From Blautia argi (GTDB lineage Bacteria > Bacillota > Clostridia > Lachnospirales > Lachnospiraceae): a stretch of DNA of 64,000 nucleotides. Location: NCBI RefSeq assembly GCF_003287895.1, contig NZ_CP030280.1:3103501-3167500 (forward strand). The letters run 5' to 3'. Made by a program: the position numbers and the translations under genes. The notes below the pieces were generated by a model that was given only the letters and a program-made list of their open reading frames with translations, was not told where the DNA came from and did not search any database. This document shows, piece after piece, positions 1 through 64,000 of the stretch. How positions within the stretch are numbered: position 1 is the first letter of the stretch; each line of letters starts with the position of its first letter.

Positions 1-453
1 CAGGTCTTTATTTACATAAATCCCTTCAAAGCTCATAGCAAGAGGCATCTGGTAAAGATGGGAATCGTAGTGCAGGTACGGCAGATATTCCTCCTTAATC
101 CTCCCGGCACACTCCATATCCTCAAGAGGGCGCAGACAGTTCCCCATAACATACTCAAAGGTTTCCACACTCTGCAGGCCCCCAAGCTCTACAAGATCGG
201 GAAACTCCCCCTCTACCGCAGAAATCCGCAAGGCTGTGTCGGCATTGGTGTTCATATTCTGATAAACCTCAATTTCGTCCTGAGATGCATTAAATTTTCC
301 GATTATTTCCTCCAGAACAGCATAAACCTCTCGTTTTCGGTTGTAAAATTCCAGACGAATCTTTTCCTGTTCAGGCACCGGCTCTTCCTTCTGACACCCG
401 GAGAACACCAGCATACAGGCACACAAAAGCAACATCATTTTTCTTTTCATCAT
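1..453 (-). CDS. Extracellular sugar-binding lipoprotein, N-terminal part (runs off window)
   Basis: This is the first 151 codons of a minus-strand gene that continues past base 1. The protein starts with a basic n-region and a hydrophobic stretch ending in LVFSGC, a lipobox, so it should be exported and lipid-anchored at the Cys. The following region (KIRLEFYNRKREVYAVLEEIIGKF, then DLVELGG and MPLAMSFEGIYVNKDL) matches the N-lobe layout of family-1 extracellular solute-binding proteins of carbohydrate ABC importers. Two in-frame ATGs (453 and 450) follow a GGAG site; the upstream one is used here. A good sigma-A promoter lies just upstream. The substrate cannot be told from this fragment, and the permease genes would lie outside the window. 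Confidence 0.75.
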   Translation of the reverse strand, partial: MMKRKMMLLLCACMLVFSGCQKEEPVPEQEKIRLEFYNRKREVYAVLEEIIGKFNASQDEIEVYQNMNTNADTALRISAVEGEFPDLVELGGLQSVETFEYVMGNCLRPLEDMECAGRIKEEYLPYLHYDSHLYQMPLAMSFEGIYVNKDL

Positions 454-484
454 GGGGTACTCCAAACTTTATACTTTATTGTCG

Positions 485-513
485 ATTATATCATGGGGGA
501 AAATGAAAGACAA
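485..513 (-). promoter_or_regulatory. Sigma-A promoter for the solute-binding lipoprotein
   Basis: On the minus strand TTGTCT (513-508) and TATAAT (490-485) are separated by exactly 17 bp. Transcription would start near 478, about 25 nt before the start codon. Seen directly; activity is inferred. Confidence 0.7.
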
Positions 514-573
514 TGCGGCATTCGTATGGATTCACAAAGAATCTCGCTTGAGAGATTTTCCTATGAAATAAAA

Positions 574-615
574 ACCGCATAAACAGCAACCTCCTTTTTC
601 TGCTGTTTATGCGGT
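574..615 (-). terminator. Rho-independent terminator after the beta-glucosidase gene
   Basis: A perfect 15-bp inverted repeat (574-588 and 601-615, ACCGCATAAACAGCA and its complement) with a 12-nt loop. On the minus strand the hairpin is followed by a short T run. It lies 38 bp beyond the stop codon of the GH3 gene. Confidence 0.8.
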
Positions 616-652
616 CTGTCTAAGCCCTTTTTCTATTTTTCAAAAAACAATT

Positions 653-2932
653 TTATACAACTGCGTCCTGCAATTTCTGAATCAACGCATCTAATTCCGC
701 TTCCTTCATTCCCATAAAGCTTCTCATGGAACGAAGAGGCGCATTTTCCATCATTTTCATGGACATCTCCGGCGTAATTGCCTCTGCTGCCGCATTTCCT
801 TCTTCTGCTTCCTGAGAACCTCCCATATGCGCTACCAGACTTTCTGCCAGCTCTTTGATCATAACTGCGGTTCCGGGATTTTCCAGAAGTTCGCTGATGG
901 TTGTATTTCGACTTACGGAAAGAGGAAGATTCTGGGAAGAAATCACCTTCACGGTCTTTCTCAGACGGATATCCCGGGAAGAGGCTGCTGCCAGAATTTC
1001 ATACTCTCCGGTTGCTGCATACCAGTCTGCAAGCTCTGTACAGTACCATGCAAAGCTTCTCTTATCCAGTTCCATTTCCACCGTTTTTTCTTCCTGAGGC
1101 TGTAATTCCACCTTCACAAAATTCTTCAATTCCTTTACCGGACGGCTTACAGCGCCTGTTTTATCTGCCACATAAAGCTGTACGATTTCTTTACCTGTCA
1201 TGTTTCCGGTATTCTTTATCTTCAGAGAAACTTTCAGTGTTTCTGTATCTTTGATTTCCTCTGCAGACACCTGCATATCGCTGTATTCAAAGGTTGTATA
1301 GCTTAAACCATAGCCAAAGGGATAACGCACCGGCATTTCCTTTGTATCATAATAGCGATAACCAACAAACACACCTTCTTTATATTCCACAGTTTTTCCA
1401 TCTCCCGGGAAATGCAGATAAGAAGGATTGTCTGATAACTTATACGGCACTGTTTCTGCCAGCTTACCGCATGGATTTGCCTGTCCGAAAAGTAAACCCA
1501 CTTCTGCCTGTCCGACTGCTTCTCCGCACAGATATGCCTCTAAAATGCCTTCCACGTCATCTGCCCATGGCATTTCCACCGGAGAACCATTGTGCAGGAC
1601 TACCACTACATGCTTCTGGACCTTGGCAATTTCAGAAATCAAAAGGTTCTGGCATTCCGGCATTCTCATGTGAGTTCTGTCGTAGCCTTCGGATTCAAAA
1701 GCATCAGGAAGACCTGCAAAAATCACGGCAACATCTGCCTCTTTTGCTGTCTGCACTGCTTCTTCCAGTAATTTTTCATCAACCTTATCTTCCTTAACCT
1801 CATAGCCCTGTGCATAGGTAACCTCTGCAATCTCTTTTGCTGCCTCTAAAGCGCCTGTAATCTTAAAAGAATTAATATGAGAGCTTCCGCCGCCCTGGAA
1901 TCTGGGCTGTTCTGCAAATTTTCCGATAAAGGCAATTTTCTTTCCTTCCGGCTGAATCGGCAGAATTCCCTCATTTTTCAAAAGCACCATAGATTCTGCT
2001 GCGATTTTGGCTGCCAGCTTATGATCTTCTTCCCGGTTAAAGACTGCCTCCTGACGGTTATCTGTAAATTTAAAAATAATATTCAGGATTCTTTCCACCG
2101 CTGTATTCAAAACTGCTTCGTCTAAATCACCGTTTTTCACAGCTTCCACAATTTCTTTATCTGTGCAGCCGCCACTTCCCGGCATTTCCAGATCCAGACC
2201 AGCCTTCAATCCCTTCACACGCTCATTGACTGCACCCCAGTCAGACATCACATAACCTTCAAATCCCCAGTCATCTCTCAGAATCTCTGTGAGCAGACGA
2301 TAGTTTTCAGATGCGAATTCCCCATTAATCTTATTATAAGAGCACATAACCGTATCCGGTTTTGCCTCTTTAATCGCTGTTTCAAAGGCACCCAGATAAA
2401 TTTCTCTGAAGGTTCTCTCGTCAATCTCAGAAGAACAGGACATTCTTCTGTGTTCCTGGTTATTTGCGGCAAAATGCTTAATTGAGGTTCCCACATGCTT
2501 AGACTGCACCCCCTTAATCTGTGCTGCTGCCATCTGTGATGCCAGATACGGATCCTCGGAAAAATATTCAAAATTTCTTCCGCACAGAGGGGAACGTTTG
2601 ATGTTTACTGCCGGTCCCAGAATGACGGATACATTTTCTGCCTGACACTCTTCTCCCAGTCTTTCTCCCATTTCTTCCAGCAAATCCCGATCAAAAGAGC
2701 AGGCTGTTGCACAGGCCGTAGGGAAACACACGGCTTTAATGCTGTCATTTAATCCCAGATGGTCTGCCTCATCTGCCTGTTTTCTCAATCCGTGAGGGCC
2801 GTCACTGACCATGACCTCCGGAATCCCCAGACGTTCTACACTTTTCAGATGCCAGAAATCCTTTCCGGAACACATTCCCGCCTTTTCTTCCAGTGTCATT
2901 TCCTTTACAATCGCTTTTACATCTCGCTTCAT
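653..2932 (-). CDS. Beta-glucosidase, glycoside hydrolase family 3
   Basis: Hydrolyses terminal beta-glucosyl or related beta-linked residues; no signal peptide is seen, so it acts in the cytoplasm on imported oligosaccharides. The 759-aa protein has the GH3 order: an N-terminal TIM barrel with KHFAANNQE (about 152-160) and VMSDWGAV, whose Asp (about 231) is the expected nucleophile; an alpha/beta sandwich domain; and a fibronectin III-like domain with IVQLYVAD and [10 protein letters not shown] roughly 90-residue C-terminal extension containing an Ala/Glu linker and Met-rich helices is less usual. The open frame extends to a GTG at 2944, but the Shine-Dalgarno AGGAG overlaps that codon; the ATG at 2932 is correctly spaced. 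It is divergent from an AraC regulator, which probably controls it. Exact sugar specificity is not determinable. Confidence 0.9.
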
Positions 2933-3013
2933 ACAGTTCTTCACTCCTAATTCTTAAACGGTTCTTTTATGAAATAAACTTACCACACTTTCCAAAGGAA
3001 AAATATTATTTTT

Positions 3014-3057
3014 TTGCTGTTTTTAATATATTATTGCTGTCAATTCTCTGGTATAAT
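3014..3057 (+). promoter_or_regulatory. AraC gene promoter with a candidate direct-repeat operator
   Basis: The plus strand has an extended -10 (TGGTATAAT, 3049-3057) 24 bp before the AraC start codon. Two copies of TTGCTGT (3014-3020 and 3034-3040) lie exactly 20 bp apart, close to two helical turns, as expected for half-sites of an AraC-type activator. The repeats are in the shared control region with the divergent beta-glucosidase gene. Binding is inference. Confidence 0.5.
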
Positions 3058-3081
3058 ATACAAAAAAGGAGAGGCATTTTT

Positions 3082-3846
3082 ATGGAAATTTACAATACAG
3101 ATTCCTTTGACTTTTTAGATAAGAAAACAAGAAAAATATTACTGGAGAGCCGGGAAGCTTTTATCCCTCATACCCCCTATCTCTATGAAAAAAAGATGCT
3201 GGAGGCCGTCCGCATGGGCGATGTCCATCTGGCTGTAGAGCGGCTGCATTTAATGGAACACACAGGAAAAGCTGGAACTCTTTCCAAAAATCCCCTGCGG
3301 CAGGCACAGATTTTAATGATTTCCTTTATCACTCAGATTACCAGAGCTGCCATGGACGCAGGCGTACCGGAAAATCTGGCCTATGCTATGAGCGACAGCT
3401 ATATTCAGACCTCCGAATCCTGTACCTGCGTGGAACAAATTCATAAGCTGCAAAATCGTGCTGTGCGGGATTTTTCCAATGCAGTAAAGCATCAAAAACT
3501 TTCTCCGCCTTATTCCCGCGCAGTGCGAAAGGCCATCAATTATATCCAAAGCCATCTTCAGGAAAAAATCACCTTAAAGGACCTGGCTGCTGCTTCCGAG
3601 CTGAGTGTCTGCCGTTTCTCCCATCTTTTTCGTGAGGAAACAGGACGCAGTCCCATGGTTTACGTTCAACAGGAAAAAATAGACACTGCCAAGAGTATGT
3701 TGCTTTATAACGATTATTCTGTTTCGGAAATCAGCACCATTTTGTGTTTTTCCAGCGAAAGCCATTTCATCAAAAGCTTTAAGCAGCAAAATGGCACTAC
3801 ACCTGGGAAATTTCGCAGGAAGACCACACACTCGTACAACGAATAA
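3082..3846 (+). CDS. AraC-family transcriptional regulator
   Basis: 254-aa DNA-binding regulator. The C-terminal ~100 residues carry two helix-turn-helix motifs typical of AraC/XylS proteins (AINYIQSHLQEKITLKDLAA, then SVCRFSHLFREETG, and the second helix pair ISTILCFSSESHFIKSFKQQNGTTPGKFR). The N-terminal region is a helical segment without the usual cupin signature, similar to small Clostridial YesN-like regulators. The ATG at 3082 follows AAAGGAGAG; the open frame upstream of it runs through the promoter and is not translated. It is divergent from the GH3 beta-glucosidase, its most likely target. The effector is unknown. Confidence 0.85.
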   Translation: MEIYNTDSFDFLDKKTRKILLESREAFIPHTPYLYEKKMLEAVRMGDVHLAVERLHLMEHTGKAGTLSKNPLRQAQILMISFITQITRAAMDAGVPENLAYAMSDSYIQTSESCTCVEQIHKLQNRAVRDFSNAVKHQKLSPPYSRAVRKAINYIQSHLQEKITLKDLAAASELSVCRFSHLFREETGRSPMVYVQQEKIDTAKSMLLYNDYSVSEISTILCFSSESHFIKSFKQQNGTTPGKFRRKTTHSYNE

Positions 3847-3990
3847 CAGCAGAATCTTTGTTCCAGATACAAGGCAGAGGAATGAGGGGATTTCAAAAAA
3901 CTGAATACTCTGCTGCTTTTTCTCTGTGCATAGGGAAGTTTCTGTGTTAGAATGGATATAAAGTTTCACGCAGGAAGAGAGGATTTTATT

Positions 3991-5028
3991 ATGTATAGTT
4001 TTCAGAATGATTACAGTGAAGGCGCACACCCGAATATTCTCCGGGCATTAGACATGATTAATTATCACCAAAATAATTCCTATGGTCTGGATACGCACTC
4101 TGACTCTGCAAGAGAGCTGATACAGGAGGTACTGGAAGATTACAGCGTAGATATTCATTTTATTGCTGGCGGAACTCTGACAAACCTGACTTTTATTTCT
4201 CACATTCTGCGGCCTTATGAAGCAGTTGTCAGTACAGAAACCGGACATATTAACACCCATGAAACCGGCGCTATTGAAGCAACCGGCCATAAAGTCTATC
4301 CGGTTTTAACAGAAGACGGAAAACTGACCCCTGATTTAATCCGTCCGGTTTTGGATTTACATGAGAATGAACACTGGGTAGAGCCGCGTCTGGTCTATGT
4401 ATCAAACCCTACAGAGGTGGGGACTGTGTATACAAAAGAAGAACTGGAAAACTTGTATGCTTTCTGTAAACGCCACCAGCTTTATTTCTATATAGACGGC
4501 GCCCGTCTTGCTGCTGCCCTTGCCGCCAGCGAACATACACATCTGACCTTTCCGGATATGCCAAAGCTCTGTGATGCTTTTTATATTGGAGGCACCAAGG
4601 TAGGAGCCATGTTTGGAGAAGCACTGGTTCTGGTAAATGAGGACTTTAAAGAACATTTCCGTTTTAACATGAAACAACATGGCGCTATTTTAGCCAAAGG
4701 CTGGATTATGGGAGTGCAGTTCGAAGAATTGTTCAAAGATAACCTTTATGTCCGTCTGGGACAGCAAAGTATTGAACGCATGCAGCCTTTAAAGGAAGCT
4801 TTTGAAAAAGCGGGCATTCCTCTTCTGTGCGAGGCGCCTACAAACCAGATTTTCCCTATATTCCCAGATGGACTGGCAGAGAAAATCAACAAAAAATATC
4901 TGACAACCTTTCAATGCAAGCCTGACAAAGCACATACCTGTCTGAGATTTTGTACCTCCTGGGCTACCAATGAAGAAGCAGTCAAGGATTTTGTAAAAGA
5001 TTTTGAAGAAATGATAAAAACAGAATAG
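3991..5028 (+). CDS. ltaE: Low-specificity L-threonine aldolase-like PLP enzyme
   Basis: Fold-type I PLP enzyme of the beta-eliminating lyase / threonine aldolase family, expected to cleave L-threonine or L-allo-threonine to glycine and acetaldehyde. The 345-aa length is typical. Visible signatures are NDYSEGAHP near the start, the ETGHINTHETGAIE segment (about 83-97), YIDGARLAAAL with the PLP-binding Asp (about 169), and YIGGTKVGAMFGEA with the Schiff-base Lys (about 203). The ATG at 3991 is preceded by GAAGAGAGG; an earlier in-frame ATG at 3952 sits inside the -10 element (TAGAAT 3948-3953) and is rejected. It stands alone, ending at a bidirectional terminator shared with the convergent MATE gene. 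Substrate preference is inferred from family only. Confidence 0.85.
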   Translation: MYSFQNDYSEGAHPNILRALDMINYHQNNSYGLDTHSDSARELIQEVLEDYSVDIHFIAGGTLTNLTFISHILRPYEAVVSTETGHINTHETGAIEATGHKVYPVLTEDGKLTPDLIRPVLDLHENEHWVEPRLVYVSNPTEVGTVYTKEELENLYAFCKRHQLYFYIDGARLAAALAASEHTHLTFPDMPKLCDAFYIGGTKVGAMFGEALVLVNEDFKEHFRFNMKQHGAILAKGWIMGVQFEELFKDNLYVRLGQQSIERMQPLKEAFEKAGIPLLCEAPTNQIFPIFPDGLAEKINKKYLTTFQCKPDKAHTCLRFCTSWATNEEAVKDFVKDFEEMIKTE

Positions 5029-5033
5029 AGAAA

Positions 5034-5084
5034 ATTCAGGGCGCTGCAAAATTTTATGATTCATAAATTTGCAACGCCCTGAAT
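5034..5084. terminator. Bidirectional terminator between convergent genes
   Basis: Long inverted repeat with perfect outer arms ATTCAGGGCG (5034-5043) and CGCCCTGAAT (5075-5084), continued inside by a TGCAAATTT/AAATTTGCA stem. T runs on both flanks suit termination of the plus-strand aldolase gene and the minus-strand MATE gene. Confidence 0.85.
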
Positions 5085-5089
5085 TTTTC

Positions 5090-6457
5090 TTATTTTTCCA
5101 GCGGTAATATCTGCTTCTTATACACATATCGCAAAAATCCCCCGCACATCGTCAGAGCAAAAATCTCTGCAATGGGGAACGCCCACCATACAGCGTGAAG
5201 GCCTCCCACCTTTGCCAGTACAAAGGCCACCGGAAGAAGCACACAAAGCTGTCTTACCAGAGAAACCCAGAGGCTCAGCATTCCATGGGACATAGACTGA
5301 AATACCGAAGAACTCACAATATTAAAGCCTGCAAATATAAAGCAGATACTGATAATTCTAAGAGCCGGAATCCCGATTTCCTTCATGGTTTCAGAAGCAT
5401 TGAAAATACTCAGAAGCTGCCCCGGCATAAACTGGAACAGCAGCATTCCCAAAAGCATAATGCCTGTAGCATAGCATACACTCAAAAAAATAGTTCTGGT
5501 AATTCGTTTCTTTTCTTTTGCCCCATAATTAAAAGCCACAATAGGAACCATACCGTTATTCAGTCCAAAGACGGGCATAAATACAAAACTCTGAAGCTTG
5601 AAATACACACCAAATACAGCCGTAGCTGTAGAAGAAAATGCAATCAGAATTTTGTTCATTCCAAAGGTCATCACAGAGCCGATAGAGGACATCACAATAG
5701 ATGGAACGCCTACTGCATAAATACCGGACACAATGTTTCCTGACCATTTGAATCCTCGTAAATTCAAATGTATCTCATGGTTCTTTTTCAAATTAATACA
5801 AAGAGCTACAATACTTGCAATAATCTGTCCTGCCACAGTTGCAACCGCTGCCCCGGCAACCTCCATTTTCGGAAAGCCAAACAAACCGAAAATCATAATT
5901 GGGTCTAAAACAATATTAATTACAGCTCCCAGGGACTGTGTAATCATTGTATAAAAGGTCTTTCCTGTGGACTGTAGCAATCTCTCAAAAGTAATCTGCA
6001 AAAACATACCAAAGGACAAACCGCAGCAAATTCTCAAATAAGAGGTACCATACGCCACAATCTGCGGATCCTGGGTCTGCACCTTCATAAAGAATTCTGC
6101 CATGGTAAGTCCCAGCACCGCAAATGCCAGATAGCTGAGGATTGCCAGAATCACACCATGATTCGCTGCCTTATTTGCCCTGTCATATTCCCGCTCTCCA
6201 AGGCTTCGGGACAACAAAGCATTGATACCTACTCCGGTACCCACTCCCACAGAAATCATAAGGTTCTGTATAGGGAATACCAGAGAAACCGCTGTCAATG
6301 CATTTTCGTTTAGCTGTGCCACAAACATACTATCTACTACATTGTACAATGCCTGTACCAGCATGGAAATCATCATAGGCACAGACATGGTAATCAATAA
6401 CCTGTTTACAGGCATAACCCCCATTTTATTTTCCTGGGGCATTTCCTGTCCTTTCAT
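5090..6457 (-). CDS. MATE-family multidrug/toxin efflux transporter
   Basis: 455-aa polytopic membrane protein with about twelve hydrophobic segments arranged as two six-helix halves, as in MATE cation antiporters. The N-terminal segment MPVNRLLITMSVPMMISMLVQALYNVVDSMFV and the repeated G-x-G-x-N loop (GVGTGVGINALLSR) are typical of the DinF/NorM-like Clostridial branch, which exports drugs or metabolites against Na+ or H+. The ATG at 6457 follows AAGGTGAT. It begins 28 bp after the exonuclease gene and is probably co-transcribed with it. Substrate not predictable. Confidence 0.88.
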   Translation of the reverse strand: MKGQEMPQENKMGVMPVNRLLITMSVPMMISMLVQALYNVVDSMFVAQLNENALTAVSLVFPIQNLMISVGVGTGVGINALLSRSLGEREYDRANKAANHGVILAILSYLAFAVLGLTMAEFFMKVQTQDPQIVAYGTSYLRICCGLSFGMFLQITFERLLQSTGKTFYTMITQSLGAVINIVLDPIMIFGLFGFPKMEVAGAAVATVAGQIIASIVALCINLKKNHEIHLNLRGFKWSGNIVSGIYAVGVPSIVMSSIGSVMTFGMNKILIAFSSTATAVFGVYFKLQSFVFMPVFGLNNGMVPIVAFNYGAKEKKRITRTIFLSVCYATGIMLLGMLLFQFMPGQLLSIFNASETMKEIGIPALRIISICFIFAGFNIVSSSVFQSMSHGMLSLWVSLVRQLCVLLPVAFVLAKVGGLHAVWWAFPIAEIFALTMCGGFLRYVYKKQILPLEK

Positions 6458-6485
6458 AATATATCACCTTCCTTTGTATTTTCTC

Positions 6486-7544
6486 TTATCTCTCTTTCCT
6501 GCGTTTCTTCTTTCCTTCCCTCTTCCTCAAGGCAGAACTGCGGCTCCTGTTTTCCTCATTTGACTGTTCCAGGGAACTTTTGCTTCCCCGAATCTTTTCA
6601 TTGTGCCGCTTCATCTGTCTTTTTTTACGCAGCTCTTCTTTTTTCTGACGAATAAAATCCGCTTCCTGCTCATCTATACACTTTAAGGTCTTAACTACAT
6701 AGTACCTTCCCTCATCCGTCTTCTTTATTCGTGCTTTTCCCTTAAAATATCCATGCTCCGGACAATAAGCAAGACAGAGATGAGATTTGGGATTCAGAGA
6801 AAACCAGCGCACCTTCTTTCTGGCTGTCTGGCCGCAGAGAAAGCATTTCGTTTTCGTTACCTCTCTGTCTTCCATGGCTTCTTCTTTTGAATAAAATTCT
6901 CTGGAAATATACTTGGAATAGTTTTCAAAAACACGATAGATTTCTTCACCTTTAGCTTTGGGATTTTGATAACAGTCAATAGAATAGTGTTCCTGAACAA
7001 AAGTTTCCGGAAGCTTCTTCAGAATTTCAGCAGTGTAATACGCATCATTCAGTGCTCTGTGGAACTTTCCCTCTTTTCCAAGATTCAGAAAATCTATGGC
7101 ATATTCCAAAGACCTTGCCGTTTTCTCACCTTCAAAATACAATCCGAACAGCTTTTGTATATCATAATAAAAAATCGGTCCCTTCAAAAAATTTATCATA
7201 CGATAATACTTCAGATTTCGCTGCAGTTCGACTAAATCAGAAGAACCCCAGGTACAAAACTTTGCTTCTGGACCACACCATCTGAAAAACTGTTTTGCTG
7301 CTTTTCCAAAAGACATTCCCTTCTCCAGCATCGCCACATCTATATCCAGAATCTCTTTTGTACGGAAATGCAGCCTTCGATACACAGCAGGCTTTATAAT
7401 CTGCTGAAAAGAGCTGATGATTTCCCCGTTTTCGTCCATTTTCACTGCACCGATTTCAATAATTTCAAAAGGCAGCTTCTTATTTTCTCTTTCCTTCCCG
7501 TAAGGACATTGATTCCATTCCAAGTCCAAAATAATATAATTCAT
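6486..7544 (-). CDS. DEDDh 3'-5' exonuclease domain protein with Cys-rich C-terminal region
   Basis: The first ~180 residues form an RNase T/KapD-type DEDDh exonuclease: DLEWN supplies D7 and E9, SSDLVEL supplies D103, and FHRALND supplies H162 and D167, so all five catalytic residues are present. Nucleic acid trimming is therefore expected. After the domain comes a CFLC ... CLAYC pattern, a possible zinc knuckle, and then a very basic tail (KKKRRKER at the end) suggestive of RNA binding. At 352 aa it is about twice the length of minimal KapD proteins. Start at 7544 has AAAGGTG upstream. The precise physiological substrate is unknown. Confidence 0.8.
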   Translation of the reverse strand: MNYIILDLEWNQCPYGKERENKKLPFEIIEIGAVKMDENGEIISSFQQIIKPAVYRRLHFRTKEILDIDVAMLEKGMSFGKAAKQFFRWCGPEAKFCTWGSSDLVELQRNLKYYRMINFLKGPIFYYDIQKLFGLYFEGEKTARSLEYAIDFLNLGKEGKFHRALNDAYYTAEILKKLPETFVQEHYSIDCYQNPKAKGEEIYRVFENYSKYISREFYSKEEAMEDREVTKTKCFLCGQTARKKVRWFSLNPKSHLCLAYCPEHGYFKGKARIKKTDEGRYYVVKTLKCIDEQEADFIRQKKEELRKKRQMKRHNEKIRGSKSSLEQSNEENRSRSSALRKREGKKKRRKER

Positions 7545-7625
7545 ACCAGCACCTTTCTTTCGGAATCATCATTTGTGCAGAATTATTCTAGCAAAATATC
7601 CCCCTCAAGTCAATGCAGCCCCGGC

Positions 7626-9465
7626 TTATTCTACGGTAACACTCTTTGCAAGATTTCTTGGTTTATCTACGTCCAGACCTTTTGCAACAGATATATAATA
7701 TGATAAAAGCTGTAGGGGAATCACTGCCAGACTAGTTGCAAACACATCTTTTGTCCTGGGTACATACACCGTAAAATCTGCAATATCCTCCATAGAATAG
7801 TTTCCATAGGAAGTAAGACCTAAAACAGATGCCCCTCTGCTTCGCACCTCTACCAGATTGCTGATTTCCTTCTCAAACAAATTCGGCTGCGTTGCTGCTC
7901 CTATAACCAAAACCCCATCCTCTATAAAGTGAAATGGTTCCATGTTTTAATTCTCCTGCTGCATAAGCCTCTGAATGAATGTAGGAAATTTCCTTCAGCT
8001 TCAAAGAACCTTCCAGGGAAATAGCATAATCCAGACCTCTTCCTATAAAGAAAACATCTCTTGCGTGAGAATATTTATTGGCAAGCCACTGGATTCTTTC
8101 TTTTTCGTTCAAAATATGCTGTATTTTTTCCGGAAGCACCTCAAGCTCCTGAATATAGGATTCATATTCCTCATCTGCCAACACACCCCGAACCTTTCCA
8201 AATAACAGCCCAATCAGATACACAGCTGCCAATTGAGTGCTATAGGCCTTTGTCGTTGCCACCGAAATTTCCGGCCCTGCCCATGTATAAAAAACGCTGT
8301 CTGCTTCTCTGGCAATAGAACTCCCCACTACATTTACAATGCCCAGAACCTTATATCCCCGTTTCTGGGCTTCCCTTAATGCAGCCAGGGAATCGGCAGT
8401 TTCTCCAGACTGGCTGACTATTACCACTAACGTGTTTTCTGTCAAAAGGGGATTTCTGTATCGAAATTCTGATGCCAGGTCTACATCAACCGGAATCCTT
8501 GTGAGTTCCTCCAGTACATATTTTGCACAAACACACACATGATAAGCCGAACCGCATGCTACCATCTGAATACGGCTGATATTCTGAATCTCCTCATCAG
8601 ACATCTCCAGCTCCTCAATCACAATTTTCCCGTCCTTTATTCTGGGACTGATGGTGTCTGCCACTGCTTTTGGCTGTTCATAGATTTCCTTCAGCATAAA
8701 ATGCTCAAAGCCTTCTTTTTCTGCTGCCTTGGCGTCCCACTCTACAGTTTTAAATTCCTTTTGTATTTCTTCCTGGTCTTCGTCGTAAAACTGAATGGTA
8801 TCTGCTGTAATTTCTGCAATTTCCCTATCCTCAATATAACATACTGTTTTTGTATATTTCAAAATCGCCGGAACATCAGAAGCAATAAAATTTCCCTGTT
8901 CAGATTTCCCAATAATCAAAGGGCTGTCTTTTCGCACTGCATACAAAACACCTGGGTTTTCCTGAAATAAAATCCCCAATGCATAGGAGCCTCTCACTCT
9001 TCCCAAAACCTTTGTAATTGCTTCTAAAGGATTTCCCTGATAATAATAATCCAGAAGATGTGCGAGAACCTCAGTGTCTGTTTCCGAAACAAAGATATAA
9101 CCCTTTTTCTGTAAATACTCCTTGATTTCCTTATAGTTTTCAATAATTCCGTTGTGTACCACTGCAATCTTTTTATCCTTTGACACATGGGGGTGGGCAT
9201 TAACCACAGACGGCTCTCCATGTGTTGCCCAACGGGTATGTCCGATTCCACAGCAGCCCTTTACTGTACTCCCGTTATCTGTCATCTCCCGAAGCGCCTG
9301 TAAGCGTCCCTTTGCCTTAATCACTTCGAGTTTTCCCTGCTCATCACGATTATCCTGCACAGCAATACCGGCAGAATCATAACCTCTGTATTCCAGCTTT
9401 GAAAGACCGTCAATTAAAATAGATGCTGCATTTTCATTTCCCACATATCCAACAATTCCACACAT
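7626..9465 (-). CDS. glmS: Glucosamine-6-phosphate synthase (isomerizing), interrupted by a +1 frameshift
   Basis: Makes glucosamine-6-phosphate from fructose-6-phosphate and glutamine, the entry to peptidoglycan amino sugars. ATG at 9465 directly precedes the nucleophile Cys (MCGIVGYVG) and follows GGAGG; the longer upstream frame is rejected. The class II glutaminase domain (HTRWATHGEPS) and two SIS domains are present. The reading frame breaks at 7926-7928: on the coding strand CTTTATAGAG should read CTTATAGAG. Removing one T joins AGELKHGTISL to IEDGVLVIGAATQ and gives a normal 612-aa GlmS ending SVTVE. A sequencing or assembly error is the simplest explanation because the gene is usually essential and both halves are intact. 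No glmS ribozyme is visible upstream. Confidence 0.92.
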
Positions 9466-9526
9466 GTTTTCCGCCTCCTGATGTCTTTTTTGCATAATTG
9501 TTTCTTTTTTTTACACTTTCTGCTCC

Positions 9527-9535
9527 ATTATACCA
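9527..9535 (-). promoter_or_regulatory. Extended -10 promoter of glmS
   Basis: Minus-strand TGGTATAAT (9535-9527), an extended -10 element, lies about 60 bp upstream of the glmS start codon. No good -35 is evident in the T-rich flank. Confidence 0.5.
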
Positions 9536-9602
9536 GATTTTTTTTGTTTTTTTAACTGTTTATTTTCTGTCTTTTGATTTTTCTCATACTTTACAAAAAA
9601 GG

Positions 9603-9631
9603 TTCCCATTTCTCCTGTTTTTTATTATAAT
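9603..9631 (+). promoter_or_regulatory. Promoter of the MerR-methyltransferase gene
   Basis: TATAAT at 9626-9631 lies 17 bp after a weak -35 (TTCCCA, 9603-9608), 34 bp before the start codon. MerR proteins often regulate their own genes, but no clear dyad is visible in the spacer. Confidence 0.45.
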
Positions 9632-9665
9632 ATTTACCATACTCAGAATAAAGGAGGCAGATCCA

Positions 9666-10847
9666 ATGAAACTTCCCGGTTATTATACCTCAGGTGAATT
9701 TGCCAAAATGGCAAATATTTCAGTAAGAACCGTACGCTTCTATGACAAACAGAATATTTTAAAGCCCTCATATGTGTCACCCTCTGGTTCTCGTTTTTAT
9801 ACAGACCGGGATTTCGCCCGTTTGCAGCAAATTCTACTATTAAAATATCTGGGATTTTCTCTTGACGATATTAAAGAAATGACCATTAATGATGCGGATT
9901 ATCACTTTATGCTGAACTCCCTGAACCTTCAGCAAAAGCTGATCAAAGACCGTATTGAGCAGCTTCAGATGGTGGAAAAGGCCATACAGGATACCACGGA
10001 AGAAATCCGCACCAATCATGCTGTTAACTGGAGCCATATGCTGAATTTAATTCATCTTACAAATATGGAAAAAAGTATGAAAAGCCAGTACCAGAATTCC
10101 AGCAATATTTCTGCCAGAATTCATCTACATAACCTTTATTCAGAAAATAAACAAGGGTGGTTTCCCTGGCTTTTTGAGCAATGCCAGCTTCAAAAAAACA
10201 TGAACGTTCTGGAAATAGGCTGTGGAAACGGAGCTCTATGGAAAGAAAATCTCTCTCTGATTCCAGAAGAGATTTCCATTACCCTTTCTGATATCTCCCG
10301 GGGAATGCTGCGGGATACCCAAAGAGAAATCGGTACCAAAGATTCCCGTTTCTCTTTTCGTGCCTTTGACTGTCATAAAATTCCTTATCCAGACCAGCAA
10401 TTTGACCTTGTCATTGCCAATCATGTATTATTTTACTGTGATATTCCCCAGGTCTGCCGGGAAGTATCCAGAGTTTTAAAGCCTCAGGGACATTTCCTGT
10501 GCAGTGCATATGGCACACAGCACATGATTGAAATCAGCCGGCTTGTACAGGAATTTGACAGCCGTATTATTTTATCCGCAGAAAAGCTATATGAAAAGTT
10601 TGGGAAAGAAAATGGAGCAGAGCTTCTCTCCCCTTATTTTCATATTGTTCAATGGAAATTATATGAGGACAGCCTTTTCGTTGATACACCAGAGCCTATT
10701 ATTGAATATATTCTGTCCTGTCACGGAAACCAGAATCAGTACTTACTGGACCGCTATAAGGAATTTCGCTCTTATGTAGCCAAAAAAACAACCGCAGGAT
10801 TTCATATTACAAAAGAAGCCGGCGTATTCCTTTGCCAAAAATCCTGA
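9666..10847 (+). CDS. MerR-type regulator fused to a SAM-dependent methyltransferase
   Basis: 393-aa two-domain protein. Residues ~5-75 are a MerR winged helix (YYTSGEFAKMANISVRTVRFYDKQNILKPSYVSPSGSRFYTDRDFARLQQILLLKYLGFSLDDI), followed by the usual dimerisation helix to ~110. Residues ~175-390 form a class I methyltransferase: motif I VLEIGCGNG (about 181-189), LSDISRGML as the acidic beta2 region, FDLVIANHVLFY as motif IV, and VLKPQGHFLCSAYG. Thus the usual effector-binding domain is replaced by an enzyme. The ATG at 9666 follows AAGGAGGC; the open frame upstream has no ribosome site. It is monocistronic and divergent from glmS. Whether SAM or a methylated product is the signal, or the enzyme detoxifies an inducer, cannot be told. 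Confidence 0.88.
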   Translation: MKLPGYYTSGEFAKMANISVRTVRFYDKQNILKPSYVSPSGSRFYTDRDFARLQQILLLKYLGFSLDDIKEMTINDADYHFMLNSLNLQQKLIKDRIEQLQMVEKAIQDTTEEIRTNHAVNWSHMLNLIHLTNMEKSMKSQYQNSSNISARIHLHNLYSENKQGWFPWLFEQCQLQKNMNVLEIGCGNGALWKENLSLIPEEISITLSDISRGMLRDTQREIGTKDSRFSFRAFDCHKIPYPDQQFDLVIANHVLFYCDIPQVCREVSRVLKPQGHFLCSAYGTQHMIEISRLVQEFDSRIILSAEKLYEKFGKENGAELLSPYFHIVQWKLYEDSLFVDTPEPIIEYILSCHGNQNQYLLDRYKEFRSYVAKKTTAGFHITKEAGVFLCQKS

Positions 10848-10854
10848 TATAAAG

Positions 10855-11415
10855 CTACAGTTTAAAAAGGATTCCCACCGCTGCTGCGATTGCAATATAA
10901 ATGACCGGGTGTTTTTTCCATTTCTGAATGGCAAAAAACAAAAGTGCTGCCAGCAAGAGCCGTTCCCAATGAAAATCCAGAAAACTCTGCAAAGAAGTAA
11001 TCTTACTTCCAGGAAGGAAGGTTTCCATAGCTACACCGATTCCGGCCGCAATAATAAGTCCGGTAGAAGCTGGCCGCAGTCCATAAAAAATCTTCTGCAC
11101 AATGCGGGCTTCTTTAAATTTTTCCAGCATTCTGCTGATAATAATAATCACAAGAATAGACGGCAGTACCAGACCCAGCGTTGCTATGATTCCTCCCAGT
11201 ATTCCTTTCACAGAAAATCCCACATAGGTAGACATATTCACACCCATAGCTCCCGGTGTGGATTCTGATATTGCAATCATGTCCCCAATATCTGCTGCAG
11301 TAAACCAGCCTGTTTTTTCAGATATGGCATACAAAAACGGAAGTGTTGCCAATCCTCCACCTACGGCAAACAATCCTGTCTTAAAAAATTCAAAAAACAG
11401 TCTAAGATAAATCAT
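10855..11415 (-). CDS. Chromate transporter family protein, second half (CHR domain)
   Basis: 186-aa membrane protein of the short-chain CHR family, encoded as a pair with the gene upstream. Recognisable motifs are FFEFFKTGLFAVGGGLATLPFL at the N-terminus and ESTPGAMGVNMSTYVGF. The start ATG at 11415 overlaps the stop of its partner (ATGA), with AAGGAGG just before it, so the two are translationally coupled. Short-chain CHR proteins work as heterodimers that move chromate or related anions; in anaerobes the true substrate is unclear. It is convergent with the MerR-methyltransferase gene, only 7 bp apart, with no visible terminator hairpin between them. Confidence 0.85.
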   Translation of the reverse strand: MIYLRLFFEFFKTGLFAVGGGLATLPFLYAISEKTGWFTAADIGDMIAISESTPGAMGVNMSTYVGFSVKGILGGIIATLGLVLPSILVIIIISRMLEKFKEARIVQKIFYGLRPASTGLIIAAGIGVAMETFLPGSKITSLQSFLDFHWERLLLAALLFFAIQKWKKHPVIYIAIAAAVGILFKL

Positions 11416-11963
11416 GCCTTTCCTCCTTTCATCTCCTGCATACTTTTTATACTGATTCCTGCTGCGGCAGACAGAATAACAAGCACAACCGGAGAAAGAG
11501 AGGTGAATACGCTTAGCAGAGTAATGACAATACAGATTCCTGCACACCATTTATCTATGACAGATTTCTTTCCAAGCTTTAACACTGCATCTAAAATTAA
11601 AGCGCATACACAGATTCTAATACCATCAAAAGCATACTTTACATAAGTAATATGGGCAAAATTACGCAAAAATGCCGCGATGAGCATAATAATCACAAGA
11701 GAGGGGAACACAAACCCAAAGGTAGCGACAAAGCCTCCCAGTATTCCTTTTCTTCGATACCCGATAAAAGTAGAGGTGTTGACTGCTATAATACCCGGCG
11801 TACACTGTCCAATGGCATAATAGTCCATAACCTCCTCTTCGGTTGCCCAGCCTCGCTTTTCCACAATCTCCCTCTGGATAATCGGCAGCATGGCATAACC
11901 ACCACCAAAGGTCACTGCGCCCATTCTTGCAAAAACCCAGAATAATTCTAAAAGTTCCTTCAA
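11412..11963 (-). CDS. Chromate transporter family protein, first half (CHR domain)
   Basis: 183-aa membrane protein, first member of the CHR pair. It has the family motif FGGGYAMLPIIQREIVEKRGW followed by AIGQCTPGIIAVNTSTFIGYRRKGILGG and four to five further hydrophobic segments. The start is a TTG at 11963, decided by AGGAGG eight bases upstream; no ATG is available. It overlaps the second CHR gene by four bases. The genes follow glgP after a 93-bp gap and may be read from their own promoter. Anion substrate is inferred from the family name only. Confidence 0.85.
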   Translation of the reverse strand: MKELLELFWVFARMGAVTFGGGYAMLPIIQREIVEKRGWATEEEVMDYYAIGQCTPGIIAVNTSTFIGYRRKGILGGFVATFGFVFPSLVIIMLIAAFLRNFAHITYVKYAFDGIRICVCALILDAVLKLGKKSVIDKWCAGICIVITLLSVFTSLSPVVLVILSAAAGISIKSMQEMKGGKA

Positions 11964-12056
11964 TTCTGAATCCTCCTAGCTGAAATTTTTCACCCTATAA
12001 AATTATCACACTTTTTTGCTTTTGTATACTTGTATATGCGCTTTAAAAAATTCTTT

Positions 12057-14321
12057 TTATTTTAAATGCCAAATCCCTTCGTTGTATTGAGCAATGGTTC
12101 TGTCTGAGGAGAAAAATCCTGCTTTTGCAATATTTATAAGAACCTTCTGATTCCATTCTTTCTGATTCTCGTAATCTGCATATACCTGTTCCTTTATCCT
12201 GATATATTCTCTAGTATCTAAAAGGGTCATAAACCAGTCCTTTCCAATCAACTCCTTATGCAGACGAGAGAGGCTCTCCTTCTCTCCGATAGCCAAAAGC
12301 TCCTTGCCTGTAATAAAATCTACCAGTTTCTGAATCAGACTGTCCTTCTTATAAATATCCTTTGCACAATATGCGGATTCTGCATACAAATCTAAAACCT
12401 CTTGCGGCTTCTTACCAAAGATATAAATATTTTCTTCTCCTACCAAATCCCGGATTTCTACATTTGCACCGTCCTCTGTTCCCAGCGTCAAAGCTCCATT
12501 CAACATAAACTTCATGTTTCCTGTGCCGGAGGCTTCCTTTGATGCCAGAGAAATCTGCTCGGAAATATCTGCTGCCGGAATCACTTTTGCTGCCTTTGAT
12601 ACATTGTAATTCTCAATCATCAACACACGGAAATATGGACATACCTCAGGGTCATTCTCAATCAGCTCCTGTAAACATAAAATCAGATGAATAATATCCT
12701 TTGCTATAACATAAGCAGGCGCTGCTTTTGCCCCGAAAATCATGGTAATCGGACGCTTTGGTTTATTTCCGGCTTTGATATCCAGATACTTGTAAATAGC
12801 ATACAAAGCATTCATCTGCTGTCTTTTATACTCATGCAGACGTTTTACCTGCACATCAATAATGGAATTTTCATTTATTTCGATACCCTGAGTTTCCTCC
12901 ATAAATTTTTTAAATTCCAGTTTTTTCTCCAGCTTAATTTCTGCCAGCCTCTGCAGTACCTTTTCATCATCTTTATACACCAGCAGCTTTTCCAGTTCCT
13001 CTGCGTTTTTCTTAAATCCGTTTCCGATCAGGTCTTCCACATATTTGCTTAACTGTCTGTTGCAGTGCAAAAACCAACGACGGAAGGTAATACCGTTTGT
13101 CTTATTATTAAATTTCTCCGGATAAATATCATAGAAATTCTTAAGTTCTGATTTTTTCAAAATCTCTGTATGAAGAGCAGCCACACCGTTGACTGAAAAT
13201 CCATAGTGGATATCCATATGTGCCATATGCACTCGCTCATTTTCATCTATGATATACACAGATTCATCTGCATATTTTTTCCTTACTTTTTTATCCAGTT
13301 CTTTTATAACCGGAATTAACTGAGGAACAACCTCCTCCAGATACTCTAATGGCCATTTTTCCAATGCCTCTGCCAGAATCGTATGATTGGTATACGCACA
13401 GGTTTTGCTGACCGTGTCAATGGCCTCGTCCATGGAAAATCCCTTTTCCTGAAGAAGGCGAATCAACTCCGGAATTACCATAGAGGGGTGAGTATCATTA
13501 ATCTGAATTACCACATGCTCATGAAGTTTACGCAAATCATAACCCTGCTGTTCACATTCCTTTAAAATGAGCTGTGCGCCACTGCTCACCATAAAATACT
13601 GCTGGTAAATACGCAGCTTACGTCCCGCATCATCGGAATCGTCCGGATAGAGAAACAAAGTGAGATTTTTACGGATCGCTTCCTTATCAAAATCAATACT
13701 GTCCTCTGGTACAATCCTCTCATCAACCGTCTTCACATCAAATAAATGCAGTCTTCCGCAGCCTGACTCATATCCCGGAACAGCAATATCATATAAAACA
13801 GCCTCTGCCGCAAAATCCTTAAACTGTACCAAAAAGCTGTCCGGCTGTTTCATCAGCCAGCTCTCTTTTGTTATCCATGGATTTTTCACTTCTTTTTGTT
13901 TATGATTTTGAAATTTCTGCTGAAACAGTCCAAAGTGATAATTCAGCCCAATCCCATCACCCGGTAAACCCAATGTTGCAATGGAATCCAGAAAACAGGC
14001 TGCCAGTCTTCCCAGACCTCCATTTCCAAGAGAAGGCTCTGCTTCCAGTTCCTCTATCTCGCATAATTCATAACCATGCTTTTTCAATATTTTTTCTGCT
14101 TCCTCATATAATCCCAAATTAATCAGATTATTAGATAAAAGTTTTCCAATCAAAAATTCTGCAGAAATATAATATAATTTCTTTCTCCCTGTATTTGCCG
14201 GAAGCTTTTCTGCTGCCTCTCTGGTAAACAGGAGCAATGCTTCAAAAAGCTCTTCTTTTGTACAGTTATCCAAATTTTTCTGAAATCTGCCGGCAAGTAA
14301 TGCTTCTAATTTTTCTTCCAC
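12057..14321 (-). CDS. glgP: Glycogen/maltodextrin phosphorylase
   Basis: Phosphorolysis of alpha-1,4-glucan to glucose-1-phosphate in the cytoplasm, PLP dependent. 754 aa, within the usual bacterial range. Landmarks: [44 protein letters not shown], the [12 protein letters not shown] segment, and the PLP-lysine region [28 protein letters not shown]. The start is GTG at 14321, placed by AGGAG seven bases upstream. It follows the LacI regulator by 56 bp and malQ before that, giving a malQ-lacI-glgP operon for intracellular maltodextrin or glycogen breakdown, which complements glgB and the GH13 amylase at 29-33 kb. Confidence 0.95.
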
Positions 14322-14377
14322 GTTTTTTCTCCTCTATTGTAATCTCTTTTTATGGTCTTTGTATAAACATTTGAATT

Positions 14378-15412
14378 TTAAAATTTCCTTTTTACAGGCG
14401 GAACAGTAGATTCCCTTTTTAAAAGCTCTCCCTCAAAGACTAACTGATGGGGCTTTTCTTTCCCTTTTATCATATCAAAAAGCAAATCTGCGGTTGCTTT
14501 TGCTATCTTTTCTACAGGCTGACGTATAGTAGTAATACTTGGAATATAAAACTCCCCTGTATCCATACCATCAAATCCCGCCACAGAACACTGCGCAGGA
14601 ACAGAAATCCCTGCTTCCTTAAGCGCCCTGCAGGCTCCTATGGCCATGGTATCTGAAGTTGCATAAAGAGCTGTAAATTCTGTATCCTGCAAAAGCTGCT
14701 TTGTCAGCTTATAGCCGGAGCGAAAAGAATAACGATCCTCCTCTGCATTCATGTAGCTTACCAACTCCTCCGAGTAAGGAATTCCATAATCCTGCAATGC
14801 CTTTCGATATCCCAAAAGACGCAGCTTTCCAATACTTTTATCCTCCTTCGGCGCTGTCAGAATTGCAATTCTCTCATGTCCCAGATTTATCAGATATTCT
14901 GTCATCTTGTAGCTCTCCTTAAAGTCGTCTACAGAAACAGCCGCATATTTTTCTTCCATATCTGCAGCTCGAATGGTACTGAGTACATACGGTATCTCAA
15001 GCTGCTCCATTTTTTCTCTGGGGTGTGAAAAGCTTCCTCCCAGAAAGACCAGACCACGGGGCTTTTTCTCTTTTGTTATATGCAAAGCAATATCCAGCTC
15101 ATCTTCCTGTTCTTCTACATGCTGTAAAATACAACTGTAATTCATACGCTGACATTCTCTTTCCAGCCCGCTGACCAAATCGTTAAAAAAAGTATTTCCA
15201 ATTCCTTTTACAAGGACAGCGATTGCCTTTGCATCTGTTCGCTTTAAATTTCTTGCGCTGTTATTTGGTACATAATTAGACTCTGCAATCGTCTGCAAAA
15301 TTTTTTCTTTTGTTTCCGGATTAATATCCGGATGATTGTTCATGGCCCTGGATACGGTGCTGACACCTACCCCGCACTTTTTCGCAATATCTTTTATTGT
15401 CATGTTTCCCAT
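14378..15412 (-). CDS. LacI-family transcriptional regulator (MalR-like by context)
   Basis: 344-aa repressor. The N-terminal helix-turn-helix TIKDIAKKCGVGVSTVSRAMNNHPDINPETKEKI and hinge NNSARNLKR are clear LacI/GalR features, followed by a periplasmic-binding-protein-like sensor domain (AIAVLVKGIGNTFFNDLVSGLE ... SVAGFDGMDTGEFYIPSITTIRQP). It sits between malQ and glgP, 24 bp after malQ, so a maltodextrin-responsive role is likely. A cluster of pseudo-palindromes at 17026-17058, upstream of malQ, is a candidate operator. Start at 15412 has GGGAGG upstream; an internal ATG nine bases later is possible. Confidence 0.9.
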   Translation of the reverse strand: MGNMTIKDIAKKCGVGVSTVSRAMNNHPDINPETKEKILQTIAESNYVPNNSARNLKRTDAKAIAVLVKGIGNTFFNDLVSGLERECQRMNYSCILQHVEEQEDELDIALHITKEKKPRGLVFLGGSFSHPREKMEQLEIPYVLSTIRAADMEEKYAAVSVDDFKESYKMTEYLINLGHERIAILTAPKEDKSIGKLRLLGYRKALQDYGIPYSEELVSYMNAEEDRYSFRSGYKLTKQLLQDTEFTALYATSDTMAIGACRALKEAGISVPAQCSVAGFDGMDTGEFYIPSITTIRQPVEKIAKATADLLFDMIKGKEKPHQLVFEGELLKRESTVPPVKRKF

Positions 15413-15436
15413 TACGGTATCTTCCTCCCGCTTTCC

Positions 15437-16915
15437 TTAGGAAAGTCTTCCGTAAAGTTTTGTCATATTGTACATTTTCTCCAGAATTTCTTCTGTAAGC
15501 TCCTCTGAACGAATTCTCCATTTCCAGTTTGTTCCCAAAGTAGAAGGCTTATTAATTCTTGCCTCTGCTCCAAGACATAAATAATCTTGAACAGGAATGA
15601 TTGCCAAATCTGCAACAGAGGCCATAGCAAGACGGATAAAATCCCACGGCATCTCCTCTTTTTCTGTATTCCGGTTATTCATATAACTCTGTGCAAATTC
15701 CTTATCTTCCGGCGACATTTCGTCCAGCCAGCCAAGCACTGTATTATTATCATGGGTTCCTGTATAAACCACACAATTTTTATTATAATTATGAGGCAGA
15801 TAATCGCTTTCTTCTCTGGAATCAAAGGCAAACTGTAGTACCTTCATTCCGGGATATCCTGTATCTCTTACCAGTTTCAGGACACTTTCCGTAAGATATC
15901 CCAAATCCTCTGCAATAATATTTACTTCTCCCAGGGCTTTTTTTACTGCATCAAACAGCTTAATACCCGGTCCCTTCTGCCATGCCCCGTACTCTGCTGT
16001 CTTATGACCATACGGAATCGCATAGTATTCATCAAATCCCCTGAAATGGTCTACCCGGACTACATCATAAAGTTTAAAGCAGTATCTGAGTCTTTGAATC
16101 CACCATGCAAAGTCAGTTTCCTCATGATACTCCCAGCGATACAGTGGATTCCCCCAAAGCTGTCCTGTGGCAGCAAAAGCGTCCGGCGGACAGCCTGCTA
16201 CTGCAAGAGGAATACACGCCTCATCAAACTGGAAAAGCTGAGGATTTGCCCAGGCATCAGCGCTATCAAAGGCGACATAAATAGGAATATCTCCGATAAT
16301 CTGAATTCCCAGCTCATTTGCATAGGCTTTCAGCTTTGTCCACTGTTTGATAAATTCATACTGCTGAAAACGCACAAACTGAATTTCCTCGGAAAGTTCT
16401 TCTCTCTTTGCATTCATCACTTCAGGATTTCTTCGCTTTAGTTCAGAATCCCATTCGCTCCAGCTTGCCCCGTCCTGACTGTTTTTCACAGCCATATATA
16501 AGCTATAATCTTCCAACCAGAAAGCATTTTCCTTTACAAACTCTTCGAAATCTGTATCTGGTACAAATCTGTGAAAGGCTTTCCGCAGGATATCAAATCT
16601 TCCGTAATAAATTTTTTCATAGTCCACATAAGAGGCATTATCTCCAAAATCACAGGCCTCACACTCTTCTTTTGTAAGAAGCCCTTCTTCTGTTAAGGTT
16701 TCTAAATCAATATAATAGGGATTTCCTGCATAGGTGGAAAACGACTGATATGGAGAATCTCCATACCCGGTAGGTCCCAATGGTAAAATCTGCCAGTATT
16801 TCTGTCCTCCCCTTTTTAACTGGTTTACAAATGTATAGGCTTCCTTCGAAAAGCTGCCAATTCCGTACTTTGACGGAAGGGCTGAAACAGGAAGCAATAT
16901 TCCGCTTGCTCTCAT
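15437..16915 (-). CDS. malQ: 4-alpha-glucanotransferase (amylomaltase)
   Basis: Transfers 1,4-glucan segments between maltodextrins, releasing glucose. 492 aa, GH77. Motifs: SGILLPVSALPSKYGIGSFS at the N-terminus, QILPLGPTGYGDSPYQSFSTYAGNPYYIDL, VRVDHFRGFDEYYAIPYG with the nucleophile Asp, AEDLGYLTESVLKL with the acid/base Glu, and YTGTHDNNTVLGW with the transition-state Asp. The ATG at 16915 follows AAAAGGAGAAG; the additional ~60 codons of open frame upstream cross the operator region and are not coding. First gene of malQ-lacI-glgP. Confidence 0.95.
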   Translation of the reverse strand: MRASGILLPVSALPSKYGIGSFSKEAYTFVNQLKRGGQKYWQILPLGPTGYGDSPYQSFSTYAGNPYYIDLETLTEEGLLTKEECEACDFGDNASYVDYEKIYYGRFDILRKAFHRFVPDTDFEEFVKENAFWLEDYSLYMAVKNSQDGASWSEWDSELKRRNPEVMNAKREELSEEIQFVRFQQYEFIKQWTKLKAYANELGIQIIGDIPIYVAFDSADAWANPQLFQFDEACIPLAVAGCPPDAFAATGQLWGNPLYRWEYHEETDFAWWIQRLRYCFKLYDVVRVDHFRGFDEYYAIPYGHKTAEYGAWQKGPGIKLFDAVKKALGEVNIIAEDLGYLTESVLKLVRDTGYPGMKVLQFAFDSREESDYLPHNYNKNCVVYTGTHDNNTVLGWLDEMSPEDKEFAQSYMNNRNTEKEEMPWDFIRLAMASVADLAIIPVQDYLCLGAEARINKPSTLGTNWKWRIRSEELTEEILEKMYNMTKLYGRLS

Positions 16916-17025
16916 AATCTTCTCCTTTTTATTCCTTTTATTCCCTACGGTTCCCGTACAACAAACAGCCAGTCCAATCCATGTATCAATTCTTTCTCTT
17001 CTTAGTTTACTGTACGGCTCTGAGA

Positions 17026-17058
17026 ATCGTTTCCGGTAACGATATCGGTAACGTTTCC
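17026..17058. promoter_or_regulatory. Cluster of overlapping LacI-type operator-like palindromes upstream of malQ
   Basis: Four overlapping dyads are packed in about 33 bp: ATCGTT-n6-AACGAT (perfect arms, beginning at 17026), GTTTCCGGTAAC, AACGATATCGGT and GGTAACGTTTCC (17046-17057). The three last are 12-bp dyads with 10 of 12 bases symmetric and a central CG or AT step. LacI-family operators have this size and a central CG in many cases. Seen in sequence; binding by the LacI protein at 14378-15412 is inference. The rest of the 16916-17248 intergenic region is AT-rich and shows only a possible plus-strand promoter (TTGCAT 17186, TATACT 17211). Confidence 0.5.
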
Positions 17059-17248
17059 AAAAAGCTTGTATATTTACATTACCACACATTCCTTGAAATT
17101 TCAATCTTGTAAATTTAGCTAAAATCTCCTCTATATATTTGTATATTTTTTTCTATAAGTTTTATAAATTTTAATACTCTTTTTCTTGCATATAAAAATT
17201 TTTAAGGTAGTATACTTATTATAGATTACATTACAGGAGATGAAAGAA

Positions 17249-17950
17249 ATGTTTATAGACTACTCTTATATCGTTTATGTACTTCCTGCCGTACTTTTTG
17301 CCATGTGGACCAGCGCTCATGTAAACAGCACGTTTCGCCGCTACTCCACACAGTACTCTATGCGAAATGTGACCGGCTATGATGCAGCCAGACGGGTGCT
17401 TGATGCCAATGGTCTGTACCATGTACGCATTGAACGGGTCAACGGAAGTCTGACTGACCATTATGATCCCAGAAGCAATGTGATACGCCTTTCAGACAGC
17501 GTATACTCCCAGACCTCTACAGCAGCCATTGGGGTCGCAGCCCACGAAGCCGGACATGCAATCCAATATGCACAGCATTATATACCCATTCGTCTTAGAA
17601 ATGCTATTATTCCCATTACCAATCTGGGGTCCAAGCTGGCTATGCCTCTTATTTTAATTGGTCTGCTTTTTGCCGGTACAGGCTCTTCTATGGGAATGCT
17701 GGCCTATGTGGGTGTCGCCTGCTTTGGTTTTTCCACGCTGTTCCAGCTTTTTACGCTTCCCACAGAGTTTGACGCCAGCCGCAGGGCCATACGGGCCATT
17801 GAAACCTGCGGAATCCTCAGTTCTGATGAAATTTATGGTTCCAAAAAGGTGCTTACAGCCGCAGCCTTAACCTATGTAGCGGCTCTGGCAGTTTCCCTCA
17901 TGCAGCTGCTTCGTCTTTTAAACATCGTAAACAGACGAAACAATAACTGA
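17249..17950 (+). CDS. YugP-family membrane zinc metallopeptidase
   Basis: 233-aa integral membrane protein with the HEAGH zinc-binding motif at residues 99-103 (VAAHEAGHAIQYAQ), an N-terminal membrane segment, and three or more C-terminal membrane segments. The conserved TLPTEFDASRRA supplies the third zinc ligand region. This is the YugP / PF04298 family, common in Firmicutes and of unknown substrate. The second ATG (17249) is chosen because AGGAG is nine bases upstream; an earlier ATG at 17240 overlaps that site. It lies on the same strand as, and 63 bp ahead of, the retron ncRNA. The family is a widespread housekeeping one, so the neighbourhood is probably fortuitous. Confidence 0.88.
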   Translation: MFIDYSYIVYVLPAVLFAMWTSAHVNSTFRRYSTQYSMRNVTGYDAARRVLDANGLYHVRIERVNGSLTDHYDPRSNVIRLSDSVYSQTSTAAIGVAAHEAGHAIQYAQHYIPIRLRNAIIPITNLGSKLAMPLILIGLLFAGTGSSMGMLAYVGVACFGFSTLFQLFTLPTEFDASRRAIRAIETCGILSSDEIYGSKKVLTAAALTYVAALAVSLMQLLRLLNIVNRRNNN

Positions 17951-17976
17951 ATGTTTCTCTCACAAAGTTTTCTCGC

Positions 17977-18005
17977 TTTACTTTCTGATACTGCTGTGCT
18001 ACAGT
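17977..18005 (+). promoter_or_regulatory. Candidate promoter of the retron ncRNA
   Basis: TTTACT (17977-17982), 17-bp spacer, then TACAGT (18000-18005) preceded by an extended TGC (17997-17999). The predicted transcription start, about 18012, coincides with the start of the a1 repeat at 18014. The elements are imperfect, but the placement is what a retron transcript needs. Confidence 0.5.
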
Positions 18006-18013
18006 AATTTTAT

Positions 18014-18025
18014 ACACAGCAGACA
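18014..18025 (+). repeat. Retron a1 inverted repeat
   Basis: ACACAGCAGACA, perfectly complementary to the a2 copy at 18191-18202. It ends immediately before AGC-like sequence (A18025 G18026 C18027), where G18026 is the expected 2'-5' branch guanosine. Confidence 0.85.
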
Positions 18026-18190
18026 GCGAGGACAGATTTCTGTCAGAGAAGCGAGTCGCTTTTCTATTTTTTCAATAAAAGGAATGGCTTTGCCAGCCCT
18101 TCTTTGGCTTCGAGGTACATCTGCACATTTCATGTGCTTTGCCCGCCTGCGGCGCAGTACCTCTTCGCCAAATCCGGTATCACCATTTTG

Positions 18191-18202
18191 TGTCTGCTGT
18201 GT
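18191..18202 (+). repeat. Retron a2 inverted repeat
   Basis: TGTCTGCTGTGT, exact reverse complement of a1, 49 bp before the RT start codon. The pairing a1:a2 primes msd reverse transcription in known retrons. Confidence 0.85.
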
Positions 18203-18251
18203 TTTCAGCGAATTTATAAACATACAGCAATCAAAACACAGGAGATATCTT

Positions 18252-19226
18252 ATGAATTCTTCCCTCTGTAATTACTGCACAGAAAATCAAATACAGGATT
18301 TCCTTCTTTCTCTGCATCTGACCGGTACTTTAACCCATTCGCCTAAGGCAGAACTTGCGCTTTTATACGGGCTTGCCAATCACGCGGAAGAACATTACGA
18401 AAGAGTGCTTCTCCCAAAAAAGGACGGCAGCAAACGAATACTTCATGTACCGGATAGTGTGTTAAAACATGTACAAAAGCAAATATTGCGGCAGGTATTA
18501 ATGGAAATCCCTGTATCTTCCTATTCCTGTGCCTATCAAAAAGGAAGCTCCCTTTCCCAAAACGCAGCGCCACATAAAGGACAGAAGCTGTTGCTAAAGC
18601 TGGATATCCATGACTTTTTTGGCAGTATTTCCTATATCAGTGTCTACCAGCACGGGTTTCCCTGCGAACGGATACCAGACCCGGTCCGCACACTGCTGGC
18701 ACATCTGTGCTGTTATAAGGATATGCTTCCTCAGGGCGCACCTGCTTCCCCTTATCTTTCTAATCTTGTAATGAAACCTTTTGATGAATATATGGGAAAC
18801 TGGTGCAGGGAAAGAGAGATTGCTTATACAAGATACTGTGATGACCTCACTTTTTCCGGCGACTTTAATCCCAAAGAAGTGTACAGAAAAGCAAAAGGAT
18901 TTTTAAACCGTCTTGGTTTTGAAGTGAATTCCCGAAAGACCCATATAATTTCTCAGAAAAATCGTCAGGAGGTCACCGGGATTACTGTAAATGAAAAACT
19001 CCAGGTTCCGAAAAACTACCGCCGACAACTTCGACAGGAATGTTACTATATTCAAAAGTTTGGTCTGGAAAATCATTTAAAACAGACAGGCTGTCAGGAC
19101 AGCTCTGCTAAATATCTGCAGCGGCTTCTGGGAAAAATAGAATATGTTTTGCAGGTAAATCCTGAGGATATGGAATTTCAGGAGTTAAAGAAACGAATGA
19201 AAGTATATCGGAAAAATGACGAATAG
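18252..19226 (+). CDS. Retron-type reverse transcriptase
   Basis: 324-aa RT that should copy the msd part of the adjacent ncRNA into multicopy single-stranded DNA linked to the msr RNA. Motifs in order: NAAPH at 104-108 (the retron-specific NAxxH), LDIHDFF with catalytic D118, QGAPASPYLSN at 161-171, YCDD at 195-198 with catalytic D197/D198, and VTG at 241-243 (retron RT7 motif, thumb entry). Length equals single-domain retron RTs; no maturase, endonuclease or fused effector domain is present. ATG at 18252 follows AGGAG; the frame continues upstream to 18084 but that would translate the msd. No effector gene lies downstream: the next gene is on the opposite strand 32 bp away. Defence against phage is the known role of characterised retrons, inferred here. 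Confidence 0.93.
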   Translation: MNSSLCNYCTENQIQDFLLSLHLTGTLTHSPKAELALLYGLANHAEEHYERVLLPKKDGSKRILHVPDSVLKHVQKQILRQVLMEIPVSSYSCAYQKGSSLSQNAAPHKGQKLLLKLDIHDFFGSISYISVYQHGFPCERIPDPVRTLLAHLCCYKDMLPQGAPASPYLSNLVMKPFDEYMGNWCREREIAYTRYCDDLTFSGDFNPKEVYRKAKGFLNRLGFEVNSRKTHIISQKNRQEVTGITVNEKLQVPKNYRRQLRQECYYIQKFGLENHLKQTGCQDSSAKYLQRLLGKIEYVLQVNPEDMEFQELKKRMKVYRKNDE

Positions 19227-19258
19227 GAGAACTGCCTTAAACAGCATCAACGAAGCAA

Positions 19259-22200
19259 TTACTTTTTCTTTCTCCATACAAGCAAAACAATCAGTCCCAC
19301 CATGATAACTATGACCGCAATAGAACCATAGAATAATGGCTTATTCATGTAATACTGAATTACAATGTTCGATGTTACCAGAATCTTCATAACAACCGGC
19401 TGTGCCTTGTCATTTTCTTCTGTCTGACCAAGCTGGTTTCCTGCTGCATCTTCCGAAGTAATTTCAATATTCTGCCAACTGTTTGCACTGGAAACAGCAG
19501 TTTCAATCATACCGTTTAACTTCCTTAATTTCTCTGCATTGTATACTGTTTTCTCTCCATCTACGCTGATGATAACCTTTGCAAGCGCCAGATTATCTTT
19601 GGCATCAACAATCATATTCTTTTCGGCTGAGCGGTACTGTCCGCCGTCTTCAACACCGGATACCACAACGGTCGGCGCTGTCTTATCCACCGTAAACTCG
19701 ATTGGAAGATTTTTGTTATTTTTCTTCACACTGGTGTTGTTCATCGTATTGCTTGCACGGTCACGGGTGTTGAAGAGCACATTGTAATTGCCTTCCTCTG
19801 CAAAGTTCTCTGCATCAATCACATAGTGATTTTCCTTCCACTGTACATTACTTCCGGAGTTCTTCACTGTATAATCCTGATTTTCCTTCAAAGTTTCCAG
19901 CTCACCATCTCTGTTGACTGTGATTTTATTGGATTCAATGGTATCTACATTGTATTCCACAACGCCGAGATCCTGTTCTTTGCGGATATAGGTATAATCC
20001 TTTGTATCAAGCCAGCCGCCCTTATCTGCCCATGTATCATCGTCCAATATATAAACAGAACCGTAACGGTTTACAGAAAACATCACGGATTTTTCTGTTT
20101 CATTTCCTGCCCTGTCTACAGATTTTGCAGTGAGCTTGTAAAGGTCGTCCATTTTTTCCTCTCTTGCAAAATCATCCATTTTAATGCTCTGTCCGTTTTC
20201 AATCCCTCTGACTGCTTTGCCGATATCCACCTTGCCGTTATTGGCTCCGATTACGCTAATGGTAACATTTTGGGCATCATAGTTTACATCAGTTACTTTT
20301 ACTCCCGGTGCAACTACATCATTATTCGCAGATTTATCCTTAATATCCACAATCTCAACTTCCGGTTTTGTTAAGTCCACGGTAAAGCTGTCCGATGTGT
20401 AATCTGCCGCCTGATTGCCTGCCATATCTATGTAATCCACATCAAAGGTATAATCACCTTCTGCGGCATAGCGCACGGTTGCTGTATGCACATCTCCGCT
20501 GTCGGAAAAACCGCTGACAGAAGGTGCGGAAATTCCTCTGCCCTGCAGTGCAGCCGTTACTGCAGCGCGGACGTCTGCGGAATTAAAATTATGTTCCTGA
20601 ACTTTGATAATTGCTGTACGGACTTCCTTAAAGTAATTGCCGTTTCTTGCACTGTTATTGTCATAAGAAACTGTGATGACCGGAATGGTTTTATCAATGG
20701 TAAATTCGTCTGTCTGTCCATACTCCCCACTGTTACCTGCCAAATCTGTGCAGCCAAGGGTAAAGGTATAATCACCGTCTGCCGGGAAGGACACCTGACA
20801 GGTACTTGTAGCATGATCGGAAACACCAATGTTACTGCTGCTGCTCCAGCCGCTGATGTTTGCCTCTGTGCCGTCTGTGTTTGTGACATTGAATCTCACA
20901 TTGTCTTCATCAAAGTTTCTGTCTGTGACTGTGACCGTCGCGGTTCTGGTATCTTTGTAATATCTGCCGTTGGAAGGATTGTTCAAATCCCAGGAAACAG
21001 AAATCGTCGGATTTGTCACGTCAATTTTCAGCTCTGTAATTTCGCTCTCTCCCTGATTGCCGGAGAAGTCCTGTGCAAATGCCTGTACCTTTACATCATT
21101 GCTGTTATATACGCTTGCCGGAACTGTAATGACCTGACGGAACGTTTTATTTCCCTGCGTCCTGTTTTTGCTGTTGTTCAAAAGCTCAATGGTTTCACTG
21201 GTATTGACATTACCTGCACCGCTTACGATATACCACACTTTTTCCAATCCTGAATAAGTATCTCCCACGGTAGGGTCTTCTACATCAATTTGCAGAGTTA
21301 CATCTTCATTAAAGATTCCATTCTGAGATGGACTCAGGTTTGTAATGGTAACAACCGGATCCGGTTTGGTGCTGTCCACAATCATACCGTCAGAGCTAAA
21401 GAACTCATAGTTTCCGGCATAATCTGTTACCTTTATGTATACAATAAACTGTTCGTCAGGACTTACAGAAAACCCTGCAAAACCCGGTCTGTCCTCAGAA
21501 GCAGATGACCAGCTGTTGTATGCTTCCAACTCATCTCTTGTCATCTGGTCATGTACTCTTGTATACTGCACCTGATGAATCGGTGAGGTATAATCAGAAC
21601 CTGTTGCTTCCACATCTACGGTTGATGGGCTGAAAAGTCCAAAGGTTATTTTTTCCAGCAGACTTTCCCAGAACCCAAACCCTTTGATTTCTGCCTTACC
21701 GGTTGGGTTAGTTTTATCTACTGTGAAATATCCCGGTCCGTAGGAAGCGGTATTTCCCGCAAGGTCTGTATAGGTGATGGCGTGCGTATAGTTTGCATCT
21801 GAAATAAAGTCATATGTATTTACATAAATATCTCCGTTTTGGCTCCATTCTTTCAGATTTTTATTCTCTGCTGCATAATCCGGTATGGATTCCTCTGCTC
21901 CTACTTTGTCTGCAGTCACTTTTACATCAATCGGAACCTCTTTATCATCAAGTGCAAAGTTGTGTTCTTTGATTTCCACTTTAACGCTTATCTGCCTGTG
22001 GCTGTAAAAACGTCCCACTTCGTTTTCTGTCACACTGATTGTACCATCCGCATTATAATAAGTTACATTTACTTTCGGGGCAGTCTTATCAATAACAAAG
22101 TAAGCGCTGTTATCCTGCTCATTTTCCCAGTCCCCTTTGTCCTTGCAATGAACATCAAAGTTGTACTTGTTGTCACCACTGAAACAGATTCTTATTTCTA

Positions 22201-25200
22201 TGGTTCTTCCTTCTGTATACTGCGATGCATCCTGTCCTTCCTGAAAATCGGTTACAGACTCCACGGTAATTCCTTCAATATTTTTCAGTGAAGACACCGT
22301 ATACTTTGAAGCCTTCTGTTCTCCCTCTCGTTTCAGGTCAAACCACAGTTCTTCCACGTTATTGATATCTGCATTTCTTTCTTCTACAGTTACAATAGCT
22401 GTCCGGTTTTCCTTATAATAAGGCGCATAGTGTTCGGTTGCTTTCGTTTCATATCTCACAGATACCTTCGGTTTTGTAATATCAATTTTTAACTGCTTAA
22501 ATGCCTGAAATTCATTATCGGAATTATCTACTGCTGTAACACGCACCCAGATATCATTGGAATTTAATTCCTTTTGAATCGTAATATTTCTTTGGAAAAT
22601 TTCATTTTGAAGCTCCTCTAAAGTATAGATCTTCCCTTCCGCTGCATCATACAAAGGAACGTGTTCTGCCTTGTCCAGATTCTTTTCTCCTATAGCTACC
22701 TGATAATAAACCCTCTTTAATCCCGAAACCATTTTGTCTGCTGGCTGATGATTATCTGTAATAGACATATGCAGTTTTACATCATCATTGTATACATCTC
22801 TGTAAACCTGTCCGCCCTCATAGTCCAAATCCAATTCCACATATGGGTCGTTATTATCCAGAATAATTCCCAGTGAGGTGTAAATTTTGCTGTTTTTAAC
22901 ATTATCATAGGGTTTTACAAGCACTACATAATTGTTGGCAACAAAATCTTCACCCACATCTTTTCTGTCTATCGGAATCTCTGTCATATCAGCAGATGTT
23001 TCCATAGGCTTCCATGTATACTCTCCGCTGTCCTTCAAGCTTTCCATATACTGTAACAGTTTACTTTTAGACATTTCCTCCTCTGTAGGATTATCCACAT
23101 CATAGACGCCATCTGTATCATTTACCATGTCTTCCTTCAAGGGCAGAACCATATAAGTCCATTCTTTAAGTCCTGACGTTTCTGTTTCTGTTACCTGAAC
23201 ATTTACTTTATACTTTGTCTTACCAAATAAGCCGAAGGATATCGTTTTTACAAAATCTCCCAAAGAAGTATTTGTACCCTCTGCATCACTGATACGAACT
23301 TTCGGAATTGTATTATCCAGAGAAACCCGATAATCAAATTCCTGAGAAAGAGCCCCGGCTTTATTTTTGAGTTGTAATGCCAGAGCTACTTCCTCTGACC
23401 CAACAACATCTTTACGGTTAAATTCATATCCTTTGCCTGTTAAGGAAACAGCCGGAGAAATCTCCTGTTCGCCTATCTTTTTCAACAATACTTCGTCGTA
23501 CAGTTTTTTCTCGTTTGCAGTTAATTTTAACCTGCCTTTATCCGCCTTTACCCAAAGCTTATTTTCATTCTCAAAATACATCGTCGGGTTATCCGGTGTG
23601 TTTTGTAAATTAAGATACTCTGTAAGCTCACTGATTTTTTCCGGTACAATTGTCAAATCACCTGCCGTAATCCTAAATTCATAATTATCTTTATTTTTAA
23701 TACCGGTATGATCTTCCTGATTATATTCTATGTTTTCAGTATCAACAGATAATACTCCCGGATATTTTCCCGGATTTGCTACGTTTCCACCCTCCTGCTG
23801 CTCGATTAATGCACGCTCACTTGACGGGTCTTTATATCCTTTCTGAATGACACCGCTGATTCCCTCTCCGGTACCCAGAGCTACCGCCAACCAGTCTGCA
23901 GGTGTAAACACATAGTCCGCAGTATTACCAATACCATTCTTGTATGCATGTCCAAAAGACCTTGTTGCATCACTGACTTTTATATCTACAGGTCTTTTGT
24001 TTACAATCACATTTGCCGATACCGTAATTTCCTGATTTGCCAAAACATAGTTTCCATCAGTATTGTTTTTAAGACTGAGCTGATTCTGGTTAAAGGTTAT
24101 CTCTGTTTCGGTTCCAGGTGTTACATTTCCGGAAAAACCGTCTGATAAACTTCCATTGATCTTTCCCACAGCATCTAAATCTACATTTACTGTATCTCCG
24201 AGTTTCACTCCGTCTTTAAATTTCATACGATTTAGTACAATAACATCGTTTGTATCTGCCTTTGCAAAAACCTTCTTATTGTCATCATAGATTTTAGAAT
24301 AAGTCATATAAGTCTTTTCCTTCGCCTCATCAATAACAAGCTCTTTAGGTTCTACCTTGATATATAAATACGGATATATTCTTTCTTCTCCTGCTGTTCT
24401 CTTAAATACTTCCTCACATGTCCCAGCCTTTTGTGCAGTGATAAGAAATTCTGTGTATCCCTTTTTTTCAGATGTGTCCTGTTTTACAATGTTGACATTG
24501 GCAAGGTCTTTTGAAAACAACTCATTCACTGTTTCATTCTCTTCAGAAATCCAAATCTTCTTTTCATCACCATACGTAAGTGTCAATGGATTCTTTTCAT
24601 CAGAAACAATTGTTTTTCCTCTTTCATCTTCATATTCTAATCCACTGATGGCATAATTATAATTCGTTGTTTTCTCTGCACTTGCAAAATAGTAACCAGG
24701 ATTTCCCTTATAAGTAACTGTTATCAGATATCCTCCGGAAAAATCAAAGTTTTTCTTCTGTAATTGCAGACGTGTTGTTCCATTATCAAGAGTTTCTGTA
24801 TAAATTTTTTCTTCTGCATCATCATTGACGCCCAACTGCTTGATTTTAAATTCTACTTCTCCACCGCCAGGTATTGATGTTCCGGCAAGCGCTGTTACTG
24901 TTACATCAATGTTTAATCTCTTTTTAAAAATACCCTCTTTATTTATCGTAATCTTTGTAATCTCTGTACCACATTCTTCAACAGTAACGCCAATTCCTGT
25001 CATAGGTACATCGCCATATACCGAGTGAACTGTCGCTGTAATCGTCGTTGTTCCTGCCCTTACACCTTTTACTGTTCCGTTTTTAACCTCTGCAATAGTC
25101 GCATCTGCAGACTGCCATTCCACAGACTGAATCTCACTCTCTGTCAAACCGCAGGTATATCCAGCCGGCATAGTTTCTCCTACTACGATATTACTGTTAT

Positions 25201-25918
25201 CAATCGTTGTACTTCCTTCAGCTAAGATTAATGCAGCATTAACCTCTGGAGTATCTGCAGAATTCACATTTACAGAATCCTGATACTCCTCAAATCCGTT
25301 TCTTTTCACCACCAGATTATAGGTTCCGCTTGGCACATTGCTCACAGAATAAGCTCCGTTGTCATCTGTGGTCTGGGCTTCAAAATTCCCCAGTCTTACT
25401 TCTGCACCGGGAACTACACTTTCACCGGAGGTAATTGTTCCGCTTACGTTATAGGTTTTCTCTTTTACAGTTACAGACGCACTTCCTGAAACATCTCCGC
25501 ATACTGCAGTTACTGTAATCTTTGTGCCTGCTGCCAGTCCTTCCGGTACAGTCACAGTTGCTTCCATACCGTTTCCGCTTGGAGTTACGACTGCATTATT
25601 ATCTGCACTCCATGTAATTCCAGGGTTTTCCGGCGCTGTACCCTCAATAGCTGCCACAAAGGTTAAAACATCACCTGAATAAGCCTCTGTAACTCCATTT
25701 TTTTCGGACACGGAAACACGGTATTTTTCTACAGGCCGACCTCCCCCGCCCTCTAAAGCCTCAGGTACTGCCTCCGCATTGTTCACTGCTGTCACATTCA
25801 CAGTTTCACCGGACTGTGCCGCGCGAATCCGCACCGGCTCAACCATCATTCCGGCTGTCATTGTAAAGGTCAGCGCCAATACCATGAGTCTTTCCCTTAA
25901 CTTTCGTTTTCCTTTCAT
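19259..25918 (-). CDS. Giant Ig-like repeat cell-surface protein (2219 aa)
   Basis: Secreted, membrane-anchored surface protein. It has a basic n-region and hydrophobic signal sequence ending near RIRAAQ (about 35), an Ig-like segment, a carboxypeptidase-regulatory-like beta domain (TYNVSGTITSGESVVPGAEVRLGNFEAQ, about 155-230), a Big_2-like domain (IIDNSNIVVGETMPAGYTCG region), and then many ~100-residue Ig-like repeats. These are marked by the recurring (I/V)D-x-T-x-P signature, for example IDKTAPKVNV, VDKTNPTGKA, VDSTKPDPVV, IDVTNPTISV, IDKTIPVITV, VDLTKPEVEI and VDKTAPTVVV. The C-terminus is one membrane helix followed by WRKKK with no LPxTG motif, so it is not sortase-anchored. It is the last gene of a PP2C-kinase operon. 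Adhesion or cell-wall structural role is inferred. Confidence 0.85.
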   Translation of the reverse strand: MKGKRKLRERLMVLALTFTMTAGMMVEPVRIRAAQSGETVNVTAVNNAEAVPEALEGGGGRPVEKYRVSVSEKNGVTEAYSGDVLTFVAAIEGTAPENPGITWSADNNAVVTPSGNGMEATVTVPEGLAAGTKITVTAVCGDVSGSASVTVKEKTYNVSGTITSGESVVPGAEVRLGNFEAQTTDDNGAYSVSNVPSGTYNLVVKRNGFEEYQDSVNVNSADTPEVNAALILAEGSTTIDNSNIVVGETMPAGYTCGLTESEIQSVEWQSADATIAEVKNGTVKGVRAGTTTITATVHSVYGDVPMTGIGVTVEECGTEITKITINKEGIFKKRLNIDVTVTALAGTSIPGGGEVEFKIKQLGVNDDAEEKIYTETLDNGTTRLQLQKKNFDFSGGYLITVTYKGNPGYYFASAEKTTNYNYAISGLEYEDERGKTIVSDEKNPLTLTYGDEKKIWISEENETVNELFSKDLANVNIVKQDTSEKKGYTEFLITAQKAGTCEEVFKRTAGEERIYPYLYIKVEPKELVIDEAKEKTYMTYSKIYDDNKKVFAKADTNDVIVLNRMKFKDGVKLGDTVNVDLDAVGKINGSLSDGFSGNVTPGTETEITFNQNQLSLKNNTDGNYVLANQEITVSANVIVNKRPVDIKVSDATRSFGHAYKNGIGNTADYVFTPADWLAVALGTGEGISGVIQKGYKDPSSERALIEQQEGGNVANPGKYPGVLSVDTENIEYNQEDHTGIKNKDNYEFRITAGDLTIVPEKISELTEYLNLQNTPDNPTMYFENENKLWVKADKGRLKLTANEKKLYDEVLLKKIGEQEISPAVSLTGKGYEFNRKDVVGSEEVALALQLKNKAGALSQEFDYRVSLDNTIPKVRISDAEGTNTSLGDFVKTISFGLFGKTKYKVNVQVTETETSGLKEWTYMVLPLKEDMVNDTDGVYDVDNPTEEEMSKSKLLQYMESLKDSGEYTWKPMETSADMTEIPIDRKDVGEDFVANNYVVLVKPYDNVKNSKIYTSLGIILDNNDPYVELDLDYEGGQVYRDVYNDDVKLHMSITDNHQPADKMVSGLKRVYYQVAIGEKNLDKAEHVPLYDAAEGKIYTLEELQNEIFQRNITIQKELNSNDIWVRVTAVDNSDNEFQAFKQLKIDITKPKVSVRYETKATEHYAPYYKENRTAIVTVEERNADINNVEELWFDLKREGEQKASKYTVSSLKNIEGITVESVTDFQEGQDASQYTEGRTIEIRICFSGDNKYNFDVHCKDKGDWENEQDNSAYFVIDKTAPKVNVTYYNADGTISVTENEVGRFYSHRQISVKVEIKEHNFALDDKEVPIDVKVTADKVGAEESIPDYAAENKNLKEWSQNGDIYVNTYDFISDANYTHAITYTDLAGNTASYGPGYFTVDKTNPTGKAEIKGFGFWESLLEKITFGLFSPSTVDVEATGSDYTSPIHQVQYTRVHDQMTRDELEAYNSWSSASEDRPGFAGFSVSPDEQFIVYIKVTDYAGNYEFFSSDGMIVDSTKPDPVVTITNLSPSQNGIFNEDVTLQIDVEDPTVGDTYSGLEKVWYIVSGAGNVNTSETIELLNNSKNRTQGNKTFRQVITVPASVYNSNDVKVQAFAQDFSGNQGESEITELKIDVTNPTISVSWDLNNPSNGRYYKDTRTATVTVTDRNFDEDNVRFNVTNTDGTEANISGWSSSSNIGVSDHATSTCQVSFPADGDYTFTLGCTDLAGNSGEYGQTDEFTIDKTIPVITVSYDNNSARNGNYFKEVRTAIIKVQEHNFNSADVRAAVTAALQGRGISAPSVSGFSDSGDVHTATVRYAAEGDYTFDVDYIDMAGNQAADYTSDSFTVDLTKPEVEIVDIKDKSANNDVVAPGVKVTDVNYDAQNVTISVIGANNGKVDIGKAVRGIENGQSIKMDDFAREEKMDDLYKLTAKSVDRAGNETEKSVMFSVNRYGSVYILDDDTWADKGGWLDTKDYTYIRKEQDLGVVEYNVDTIESNKITVNRDGELETLKENQDYTVKNSGSNVQWKENHYVIDAENFAEEGNYNVLFNTRDRASNTMNNTSVKKNNKNLPIEFTVDKTAPTVVVSGVEDGGQYRSAEKNMIVDAKDNLALAKVIISVDGEKTVYNAEKLRKLNGMIETAVSSANSWQNIEITSEDAAGNQLGQTEENDKAQPVVMKILVTSNIVIQYYMNKPLFYGSIAVIVIMVGLIVLLVWRKKK

Positions 25919-25967
25919 GTTCCCCCAACTCCTTTACTTTTCTTTTTTCTATATACGAAAATATCTT

Positions 25968-26477
25968 TCATCTGCCCCCCTCCACCTCGTCTGTATGAAT
26001 GAGCAAGATGCATTTTTCAATTCTGAACATGCCAAAGCTTTCATCAGCCTCCTGCTGCGCCTTTTCCGGAGTCAGCGCTTCCCTTTTCTCCATATGCAGC
26101 ACCTCTGCAACGCCTGCTTCCTCTGTATACGCATTAGAAAGCGGTTCTGTAGGCTGACTTGGCGGCTGTATAATATCCTCCCTATTTACCTGACGCACAC
26201 CGCTCAGCTTCCGGCTTTTCCCCAGATTTCCCGAACGACTCAAAGTTCCCGTATTTCCTCTTCCTACTGGTCTTCTGAGAGGTCCTGTCTTCGCATTCAT
26301 CTCTTCCACTCTCTGCACCGTCTTCTTTACAGACCGTCCTGTTCTGGCATTGAAAATATTCCTGATGTCGAACTTAAAGAAAAAGAAAATGCTCAGTACC
26401 AGACAGAAGATACTCAATCCCAGACACACATAAAACAGCGTGTGAAACAAATTAATCTGCTGCTGTATCTGCTGCAT
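25968..26477 (-). CDS. Single-pass membrane protein of unknown function in kinase operon
   Basis: 169-aa protein that matches no family I recognise. A short N-terminus is followed by one membrane segment (HTLFYVCLGLSIFCLVLSIFFFF, about 12-34) and a basic cytoplasmic or extracytoplasmic region rich in Arg, Gly, Ser and Thr (NARTGRSVKKTVQRVEEMNAKTGPLRRPVGRGNTGTLSRSGNLGK), the kind of flexible Ser/Thr-rich sequence a neighbouring kinase could phosphorylate. The C-terminal part is mixed. ATG at 26477 follows GGGAGGTGAGG and lies inside the end of the kinase gene (26-bp overlap), so the two are translationally coupled. The open frame upstream of 26477 is a shadow of the kinase gene. Confidence 0.7.
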   Translation of the reverse strand: MQQIQQQINLFHTLFYVCLGLSIFCLVLSIFFFFKFDIRNIFNARTGRSVKKTVQRVEEMNAKTGPLRRPVGRGNTGTLSRSGNLGKSRKLSGVRQVNREDIIQPPSQPTEPLSNAYTEEAGVAEVLHMEKREALTPEKAQQEADESFGMFRIEKCILLIHTDEVEGGR

Positions 26478-28254
26478 CTTCCTCACCTCCCTGTGCCGTT
26501 GTAATATTTGAGGTGTTAAAGGTGGATTCCACAATCTCCCTTGCCACCGCAATATTCTCCCGTAACGCTTCCTTCATTTCCTGCTCATAATCTGCATTGG
26601 CGCTTCCTGTGACAATCTCCATGGAAATCAACACGGAAACCGCCTCATCAAGCTGGCTTTCCATCTGTTTTTTTGTAACCCCTGCTCTCTTAAAATCCGT
26701 GGCATTGGAAACAACTCTGGCAGTCAGTTCTTTGTAAGACAACAAAATATTCACGTTATTGTCCCCTGCCTTTACATCGGTTTCCACAATCTTTACTAAA
26801 TCCAGCCAGTAATCAGAATAAGAAACCATGGAATCTCCCGCCTGATTTCTCACTCCCAAGCTGTCATAATACTCTGCAATCTTATAGAGATTTTTCGCCC
26901 TGGCAATGTTCTTTTCATTTAATTTCTCTGTAGGCTCTGCCCCTGCCGCAATTCCCAGCCATTTCCGGGACGCTGCCTTGTTTCCGGTACCGTTATAAGA
27001 ATAAAAATAAGCAATTCCCAAATCATAGGCAAACTTATTGTACGCGTCGCTGTTTCCCTTTAAATATTCCTCATTACTTCTCTTTCCATTTCCGTTAATG
27101 CCAAGAGCCTTCCGCACCGTCTGCTCCTCTGTATCGGAAAACACACAGGAAACCTGGTCGGAAGCACTGCTGCCTTCTTCATTGTTCTGCCACAAAAAGA
27201 ATTTCAGCAGTTTTTCGTATGCCTCTCCTTCCATGGGATTTAAGGTAATGGCATTTTTGTAATATTCCACACTTTCTTTTGGACTGGTCGTTTCCAGCGT
27301 TTCCGCCTCTTTTATGTAAACATCATAAGTACTTGCCGTCACATTTTTTTCTGCCAGATAAAATCCCTCAGATCCTGCCCCTGCCAGCACAGTAAGAATA
27401 CTGGCGAAAAGAAAACTTCTCCATTTCAGTGTCTGCTTTCTCTTATATTCAATATCCAACTCATTATAATGCTCCAACGCATACAACAATTCTGCACAGG
27501 ACTGGTATCTGTCGTCCGGATTTTTCTGGGTACATTTCAGAATAATTTCCTCCAGCCCGGAAGACAGTTCAGGATTCCAATACCGTATGGGATACATTTC
27601 ATAAGGCGGCTCACTGGGATTATGCCCGGTAAGCAGGTGGTAAAGAGTCGCCCCCAGACAGTAAATATCTGTCCTGGCATCTGTCTGTCCCTGCCCGCCG
27701 TACTGCTCCGGCGCGGCATACCCCTGTGTTCCCAGACAGGTGGTATCTGCCACACCGGTGTCCTTAAACTCTCTGGCGATTCCAAAATCAATAAGCATAA
27801 CCTTTCCGTCCGGCTTCAGCATAATATTGGAGGGCTTCATATCCCTGTAAATAATCGGCGGCTTTCTGGAATGCAGGTAAGACAGTACCTCACAAAGCTG
27901 CTTCGCCCATTTAATAACGTCCTCCTGATTCTGCGCCCCGTATTCCTTAATCACACTCTCCAGATGACGCCCTTCAATATAATCCATGACAATCAGGAAG
28001 GTTCCGTCACTGTCAATCACATCAATAATACTTGGCAGGTTGGGGTGATGAAGCTTTTTCAGCAAATCGGTTTCCGCAAGCAGTCCCTGCTTTACCACCT
28101 CAAAATTCTTCACTCCGTCTCTGCGCACTTCTTTAATCGCCCACTGCTTATTTGCTCTTTCGTTCATGGCAAGGTAAACAATGCTCATACCTCCCTGCCC
28201 GATTTTATTCAATATTTTATATTTTCCGTCAACCAATGAACCTGTTTCAAGCAT
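26452..28254 (-). CDS. Membrane Ser/Thr protein kinase (Hanks type) with extracytoplasmic helical repeat domain
   Basis: 600-aa kinase. Catalytic residues are complete: glycine loop GQGGMS (19-24), Lys41 in AIKEV, IYRDMKPSN with Asp138, DFG at 156-158, and the GYAAPEQYGG activation segment. After the kinase domain a membrane helix (about 279-301) leads to a large outer domain whose first part looks like a TPR pair (AETLETTSPKESVEYYKNAITLNPMEGEAYEKLL). It lacks PASTA repeats, so it is not the classical PrkC muropeptide sensor. Start at 28254 follows AGGGGGAAAG. It lies 11 bp after the PP2C gene, with which it should form a phosphorylation switch, and precedes the membrane protein and giant surface protein it may regulate. 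Confidence 0.9.
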   Translation of the reverse strand: MLETGSLVDGKYKILNKIGQGGMSIVYLAMNERANKQWAIKEVRRDGVKNFEVVKQGLLAETDLLKKLHHPNLPSIIDVIDSDGTFLIVMDYIEGRHLESVIKEYGAQNQEDVIKWAKQLCEVLSYLHSRKPPIIYRDMKPSNIMLKPDGKVMLIDFGIAREFKDTGVADTTCLGTQGYAAPEQYGGQGQTDARTDIYCLGATLYHLLTGHNPSEPPYEMYPIRYWNPELSSGLEEIILKCTQKNPDDRYQSCAELLYALEHYNELDIEYKRKQTLKWRSFLFASILTVLAGAGSEGFYLAEKNVTASTYDVYIKEAETLETTSPKESVEYYKNAITLNPMEGEAYEKLLKFFLWQNNEEGSSASDQVSCVFSDTEEQTVRKALGINGNGKRSNEEYLKGNSDAYNKFAYDLGIAYFYSYNGTGNKAASRKWLGIAAGAEPTEKLNEKNIARAKNLYKIAEYYDSLGVRNQAGDSMVSYSDYWLDLVKIVETDVKAGDNNVNILLSYKELTARVVSNATDFKRAGVTKKQMESQLDEAVSVLISMEIVTGSANADYEQEMKEALRENIAVAREIVESTFNTSNITTAQGGEEDAADTAAD

Positions 28255-28265
28255 GGTCTTTCCCC

Positions 28266-29033
28266 CTAATATGCCCGAATCAAAACGACAGAAATATTGT
28301 CATCTTCTCTTCTTGATTTATTTAATTCTGTAAAATATACAGCGCTTTCTTTCATCTTCTCTTCCGTGACCATCAATTCCGGCTTCAGTCTTTCATAGAA
28401 TTCCTCCGGTTGAATCACATGTCGAAATCCGTCTGAGCACATCATAAATACAGAATCCTTCTCAAACTCTCCCACATAAAAATCCGGTTCAATGACACTG
28501 CTGGCGCCTACGCACTGCAGCAGAACATTTCTTCTCGGGTGATTTCCGGCTTCCTCCAAAGTCATTCTTCCCAAATCCATTTCTCTTTGTACAAAGGTCT
28601 GGTCAACCGTCATCTGGGTAATTCCGTCCTTTAAGTAATACACTCTGGAATCTCCCACATTAATTATGTAATAAATATGATCTGTCAACAGCATGGCAGC
28701 CGCTGTTGTTCCCAAACTCACATTACAATTCAAACCATATTCCTTTATCTTCTGATTCTGTTCCAAAATCAGGTTTGTCCAACTGCTTCTTAAGGTATTG
28801 GCTTCCATGCCTTTATAAAGGATTTCCGGAAATTCCCTGTGGAACCAGTTGGAAAATGCCTTTACCAGGATAGCACTGGCAACCTCTCCTTTCGCAAGAC
28901 CGCCCATACCATCACACACCACGGACAACAAAACCTGTCCGTAATCTGTAGCAGCTGTTTCAATTAACACAGAGTCCTGATTTGTCTTTTTTCGAATTCC
29001 CACATCTGTGTGGACAGCTGTCAAATAATTCAT
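28266..29033 (-). CDS. PP2C-type Ser/Thr protein phosphatase
   Basis: 255-aa metal-dependent (Mn/Mg) phosphatase of the PPM/Stp family. Motifs: RKKTNQDSVLIE near the N-terminus, VVCDGMGGLAKGEVAS with the metal-binding DG, NVGDSRVYYL, MMCSDGFRHV, and the terminal EDDNISVVLI. It is expected to reverse phosphorylation by the kinase encoded 11 bp downstream. The start ATG at 29033 has only a weak AAAGAGTGA ribosome site. A promoter at 29202-29230 suggests a ~170-nt leader. First gene of the PP2C-kinase-membrane protein-surface protein operon. Confidence 0.92.
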   Translation of the reverse strand: MNYLTAVHTDVGIRKKTNQDSVLIETAATDYGQVLLSVVCDGMGGLAKGEVASAILVKAFSNWFHREFPEILYKGMEANTLRSSWTNLILEQNQKIKEYGLNCNVSLGTTAAAMLLTDHIYYIINVGDSRVYYLKDGITQMTVDQTFVQREMDLGRMTLEEAGNHPRRNVLLQCVGASSVIEPDFYVGEFEKDSVFMMCSDGFRHVIQPEEFYERLKPELMVTEEKMKESAVYFTELNKSRREDDNISVVLIRAY

Positions 29034-29201
29034 TTTTCACTCTTTCTTTTCAATTCGCTTCATTCTTAATTTGCATCAAAATTCCTGATACCGTATCACC
29101 AAAAACATTTTTTCATACAACAAATGGAAAATATCTCAGGCAGAACACCTGACAAGAATATAATAAAAAAGATTTTCACAAACATGTTCTGTGTGCAATA
29201 T

Positions 29202-29230
29202 AACATATCACACTCTCTTGCATTTGACAA
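29202..29230 (-). promoter_or_regulatory. Promoter of the PP2C-kinase-surface protein operon
   Basis: Minus-strand TTGTCA (29230-29225), 17-bp spacer, TATGTT (29207-29202). The leader to the PP2C start contains a small hairpin (TCAGG/CCTGA, about 29136-29153). Confidence 0.5.
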
Positions 29231-29242
29231 CTGGCATATCTA

Positions 29243-29304
29243 CTAAAAATAAAGATTATTTTTAGGGCTGTTGCATGAAGCCTTTTATATTCATACAACA
29301 GCCC
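29243..29304 (-). terminator. Hairpin pair downstream of glgB
   Basis: A 15-nt-arm inverted repeat (GGGCTGTTGCATGAA 29265-29279 with 29290-29304, one mismatch) is followed on the minus strand by an A/T-rich 10-bp dyad (29243-29265). It lies between the glgB stop (29312) and the PP2C promoter. The plus strand also has a T run after the hairpin. Confidence 0.65.
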
Positions 29305-29311
29305 CGTTTTC

Positions 29312-31216
29312 TTAAAACTGGAAGACTGCTACGCCATAAGCAGGCAGAGGATAAGCAAAGGAAAACTCTCTTCCGTCGCATTCCTTTTTCACAGCCTTAT
29401 AAACCGTCTGTTCCTTATGTACATCACCGCCAAATTCCGGTTCCTTACTGTTTAAAATCAGCTTGTACTGCTTTTTCTTCGGCACTCCTACCCGGTAATC
29501 TTCTCTCTCTACCGGCGTATAATTCAGCACAAACAGCAGATTGTTTCTGCCTGTAGGGGACCAGCGGATAAAGCTGTAAATACTTCTTGACGCATCGTCT
29601 GCATTAATCCATTCCAGTCCCTGAGGATTCTGGTCATTGGCATAAAGCGCCGGATATTTCTTATACATGGCAAGCAATGCCTTTACATAATTCTGCAGCT
29701 TCTGGTGACTTTCTTCTCCCAGCAGATACCAGTCCAGCTCTCTGGCTTCGCTCCACTCCTGATACTGTCCGAAGTCCTGTCCCATAAACAAAAGCTTCTT
29801 TCCCGGATGTCCAATCATATAGGAGTAACCTGCCTTCAAATTCTCAAACTTATCCTGTCCCAGACCCGGCATCTTATTAATCATCGAACATTTCAAATGC
29901 ACCACCTCGTCATGAGAAAGCACCAGCACATAGTTTTCACTGTATGCATAAGAGGTAGAAAAGGTCATTTTATGATGATTGTATTTTCTGAAATAGGGGT
30001 CCAGCTTCATGTATTCCAGAAAATCATGCATCCAGCCCATGTTCCATTTCAGGCTGAATCCCAGACCTCCGTCCTCCGGCTTTCCCGTTACCATGGGCCA
30101 GGCTGTAGATTCTTCTGCAATCATCACGGTTCCTTTATGTTTACCCAAAACCACGGAATTTAAGTGGCGGAAAAACTCAATGGCTTCCAGATTTTTATTC
30201 TCTCCATATTGATTGGGAACCCACTGACCGTTTTCCCTTCCGTAATCCAAATACAGCATGGAAGCCACAGCGTCTACACGAAGCCCGTCAATATGGAATT
30301 CCTGAATCCAGAACAGCGCATTGGCAATCAAAAAGTTTTTCACTTCATTCTTCCCATAATCAAACACCTTTGTTCCCCAGTCCGGGTGTTCCCCTTTCCG
30401 CGGGTCTGCATATTCATAAGTAGGAGTTCCGTCAAAATCTGCCAGACCATGAGCGTCCTTTGGAAAATGCGCGGGAACCCAGTCCAAAATTACGCCGATT
30501 TTGTTTTTATGCATATAATTTACAAAATACCGAAAATCCTCCGGCGTTCCATATCTGGAAGTCGGCGCATAGTACCCGGTCACCTGATATCCCCAGGAAC
30601 CGTCAAAGGGGTGTTCTGCAATCCCCATAAGTTCCACATGGGTATAGCCCATTTCCTTTACATAATCTGCCAGAGCATGGGCAAACTCCCGGTAATTATA
30701 AAAGCCCGGGTCGTCTTCATGGGCTGCAGGGTGTTTTTTCCAGGAACCCGGGTGTACCTCATAAATAGACATGGCGTCCTTTTGCGGGTCAAAATTCTGC
30801 CGGTTTTTCAGCCATGTAGTATCCCCCCATTTGAATCCTTCCAGGTTCACAACCCTGGAAGCATTTCCCGGACGCATCTCCGCATAGTTTCCATAAGGGT
30901 CTGCCTTGTATAATAACTCACCATTCTGTGTAGTAATGCAGTATTTATACAAATCTCCTTCCCGTACCTTTGGAATAAAAAGCTGATAAATCCCCATATC
31001 ATTATCACATTTCATCACGTTTACTTCCGGATTCCAGCCATTAAAATCCCCTACCACAGACACAGCTTTGGCATGGGGCGCCCAAACGGCAAAGAACACG
31101 CCTTCTTTTTTCCTCTGTGTTCCCGGGTGCGCTCCAAAAAGCTTGTAAATCTCATAATGTGTCCCCTGCCCGAACAAATATCTGTCCAGTTCTGTAAATT
31201 TCATATTGTTTCCCAT
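29312..31216 (-). CDS. glgB: 1,4-alpha-glucan branching enzyme
   Basis: Introduces alpha-1,6 branches in glycogen. 634 aa, the short form. An N-terminal CBM48-like module (FGAHPGTQRKKEGVFFAVWAPHAKAVSVVGDFNGW) precedes the GH13 barrel with DWVPAHFPKDAHGL, HIDGLRVDAVASMLYLDYG (nucleophile Asp), MIAEESTAWP (acid/base Glu) and LSHDEVVH, and a beta-sandwich end. Start at 31216 follows AAGGGGAAGAG. It follows the GH13 amylase by 57 bp. No glgC, glgD or glgA is in the window. Confidence 0.95.
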   Translation of the reverse strand: MGNNMKFTELDRYLFGQGTHYEIYKLFGAHPGTQRKKEGVFFAVWAPHAKAVSVVGDFNGWNPEVNVMKCDNDMGIYQLFIPKVREGDLYKYCITTQNGELLYKADPYGNYAEMRPGNASRVVNLEGFKWGDTTWLKNRQNFDPQKDAMSIYEVHPGSWKKHPAAHEDDPGFYNYREFAHALADYVKEMGYTHVELMGIAEHPFDGSWGYQVTGYYAPTSRYGTPEDFRYFVNYMHKNKIGVILDWVPAHFPKDAHGLADFDGTPTYEYADPRKGEHPDWGTKVFDYGKNEVKNFLIANALFWIQEFHIDGLRVDAVASMLYLDYGRENGQWVPNQYGENKNLEAIEFFRHLNSVVLGKHKGTVMIAEESTAWPMVTGKPEDGGLGFSLKWNMGWMHDFLEYMKLDPYFRKYNHHKMTFSTSYAYSENYVLVLSHDEVVHLKCSMINKMPGLGQDKFENLKAGYSYMIGHPGKKLLFMGQDFGQYQEWSEARELDWYLLGEESHQKLQNYVKALLAMYKKYPALYANDQNPQGLEWINADDASRSIYSFIRWSPTGRNNLLFVLNYTPVEREDYRVGVPKKKQYKLILNSKEPEFGGDVHKEQTVYKAVKKECDGREFSFAYPLPAYGVAVFQF

Positions 31217-31273
31217 AAACTCTTCCCCTTTTCATACCTTTTTGTTTTCTGTATATTGTTTTTTCCGATATTT

Positions 31274-32635
31274 TTATTCCCGAATTTCTATGAGAACACT
31301 TCCTGCCGGCTTCATACAAAGAGAAATTCTGCCATTTTCCACAGGTATCGGCTCTCCTGTTTCCAGATTTATATAAACCTTATTTTCAAATGGTGCCGGA
31401 ATGCTCACATTTGCTTCCTGCTCATCATTGTTCACTGCAACAACAAGCCCCTGCTCCTGAGTAAATCTGGCAAATGCATATTGTCTGTTTGTCAGCATCA
31501 GTTCCCGATATCTTCCGTAAGCAAGACAATCCCTATACTTTTTATGCAGATTTCCAAGCCACTGAACCCATTTCAAAATCTCAGAATTCTTTTCCTGCTT
31601 TAAGACCTCTTCTACATCCACTGCCGGACGCAGGGGATTGTCATTTCCACCCTCTTTGCGTCCCTCAATCCCCCATTCCGAGCCGTAATAAACAGAGGGA
31701 ATTCCCGGAAGAGTAAACAGCAACGTGTAAATCGGATAAATGTGGTCTTTTATGTTAATTTTGCTGATGATTCTGTCCACATCATGGTTATCCACAAAGG
31801 AATACAGCTTCATACCCTTATAAATTCCGCCGTTTTCATCAAATTCCCGGCGAATGGTATGAGCAATTTCAAAGTAATTGTGGTCATTGTGTCCGGAATA
31901 CAGCCCCTTGTGCAGTTCATAATTGGTAACGCTGTGAAGCATTTTCTGACCGTCCTGAATATAACGACTGTAATCTCCGTGGATTACCTCTCCCATAAGC
32001 CAGAAATCCGCCTTTTTCTCCCCGGTTCTCCTTCTCATTTCTTCCATAAAGGAAAACTCCAGGCAGTCCGCGCAGTCCAGCCGGATACCGTCAATATCAA
32101 AGGTATCAATCCAGAAATCAATGACTTCCAGAAGATATTCCCGCACAGCAGGCTCCCACAGATTCAGATTCACCAGTTCAAAGCAGTTTCTCCACGCCTC
32201 ATAACCAAAGCCATCATTGTAAGGACTGTTCCAGCCAAAATTCACACCCTTGTACCAGCTGCAATAGGGGGATTGTTCTCTGTTTTTCTGAATATCCTGA
32301 AAGGCAAAAAACTCTCTTCCCGTGTGATTAAATACGCCATCGACCACAACCTTAATTCCTGCCTCATGCGCCTTGTTTACAAAACGCTTAAAGTCTTCAT
32401 TATCCCCCAGTCTGCGGTCCACCAGCTTATAGTCTTTTGTGTCATATCCGTGGGTGCTGGATTCGAACAGCGGTCCTATATAAATGGCGGTGCAGCCCAT
32501 ATCCGCAATGTAAGGAATCCATTTGTCCAGCGCTTCAAATCTGTGTACAACCTCTTCCCCTCTGTTTTCTCTGGGCGCGCCTGTCATACCGATTGGGTAC
32601 ATATGATAAAACACTGCCTCTTCATACCATGCCAT
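31274..32635 (-). CDS. Cytoplasmic GH13 alpha-amylase / maltodextrin hydrolase
   Basis: 453-aa alpha-amylase-family enzyme without signal peptide, so it acts on intracellular maltodextrin or glycogen. The four GH13 regions are present: VVVDGVFNHTG, GIRLDCADCL with nucleophile D187, LMGEVIHGD with acid/base E216, and FVDNHDVDR with D285. GH13 subfamily (maltogenic amylase, neopullulanase or glucosidase) is not resolved. ATG at 32635 follows GGAGG. It lies between a TetR-type regulator (15 bp upstream) and glgB, in an apparent tetR-amylase-glgB operon. Confidence 0.9.
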   Translation of the reverse strand: MAWYEEAVFYHMYPIGMTGAPRENRGEEVVHRFEALDKWIPYIADMGCTAIYIGPLFESSTHGYDTKDYKLVDRRLGDNEDFKRFVNKAHEAGIKVVVDGVFNHTGREFFAFQDIQKNREQSPYCSWYKGVNFGWNSPYNDGFGYEAWRNCFELVNLNLWEPAVREYLLEVIDFWIDTFDIDGIRLDCADCLEFSFMEEMRRRTGEKKADFWLMGEVIHGDYSRYIQDGQKMLHSVTNYELHKGLYSGHNDHNYFEIAHTIRREFDENGGIYKGMKLYSFVDNHDVDRIISKINIKDHIYPIYTLLFTLPGIPSVYYGSEWGIEGRKEGGNDNPLRPAVDVEEVLKQEKNSEILKWVQWLGNLHKKYRDCLAYGRYRELMLTNRQYAFARFTQEQGLVVAVNNDEQEANVSIPAPFENKVYINLETGEPIPVENGRISLCMKPAGSVLIEIRE

Positions 32636-32650
32636 AATAATTCCTCCTGC

Positions 32651-33232
32651 TTATGAATAAATTCCGTATAAGAACTGACGTACAATTTCGTATGTGGTTT
32701 CATTGGATATCTCAAACTCTTCATCTTCAGAAAGACCATAGCTTACTGTCATAATATGATGATTCAAAATTCCTGTAAATCCCACGGCAAACAACCGCTG
32801 TCTTCCCCTCATGTTGCCAAGCTGAGGAGCCGCCTTTTCAAAAATTCCTACAATAATTCTGTAATAGCGCTCAATAAACGGCGAAACCGTCTGGAAAGCT
32901 TCATTTTCTCTTCCCGAATAAAACAGAGCCAGCATAAACAGATAAAATTTCTCATGGGTCGCTGCAAAATCAAAAAACACCCTTGCAACCCGGTACAAAA
33001 CCTCCGGCAGCCCGGCATTGGTTCCGGCAGCTTCTAAAACACCGTCCTCCAATATCTTATAACCGCTTTCCAACAGACTTTTCAAAAGCCCTAGCTTACT
33101 GCCAAAATAATAATAAAGCGTTGGCTTTGTCACTCCCGCCCGGTCTACAATTTCCTGCACGCCTACGGCATCATAGCCTCTGGCATGAAATAAATCCAGC
33201 GCCGCATTTAAGATTTCTGCCCTGTTGTCCAT
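32651..33232 (-). CDS. TetR-family transcriptional regulator
   Basis: 193-aa repressor. The N-terminal HTH RAEILNAALDLFHARGYDAVGVQEIVDRAGVTKPTLYYYFGSKLGLL is a textbook TetR domain; the C-terminal ligand domain is all-helical and diverse. The open frame extends to 33307, but that codon lies in the promoter; with transcription starting near 33272 the ATG at 33232 (after GGTGGTGAT) is the best start, with 33259 as an alternative. A TATACC-n4-GGTATA dyad lies between its -35 and -10, so it should repress itself and the downstream amylase and glgB. The ligand is unknown. Confidence 0.88.
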   Translation of the reverse strand: MDNRAEILNAALDLFHARGYDAVGVQEIVDRAGVTKPTLYYYFGSKLGLLKSLLESGYKILEDGVLEAAGTNAGLPEVLYRVARVFFDFAATHEKFYLFMLALFYSGRENEAFQTVSPFIERYYRIIVGIFEKAAPQLGNMRGRQRLFAVGFTGILNHHIMTVSYGLSEDEEFEISNETTYEIVRQFLYGIYS

Positions 33233-33278
33233 TCCAATCACCACCCTTGTACTTCGCATTCCTGATATCTCTGCCCTT

Positions 33279-33307
33279 ATTATACCAATCGGTATAGAGG
33301 AAATCAA
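33279..33307 (-). promoter_or_regulatory. Promoter with embedded TetR-type operator
   Basis: Minus-strand TTGATT (33307-33302), 17-bp spacer, TATAAT (33284-33279), with an extended TG. The palindrome TATACC-AATC-GGTATA (33281-33296) occupies the spacer and part of the -10, an ideal position for autorepression by the adjacent TetR protein. Confidence 0.75.
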
Positions 33308-33340
33308 CCATTCCTTTCACTTTCCGATGAAATAAAAAAA

Positions 33341-33392
33341 ATCTCCCGGCAGTCTGCCGTACTTCTTACATACCACAGACCCATCGGGAGAT
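33341..33392 (-). terminator. Terminator of the V-ATPase operon
   Basis: Outer arms ATCTCCCG (33341-33348) and CGGGAGAT (33385-33392) plus an inner CGGCA/TGCCG hairpin; on the minus strand it is followed by a run of eight T residues. It is 8 bp past the ntpD stop. Confidence 0.88.
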
Positions 33393-33399
33393 TCCTGTT

Positions 33400-34062
33400 T
33401 TACATATTCTTTTCTTTATAATGATGCGCTTCTTCCAGCATCATATCCTTCACCTTCATCAGACGAATCTGGGTACTTCTCTCATTTTCGTCCAGCTTCA
33501 TGGTGATATATTTAATATTCTGCCGGGTTTCCGGAATAATCACATGTTCCAGCGCATTGACACGCCGCCTTGTCTTCTCGATTTCCGCTGCCATAAGCTG
33601 ACAGGATTTTTCCACCTCTGCAAGCCTTAACATATCCGGCAGAATGTCGGCAAGAGATTTCACTGCACCGTCCAAATCCCCGGAGGTAAAGGCAAAACCA
33701 TAAGAATAAATATCATTTGCGTCTGCGGTTCTGGTCTTTGTATGGAAAACCGGAATATCCACACTCATAACATTTCTCTTATCTGCCTCCAGATACACCT
33801 CCTGCTTTGGCGCCATTAAGGCTGTGTTTAAAATCTGTTCAGACATGCCTGCCTTTGCAATAACAAAGTTCTTATTTGCCGACAAAATCCCTTTTTCCAC
33901 CTTCTGGCGCAGAGCCATATTTTCTCTTACCAAATCCAGAAACTGGCGCATAAGCTCATCTCGCTTATCCTTTAAGAGTTTATGACCCTTGACAGCCGTA
34001 ACCAGCTTCTTTTTCAGGCGGGTGAGTTCCATTCGGGTAGGAGTTACCTGCGTAGATGCCAA
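33400..34062 (-). CDS. ntpD: V-type ATP synthase/ATPase subunit D (central stalk)
   Basis: 220-aa coiled-coil protein of the rotary shaft. The TPTRMELTRLKKKLVTAVKGHKLLKDKRDELM start and the C-terminal RRVNALEHVIIPETRQNIKYITMKLDENERS are diagnostic of V/A-ATPase subunit D. Start is a TTG at 34062, set by GAGGTGAT just upstream. Last gene of the ntp operon, followed by a strong terminator. Confidence 0.95.
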   Translation of the reverse strand: MASTQVTPTRMELTRLKKKLVTAVKGHKLLKDKRDELMRQFLDLVRENMALRQKVEKGILSANKNFVIAKAGMSEQILNTALMAPKQEVYLEADKRNVMSVDIPVFHTKTRTADANDIYSYGFAFTSGDLDGAVKSLADILPDMLRLAEVEKSCQLMAAEIEKTRRRVNALEHVIIPETRQNIKYITMKLDENERSTQIRLMKVKDMMLEEAHHYKEKNM

Positions 34063-34076
34063 AGTATCACCTCTTT

Positions 34077-35452
34077 CTAGTATTTGCCGTAATATTCATC
34101 TAAGAACTTATCATCAATACGTTTCAGTTCGCTTCTCGGCAGGATAGACAAAAGCTTCCAACCGATTTTCAGTGTTTCTTCAATATCCCTGTTTGCCGTA
34201 TATCCCTGAGAAACGTATTCCTTCTCAAAAGCATCTGCAAACTTGGCATAAATAAGGTCAATATCAGAAAGCGCCGCTTCCCCCAGAATAACCATCAGCT
34301 CTTTTGCTTCTTTACCACGGGCATAAGCCGCAAAAAGCTGATTCATAGTATTGGCGTGGTCTGCGCGGGTCTTTCCTTCTCCAATACCCTTATCCTTCAG
34401 ACGGGACAGGGAAAGGCAGTACATCGATTGGCGGGGTCACACCTTTTCGGTACAACTCACGGCTTAAGATAATCTGTCCCTCTGTAATATATCCTGTCAG
34501 GTCAGGGATTGGGTGTGTCTTATCATCTTCCGGCATGGTCAGAATCGGAATCATGGTGATACTTCCCTTTTTACCTTTCTGACGTCCGGCTCTTTCGTAC
34601 ATGGTTGCCAGGTCTGTGTACATGTATCCCGGATAACCACGGCGTCCCGGAACCTCTTTACGGGCTGCGGAAACCTCACGCAAAGCGTCTGCATAGTTGG
34701 TTAATATCTGTCAGAATAACCAGAACGTGCATATCCTTTTCAAATGCCAGATATTCTGCAGCAGTCAGAGCCATTTTCGGCGTAGCGATACGCTCTACCG
34801 CCGGGTCATTTGCCAGGTTGATAAACAGAACAGTTCTGTCAATGGCGCCTGTTTCCTTAAAGCTTTCCACAAAGAAGTTAGATTCTTCAAAAGTAATACC
34901 CATAGCTGCAAATACAACGGCAAAGTTCTCTCCTGAGCCGCGTACCTTTGCCTGTCTTGCAATCTGTGCAGCCAGGTTTGCATGAGGCAGACCGGAAGCT
35001 GAGAAAATCGGCAGCTTCTGTCCACGAACCAGAGTGTTCAGACCGTCAATGGCAGAAACACCAGTCTGAATAAATTCCTCCGGATAGCTTCTTGCCGCCG
35101 GATTCATAGGCAGACCGTTAATATCTCTTCTCTCGTCCGGCAGGATTTCCGGGCCATCGTCAATAGGACGTCCCAGACCATCGAAAACTCGTCCCAGCAT
35201 ATCCTCAGATACGCCAAGCTCCATGCTTCGTCCCAGAAAACGCACCTTGCTGTTTGAAAGGTTAATACCTGTGGAGCTTTCAAACAACTGCACCAGCGCA
35301 TTGCTTCCATCAATTTCCAGAACCTTGCAGCGGCGTGTTTCCCCGCTGGCAAGCTCAATTTCACCTAATTCATCATAATGAACATTTTCAACACCGCGCA
35401 CCAGCATAAGAGGGCCGGCAACTTCCTGTATGGTTCTATACTCTTTCGGCAT
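34077..35452 (-). CDS. ntpB: V-type ATPase subunit B, interrupted by two +1 frameshifts
   Basis: Non-catalytic nucleotide-site subunit of the V1 head. Three overlapping frames together encode a standard 457-aa subunit B from [24 protein letters not shown] to LDEYYGKY. Break 1 is at 34701-34702: removing one base turns GATATTAACCAAC into GATATTACCAAC and restores [37 protein letters not shown]. Break 2 is at 34412-34414: removing one base in CCTTTCCC restores [23 protein letters not shown]. The ATG overlaps the ntpA stop by one base. Two independent single-base insertions in an otherwise perfect gene suggest sequence error. Confidence 0.92.
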
Positions 35453-37219
35453 TAGAAGTCCTCCTTCCCTAATACATTGGCAATTTCTTCTGCAAGCTGT
35501 TTCAATGTGGCTTCATATTCTTTGTCCAGATTATCCTCTGTTACATATTTAAAACGTCCGATTTTTTCGCGAACTTCCAGTTTTACAAGACTCTGAATAC
35601 CGGCGCCCTTGTCCAGCGCCTCTTTGCCCTGCTCATAGTAAGCCACTACCAGTTTCATGAGCAAATGCTGTTTTTTCAGAGAGCTGTAGGTATCTATTTC
35701 ATGGAAAGAGTTCTGGTGCAGGAAGTCCTCACGAATAGAACGGGCTGCTTCCATTTTCAGACGGTCGCCTGCGGATAGAGCGTCCATACCGACCATTTTT
35801 ACAATTTCTTCCAGCTCTGCCTCGTCCTGTAAAAGGCTCATCATTTTCTGACGTCCTTCCATCCAGTCCGGCGCTACCTTTTCATTAAACCATTTTTCCA
35901 TATTGTCCAGATACAGAGAATAGCTGGTCAGCCAGTTAATGGCAGGAAAATGTCTTTTATAAGCAAGAGAAGCGTCCAGACCCCAGAATACCTTTACAAT
36001 ACGAAGAGTTGCCTGGGAAACCGGCTCGGAAATATCACCACCCGGAGGAGACACGGCGCCAATAACAGAAAGTGCACCTTCTCTCTTATCTTTTCCAAGA
36101 GAAACCACATGTCCGGCTCTTTCATAGAACTGTGCCAGACGAGAACCCAGGTATGCAGGATAACCTTCTTCACCAGGCATTTCCTCCAGACGCCCCGACA
36201 TCTCTCGAAGCGCCTCTGCCCAACGGGAGGTTGAGTCTGCCATTAAGGCTACGGAATATCCCATATCACGGAAATATTCTGCAATGGTAATACCAGTGTA
36301 AATAGATGCCTCACGGGCAGCAACCGGCATATCAGAGGTATTGGCAATGAGTACGGTTCTCTCCATCAAAGACTGACCGGTCTTCGGGTCCTTCAGTTCC
36401 GGGAACTCATTCAATACGTCTGTCATCTCATTTCCACGCTCACCGCAGCCAATATAGACCACAATATCTGCTTCCGCCCATTTTGCAAGCTGGTGCTGGA
36501 TAACAGTTTTTCCGCTTCCGAAAGGACCCGGAACCGCTGCCACACCGCCCTTTGCAATAGGGAAGAAGGTATCTACAACACGCTGTCCTGTTACCAGAGG
36601 CATTTCCGGCGGAAGTTTTTTCAGATATGGGCGTCCCTTACGAACCGGCCATTTCTGCGCCATAGTAAGTTCTCTGTCACCATTTTCTGTGGCAATAACA
36701 GCCACCACTTCATCTACCGTAAACTCTCCTGCTTTAATCTCTTTTACCGTACCTTTTACACCGTAGGGAACCATGATTTTATGGTTTACCACAATGGTTT
36801 CCTGTACTGTACCAATAATATCGCCGGCTTCTACTTCATCGCCCGGTTTTACTGTTGGAACAAAAGTCCCATTTCAGATTTCTCTTTAAAGAAGGAACCT
36901 CTACACCTCTCTTTAAGTTGGTGCCGGAAACCTTCATAATATCGTCCAGAGGTCTTTGAATCCCATCATAAATACTGGTAATCAGACCCGGTCCAAGTTC
37001 TACGGAAAGAGGTTCGCCTGTGGATTCTACCGGTTCTCCGGGTCCAAGACCTGAAGTTTCCTCGTATACCTGAACAGATGCCTCATCTCCATGCATTTCT
37101 ATGATTTCACCAATCAGACGCTGATTACTTACACGAACCACGTCAAACATATTCGCGTCACGCATACCCTCTGCAATAACCAGCGGTCCTGCTACTTTTT
37201 TAATTGTACCCTTGCTCAT
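35452..37219 (-). CDS. ntpA: V-type ATPase catalytic subunit A, interrupted by a +1 frameshift
   Basis: Catalytic ATP-hydrolysing subunit, 588 aa after correction. The first frame carries [18 protein letters not shown]; the second carries the P-loop GPFGSGKTV, the [18 protein letters not shown] segment, and [32 protein letters not shown]. The break is at 36862-36865: removing one T from the coding-strand TTTT converts [15 protein letters not shown] to [24 protein letters not shown], the normal lipoyl-like bulge region. Start at ATG 37219, eight bases after AGGTGAT, rather than the upstream GTG at 37225. Confidence 0.93.
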
Positions 37220-37239
37220 GGTCACGCATCACCTGCTTT

Positions 37240-37560
37240 CTAATTATTACTGAACAGAATATCAGAGCCAACAGCCTGTTCTACCGAATCTTTTACTCCC
37301 TGCACGCCATCTCCCGTATTCCCAAACACACCCGGAATACGGATAATCGCAGGTAAAAGCCGTTCCTGAAATTTCCCGATAATCTGTTCACACTCTGCTG
37401 CTGCCGCCTCTGTAATATAGACAATCCCATATCCGCTTTCAGCCAGAGCAATCAATCTTTCTTCTGTTTCCTTGCGGTCTGCCACCGGGAAAATCTCAAG
37501 ACCCAGTGCGGCAAATCCGTAAATACTGTCGTAATCACCTACCACTGCAATCTTATACAT
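37240..37560 (-). CDS. ntpG: V-type ATPase subunit F (ntpG)
   Basis: 106-aa small stalk subunit. MYKIAVVGDYDSIYGFAALGLEIFPV and GYGIVYITEAAAAE followed by PAIIRIPG are typical of V/A-ATPase subunit F, which couples DF shaft to the head. Its start overlaps the end of ntpC (after frameshift correction) by eight bases, and it precedes ntpA by 20 bp. Confidence 0.92.
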   Translation of the reverse strand: MYKIAVVGDYDSIYGFAALGLEIFPVADRKETEERLIALAESGYGIVYITEAAAAECEQIIGKFQERLLPAIIRIPGVFGNTGDGVQGVKDSVEQAVGSDILFSNN

Positions 37561-38531
37561 ACATTTCCCTTACCCTTTCCCGGATAGCCTCTTCAGAGAA
37601 ACCATTCTGTTTCCCGGAGAGAATAATCCGCACGGTTTTTATTTCATTTTCCCTTGCCAGCAGGTACGCTACCAGCGGTCCTACGGAAAAGGCTTCATAC
37701 TTCTGGGGCTGCATGGTGCGGTATCATACGATTGTCACACCATCTCTCAAATGCAGAAGGGGATTCTGCAATAGCTGCTGCTCCCTCTGCATAAACCGTT
37801 CCTGCCAGATATTCCACAATGGCATTCATGCCGCTTACCGCTGCTCTTGCCAGCTGCTCTGTGTCCAAAGAACGGCAGGGAACCATCGCCCGCTTCATAA
37901 ACTCTATGGTTTTTGCGGTTTTCTGTGAACGCACCGCAATTTTAATATCCGCAATTGCTACCATGGATTCTGCATAATCCCGGATAATACTGTCTTTTGC
38001 CCTCTCGCCGGCTTTATAAACCGCCTCAAGCGCCGCTTTGTCGATAATCACATCGCACAGCTGTCCGTCCCCGGTATGCAGCAGCGTTTCATACGCCTCT
38101 TTTGCTGCTTCCGACATATCCTCAGGAAGCTTGGAAAATTCTTTTTTCCGGATTATTTCCAGCATTTCGTCCGGCGAAATTTTGGTATCCTCATAATAAA
38201 TTTTCCGGTTTCTTCCTTTTTCCGAGGTACAGGCTTCTTTAATAGCTGCTTTTAAATTATGGAACAGGTTCGGATAGGAAAACACATCAAACACAGACAT
38301 ATCCACCCGCATATCCCGAATGGTTTCCCACGTTTTTTCCTGTTCCCGGTTTAAAATTGCCTCTGCATTCCCAGGCGTGTCCATATCTCCCCACCCCTTT
38401 TCCTGCAAAAGCTGCAGACATTGCTGCTCCGTATTGCAGGCCAGAAGCTGTTCAATAACGGAAGACGTAAACAACGCTGTTTCCAACGCTCGAATCCGCG
38501 CAACCGCATAGGTATATTTCGTACTAGACAA
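37553..38531 (-). CDS. ntpC: V-type ATPase subunit C, interrupted by a +1 frameshift
   Basis: Socket subunit (family vATP-synt_AC39) linking the central shaft to the rotor ring. The intact frame ends prematurely as NRMIPHHAAPEV; at 37720-37721 one extra base (coding ATACCGCACC, expected ATACGCACC) causes this. Corrected, it continues IRTMQPQKYEAFSVGPLVAYLLARENEIKTVRIILSGKQNGFSEEAIRERVREMYV, the family's standard end, giving about 325 aa. Start: AGGAGG abuts an ATG at 38537 with no spacer, but is seven bases from a TTG at 38531 (SSTKYTYAVARIRALE), so TTG is preferred. Confidence 0.9.
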
Positions 38532-38552
38532 GTCCATTCCTCCTTTTTGCGG

Positions 38553-39152
38553 TTATGCTTCTAAAAATAATAAACGGTGAACTTCATCTGAAAGTTCATC
38601 TCTCTTGGAACTGAACATTGCCTCAAAGGTACAGTTTTCTTCAATTCCACCATAGATAAGGACAAATCCGCCATGCACTCTCCGGCTTTCCTTTGAAAGT
38701 GCCAGCGCACCGCCTTTTTCTTTTGCAATTGCCTGAATCTCTTCTTCAAAGCCCTGTGGCAATCTCTTTAAATCCTCATCTGAAAAACAGATTTCTCCTT
38801 CCTGAGGCAGCACAAATTTATGCAGCATTTTCCGGAGCATTGCAAAATAGGTTTCATCATCTGCCTCCAGCAAAGTCTGGTACGCAGACGCCAACACCTC
38901 TGCAATGATTTCCTGTTTCGCAGTCAGAAGCGCCTTTCTTCTCTGCAAATCACAGGAAGAAACGGCACGCTCCTCAATGGCTTTTACCTCTTCGTCGGAC
39001 TTTTGGGAGATTTCTCTGCACACAGCTTCTGCTTCTTCTTTTGCTTTTTCTTTCATTGCTTCTGCCTGCTTTTCGGCATCTGCAAGAATCTCTTTCGCAG
39101 AAACTTTCGCCTCTTCAAGAATCTGGCTTTTCATTTTTTCTAATCCAGTCAT
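38553..39152 (-). CDS. ntpE: V-type ATPase subunit E (peripheral stalk)
   Basis: 199-aa peripheral stator subunit. A long charged N-terminal coiled coil (MKSQILEEAKVSAKEILADAEKQAEAMKEKAKEEAEAV) is followed by a globular domain ending in GGFVLIYGGIEENCTFEAMFSSKRDEL, the E-subunit signature. Start at 39152 follows AAAGGAGAG. It pairs with the small G/H coiled-coil subunit encoded at the head of the operon. Confidence 0.9.
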   Translation of the reverse strand: MTGLEKMKSQILEEAKVSAKEILADAEKQAEAMKEKAKEEAEAVCREISQKSDEEVKAIEERAVSSCDLQRRKALLTAKQEIIAEVLASAYQTLLEADDETYFAMLRKMLHKFVLPQEGEICFSDEDLKRLPQGFEEEIQAIAKEKGGALALSKESRRVHGGFVLIYGGIEENCTFEAMFSSKRDELSDEVHRLLFLEA

Positions 39153-39203
39153 TCTTCTGCTCTCCTTTACTTAATTTCCTCCGTCTTCCTTCTTCTCAAA
39201 CCC

Positions 39204-41707
<2,504 letters not shown>

Positions 41708-41747
41708 ATTCGCATCACTCCTTTATTTTCTGTTTTTGTTGACAGCT

Positions 41748-42056
41748 TCATACCAGACTCGCAATAACGGTCTGTACTGCCTTCTCTTCTTTTTCCTTTG
41801 CAGTTTTTCTTATTTCTGCAATTTCCCGTTCTGCCGATTCCAGAGCTTCCGCAAGTCTTCTCTCTCCGGCAGCCTGCGCAGTTTCTCTGGCTGCTTTTGC
41901 CTTCTCCTGCGCCTGTTCAATCATAGCGGCTTTCGCCTGTTCCGTTTCCTGCCTGGTCTGCTCGAGAAGCTGCGTCCCCTGTCCTTTTGCATGGGCTGTA
42001 ATCTCCTCTGCTTCCTGTTCAGTTTTCCGGATTTCCCTGATTGTTTCTTCTACCAC
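41748..42056 (-). CDS. ntpF: V-type ATPase subunit G/H coiled-coil stalk protein
   Basis: 102-aa, almost entirely one charged, Ala/Glu-rich coiled coil (IREIRKTEQEAEEITAHAKGQGTQLLEQTRQETEQAKAAMIEQAQEKAKAARETAQ), as in the peripheral-stalk subunit G/H (NtpF) that pairs with subunit E. The start is a GTG at 42056 immediately after GAAGGTGGTGAT; the open frame further upstream contains the operon promoter. First gene of the nine-gene operon, whose order matches ntpFIKECGABD of E. hirae. Confidence 0.85.
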   Translation of the reverse strand: MVEETIREIRKTEQEAEEITAHAKGQGTQLLEQTRQETEQAKAAMIEQAQEKAKAARETAQAAGERRLAEALESAEREIAEIRKTAKEKEEKAVQTVIASLV

Positions 42057-42081
42057 AGTATCACCACCTTCGCATAGTTTG

Positions 42082-42110
42082 ATATTACTATGAATTATGC
42101 ATTTTGTCAA
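42082..42110 (-). promoter_or_regulatory. Promoter of the V-ATPase operon
   Basis: Consensus TTGACA (42110-42105), 17-bp spacer, TAATAT (42087-42082) on the minus strand; predicted start about 42075, 19 bases before the GTG. A very short leader. Confidence 0.8.
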
Positions 42111-42180
42111 TTTAATAACGAATTTTGTATACTTTCTCGCTAATTTTATGAAAGCCTCCATTTATTTTAAAAGACAAAAA

Positions 42181-42211
42181 GAGAGATTGTGTTGATTTTG
42201 TACAATCTCTC
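42181..42211 (-). terminator. Terminator of the sugar-binding lipoprotein gene
   Basis: Perfect 10-bp stem GAGAGATTGT (42181-42190) with ACAATCTCTC (42202-42211), followed on the minus strand by TTTTTGTCTTTT. Confidence 0.85.
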
Positions 42212-42286
42212 CCTTTATCTTTTGTATAATGTAACAAATTATCATATTAGCAAAGCGCTTCTTTTATTCACTTTCACACCACCGCT

Positions 42287-43582
42287 TTATTCATATAAAT
42301 AATTAGCATATTCCGATGAATTTACATTCGTACTGTCAATCCACTGGTACCCTGTATTTATAAACTTGTCATTCTCCAGTCCCAGGTCTGCACGAACACC
42401 GGCAATCACTGTGGCATATCCCATTCCGTAAGGATTCTGCACAAAGGTTCCAAGCTCTGTCTTTTCCTTAACAGCGCCAATCTGTTTCTTTCCGGCATCA
42501 AATCCTATAATGGAAATTTCTTTACCAGAAGCCTTTACTATGTCCAGAACATCATTTGCCGCAAATTCATTGGTACAGTAGTAGCCTTTTAATTCCGGAT
42601 AGAGCACCAAAACTGCTTCTGCCATTTCTGCCATACTGTGTTCCCCATTTTCATGAGAAATATTGACAATCTCTATCTCCGGGTGATTCTTTGTTATTTC
42701 CTCTGTAAAACCTTTTTCCCTGTCCTGACTGCTCTTAGAAGTTTCTGCATGAGCCATGACAGCTATCTGACCTTTGTTTCCAACCGCCTCTGCCATTTTC
42801 TTTGCAGCCTCTGCTCCTGCCGCATAATTATCTGTAGCGCAAATGGTATTGACAAGGTCGCTCTCCACGCCGGAATCCAGAATCACCACAGGGATTTCAT
42901 TTCCCATGGCTTCCTCAAGCTGTGCGCTGCAGGATTCCATATCTATGGCTGACAGACATAAAACAGAAGGATTTTCTGCCAGAACTGCATCAATAGTATT
43001 AATCTGGCTCTCCACGTCCAGCTCGTCTGTCGGACCTTCAAAGGATAGTTTAACCTTATCCTCTCCTTTGTATCCCATCTTTTCATTCAAATCCTTTACC
43101 GCAGCTGTCATACCTTTTTTTACAGTCTGCCAGAAAGCGGATTTTGTATTTTTTACCACCACTGCAATATGGCTTCCCGGCACTGGATTCAGTTCCTCTA
43201 AGGAAGTATAGTCAACTGTTCCTGCCTGTTTTAAGACCTGCATGGTCAAATCCTGTGACATATCCGTTTTCTCATTTTGCTCTTCTTTTACCTCTTCCTT
43301 ATTCTTTTGAGCATCGTCCCTCTCCCCGGATTCCTCCTGAGTTTTTTCCTGTTCTTTATCTGTTTCTTCCGGATTGTCCTTGTTTTCTTTGTCCTGCTTT
43401 CCGTTTATTTGACTCTCTTCTGTCTTACTTTCCTCTGTCTTACTCTCTTCTGTCTTATCTTCCTGCTCTGCCTGTGCCTGAGCATTGTTTTCTTCGTCTG
43501 TATCTGCCCCGGATTTCCCGCATGCGCTGACACTTCCCAGAGCCAGCACGGCACATAAAAAAATCACCGTTAGCTTTTTCAT
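42287..43582 (-). CDS. Periplasmic-binding-protein-type sugar lipoprotein with long acidic linker
   Basis: 431-aa lipoprotein. The signal ends in the lipobox SVSACG. Residues ~25-115 form a low-complexity Glu/Lys/Asp/Gln linker including three KTEES repeats. The rest is a type I periplasmic-binding fold of the ribose/galactose (Peripla_BP_4) kind: HIAVVVKNTKSAFWQTVKKGMTAAV, IDAVLAENPSVLCLSAIDMES, IPVVILDSGVE, ATDNYAAG, and YYCTNEFAANDVLDIVK. It normally captures monosaccharides or autoinducer-like sugars for an ABC importer, but no permease or ATPase gene is adjacent, so it may be an orphan receptor. Start at 43582 has AGGCAGGT upstream; monocistronic with its own terminator. Confidence 0.85.
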   Translation of the reverse strand: MKKLTVIFLCAVLALGSVSACGKSGADTDEENNAQAQAEQEDKTEESKTEESKTEESQINGKQDKENKDNPEETDKEQEKTQEESGERDDAQKNKEEVKEEQNEKTDMSQDLTMQVLKQAGTVDYTSLEELNPVPGSHIAVVVKNTKSAFWQTVKKGMTAAVKDLNEKMGYKGEDKVKLSFEGPTDELDVESQINTIDAVLAENPSVLCLSAIDMESCSAQLEEAMGNEIPVVILDSGVESDLVNTICATDNYAAGAEAAKKMAEAVGNKGQIAVMAHAETSKSSQDREKGFTEEITKNHPEIEIVNISHENGEHSMAEMAEAVLVLYPELKGYYCTNEFAANDVLDIVKASGKEISIIGFDAGKKQIGAVKEKTELGTFVQNPYGMGYATVIAGVRADLGLENDKFINTGYQWIDSTNVNSSEYANYLYE

Positions 43583-43665
43583 GATTTTACCTGCCTTTTA
43601 CAACAATTTATCTTTGGATTTAAACTACGTTTCCATTATACACGAAAGCCCTTATTAGTCCATAG

Positions 43666-44703
43666 CTATTCCCCTTTGTTTATAAAATTTTTTGAAATTG
43701 TAAAGATAAGCAAAGCAGAGAAAGGTCCCAGAATAAATCCTGTACCTCCGTATACAAACAGACCTGCGTACACAGAAAATAATACCAGAAGCGGCGACAC
43801 ACCTACATGATTCCCGATGAATTTCGGCTCCAGAAGCTGACGCACCACCGCGGTAATTCCATATAGAACAAGAAACCCGATTCCCTGAAACTGATTTCCC
43901 ATAAGAATTTGAAAAACCGCCGCAGGTACCAGAAACAAACCTGTCCCTAAAACCGGAAATGCATCTAAAATACCAAGCGCCAGACCATAGCCAAAAAAGT
44001 GACGAACTCTTAAAATCCACAGTCCTGCCACACACAGCAGACAAATCACAGTCATAATCTTTATCTGTGCCTTAAAATACTGTGTCATACTTTGAAATAA
44101 TTCCCGTATCAGTTGCCTGGTTTTCATAAAAAACGGCTGTTTTTCCAAAAAACCCCTGATTTTTTCTCTTTCCTGCAAAAACAAAACAGCAGAAACAATT
44201 CCCACCATAAGCATACCTACTACAAATACACAGCAACGAATGGAGTCCACTGCAGTGTCCATTCCCCGCCCGTCCTGAAAAAAATAATTTCCCAATTCTT
44301 CTATATGACAATAAAAATAAGAGCTGCTTTTCTCTGCCGGAATTCCGGTCATACGCTCCACACCTTTACAGCACTGTGCAAGCAATGCGTCCATCTGGCT
44401 CTTTAGAACCGGATAATACCGCAGACACTCCCCGATTCTCCCTGTAAGATACTGCACTCCTGCCAAAAGTCCCCAGGCGGCCCCACAAATAATCAGAAGA
44501 ATCAAAACTCCTCCAATACCTGTTTTTGTCACATGCAGAGCCTTTCCCACTCTGCTCTCTGCCAGACGGGAGGCGGTTGGATAAACGAGCTCTGCCAAAA
44601 GCCAGCCGCACAAAAAAGGGAGCAGCACAGGCAACAGATATCTCATTCCCAGAAATACCCCCAGTGTCACTCCCATAATCATCAAAATTTTTCTCCGGTT
44701 CAT
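43666..44703 (-). CDS. AI-2E family / YtvI-like membrane protein
   Basis: 345-aa polytopic protein of the AI-2 exporter (PF01594) superfamily. It has paired N-terminal membrane helices (ILMIMGVTLGVFLGMRYLLPVLLPFLCGWLLAELVYP), a central soluble segment, and C-terminal helices with the family motif GILDAFPVLGTGLFLVPAAVFQILMG and LLEPKFIGNHVGVSPLLVLFSVYAGL. It resembles the sporulation-associated YtvI branch in Clostridia. Function in this organism is not established; members include autoinducer and Na+(Li+)/H+ transporters. ATG at 44703 is eight bases after GGGAGG; the upstream in-frame ATG overlaps that site and is rejected. Confidence 0.8.
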   Translation of the reverse strand: MNRRKILMIMGVTLGVFLGMRYLLPVLLPFLCGWLLAELVYPTASRLAESRVGKALHVTKTGIGGVLILLIICGAAWGLLAGVQYLTGRIGECLRYYPVLKSQMDALLAQCCKGVERMTGIPAEKSSSYFYCHIEELGNYFFQDGRGMDTAVDSIRCCVFVVGMLMVGIVSAVLFLQEREKIRGFLEKQPFFMKTRQLIRELFQSMTQYFKAQIKIMTVICLLCVAGLWILRVRHFFGYGLALGILDAFPVLGTGLFLVPAAVFQILMGNQFQGIGFLVLYGITAVVRQLLEPKFIGNHVGVSPLLVLFSVYAGLFVYGGTGFILGPFSALLIFTISKNFINKGE

Positions 44704-44765
44704 CTGCTGTTCCTCCCATACTTTCATTTATCCTGTTATTCATAGTATGGTGAAACAAAACCTTC

Positions 44766-45440
44766 CTATACTATAGGAAAGTTTCCAACCGGTTTTACCT
44801 GAAATTCCATTTTTTTCTTTGTTTTCGGGTGAAAAAACGAAACCTTATAGGCACATAAAGAAATCTGCTGCCACTCTTGCTGCTTTGTTGCTTCTTTATT
44901 ATATTTCGTATCCCCGAACAAAGGCATTCCCGCATGTGCCATCTGTACCCGTATCTGATGATGACGCCCTGTGAGAAGGTGAATCTCTACCAGACTGCCC
45001 TCCTCTGTTTCCTGCAAAACACGGTAAACAAGTTCTGCTCTTTTACTTATAGGTGTTTTATTTTCTACGACTCTGGAGGTATTGGTTCTTGCATCTTTTT
45101 CCATTTCATTTACCAGATGTGCTTCCTTTTTCTCCGGTTTCCCCTGGACATACGCCAGATATCTTTTTTCCATTTTTCCCTGCTGTATCTGCTGATTAAG
45201 TTTTGCTGCGCTTTCTTTATTTTTTGCGAACACAAGAATCCCCTGCACCGGCTGATCCAGACGGTGAATCACTGCCACATATGCCTGCTCTCCCTTTCCC
45301 GCCAGATAATTTCTCAGAAGGCTTTCCAAATCCATAGTCCCCATTCTTCTGCTCTGCACCGGAAAACCTGCCGGCTTGTGGCAAACCAGCAAATCTTCAT
45401 CTTCATATAATATGATATCTTCTGCTTTTATCTCTTTCAT
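44766..45440 (-). CDS. RluA-family pseudouridine synthase
   Basis: 224-aa RNA modification enzyme converting uridine to pseudouridine. Catalytic Asp62 lies in VIHRLDQPVQGILVFAKN; other family blocks are EDEDLLVCHKPAGFPVQS, KRYLAYVQG, and LLTGRHHQIRVQMAHAGMPLFGDTKY. No S4 domain is present, so it is a compact RluA type with rRNA or tRNA target unknown. The ATG at 45440 is taken (MKEIKAEDIILYED); the ribosome site (GGGGTT) is weak and a start at 45458 is possible. Confidence 0.88.
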   Translation of the reverse strand: MKEIKAEDIILYEDEDLLVCHKPAGFPVQSRRMGTMDLESLLRNYLAGKGEQAYVAVIHRLDQPVQGILVFAKNKESAAKLNQQIQQGKMEKRYLAYVQGKPEKKEAHLVNEMEKDARTNTSRVVENKTPISKRAELVYRVLQETEEGSLVEIHLLTGRHHQIRVQMAHAGMPLFGDTKYNKEATKQQEWQQISLCAYKVSFFHPKTKKKMEFQVKPVGNFPIV

Positions 45441-45485
45441 TATAACCCCGTATCTCATTTTTTCTTTTATCATAACACAAAAATC

Positions 45486-45529
45486 GAACAACCGCTATAT
45501 CTTCACCTTTTCTGATATAACGGTTGTTC
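45486..45529 (-). terminator. Strong terminator ending an untranslated minus-strand unit
   Basis: 16-nt arms (45486-45501 with 45514-45529) complementary except for one mismatch. On the minus strand the hairpin is followed by TTTTTG. It lies upstream of the RluA-like gene, so it cannot end that gene; it ends whatever is transcribed from 46.3 kb. Confidence 0.8.
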
Positions 45530-45906
45530 TAATGATCTGCGTTATTCAATTTTCTTTTTTCCTTTCTTTCTAAACTTCTAAATTGACATTTATAAGTTAA
45601 AGAACCAACGATTTTCTTTTTCCCCATTTGATAAATTCCTATAGAATTTATTGAAAGTTTCTATCAATCTATATATTAAGATAATAACAAGTTTCTGAAT
45701 AAATAGTTCGGGCTATTTATTTTCAAAGCCTTTCTTTATACATTTCTTTTGAATATAACGTATCTTTTCAGATTCACGGAATACAACAGGTTTATTTCAA
45801 CGAATACAACTCATCATACTACTTTACTCGTTATACTTTCAAATGATGTATAAATACTTTGCCCTTTTAAAATATATTTCTTTACATATATTTTAAAACC
45901 TTCTTA

Positions 45907-45972
45907 TTACTTTTGTGGTAAATGTTCAATATGAGGACATTTTTGATATTTACCTGAAATCTTTTCCTTCAT
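45907..45972 (-). CDS. Possible 21-aa peptide with a CPH motif (or gene remnant)
   Basis: ATG at 45972 opens a 21-residue frame, MKEKISGKYQKCPHIEHLPQK, ended by two stop codons. Its composition looks protein-like, but no good ribosome site precedes it and part of it lies in a strong RNA dyad. It may be a remnant of a longer protein or not translated. Confidence 0.2.
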   Translation of the reverse strand: MKEKISGKYQKCPHIEHLPQK

Positions 45973-46038
45973 TTTATATTCTTATTATTATGAGGAGTTA
46001 TTTTTTCATCTGCTTTTCAGGTCTTTCCGAGGGGATTT

Positions 46039-46086
46039 CTATGCCTTACCACTCTCATATTGATAATTAGATTCTTTCACTTCCAC
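46039..46086 (-). CDS. Possible 15-aa peptide with a strong ribosome site
   Basis: GTG at 46086 lies nine bases after a perfect AAGGAGG (46102-46096) and encodes MEVKESNYQYESGKA. The strong Shine-Dalgarno sequence is the main evidence; it may mark a leader peptide or a broken gene. Confidence 0.25.
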   Translation of the reverse strand: MEVKESNYQYESGKA

Positions 46087-46318
46087 TGGACTGAACCTCC
46101 TTATCCGTATTCAAAAACCCTTTCACCTTTTATTACCTTTGTCCTTGGTACTTTATCATTATCTTTATCACTTATTTTGTATTCTCCGTACACCTAAAGT
46201 TTTTTCATAATGATTTTTCTTTTGTACCTTGTAGCCAACTTTAAAATTGATTTCTCGTTTCAAATTTTAAATTGGATATGAAGTAATGTTATAAGGTGTT
46301 TTGTTTTTTGTTGATTTT

Positions 46319-46347
46319 ATAATACACCAACCGCCTGTATTTGTCAA
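46319..46347 (-). promoter_or_regulatory. Consensus promoter of the untranslated unit
   Basis: TTGACA (46347-46342), 17-bp spacer, TATTAT (46324-46319) on the minus strand. Start predicted about 46312. One of the best promoter matches in the window, yet no gene of ordinary length follows it. The 46348-46471 flank is AT-rich and otherwise featureless. Confidence 0.7.
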
Positions 46348-46471
46348 TATATTTTTTCAAAAAAAGTTTTATTTTTTTATATTTTTATTTCATATTTTAT
46401 TTAAGCTGTAAATTAATATTATTTTTCAGAATTGTGTATTCAATTTTATTTTTTCACAAATTCACAGAAAA

Positions 46472-48139
46472 TTACATAACTAAAGCTGCTCTTGCCTTTT
46501 GTGTCAGCTCCTTTCCTCCCGCCGCATACCATTCTTTCACAAAGGTATCAAAATAGCCCACCGGCTTTTCTCCACAGACAATCTGTATAAAGGTTTGCTG
46601 CTCCAGCTTTAAAAGATTTTCTTCCGCCTTTAATCCCTCTCCCGAAAGAGGCAAAGGCTGGCGGCTTTTAAAACCTAAGTCTACCAGTGCCCCTACGGCT
46701 GTGATACGTGAAGTATAAGCAGCCCACGCATTTGCCGTTGTCAAACTTCCGTTTAAATAAGCTTTGCAGGTATCATAATAAGACTTTTCCAGTCCTGTTA
46801 AAGAAGACGGAGGCTTTTCTCCATTCAACGCATTTCGAATGTTCTCCGTTGTCTGATACAAAGTGTCACGATAATCTACGTTAATATTCAAAGGTCTTGC
46901 CGTGGGATCTACATTTAAAGAAAAATATTCGTTTACTTCATTTGCCCCTTTGTCATCATAACGAGAATAGTCAAAAATTACGCTGATATATTTTGCCACG
47001 ATTTCCGGATGCTCATATCCCTTTCGCACGACCACATACATCCTGTCTTCAAAGGTTTCATATTCCTGCAAAACATTTTCATCCTGTTTTGTAAAGAAAT
47101 AAGGCTTCCATTCTGCTTCCCTGTCATAGTCATAAGACTCCATCAAAGGATTGTTTGGCGCCCACCACTTTCCAAAAAAAGCTCCGCATTTGCCGTTTTT
47201 GATTAAGTCCTCTATATTCTGTGAGGTCCGAAGAAGAAATCTCTTATCCAGCACACCTCTTGTATACAATATATTCAAATACTCCAAGGCTGCTTTACAT
47301 TCTTGTGTTACAGAACCGTATACCATTTCTCCCCCTGCATCCTGCACCCACTTTCTGGGGTTTGCATGAAACATGGAAAAAATCCCGTCAGCAGAATAGG
47401 TTTCACTGCTTCCTGCCACCAGTTCCGGCGTACAAGCAAGCCCAATAGTTTCTCCATTGCCTGCTGCATCTTGATTGACAAATTCTAAAATACAGTCCAT
47501 TGCTTCGTCCATGTCGGCAGGTTCTTCCAGTCCCAGCTTGTCTATCCAGTCTTTTCGCATCCATAGAAACGTTGGACCGTGGTCGATAACCGTATCCGGA
47601 AATCCATAAAGTTTTCCCTCATACTTTCCTGAATTTAAAAGTGCATCTGTATAACTGGCATACATATCTTTAATTCGCCATGTGGTACATTCCTCGTAAA
47701 CCTCAGTCAAATCCTCTATCATATCTGCCTCTGCCAGCTTTTGCACGGTTTCCTGTCCTTTCACCACCATAATATCCGGCAAATGGTTATCCTTTATGGC
47801 GATTTCTACTGCTTCCTCATACTGATTTCCATCCTCCAGCTCAAATACATCCTTGTTTTGGATATTCAGCATTCTCTTTAAATAACGTGTATAACCATTG
47901 TCTTCATACGTATCTCCTGCCGGAAGATTAGAATGATTGCCTCCTGATATTTTTCCCAGCGTATAGGTAACCGTTTCCGGATATTTTCCGTAAGGAGTAT
48001 GTACTGCTTCCTGCCATTTTGCATTGTTATCCGTTTTTGGAGATTCTTCTTTTACAGACTCTTTTTTCATACTAAAAAAGAGCATGCCAAAAATGATTAT
48101 TGCTGTCACAACAATTCCCCAGAACAATTTTTTATTCAT
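46472..48139 (-). CDS. Extracellular solute-binding protein, membrane-tethered
   Basis: 555-aa family-1 type carbohydrate-binding protein (LplA-like, as found with oligosaccharide importers). The N-terminus MNKKLFWGIVVTAIIIFGMLFFSMKKES is a single hydrophobic anchor without a lipobox Cys, unlike the other binding proteins here. Typical segments are NHLPDIMVVKGQETVQKLAEADMIEDLTEVYEE, GKLYGFPDTVIDHGPTFLWMRKDWIDKLGLEEPADMDE, and KCGAFFGKWWAPNNP. ATG at 48139 follows GGAGG and overlaps the histidine kinase gene by eight bases. Co-encoding with the YesM/YesN pair and the lack of a lipid anchor leave open a co-sensor role rather than plain import. Confidence 0.85.
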   Translation of the reverse strand: MNKKLFWGIVVTAIIIFGMLFFSMKKESVKEESPKTDNNAKWQEAVHTPYGKYPETVTYTLGKISGGNHSNLPAGDTYEDNGYTRYLKRMLNIQNKDVFELEDGNQYEEAVEIAIKDNHLPDIMVVKGQETVQKLAEADMIEDLTEVYEECTTWRIKDMYASYTDALLNSGKYEGKLYGFPDTVIDHGPTFLWMRKDWIDKLGLEEPADMDEAMDCILEFVNQDAAGNGETIGLACTPELVAGSSETYSADGIFSMFHANPRKWVQDAGGEMVYGSVTQECKAALEYLNILYTRGVLDKRFLLRTSQNIEDLIKNGKCGAFFGKWWAPNNPLMESYDYDREAEWKPYFFTKQDENVLQEYETFEDRMYVVVRKGYEHPEIVAKYISVIFDYSRYDDKGANEVNEYFSLNVDPTARPLNINVDYRDTLYQTTENIRNALNGEKPPSSLTGLEKSYYDTCKAYLNGSLTTANAWAAYTSRITAVGALVDLGFKSRQPLPLSGEGLKAEENLLKLEQQTFIQIVCGEKPVGYFDTFVKEWYAAGGKELTQKARAALVM

Positions 48140-49832
48140 ATCGTTTTTCCTCCTTGTTGACAGGAATAACAATCTCTATTCTGCATCCCTCTCCCTGACG
48201 GCTTTTTACCCTTAAATGATATTCCTCTCCGTAAAGCAGTGTTATTCTGTCGTTGACATTGCGTACCCCGTAGCCCTTGGAACGATAGGTGATAATACTC
48301 CTTGCCTGCTCCTCTGACATTCCTATTCCGTTGTCCTCCACTGCCATAATTAAGGTATCTCCCTCTTTATGGACAGAAATTTTCAGCCATTTTTCTTCCT
48401 TTTCCGATACGTCTAATCCATGCTCAATGGCATTTTCTACCAGAGGCTGTAAAATCAGCTTGGGAACAGAGTAGCTTAAAGCATCTTCCTGTACTTCTTT
48501 GATAACCTGGAAACTGTTGTCGTGCATAATAAGCTGAATATGGAGATAGGCATCAATATTTCGGATTTCGTTTGCAGCGATTGTCATGGTTTCTCCTTTG
48601 TTCAGGCTGGTACGGTAATAGGTAGACAATGCCAACGTAATCCGACTGATTTCCTCATTATCTGCTTCAATGGCTTTCCAATTAATAATGGAAAGAGAAT
48701 TATAGAGAAAATGAGGATTAATCTGCGCCTGAAGGGCTTTCATTTCTGTCTTTTGCAGCTTAATTTTTGCCTCATATACCTGAGAAATCAATTTATTGAT
48801 TTCATCCATCATTCTGGTAAAGGTACGCACCAGCACACCGATTTCATCTTTAGATTGGCTCACCACCGTAACTTTACGAAGCCCCAGATTGATTTGGTTC
48901 ATATTTTCTGTAAGCTGTTCCAATCGTTCTACCATTTTCCTTGAGAAAAAATATCCCAAAAGTAAAATCAGGAAAAGACAAAGAAGCAAAACAGGAATAT
49001 TTCCAAGAAGCAATGTCCAAACAGATTTCTCCAACTCCTCTTTTGGCTGATAAAGACAGAAATTCCATTTCGTATCTTCTATTTTTTTCTCTATACATAC
49101 ATAATGTTCTTTTAAATAGTTTAGAGAAGTTTCTTTATCCGGTTTATAAGGAGTATCCATGTGATATCCGGAATACACCACATTTCCCTGTTCATCTAAG
49201 ATTAAGCCCCCTCTGTTTTCCGTCAGCAAATCGGCAAAAGGCTCTAATACCCTATTGTAATCCAGAGTTAAAACCAACATTGCCTGTATCTTATCCTGTT
49301 GGTAAAACTTTCTCACTGCCAGAATTTCTTTTTTATTCCCCTGCTTTACCAGCCACTGCACTGTCCCCTTTTCATTGATTTCCGTATACCATGATTGATT
49401 TTGCGCCACAAACAAAGGCGCTAAGGTATTTCCGTGCTCTACCTGAATATTTTCAGCGTATAAGGTAATACTTCTGATTTCCTCATGATAAAGCTGCGGC
49501 ATGGTAAACAGCGGATCGGCAATTTCTGTATATGCTAGATATGCCTCGTAATCCGAGCGATATTCTTTCTCCATAATTTCCCGTAAGTCAGAGGAATAGG
49601 TTAAATAATTTATCAGATTTATATAAATCTGTACCCGATTATCAATGCTGTCCACAGACTGCTCCAACACCTGATTTAATCCGCTTTCTTCCTTTTCCTG
49701 CATAATCTGTATCGTTCTCATCTGGGTATACGCACTGATGACGCATACCGGTATCAGGCTGCATAAAATCATCATAATGGTCAGCTTATAGCGGTATTTC
49801 AGGTCTTTATATTTCTGTACCCATTTTTTCAT
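48132..49832 (-). CDS. YesM/LytS-type sensor histidine kinase
   Basis: 566-aa membrane kinase. Two membrane helices (about 15-35 and 280-300) bracket an extracellular dCache-like sensor; then a HAMP domain (SRKMVERLEQLTENMNQINLG), the His_kinase motif QINPHFLYNSLSIINW with the phospho-His, and an HATPase_c domain with LILQPLVENAIEHG and EDNGIGM. Such kinases sense extracellular sugars and phosphorylate an AraC-type response regulator, here encoded just upstream with a 26-bp overlap. The downstream binding protein overlaps by eight bases. Confidence 0.93.
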   Translation of the reverse strand: MKKWVQKYKDLKYRYKLTIMMILCSLIPVCVISAYTQMRTIQIMQEKEESGLNQVLEQSVDSIDNRVQIYINLINYLTYSSDLREIMEKEYRSDYEAYLAYTEIADPLFTMPQLYHEEIRSITLYAENIQVEHGNTLAPLFVAQNQSWYTEINEKGTVQWLVKQGNKKEILAVRKFYQQDKIQAMLVLTLDYNRVLEPFADLLTENRGGLILDEQGNVVYSGYHMDTPYKPDKETSLNYLKEHYVCIEKKIEDTKWNFCLYQPKEELEKSVWTLLLGNIPVLLLCLFLILLLGYFFSRKMVERLEQLTENMNQINLGLRKVTVVSQSKDEIGVLVRTFTRMMDEINKLISQVYEAKIKLQKTEMKALQAQINPHFLYNSLSIINWKAIEADNEEISRITLALSTYYRTSLNKGETMTIAANEIRNIDAYLHIQLIMHDNSFQVIKEVQEDALSYSVPKLILQPLVENAIEHGLDVSEKEEKWLKISVHKEGDTLIMAVEDNGIGMSEEQARSIITYRSKGYGVRNVNDRITLLYGEEYHLRVKSRQGEGCRIEIVIPVNKEEKRYE

Positions 49833-51333
49833 ACTCCGCAGTTCCTTTCCTGCAAGACTCCGGTGTCACTCCGAAATATTCCCGAAAACTTCGGCAAAAA
49901 TAGGAGTTATTGGAAAATCCCACTTCCCTGGCAATCTGAGAAATCTTTTTCTGACTGTTTTCCAGCAGCTCTTTTGCCTTATCCATACGAAAGGCTTTAA
50001 TAAAACGGTTTAAATTCATGCCTGTTTCCTGTTTAAAAATATAGCTTAAATACCCTGGTGACAAATATACTTTTTCCGCCAGAATATCTACACTTAATTC
50101 CTCCTGATAGTTCTGATAAATGTAATTTTTCACCTGCGTCACTTCACTTCTCGTACCCTTTTCTTCTTCTGCCAGATATTCTTCCAGCTCTTCCATGGCT
50201 TTCTCAGTAAGCTTCCATACATCTTGCAGCCTTCTGGCACGATATAAGCGGTCAATTTCTCTGCTCAATCTTTTCTCATCAGGCAGATCCATGGCTTCAT
50301 AAATTTCTTTTATAATACTGGAAAATAAAAATTTCACATACATTTCAGAATATGCTTTTTCCGGATGATACACGATTTTCAACTGTTCAAAATGATTTTT
50401 TAAATGCGCCATATCTTGATGATGAATGTCTTCTAAAATTCGCTTTAAAAGCTCTGCATCTCCAAGCGCTGTGTTGGTTTCTCTGTCTTCGCTCTCTTTT
50501 AAAGAAAAAATATGCTCCTCCGGCTGATAAAACTGGTCTTCCAGCACCTTTTCCAACGCCGCGAAAACCGCCGGCAGCTCCTCAAAGCTTTTTAACTCCT
50601 CGCTGACAGCCAATAAGCATTCTGTATTATAACGAAGCTTAAAAAACTGATAAATTTCCCTGCACAAAAGCTCATAATCGCTGTGTTTCTCCTTAAAGAA
50701 GAAAAGTCCTTCTCCAGCATTTAAATTCAGATAAAAGAAATCACGGCGAATTTCCTCTTTTAATTTTTCTTTAAAGATTTCTTCTTCCATTTCAAAAAAA
50801 CTGCTGGATGTCTGAATTAAAACCATGTAATGATACTGTTGGAAATCCAGATTTCTCTTCATTTCCTCAATATCGACTTTTCCCCCGTACAAATAATTCT
50901 GCAAAAAGAACTGGTATAAATAATCCTGTGTTTTAATCAGCTGTACTTCTTCTGCTTTCTCTCTTTCGATTTCTTCCAGCAGCTTTTTCATGGTTTTCTG
51001 AAATTCAAAAGGATCTACGGGCTTTAAAATATAATCAGAAACCCCGTATCGGATTGCTGTCTGTGCATAAGAAAAGTCACTGTATCCGCTGAACATCATG
51101 ATTTTCATTTCCGGATATTGTGAAGATACCTTTTCTGCCAGCTCCAAACCGCTCACATAGGGCATCTTAATATCCGTCAAAAGAATTTCCACCTTTTGAT
51201 GCTTCAAAAGTTCCAGCGCATCCCTTCCGTTTGACGCTTCAAAAACTTCCAGCTCTGTTCCTGTCTTTTTCAATAAAAACTTAATGCCGTTTCGCTCCAG
51301 TTTTTCATCGTCTACAATTAAAATCCTGTACAT
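49807..51333 (-). CDS. YesN-type response regulator with AraC output domain
   Basis: 508-aa two-component regulator. Receiver domain with acidic pair VDDE (about 8-10), phospho-acceptor Asp54 in LLTDIKMPYVSG and conserved Lys in YILKPVDPFEF; a long helical middle; and a C-terminal AraC DNA-binding domain (VKNYIYQNYQEELSVDILAEKVYLSPGYLSYIFKQETGMNLNRFIKAFRMDKAKELL ... GFSNNSYFCRSFREYFGVTPESCR). ATG at 51333 follows GGTGGGAG. It should activate the sugar ABC genes immediately upstream at 51.4-54.6 kb in response to its kinase. Confidence 0.93.
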   Translation of the reverse strand: MYRILIVDDEKLERNGIKFLLKKTGTELEVFEASNGRDALELLKHQKVEILLTDIKMPYVSGLELAEKVSSQYPEMKIMMFSGYSDFSYAQTAIRYGVSDYILKPVDPFEFQKTMKKLLEEIEREKAEEVQLIKTQDYLYQFFLQNYLYGGKVDIEEMKRNLDFQQYHYMVLIQTSSSFFEMEEEIFKEKLKEEIRRDFFYLNLNAGEGLFFFKEKHSDYELLCREIYQFFKLRYNTECLLAVSEELKSFEELPAVFAALEKVLEDQFYQPEEHIFSLKESEDRETNTALGDAELLKRILEDIHHQDMAHLKNHFEQLKIVYHPEKAYSEMYVKFLFSSIIKEIYEAMDLPDEKRLSREIDRLYRARRLQDVWKLTEKAMEELEEYLAEEEKGTRSEVTQVKNYIYQNYQEELSVDILAEKVYLSPGYLSYIFKQETGMNLNRFIKAFRMDKAKELLENSQKKISQIAREVGFSNNSYFCRSFREYFGVTPESCRKGTAEYEKMGTEI

Positions 51334-51355
51334 ATCTCCCACCTTTATAATTACC

Positions 51356-51388
51356 AAACAGGACTGACGTTCTCTGCCAGCCCTGTTT
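51356..51388 (-). terminator. Hairpin after the sugar permease genes
   Basis: AAACAGG (51356-51362) pairs with CCTGTTT (51382-51388), extended inside by a CTG/CAG stem. The downstream T run on the minus strand is poor, so termination may be partial. Confidence 0.4.
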
Positions 51389-51442
51389 CTGTTTTCCTAT
51401 ATTTCTTTTATTGTAACATGTATTTTTATTCTGTCAACGAAA

Positions 51443-52282
51443 TCAACCTTTTACAGCGCCTGCTGCAACACCTTCGATAATATAACGCTGACAGAAAAGA
51501 TAGAACACAATAATCGGAAGAATGGACAATACCAAAACGCCCATCATGGCTCCCATGTCAATCGAGCCGTATCCGCCCTTCAAATACTGAATGGCAATGG
51601 AAATTGTTTTATATTTCTTTGTGTCCAGCACCAGCACAGGCAGCAGATAGTCATTCCATATCCACATGGCATCCAGAATTGCTACAGTAATACAAGTAGG
51701 TTTCATAATAGGAAATACAACCTTAAAATAACATTGCAGCGGCGTACATCCATCAATCATACTTGCTTCTTCGATTTCAATCGGAATTGCCTTTACAAAT
51801 CCTGTAAACATAAAGACTGCAAGTCCTGCGCCAAATCCCAGATAAATAATAATCAATCCCCAAGGATTATCCAGCTTCAGCATATTTGCAATTTTAGATA
51901 AGGTATACATTTCCATCTGAAAAGGAACTACCATTGCAAACAAACATAAAACATAGATAATTTTTGTACTCAATGTTTTTACTCTACTGATATACCACGC
52001 ACACATGGAACAACAGACCACAATCAAAGCCACCGAGCACACAGTAATAAATAAGGTCCATAAAAATGCTTCGAAAAATCCCGTCTTTTCCAGACCTCGG
52101 ATATAGTTCTCCCAGCCTACAAACATATTTCCCTTTGGAATTTTAAAGGGATAACGGCTGATATACGCTTTCTTTTTAAAAGAGTTGATAAATACCAGTA
52201 TAATGGGGTACATATACAGTACGCTGATAACTGAGAAAATCAGTGTCAGCAGCCAACCATGTTTTGCTTTTCTTGCTTTCAT
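51443..52282 (-). CDS. Carbohydrate ABC transporter permease (MalG-like)
   Basis: 279-aa inner-membrane permease with six membrane segments. The EAA loop EIEEASMIDGCTPLQCYFKVVFPIMKPTCITVAIL, which docks the ATPase, is clear, and the protein ends in EGVAAGAVKG as CUT1 MalG-like permeases do. Its ATG overlaps the stop of the upstream permease (TAATG). No ATP-binding subunit is encoded nearby; CUT1 systems in Firmicutes often share one MsmX-type ATPase from elsewhere. Confidence 0.93.
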   Translation of the reverse strand: MKARKAKHGWLLTLIFSVISVLYMYPIILVFINSFKKKAYISRYPFKIPKGNMFVGWENYIRGLEKTGFFEAFLWTLFITVCSVALIVVCCSMCAWYISRVKTLSTKIIYVLCLFAMVVPFQMEMYTLSKIANMLKLDNPWGLIIIYLGFGAGLAVFMFTGFVKAIPIEIEEASMIDGCTPLQCYFKVVFPIMKPTCITVAILDAMWIWNDYLLPVLVLDTKKYKTISIAIQYLKGGYGSIDMGAMMGVLVLSILPIIVFYLFCQRYIIEGVAAGAVKG

Positions 52283-53124
52283 TACTGCTGCACCTCCTTT
52301 GTTCTGGTCAATCTATTTTGTATTAAAGCAATAATTCCCACTAAGACAAAGAAAATAACGGCTTTTGCCTGTCCTACGCCTTCATAGCCGGGACGACCAT
52401 AGAAGGTTCTGTAAATATTTAGTGCTATAAGCTCTGACATATTTGACGGTGCGCCGTTGGTAAGAGCTAAGTTCTGGTCAAAGAGCTTAAAGCCGTTGGT
52501 CAGTGTCAAAAACGTACAGATGGTAATAGACGGCATGACCATAGGAAGGGTAACATGACGAAGAAGCTGTCTTGCATTTGCCCCGTCAATCTTTGCCGCT
52601 TCAATGAGTTCACCCGGTATATTCTGAATACCGGAAATATAGATAATCATCATATAACCTACTTGCTGCCAGCACACCAGAATAACCAATCCCCAGAAAC
52701 CATAGGTGGAGGAAAAGGTTAAAGTTTTTCCATACTGTGCTAACACGCCATTTAATAAAAGCTGCCAGATATAACCTAAAATAATACCGCCGATTAAGTT
52801 CGGCATAAAAAATACTGTACGGAAAAGGTTTGTTCCTTTAATTCCCTTTGTTAAAAGCATTGCCACTGTAAATGCCAATACGTTAATCAAAATAACAGAT
52901 ACTGCTGTAAATAGAACCGTGTACCATAAAGCGTGATAAAATTCTGTGTCCTGAAAAGCTTTTAAATAATTTTGAAATCCTACCCATCTGGCATCTGTTA
53001 CTGTTGTAAATTTGCAAAAGGAAAGATAAATACCCAAAGCAAAGGGTGCAATAAATCCTAAAACAAATGCCAGCATGGTAGGCAGTACAAACACAGGAAA
53101 ATATTTTTTAATTGATTTTTCCAA
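52282..53124 (-). CDS. Carbohydrate ABC transporter permease (MalF-like)
   Basis: 280-aa permease, partner of the MalG-like gene. Six membrane segments and the EAA loop ELIEAAKIDGANARQLLRHVTLPMVMPSITIC. The start is a TTG at 53124 placed by AGGGGGAAG. A stem-loop between it and the upstream binding-protein gene probably lowers permease expression relative to the binding protein. Confidence 0.93.
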   Translation of the reverse strand: MEKSIKKYFPVFVLPTMLAFVLGFIAPFALGIYLSFCKFTTVTDARWVGFQNYLKAFQDTEFYHALWYTVLFTAVSVILINVLAFTVAMLLTKGIKGTNLFRTVFFMPNLIGGIILGYIWQLLLNGVLAQYGKTLTFSSTYGFWGLVILVCWQQVGYMMIIYISGIQNIPGELIEAAKIDGANARQLLRHVTLPMVMPSITICTFLTLTNGFKLFDQNLALTNGAPSNMSELIALNIYRTFYGRPGYEGVGQAKAVIFFVLVGIIALIQNRLTRTKEVQQ

Positions 53125-53149
53125 TTTTCTTCCCCCTTTTATCAGGAAA

Positions 53150-53187
53150 AGGGCTGCCTGTATAAAAAACTTTTACACAGCAGCCCT
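53150..53187 (-). terminator. Intercistronic attenuator between binding protein and permeases
   Basis: AGGGCTGC (53150-53157) pairs with GCAGCCCT (53180-53187) and is followed by TTTTCC on the minus strand. The position between a highly expressed binding protein and its permeases suits partial termination or 3'-end protection. Confidence 0.6.
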
Positions 53188-53201
53188 GTTTCTTCTCTTC
53201 T

Positions 53202-54578
53202 TTATTCTGCGTGTGCTGCTTCGTATTCAGAAGCCCAGCCATCTACAAATGCAGTTTTCACAGCGTCCCATTCGCCTGTTCCCTGTGCATATTCCAGCAT
53301 TGCAGAACCAACCTTATTCTTCCATTCTTCGGAAGGCATGGTTGTAAAGTTCCAGCTTACCGGTGTTTTGCCTGCTTTTGCATATTCATCATTTGCTTTT
53401 ACCAACGGGTTTTCCGGCAGATACTCGTCAAAGGTCTTAAACGGTGTAATAAATCCCATTTCATTTGCAAGCATATCTCGTCCTTCTTCACTTTCTACAA
53501 CCCATGTGAGGAAGTCCAAGGTTGCCTGAATATCTTCTTCTGATGCTTTCTTATTTACACACCAGTAGTTTTCAGAACCTGTGCAAAGTCCCTGATTTTC
53601 TTCACCTTCTGCACCAATGTAGATAGGAAGCATTCCCATATCTTCATCTGCTACTTCCATGTCTTTAATATCATTGTAAGCCCATGTTCCGTTCTGATAG
53701 AAAACAGCCTCGCCAAGTGCGAATTCAGAAGCCGCATCTTCACCTGTCTTAGAGGAAATCATAGAAGGTTCACAAGTGGAGTCTTTTAAATATAAATCCC
53801 ATACATTTTTGAAGTTTTCAAGATAAGTGCCTTTGATTGCCTCTGAGGAAGTAATTCCGTCTTCTTTATATTCATAGTAAACCGGAAGGTTTGCTAAATG
53901 TGTTTTAAATCTCCAGTCAGAAGAAGCATCCATACCGGCAGATGTAAATGCGCCGGAAACACCTAACTCATCTTTGTTTTTCTGAATGCCGTCTGCTACT
54001 TTTTTCAGCGCTTCAAAATTGTTTAATTCATCAATGGATTTGATTTCTGCATCCGGAAGTTCAAAGTATTTATTCAGCAGTGCCTTATTATAAATCAAAC
54101 CATAAGTTTCAATTACATAAGCAATCCCCTGAACAGCATCTCCGTCTTTTAATACATAATCGTCACTGCTCACATCTTTATAAATCTGAGAGTCGGATAA
54201 ATCATAGCAGTAATCCTTCCAGGAAGCCAGTCCCACCGGACCATTTACCTGAAACAGTGTAGGAGGCTCGTCCTTTGCCATTTCAGATTTCAAAGTAGAC
54301 TCATAAGTACCGGCTGCTGCTGTCTGTACCTCTACTTCCACACCGGTTTCATCTGTATAAGTTTCTGCCAATTCTACCCACTGGTCTGCCTGCTCCGGCT
54401 TGAAGTTCAGATAATATACCTTTCCGTCTCCACCTTTTTCCTTGTCACCTTGTACTTCGGAAGACTCTTCCTTTGATGGTTCTTTGTCTTCGTTTTCTGT
54501 GCTGCCACCGCATCCTGCCAGCATAGATGTAAGCATAGTTGCTGTCATCAGCATTGCAAATACTTTTTTAAATTTCAT
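53202..54578 (-). CDS. Sugar ABC transporter substrate-binding lipoprotein
   Basis: 458-aa family-1 binding protein. Lipobox LTSMLAGCG, then a short acidic linker and KVYYLNFKPEQADQWVELAETYTDETGVEVEVQTAAAGTYESTLKSEMAKDEPPTLFQVNG, typical of CUT1 systems. First gene of binding protein-permease-permease, with a TATAAT-like -10 upstream (around 54625). Start at 54578 follows GGGAGG. Likely substrate is an oligosaccharide; identity unknown. Confidence 0.93.
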   Translation of the reverse strand: MKFKKVFAMLMTATMLTSMLAGCGGSTENEDKEPSKEESSEVQGDKEKGGDGKVYYLNFKPEQADQWVELAETYTDETGVEVEVQTAAAGTYESTLKSEMAKDEPPTLFQVNGPVGLASWKDYCYDLSDSQIYKDVSSDDYVLKDGDAVQGIAYVIETYGLIYNKALLNKYFELPDAEIKSIDELNNFEALKKVADGIQKNKDELGVSGAFTSAGMDASSDWRFKTHLANLPVYYEYKEDGITSSEAIKGTYLENFKNVWDLYLKDSTCEPSMISSKTGEDAASEFALGEAVFYQNGTWAYNDIKDMEVADEDMGMLPIYIGAEGEENQGLCTGSENYWCVNKKASEEDIQATLDFLTWVVESEEGRDMLANEMGFITPFKTFDEYLPENPLVKANDEYAKAGKTPVSWNFTTMPSEEWKNKVGSAMLEYAQGTGEWDAVKTAFVDGWASEYEAAHAE

Positions 54579-54661
54579 AATTAGTTACCTCCCTTTATTT
54601 ACGTGCTCTTTTGTTTGTCTATATTATATCTATGCAGGGCTGAAAAAAATATAATAAAAAA

Positions 54662-54694
54662 CCCAGAAACATGTTCAATTTCCATGTTTCCGGG
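54662..54694 (-). terminator. Terminator of the symporter gene
   Basis: CCC-GAAACATG (54662-54673) pairs with CATGTTTC-GGG (54683-54694), one mismatch, and is followed on the minus strand by six T residues. Confidence 0.85.
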
Positions 54695-54718
54695 CTCTTT
54701 CTGTGCAATATGCTTCAT

Positions 54719-55912
54719 TTATAAGTCAATTTCTATTTTTTGTTGTTCGATTTTATGCTTCTCCGCAAATCCAGTTAAAATCATAGTCAATGCTCCGTCA
54801 CCAGTCACGTTACAAGCCGTACCAAAGCTGTCCTGCAATGCAAAAATTGTTAAAATCAAAGCTGTACCTGTTTCGTCAAATCCTAAAACGCTGATAATCA
54901 ACCCCAGAGATGCCATAACCGTACCACCCGGTACTCCCGGCGCTCCAATGGCGAATACGCCTAAAAGAATACAAAACAGTATCATACTTCCCACAGACGG
55001 CAGTTCTCCGTATAAAATCTTGGAAACTACCATAACAAAGAAAACTTCTGTCAGTACAGAACCACAAAGATGGATATTGGCAAAAAGAGGTATTCCAAAA
55101 TCTACCATATCGTCACGAAGCTCCGGTTCTGATTTCTTGGCACAACGCAAGGCAACCGCTAAGGTAGCCGCAGATGACATCGTTCCCACGGCTGTCAAAT
55201 AAGCCGGACCATAGTTTTTCAATACCTTCCACGGATTTTTGCCGGAATAAATGCCTCCTATGAGGTACAAAAGCGCCAGCCAGATATAATGCCCTGCCAT
55301 GACAATTAAGATTACCTTTAAGAATACAGGAAGCTGTTTTGTAATGGTTCCTTCATAAGATAATGCACAAAAAGTAACGGCAATAAAAAATGGCAAAATC
55401 GGAATGAGTACTTTTGATACGATTAAAAGCACAATCTTTTGAAATTCATCCAAAAGCTTTACTGTGGTCTTTGCCTTTGTCCATGTTGCCGCAAGGCCAA
55501 GTAGAACAGATAAGACCAAGGCGCTCATAACTGGCATAATCTGAGGAATTTCCAGTTTAAATACCAGTTCAGGAAGTTCTTTTAATCCGTCTACCTCTGA
55601 AACAATGGACAAATGAGGGATAAGTCCATACCCCGCTCCCATAGAAAACAGAGCTGCCAAAACAGAGGAGGAATAGGCGCAAAGAATTGCCACTCCCAGT
55701 ATCTTAGACGCATTGTTTCCTAATTTTGTAATAGACGGCGCAATAAAACCGATAATAATCAGTGGCACACAAAAGGTAATTATCTGCCCCAGAATAAACT
55801 TGGCAGTTACCACTACGTGCATCACTGGAAGATTTGCTGCCTGCCCTGCGAGAATACCGATTATCACTCCTAAAAGCAGGCGAAAAGGTAAGTTATTGAA
55901 TAATTTTTTCAC
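54719..55912 (-). CDS. Dicarboxylate/amino acid:cation symporter (DAACS family)
   Basis: 397-aa transporter with about eight membrane helices and the two re-entrant loops of the GltP/SstT family. Signatures: the Ser-rich hairpin GTMSSAATLAVALRCAKK, GIPLFANIHLCGSVLTEVFF, GVPGGTVMASLG in hairpin 2, and FGTACNVTGDGALTMIL, which carries the conserved NxxxD Na+/substrate site. It imports glutamate, aspartate, serine/threonine or dicarboxylates with Na+ or H+. Start is GTG at 55912, eight bases after AAGGAG. It has its own terminator. Confidence 0.9.
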   Translation of the reverse strand: MKKLFNNLPFRLLLGVIIGILAGQAANLPVMHVVVTAKFILGQIITFCVPLIIIGFIAPSITKLGNNASKILGVAILCAYSSSVLAALFSMGAGYGLIPHLSIVSEVDGLKELPELVFKLEIPQIMPVMSALVLSVLLGLAATWTKAKTTVKLLDEFQKIVLLIVSKVLIPILPFFIAVTFCALSYEGTITKQLPVFLKVILIVMAGHYIWLALLYLIGGIYSGKNPWKVLKNYGPAYLTAVGTMSSAATLAVALRCAKKSEPELRDDMVDFGIPLFANIHLCGSVLTEVFFVMVVSKILYGELPSVGSMILFCILLGVFAIGAPGVPGGTVMASLGLIISVLGFDETGTALILTIFALQDSFGTACNVTGDGALTMILTGFAEKHKIEQQKIEIDL

Positions 55913-56079
55913 TATCTTCTCTCCTTTCTTTTCCCTTTTGGGTTTTTGAATTTCTACATTATACCCTAGGTTTATCTATCCGTCTATAATTTTATTCTCT
56001 CTTACACTATTTTTATGTCACATCAGCAACATAATTCCCTTCTGCGAACTGCATATTTTCACACGAAATGTGTTTTTTA

Positions 56080-56112
56080 TTGTATAGGTTTCCGAAGGAA
56101 TTTCCTATACAA
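56080..56112. other. Hairpin of unknown role in the foldase-symporter intergenic region
   Basis: TTGTATAGG (56080-56088) pairs with CCTATACAA (56104-56112), with an inner TTCC/GGAA stem. No T run on either side. The rest of the 55913-56231 gap holds only the terminator below. Confidence 0.4.
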
Positions 56113-56121
56113 TAAAGAAAC

Positions 56122-56152
56122 GCCAGGCAACAGCCCTCAAGCTGCGCCTGAC
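56122..56152 (-). terminator. Terminator after the foldase gene
   Basis: Two-step stem GCCAGGC / GCCTGAC with inner CAGC/GCTG (56122-56152), followed on the minus strand by GTTTCTTT. Confidence 0.6.
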
Positions 56153-56231
56153 ATTTTCTAATGTATGTGCAGGGATTAAACCAAAAAGGCAAAACCGTTA
56201 TCTGCTCCGTATGTATCAAAGCATCCTTCCA

Positions 56232-57371
56232 CTATTCTGCAGTTTCTGTACTCTCTTTTGTTTTGTCCTCTGCATCCTTGTCCACCTGCGTTTCTACAGG
56301 CTCCTCTGTTTCTACTTCCGGCTGTTTAATGGTATACTGATCTGCATCGGTCAGTGTCACCTTTTTCCATTCCTTTTCATCTACGGTGAGCTTTGTATCT
56401 TTTTCCCAGTCCTCTATTAAATCATTATAAGCCTCCTGCTTACGCTCATTTACAATGCTTAATTTCTCCTGGTCTGTTGCCCCTCTGTCCAGTACACTGT
56501 CCATACGCACAACATAGTAGCCGTTTTCGCCTTCTACAACCTCACCGCAAAGCTCGCCGTCCTTCAGATTTTTTACTGCTTCCTTCACTTTCTCGTCCAC
56601 AAGAGTATCGTCTTTTCCAAAGGTGGTGTCCAAAACGCTGAGATTCTCATCGACTTCCTTTGCCAGGGCGTCCATATCAGCCGCTCCTGTATCTTCTGCT
56701 GCCTTTACTTTATCCAGAACAGCCTGTGCCTGATTTTTCTTTGCCTTCTTCTCTTCATCAGTCAGCGGTGTGGTCGTTCCGTCTTCGTTCTGCTTATCAC
56801 CTGTATCTACTCTGCAGTAAGTAATTTTACTCTGTGCAGCTTCAGAATCCTCCACATTGGTATCCACATCTGCTGTCATTGGGGCATACATTTTATTCTG
56901 ATAAGTGTAAAGTTCCAGAAGCATTTCTACGTCCGCCTGTGTCACAGCAAGCTTTTCCAGAATTGCTTTGTCATTTGCCTCTGTAAATGCCTTTGCTGCT
57001 TCCTCAATACTTTTTTTCTCTTCTTCGGAAACTGTCACATCATAATCCTTTGCATGCTGCTTTAAAAGCACCATAGTTTTTAACTGGTCTGTTACACTTT
57101 CCTTGGTAGTATCTGCATAGGTTTTGCCGTTTCCTGCGTCCTGCTCCCACATACCAGCAGTGCTTCCTCCCATCATGGCATAATAAGATGCCATCTGTGC
57201 CTGATTCATACGAAGCATCAGATTTCCGGTTCCTATGGTTATTGTTTCCTCCCCTCCTGTAATCAGTGGTTTGGTTCCATCTATTTTGTCACTGCCGCAG
57301 CCTGCCAGCATGGACAATCCCATGGTTCCTGCCAGCACTGCACATGCAAGCTTTTTCGCTAGTTTCTTCAT
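56232..57371 (-). CDS. PrsA/SurA-like foldase lipoprotein (parvulin-type)
   Basis: 379-aa lipoprotein that probably folds exported proteins. Lipobox LSMLAGCG; a helical chaperone-like region; a degenerate PpiC-type segment (LDTTFGKDDTLVDEKVKEAVKNLKDGELCGEVVEGENGYYVVRMDSVLDRG); and a final Glu/Thr-rich tail. ATG at 57371 follows GGGAGG; the longer frame upstream is not coding. It is directly downstream of mfd, the same order (pth-mfd-prsA) as in many Clostridia. Isomerase activity is uncertain because the parvulin core is divergent. Confidence 0.82.
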   Translation of the reverse strand: MKKLAKKLACAVLAGTMGLSMLAGCGSDKIDGTKPLITGGEETITIGTGNLMLRMNQAQMASYYAMMGGSTAGMWEQDAGNGKTYADTTKESVTDQLKTMVLLKQHAKDYDVTVSEEEKKSIEEAAKAFTEANDKAILEKLAVTQADVEMLLELYTYQNKMYAPMTADVDTNVEDSEAAQSKITYCRVDTGDKQNEDGTTTPLTDEEKKAKKNQAQAVLDKVKAAEDTGAADMDALAKEVDENLSVLDTTFGKDDTLVDEKVKEAVKNLKDGELCGEVVEGENGYYVVRMDSVLDRGATDQEKLSIVNERKQEAYNDLIEDWEKDTKLTVDEKEWKKVTLTDADQYTIKQPEVETEEPVETQVDKDAEDKTKESTETAE

Positions 57372-57457
57372 ATGTTCCTCCCTGTCTGCAATGTCTTTTA
57401 TCATTATAGACGCTTTTTCCTGAAGGGGCAAGAAAATTTTCACGGGAAAATGTGAAA

Positions 57458-60400
57458 TTACTTTGCTTCCTCTATGACAGTCTGGAAATCCTGCAAAATC
57501 TTCCCCAAAAGCTCCAGTACGTCCAGAATTTCCTTTGGTCTGCGTCCTTTTAGGGATACCAGGAAGTACGGAGTTTCCTCCAGTTTCATTTTCAGATTGT
57601 TTTTATATTTGTCCAGAATGGCCGGGAAACCTGCGGGATTTACCTTTGCCCTTTCAAACATGGATATTTTCACTTCTTTTCCGTTCTGTTTGATTTCCTG
57701 AATATAAGCCTTATGCGCCAACGCCTTGAGATTTGCAATGGTCAGAAGATTCTGCACAGTCTTCGGCGGCTCTCCGAAACGGTCTAAAAGCTCTTCCAGC
57801 ATATCCTCATACTCTTCCTGAGATTCGATTCCTGCAATCCGCTTATAAATATCCAGCTTCTGATATTCATTTGGAATATAAGAGGGCGGAATGTAGGCGT
57901 TTACCTCTAAATCAATGGCAGTTTCAAAGCTCTCCTGCTTCTTCAGTCCCTTTTCCTCCCGCACAGCCTCTTCCAGCATTTTACAATACAAATCATATCC
58001 TACTGCCTGCATATGTCCATGCTGCTCTGCACCAAGAAGATTTCCTGCTCCGCGGATTTCCAAATCCCGCATAGCAATTTTAAAACCACTTCCCAAATCT
58101 GTAAATTCACGGATAGCATGAAGACGCTTTTCCGCAACCTCTTTCAGCATTTTGTTTTTCCGGTACATGAGAAAAGCATAAGCAGTCTTGTTGGAACGTC
58201 CGACTCTTCCCCGAAGCTGATAAAGCTGGGATAAGCCCATCTGGTCTGCATCGTGAATAATCATGGTATTGGCATTGGAAATATCCAAACCGGTTTCTAT
58301 GATGGTGGTGGAAACCAACACATCAATTTCCCCGTTAATGAAACCATACATAATTTTTTCCAACTGATGCTCATGCATCTGTCCATGGGCAAAAGCTACA
58401 TTTGCCTCTGGCACCAGCTTGGCTACCCTATTTGTAATCTCATCTATATCATTGACGCGATTGTATACATAATACACCTGACCGCCCCGCGCCATTTCTC
58501 TGCTGATAGCTTCCCGCACCATTTCTTCGTTGTATTCCATGACAAAAGTCTGTATGGGCATACGATCCATGGGGGCTTCCTCCAGCACACTCATATCACG
58601 GATACCGATAAGACTCATATGAAGGGTTCTGGGAATCGGCGTGGCAGTCAGAGTAAGTACATCAACATTTTCCTTCATTTTCTTGATTTTCTCTTTATGA
58701 GTTACCCCAAACCGCTGCTCCTCATCAATGATCAAAAGCCCCAAATCCTTGAATTTAATATCATCGGAAAGCACTCTGTGGGTTCCGATTAAAATATCCA
58801 CAAGACCTTTCTGCAGGTCTGCAATAGTCTTTTTCTGCTGCGCCGGAGTTTTGAACCTGCAAAGCAAATCCACCCGCACAGGAAAATCTTTCATACGCTG
58901 AACAAAGGTATTGTAATGCTGCTGTGCCAGAATCGTGGTTGGCACCAGATACACCACCTGCTTGCCCTCCTGCACAGCTTTAAAGGCAATGCGGATTGCT
59001 ACCTCTGTCTTACCATATCCCACGTCCCCGCAAATCAGGCGGTCCATAATCTTCGGACTTTCCATATCCTTTTTGGCTGCTTCTATGGCAAGAAGCTGGT
59101 CTTCTGTTTCCTCGTAAGGAAACATTTCCTCAAATTCCTTCTGCCAGACTGTGTCCGGCTCATACTGAAATCCTGACTGCGCCTGTCTTGCAGCATAAAG
59201 CTTTACCAGGTCTTTGGCAATATTTTTTACTGCGCCCCGCACCTTTGTCTTGGTCTTCTTCCATTCCTGACCGCCCAGACGGTTCAGCTTCGGAACCTTT
59301 GCGTCTGCACCTGCATATTTTTGCAGTACGTCTAACTGGTTCGGCAGAATATACAGGGTCGTATCCCCGGCATAGTCGATTTTGATATAATCCTTTGTCA
59401 CCCGGTCTACAGTAATCTTTTCAATTCCCTTATATATGCCCAGACCGTGATTTTCATGCACCACATAATCACCAATGCTCAATTCTGAAAAATTCTGTAT
59501 TTTCTTTCCGCTGTACTCTGCTTTTTTCCGCCGCTTCCTTCTTCGCCTCACCGAAAATATCAGACTCTGTAATCATGACAAATTTTACAAGAGGATACTC
59601 AAAGCCCCGGCGCATACGTCCAAAGGCGGTCATAATCTCTCCCGGTGCAAGAACGCGGTTCATATCCTCTGTATAAAAACTGTTCAGCCCTTCTTCTCTT
59701 AAATCCTCCGCCAGTCGGGCTGCCCTTGTGCGGGATCCGGATAAAAGCAGCACCTGATAGCCGTTTTTGCGATACTGCTTCAAATCCTTTACCAAAAGTT
59801 CAAAGCTGTTGTTATAAGGGCTGACAGACTGGGCAGAAATGTGGAACTGATCTTTGATGTCCCAATCCCCCTTCTGCTGCTCAATAGTGCAGAGAGATAC
59901 ACATTTTTTCTTATTTAATTTGGAAACCGCCTGCTTACAGCTAATGAGAAGGTCTGTCTGTCCGGGCAGAAGATAGCCTTTTTCCAGCCTGTGCTTCATG
60001 CTCTCCTGAAATTCTGCTTCTACTGCAGTCCCCTGCTCCACAAGACGGTTTGTTTCGTCCAGAATTACCAGGGTTTCCTCTGTCTGGAAATAATCGGTAA
60101 AGGTTACGGCATCTTTATAAAAATACCGTAAAAAATGCTCTGCCACAGAAAAATCTTCAAATTCCTTCAGGCAGTCCACAGCCTCTTCCACACTCTGTTT
60201 CAATCTGGCGCCTTCTTCTGTCAAAAAATCCTCCCGGAATTTTTTTACTGTAAGATTTTTCTCTTTTTCTATTTTTTCCAGACCTTTTTTCAAAACCTCC
60301 GGACTTAACACGATTTCTGAGGCAGGATAAATGGTGATTTCGTCCAGATTTTCTATAGAACGCTGGCTCTCTGCATCAAAGCTGCGGATTGAATCAATTT

Positions 60401-61013
60401 CATCGCCCCACAGTTCTATACGCACCGGATTTTCCTCTGTGAGAGGAAAAATATCAATAATTCCACCCCGGAAACAAAACTGTCCCGGAAGCTCTGCCTG
60501 GGCACATCGCTCATACCCCATGCCCAGCAGCTTTTTCTTTAATTTTTCCATATCAAGAGGACTGTCCCCGCCAAAGTGCAACGTATGCTCCTCCAGTACG
60601 TAAAGGGGAAGCAGATAATCCATACACCCGCCCATACTGGTAATCACTGTCACGCCTTTTTTCTGTAAAAGAGCGGCAATAACCTTCATTCGCTCTCTGG
60701 TCAGGAGATTCCCGTGAATATCCGCCTGAAAGAAAATCAAATCCTTTGTTGGATACAAATATACGTCCCTGTCATAAAGACGGTAATCTTCATATAATTC
60801 CTTTGCCTTTAAATCATTCTCAGCAACAATCAAACAGTTTTTCCCACACGCTTTGCCGTCTTTTCGCAAACCTTCTAAAAGCCCATATATCATATGGGCT
60901 TTCTGAGATTCCACACAGCCCGAAAGCTGGAGGATACCTTTATGTTTGGGGAGCCGGTCTTTCAACTCCCCGTATTCGCTGAGTTTTTCCAAGGGCTGCA
61001 TGAATACCTGCAT
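57458..61013 (-). CDS. mfd: Transcription-repair coupling factor, interrupted by a +1 frameshift
   Basis: DNA translocase that removes stalled RNA polymerase and recruits UvrA. Corrected length is 1184 aa, normal for Mfd. The N-terminal frame has the UvrB-like part (GQFCFRGGIIDIFPLTEENPVRIELWGDEIDSIRSFD); the C-terminal frame has the RNAP-interaction domain (SIGDYVVHENHGLGIYKGIE), helicase motifs GDVGYGKTEVAIRIAFKA, DEEQRFGVTHKEKIK, TLTATPIPRTLHMSLIGIRDMS, QLRGRVGRS and the TRCF domain. At 59537-59538 one extra C (coding GG for G) disrupts EAKKKRRKKAEYSGKK. Start at 61013 follows CAGGAG, which contains the pth stop, so the two are coupled. Sequence error is the likely cause. Confidence 0.93.
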
Positions 61014-61018
61014 TTTGC

Positions 61019-61609
61019 CTACTCCTGTGTTTTCTTCTTTTTGCCTGCACCATTATAATGATTCATGGCAGCGTCAATACCCTTTTCCAGAATCATTTCC
61101 ACAGCGTCTGCTGCCTGCTTAATGGCAATATCTACAACTTCTCTGTCTTCTGCTGAAAATCTTCCCAGCACATAATCAGCCAAATCCCAACCCTGGGGCT
61201 TGGCGCCTACGCCTACCTTAATCCGGTAAAAATTCTGTGTACCCAGACGGGTAATCATGCTCTTTATTCCATTATGTCCGCCCGCACTTCCCTTTTTCCG
61301 AATCCGAAGCTGTCCCGGTTCCAAATCGATGTCATCGTAAATAACAATCAGCTCTGATTCCGGATCTAATTTATAGTAATTCACAAATTCCGCAATGCAA
61401 TCTCCGCTTAAATTCATGTAGGTCAGAGGTTTCACTGCAAGCACCTTTTCGCCTGCAATCATACCCTTGCCATACATTCCTTTATGGGCAATGCCGCCCT
61501 GGGGAATCCTGTGACGGTCAATCAGCTCGTCAATGGTGTCAAATCCCATATTATGACGGGTTTTTTCATATTGTCTGCCTGGATTTCCAAGCCCTGCTAT
61601 TAAAAACAT
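61019..61609 (-). CDS. pth: Peptidyl-tRNA hydrolase
   Basis: 196-aa essential enzyme releasing tRNA from prematurely dropped peptidyl-tRNA. Motifs: FLIAGLGNPGRQYEKTRHNMGFDTID with the catalytic His (about 20), LTYMNLSGDCI, IVIYDDIDLEPGQLRIRKKGSAGGHNGIKSM with the conserved Asp and SAGGHNG. ATG at 61609 follows AGGAG. It sits between the CobW-like gene and mfd. Confidence 0.95.
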   Translation of the reverse strand: MFLIAGLGNPGRQYEKTRHNMGFDTIDELIDRHRIPQGGIAHKGMYGKGMIAGEKVLAVKPLTYMNLSGDCIAEFVNYYKLDPESELIVIYDDIDLEPGQLRIRKKGSAGGHNGIKSMITRLGTQNFYRIKVGVGAKPQGWDLADYVLGRFSAEDREVVDIAIKQAADAVEMILEKGIDAAMNHYNGAGKKKKTQE

Positions 61610-61619
61610 ATGATACTCC

Positions 61620-62573
61620 TTAGTTAAAATATACCAGTTCCTGCTCCAGAGACTCTACTTCTTCTACGGACAAAGCATTCAGAACCGGACCTTCCTTGTG
61701 ATAGGATTCCACATATTCATAGTCCACAACTGCGATGACCTTTACCCATTTTCCGGTTTTCAGATGCTTTGCCTCCGGGCTTTTGCAGACATAGCCAATA
61801 AAGCTGGTGTCATCTGCACAGCAGGTCATTGCCATTCTTCCCGGTACAAACACATTCTTTGCAAATTCTCTGGATTTTAATACCATTCCGGTAAAAGATA
61901 CGGTTTTTCCCTCATAAGTTTCCGGGTGATCCATGGCGTCTACAAACCAGATGCCATAGTCCTCATCCATAATTTCAATCACATCTGCGTCCACATCAAA
62001 GGGCATTTTTTCTGCAAAAATATCTTCGATTTCGCCTTCCTCGTCCTCAAAAATAATCTCTGCGCCCTGATTTACCACCTTCACGCTTCTTCTAAAGGAA
62101 GCCAGCGGCATGTCCATGGAAGCGCGGTTAAACAGCACCATATCTGCGTTTCGCACCATTTCCACAAACAGGGATTTCATGTTGTTCATGTATACCTGGA
62201 AAGTACTGGCATCAACGGTAACAATGTGCTGCACAATGCCCCAGTCCTTTGGAAGCTGCATTTCTTCAAACTTGCTTACCTGCCACATACCATTGTATTC
62301 AATAATCACGCGCTCCGGGCTGTAAAAGGCATCGTATGCCACCAATCTCTCCGGTGTCAGCTCTTCAAGGCTGTTTAAAACCTCTACAGAGGTTCTGCTC
62401 TTTTTAAGCTGCTTTTCATCAAATTCCACTTCTCCCTCTTCACAGAGAATCAGAAGAGTAGGGCCGTCTATCTGAAAATAGTCCTGAGCTATGGTAAAAT
62501 CCAGAAATGTGGACTTACCGCTTTCCAGGAAACCTGCCATAAAATATATGGGAACTCTGATTTCGTCTTCCAT
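61620..62573 (-). CDS. CobW-like P-loop protein fused to a DUF1980/YcgQ-like C-terminal domain
   Basis: 317-aa protein. Residues 14-22 (GFLESGKST) are a Walker A variant of the SIMIBI/CobW GTPases; the canonical GxxGxGKTT is altered (Ser for Gly), and a CxCC metal-binding motif is missing, so metal chaperoning is uncertain. The C-terminal ~110 residues (GKTVSFTGMVLKSREFAKNVFVPGRMAMTCCADDTSFIGYVCKSPEA ... WVKVIAVVD) resemble the small beta domain found at the end of TIGR03943/YcgQ-type proteins, which often neighbour CobW and permease genes. Start at 62573 follows AGGACAGG; 14 bp after the COG0523 gene, so co-transcribed. Confidence 0.75.
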   Translation of the reverse strand: MEDEIRVPIYFMAGFLESGKSTFLDFTIAQDYFQIDGPTLLILCEEGEVEFDEKQLKKSRTSVEVLNSLEELTPERLVAYDAFYSPERVIIEYNGMWQVSKFEEMQLPKDWGIVQHIVTVDASTFQVYMNNMKSLFVEMVRNADMVLFNRASMDMPLASFRRSVKVVNQGAEIIFEDEEGEIEDIFAEKMPFDVDADVIEIMDEDYGIWFVDAMDHPETYEGKTVSFTGMVLKSREFAKNVFVPGRMAMTCCADDTSFIGYVCKSPEAKHLKTGKWVKVIAVVDYEYVESYHKEGPVLNALSVEEVESLEQELVYFN

Positions 62574-62587
62574 TTTCCTGTCCTTTC

Positions 62588-63676
62588 TTAAATTCCGAAT
62601 AATTCTGCCAGTTTTGTTTCATCAATTTTAGAGCCGATGACACACAGTCTTCCTGTATAATCCGGGGAACCTGTACGAATATCTGCCTCGCCCGGAACCA
62701 TGTCAAAGTAAATCCATTCTCCGTTTTCACTGGAAACCATTCCCTTTGCACGCAGAATCATACCATAGGACTCATCTGTGGAAAGCGTATTCAGAATCTG
62801 CTCGATTTCTTCACGGCTGAAAGATTTCACAGTTTCTCTGCCCCAGCTTGTGAACACCTCATCTGCGTGGTGATGACCATGGTGGTGGTCATGGCCGCAA
62901 CCGCATTCTTCATGGTCATGGTGATGATGATGCTCGTGGTCATGGCCGCAGCCACACTCCTCATGGTCGTGGTGATGATGATGCTCATGCTCGTGGTCAT
63001 GGTGATGATGGTCGTGGTGGTGTCCGCCGCATACCGGGCAGGTTTCCTCTTCCATCAGTTCTTTTTCCAGAGAACGGTTATTTTCCATGATATCCAGAAT
63101 CTTCGCACCGGAAAGCTGCTCAACAGGTGTTGTAATCACTGCCGCTGTCTGATTCAGAGAACGGATTAATTCAACGGCTGCCTGCACCTTGTCATCAGTT
63201 GCCTTTGGTGTGTCTGTACGGCTTAAAATCACTGTGCCTGCGTATTCAATCTGATTGCTGAAGAACTCACCAAAGTTTTTCATATACATTTTGCACTTTG
63301 TCACGTCTACAACTGTAGTGAAGCTGTTAAGTTTTATGTCAACTTCTCCTTCTACCTTTTGTACTGCCTTGATTACATCAGAAAGCTTACCTACACCTGA
63401 AGGTTCAATAATAATTCTGTCCGGGCTATATTTCTGAATGACTTCCTTTAACGCCTCGCCAAAATCTCCCACCAGAGAACAACAAATACAACCAGAGTTC
63501 ATTTCGCGGATCTCAATTCCCGCCTCTTTTAAAAATCCACCGTCAATGCCGATTTCTCCAAATTCATTTTCAATCAGCACCACCTGTTCTCCTTTGTATG
63601 CTTCAGTGAGTAGCTTTTTGATTAAAGTGGTCTTTCCTGCTCCGAGAAAACCGGAAAAAATATCAATTTTTGTCAT
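62588..63676 (-). CDS. COG0523 (CobW/YeiR-type) metal-chaperone GTPase with His-rich tandem repeats
   Basis: 362-aa G3E-family GTPase. GFLGAGKTT (9-17) is the P-loop, CICC (63-66) the metal-binding CxCC motif, and SRTD the guanine-specificity region. Residues 213-270 begin with CPVC and are then almost wholly His, Asp, Glu, Cys and Gly in a near-exact tandem repeat containing HHHHHDHEECGCG, a high-capacity metal-binding loop. The CobW_C domain follows (DEVFTSWGRETVKSFSREEIEQILNTL). COG0523 proteins move Zn2+, Ni2+ or Co2+ to target enzymes. ATG at 63676 is nine bases after GGGAG; the longer frame upstream is not coding. Confidence 0.9.
   Translation of the reverse strand: MTKIDIFSGFLGAGKTTLIKKLLTEAYKGEQVVLIENEFGEIGIDGGFLKEAGIEIREMNSGCICCSLVGDFGEALKEVIQKYSPDRIIIEPSGVGKLSDVIKAVQKVEGEVDIKLNSFTTVVDVTKCKMYMKNFGEFFSNQIEYAGTVILSRTDTPKATDDKVQAAVELIRSLNQTAAVITTPVEQLSGAKILDIMENNRSLEKELMEEETCPVCGGHHHDHHHHDHEHEHHHHHDHEECGCGHDHEHHHHHDHEECGCGHDHHHGHHHADEVFTSWGRETVKSFSREEIEQILNTLSTDESYGMILRAKGMVSSENGEWIYFDMVPGEADIRTGSPDYTGRLCVIGSKIDETKLAELFGI
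62867..63040 (-). repeat. In-frame His/Asp/Glu/Cys-coding tandem repeat
   Basis: The DNA behind the His-rich loop contains near-exact direct copies (for example CATGGTCATGGTGATGATGA-type units) of about 51-57 bp that encode HHHHHDHEECGCG. Such repeats change in number easily by slippage. Confidence 0.8.
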
Positions 63677-63736
63677 GTTACATTTCTCCCTTCTGTTCTT
63701 TCTATAAAATAATAACTTACGGATAAAACATTGCAA

Positions 63737-63766
63737 AAGGGGACGAAAATCCATTTCCGCCCCTTA
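63737..63766 (-). terminator. Terminator after the dapF-like gene
   Basis: AAGGGG (63737-63742) pairs with CCCCTT at the other end, the stem continuing through CGAAAAT/ATTTCCG with mismatches; on the minus strand it ends in TTTTG. Confidence 0.65.
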
Positions 63767-63807
63767 ATCCCAATATAAAAACCTCTCGTTGGTCAGTATA
63801 ACACATT

Positions 63808-64000
63808 TTATATAGAAAAGAAATCCTCAAAAAGCTCTATTTTACAGACTCTTTTCACACTTCCTATCATTTTTACGTTCCAGTTTTCATCAATCTGTGT
63901 CCACAGCTTTCCTCCCGGTGTATGCACCATAACGTCAGAACTGATAAGCCCCTGCTTCAGCGCCGCCCCTGCTGCCGCACAACTACAGGTGGCCGAGGAA
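63808..64000 (-). CDS. dapF: Diaminopimelate epimerase-like protein, C-terminal part (runs off window)
   Basis: The last ~64 codons of a minus-strand gene entering from beyond base 64000. The fragment SSATCSCAAAGAALKQGLISSDVMVHTPGGKLWTQIDENWNVKMIGSVKRVCKIELFEDFFSI matches the end of the DapF fold: a Cys-containing loop, a helix with the Ala run, the V-H-T-P-G-G-x-L strand, and the G-x-V strand close to the end. DapF interconverts LL- and meso-diaminopimelate for lysine and peptidoglycan synthesis. The second catalytic Cys region is present but its context (ATCSCAA) is unlike the canonical ACGTGA, so a DapF-related epimerase is equally possible. Confidence 0.6.
   Translation of the reverse strand, partial: SSATCSCAAAGAALKQGLISSDVMVHTPGGKLWTQIDENWNVKMIGSVKRVCKIELFEDFFSI

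Follow-up and report, generated by a model that had tools for sequence, protein, structure and literature searches.

An apparently solitary Ec107-family (Eco5) retron in Blautia argi

The stretch of DNA analysed here, hereafter the window, comprises 64,000 nucleotides from the genome of the gut bacterium Blautia argi and contains at 18014-19226 a complete-looking retron, made up of a 189-nt structured non-coding RNA (ncRNA) and a downstream reverse transcriptase (RT) gene (Table 1). A putative zinc metallopeptidase (PF04298) is encoded upstream and a 2219-aa Ig-like surface protein downstream in convergent orientation, and the remaining genes of the window, as far as scanned, are metabolic and housekeeping genes. 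The RT frame ends with the stop codon at 19224-19226; a longer mechanical ORF starts at 18084 and overlaps the ncRNA, but alignment with related RTs agrees with a start at the ATG at 18252 instead, which gives a protein of 324 aa. A search of the whole genome (3.3 Mb, single contig) returned one match to the RT and, for the ncRNA, one full match and five short weak ones, and additional ncRNA copies were rejected, since beyond the retron itself only those five matches exist. A role as a transcription-factor decoy was also dropped, as the only exact match to the msd palindrome TGCACANNNNATGTGC in the genome is the one in the retron.

Table 1. Features of the Blautia argi retron locus (window coordinates)
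Feature	Position	Strand	Basis or remark
Putative promoter TTTACT-17 nt-TACAGT, 8 nt upstream of a1	17977..18005	+	kept in L010 and L011
a1 arm	18014..18025	+	sequence, covariation, shuffle/tile test
Presumed branch G (2'-OH primer)	18026..18026	+	G after a1 in 17/17; function predicted
msr hairpin 1	18031..18044	+	fold; sequence not conserved
msr hairpin 2, GCGAGUCGC core	18045..18065	+	core in 17/17 aligned ncRNAs
Predicted msDNA template, ~107 nt	18084..18190	+	analogy with Ec107 only
msd long stem, 3x3 internal loop	18103..18172	+	fold; pairs covary
a2 arm	18191..18202	+	sequence, covariation, shuffle/tile test
Retron RT, 324 aa, Ec107 family	18252..19226	+	profile score, tree, E. coli RT alignment

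A sequence-only reading of this locus had described a 189-nt element with exact 12-bp inverted ends, and direct reading of the sequence bears this out, a1 and a2 being perfect 12-bp reverse complements. Two of 300 dinucleotide shuffles, and none of 188 window tiles (340 nt each), held a perfect 12-bp inverted repeat of the same geometry; taken alone, the repeat would be no more than suggestive. The fold of 18000-18215 (-80.1 kcal/mol, z -6.3, an energy equalled in none of 200 shuffles) contains the a1/a2 stem and the msr hairpins; it also contains the long stem of the msd, interrupted by the 3x3 internal loop (TTC/TTC) that the same reading had reported. The heptamer AGCGAGG, said to follow a1 directly as in Ec86, is present at 18025-18031, but a1 itself ends with the A of this heptamer, and the G directly after a1 is the only base there kept in all 17 aligned ncRNAs; the following bases vary among these relatives, so that GCGAGG is not a feature of the family. 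The putative promoter is weak, matching 8 of 12 consensus bases, escaping a strict scan and being equalled at 11% of random places. Within the ncRNA, an msr hairpin and U-run (18045-18075) resemble an intrinsic terminator, and attenuation in Blautia argi is possible; the U-run is absent from several rows of the 17-ncRNA alignment.

The ncRNA alignment comprised 16 Bacillota loci, taken from a set of 30 rows, and Ec107 of E. coli. Nine of the 30 rows, in which strict a1/a2 detection gave no pair or an unfitting one, were left out, as were L018, L040, L060, L061 and the divergent L063. Across these 17 ncRNAs, 181 of the 184 a1/a2 cells are paired and 55 two-sided changes are seen, although the arms were picked for pairing, which inflates the paired percentage, and the counts ignore the relatedness of the rows. 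When whole a2 arms were dealt out anew, the mean was 15.6 two-sided changes and 55 was reached in none of 2000 redeals; the excess of further pair types is less striking (23 versus 18.5 when redealt, with 60 of 2000 as high). RNAalifold recovered both the msd stem and the GCGAGUCGC hairpin, and 18 of their 26 pairs show two-sided changes; the a1/a2 stem, misaligned by MAFFT, is missing from its result. Across the 16 Bacillota ncRNAs and Ec107, compensatory changes thus preserve the a1/a2, msr and msd stems.

Of 31 Ec107-like loci, 28 carry the hairpin motif CGAGTCG in the 620 nt that precede the RT, versus 5 of 954 background stretches, and a hairpin of at least six pairs is present in 22 of the 31 (that of L063 being a chance GATTC stem) versus 11 of 941 background stretches. 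We dropped the hairpin as a mark of Ec107 alone, as the motif also stands upstream in two of six comparison loci outside the Ec107 group. The Ec107-like loci without the motif include L063 and L120; the latter, whose RT has YSDD and whose upstream 620 nt are free of the motif, may be either a degenerate unit or an RT working with another RNA.

The RT carries NAAPH (residues 104-108), YCDD (195-198) and VTG (241-243), confirming the NAxxH, YCDD and VTG motifs that had been named from the translation. Among PADLOC profiles it scores 458 bits with RT_Ec107-like versus 341 with the next model, RT_III-A; in the PDB the top match is the RT of Ec86 (E 1.9e-34), and NCBIfam retron_St85 gives 222.6, under the cut-off of 235. 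With 70.6 bits the group II intron model stays far under its cut-off of 300, as do the Drt2 and Drt3a models relative to theirs, and no DGR RT model was reported among the profile matches. Our tree held 36 RTs, six of them other retron-like RTs beyond the Ec107 group and none from DGRs; it omitted L018 (cut by a contig end), L040 (equal to L011), the truncated L049 and the near copies L060 and L061, and L056 and L016 were shortened. Thirty Ec107-like RTs, including that of the window, form one group (99/94) in which E. coli Ec107 sits among Bacillota RTs, and type III-A RTs are the sister group by both profile score and tree. Retron identity, as first proposed, is thus upheld: the RT falls with retron RTs, the group II intron model scores low, and the a1/a2 arms covary in homologous loci. 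YCDD is found in 24 of 25 counted Bacillota Ec107-like RTs. The dN/dS of the RT is 0.058-0.161 in eight pairs, in two of which (window versus L010 and versus L011) dS is saturated (2.3-2.5), and the gene is under purifying selection.

Ec107 was sought as a split slmA-pyrE region: 5374 E. coli genomes matched, 5001 of them covering at least 80% in one place, and in both genomes inspected among the remaining 373 a lone 'reverse transcriptase family protein' lies between slmA and pyrE. This E. coli RT (L111) scores 437 bits with the RT_Ec107-like model and shares 46% identity with that of the window across 307 aa; we take it to be Ec107, given its pyrE-neighbouring site, its YCDD and the profile name. 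The two retrons have ncRNAs of nearly equal a1-to-a2 length (189 nt in the window, 190 nt in Ec107) that share the GCGAGUCGC msr hairpin and are homologous, their RTs have the YCDD active site in common, and the RT gene of E. coli also stands alone among housekeeping genes (slmA, pyrE). However, Ec107 belongs to another phylum and occupies another site (that of the window lies between the metallopeptidase and the giant surface protein), its msd hairpin is unlike in sequence, and its RT lacks the N-terminal LWKYC-like stretch found in Bacillota RTs; moreover, its msDNA is known, whereas that of the window retron is predicted from sequence. Profile score, tree, RT identity, active-site motif and shared msr hairpin all indicate that the window retron is a member of the Ec107 (Eco5) family. 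The ncRNA had not been recognised in the sequence-only reading, and Rfam indeed gives no gathering-score match in the window and, at E <= 5, four weak unrelated matches in 17950-18300; as an Ec107-family ncRNA, its type is nevertheless known.

Type III-A retrons (e.g. L047, from a Blautia genome) have RTs of the sister group and an ncRNA region preceding the RT, but they carry PRTase and winged-helix genes upstream of it, and neither PRTase_III-A nor WH_III-A genes were found alongside the window RT. Retron-Eco1 (Ec86) provides the best PDB match as a fellow retron RT, with lower similarity than Ec107, but its NDT-type effector has no counterpart at the window locus. An earlier report (PMC6868368) attributes YCDD to Eco5 and states that Ec107 replaces a palindromic 34-bp intergenic sequence, with mobile elements not nearby. 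Palindromic intergenic repeats that resemble each other are present downstream of the RT in L043 and after the metallopeptidase gene in L085, the retron-free site of another species, an observation that we set beside the palindrome replacement described in that report (PMC6868368).

No linked or fused effector was found beside the window retron, and none recurs beside its relatives at 28 loci representing about 21 sites. Within up to 6 kb of these Ec107-like loci, no family recurs at a constant place: the most widely shared neighbours, ABC-transporter permeases, occur at 5 of the ~21 sites at varying distances, and glycoside hydrolases, PfkB, LacI-type regulators and other families shared between sites vary in distance and orientation. 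An aroA-tyrA-aroF-like operon lies on opposite sides of the RT at two sites (L017 of Hungatella, and L059-L062 from four other genomes), with a paralogue at a third. A PADLOC and Pfam scan of 104 of the 110 nearest-neighbour proteins of 29 loci likewise revealed no recurring retron effector family among the best 25 of 50 PADLOC and 25 of 125 Pfam families, the rest of which match one protein each. The commonest Pfam families among the 104 were TatD (4 proteins) and PfkB, AI-2E transporters, TetR and ABC permeases (3 each), and one protein matched the RT-Protease_XI model. As a positive control, ORFs of 278-297 aa and 94-102 aa stand upstream of the RT in all four III-A loci examined, and in two of these loci the proteins were scanned, all four of them matching the PRTase_III-A and WH_III-A models; the neighbour method thus detects effectors where they are present. 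PRTase, the only effector type sought genome-wide, has no homologue in the genome of the window and is found in one of 20 genus genomes, which also carries a III-A retron.

A hidden small effector ORF was rejected, since comparison with the two closest relatives shows poor conservation both in the a2-RT spacer and downstream of the RT stop, and single-base indels in the ncRNA, which makes a conserved coding frame unlikely. A defence island was also rejected, as the PADLOC tally of the 44 window proteins (best 25 of 40 families) looks, in our own reading, like cross-matches of kinases and glycogen enzymes. On these sequence comparisons, the window retron appears to be solitary, with no linked known effector, and the absence of PRTase and winged-helix genes is a feature of the Ec107-like lineage rather than of this locus alone. 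In L056 (588-2291) an Ec107-like RT is in frame with a YjeF_N domain (residues 381-547), and in L063 a 653-aa ORF lies 126 bp upstream of the RT; these two members and the one adjacent to the RT-Protease_XI match may individually have partners.

Full-length Ec107-like RTs are present in 9 of the 20 genus genomes and RT matches in 12, the extra three being one genome whose copy is truncated and two whose RTs are all of other types; 19 of the 20 hold one copy or fewer. Beside tatD, the retron is intact in three Blautia species (G202, G207, G217), the RT is 5'-truncated in G204 and reduced to 3' remnants in G209 and G210 (spotted by eye), and in G200 and G216 the flanks, recognised by eye, are without a retron. 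The Ec107-like 3' remnants of G210 (L091) and G209 (L092) lie just before position 1501 of these loci, and G210 also carries a III-A retron elsewhere in its genome. The site occupied in the window is retron-free in G211 (B. hansenii) and G215 (matching Ca. B. stercoravium), whose retrons lie elsewhere. In wider samples, the RT has matches at E <= 1e-60 in 9 of 200 genomes of the family, some of them not Ec107-like, and the Ec107-like model has matches at E <= 1e-110 in 5 of 398 genomes of the phylum.

Plasmids and viral contigs yielded no close relative. Of 102 relatives from a scan of viral contigs, 80 were retained; the top one, at 41% identity, carries YADD and obtains a higher score as III-A, and for three of the 80 the Ec107 profile gives the higher score, in each case under 191 bits. 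Carriage by phages or plasmids was rejected, as there is no DNA match in phages and the best protein matches are 39% (plasmid) and 46% (phage record). The latter (L202, MT838960.1) is a 'Bacteriophage sp.' record from faeces, itself unverified, that combines an Ec107-like RT and YCDD with the msr hairpin, and it may be bacterial DNA.

The intact RT motifs, the conserved RNA and the purifying selection support a working retron. We propose that a transcript beginning at or near a1 would carry the msr-msd and the RT message, and that the a1/a2 stem and, presumably, the GCGAGUCGC hairpin would present this RNA to the RT, which would prime from the 2'-OH of G18026 and copy the msd from about 18190 down to about 18084; host RNase H would then strip the template, leaving a branched, RT-bound RNA-DNA. 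By analogy with Ec107, this msDNA would be about 107 nt long, with its branch at G18026, and the complementary DNA of the putative template folds well (z -4.6). The 85-105 nt given by the sequence-only reading would be slightly low if the product follows the E. coli relative (107 by name). We favour an RT-msDNA complex that would need no dedicated effector, acting alone or through a host protein whose gene lies elsewhere, and whose loss would be tolerated by the cell. We regard Ec107 family identity, solitary make-up and msDNA synthesis, taken jointly, as highly probable; the proposed role of the complex we consider evenly balanced. The phage-defence function that had been expected of the locus does not carry over, as there is no effector beside the retron or recurring beside its relatives and no PRTase homologue in the genome; the usual linked-toxin mechanism in cis is not supported by these sequence data. 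The earlier reading is thus partly supported, and the solitary state of the retron, absent from it, is added by the present analysis.

Among other explanations, the retron might hold a toxin whose gene lies elsewhere in the genome, with RT and msDNA silencing this unlinked toxin until phage infection frees it. The sister group III-A has effectors, which makes an ancestral partner plausible, genes can become unlinked, and the RT is under purifying selection; however, the PRTase result given above, with the single homologue of the genus sample in the III-A carrier, speaks against such an arrangement, as does the tatD site, where the retron has decayed in three genomes and is absent in two. Antitoxin loss needs earlier toxin loss, and the repeated decay at this site thus makes a standing unlinked toxin less likely, though not impossible. 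We consider this explanation unlikely, yet worth keeping in mind, and an unlinked effector of another family is conceivable. Descent from a type III-A retron by local loss of the PRTase and winged-helix genes would agree with the sister-group relationship in profile score and tree, but the window RT groups with the other Ec107-like RTs (99/94) and these genes are missing at all 28 loci of the ~21 sites, so that such a derivation is very improbable.

The retron could also be a drifting or selfish element without host benefit, whose RT and RNA persist and move occasionally, as related species carry it at different chromosomal sites, with decayed copies, empty sites and no partner gene. Against this stand a dN/dS of 0.06-0.16 and structure-keeping changes in the RNA, which reveal selection on function, the limit of one copy or fewer in 19 of 20 genus genomes, the lack of close relatives among the plasmids and viral contigs searched, and its retention at one site in three Blautia species; we hold a purely drifting element to be quite improbable. 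Beyond the favoured reading of a working, solitary Ec107-family retron, we suggest tentatively, and with less than even confidence, that Ec107-type retrons might be a chromosomal lineage, present in at least Bacillota and E. coli, whose function would require no dedicated toxin and would lie in a non-tripartite action of RT-msDNA itself, perhaps aided by a core protein of the host.

Current explanations of retrons mostly invoke phage defence of a toxin-antitoxin-like kind, and Ec107 and its Bacillota relatives, which seem to have no linked effector, contrast with this prevailing explanation. Orphan retrons as such are already known, as a previous article (PMC8867640) states that some retrons have no clear association with nearby effector genes. 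In PMC12548924 and PMC12262390 we found no mention of Ec107, Eco5 or Blautia, and among the literature searched, by titles and abstracts, no paper treats a solitary Ec107-type lineage of Lachnospiraceae, although papers beyond the searched set may. The solitary Bacillota members, together with the remnants and empty sites in sister species, could make the function of effector-less retrons testable by simple deletion, and the covarying ncRNAs with their conserved hairpin offer comparative material on RT-RNA recognition.

Elsewhere in the window, two genes, which we take to be glmS (7629-9495) and mfd (57461-61013), the latter also by its TRCF domain, are each represented by two overlapping ORFs in different frames, which suggests frameshifts or sequencing errors in these housekeeping genes.
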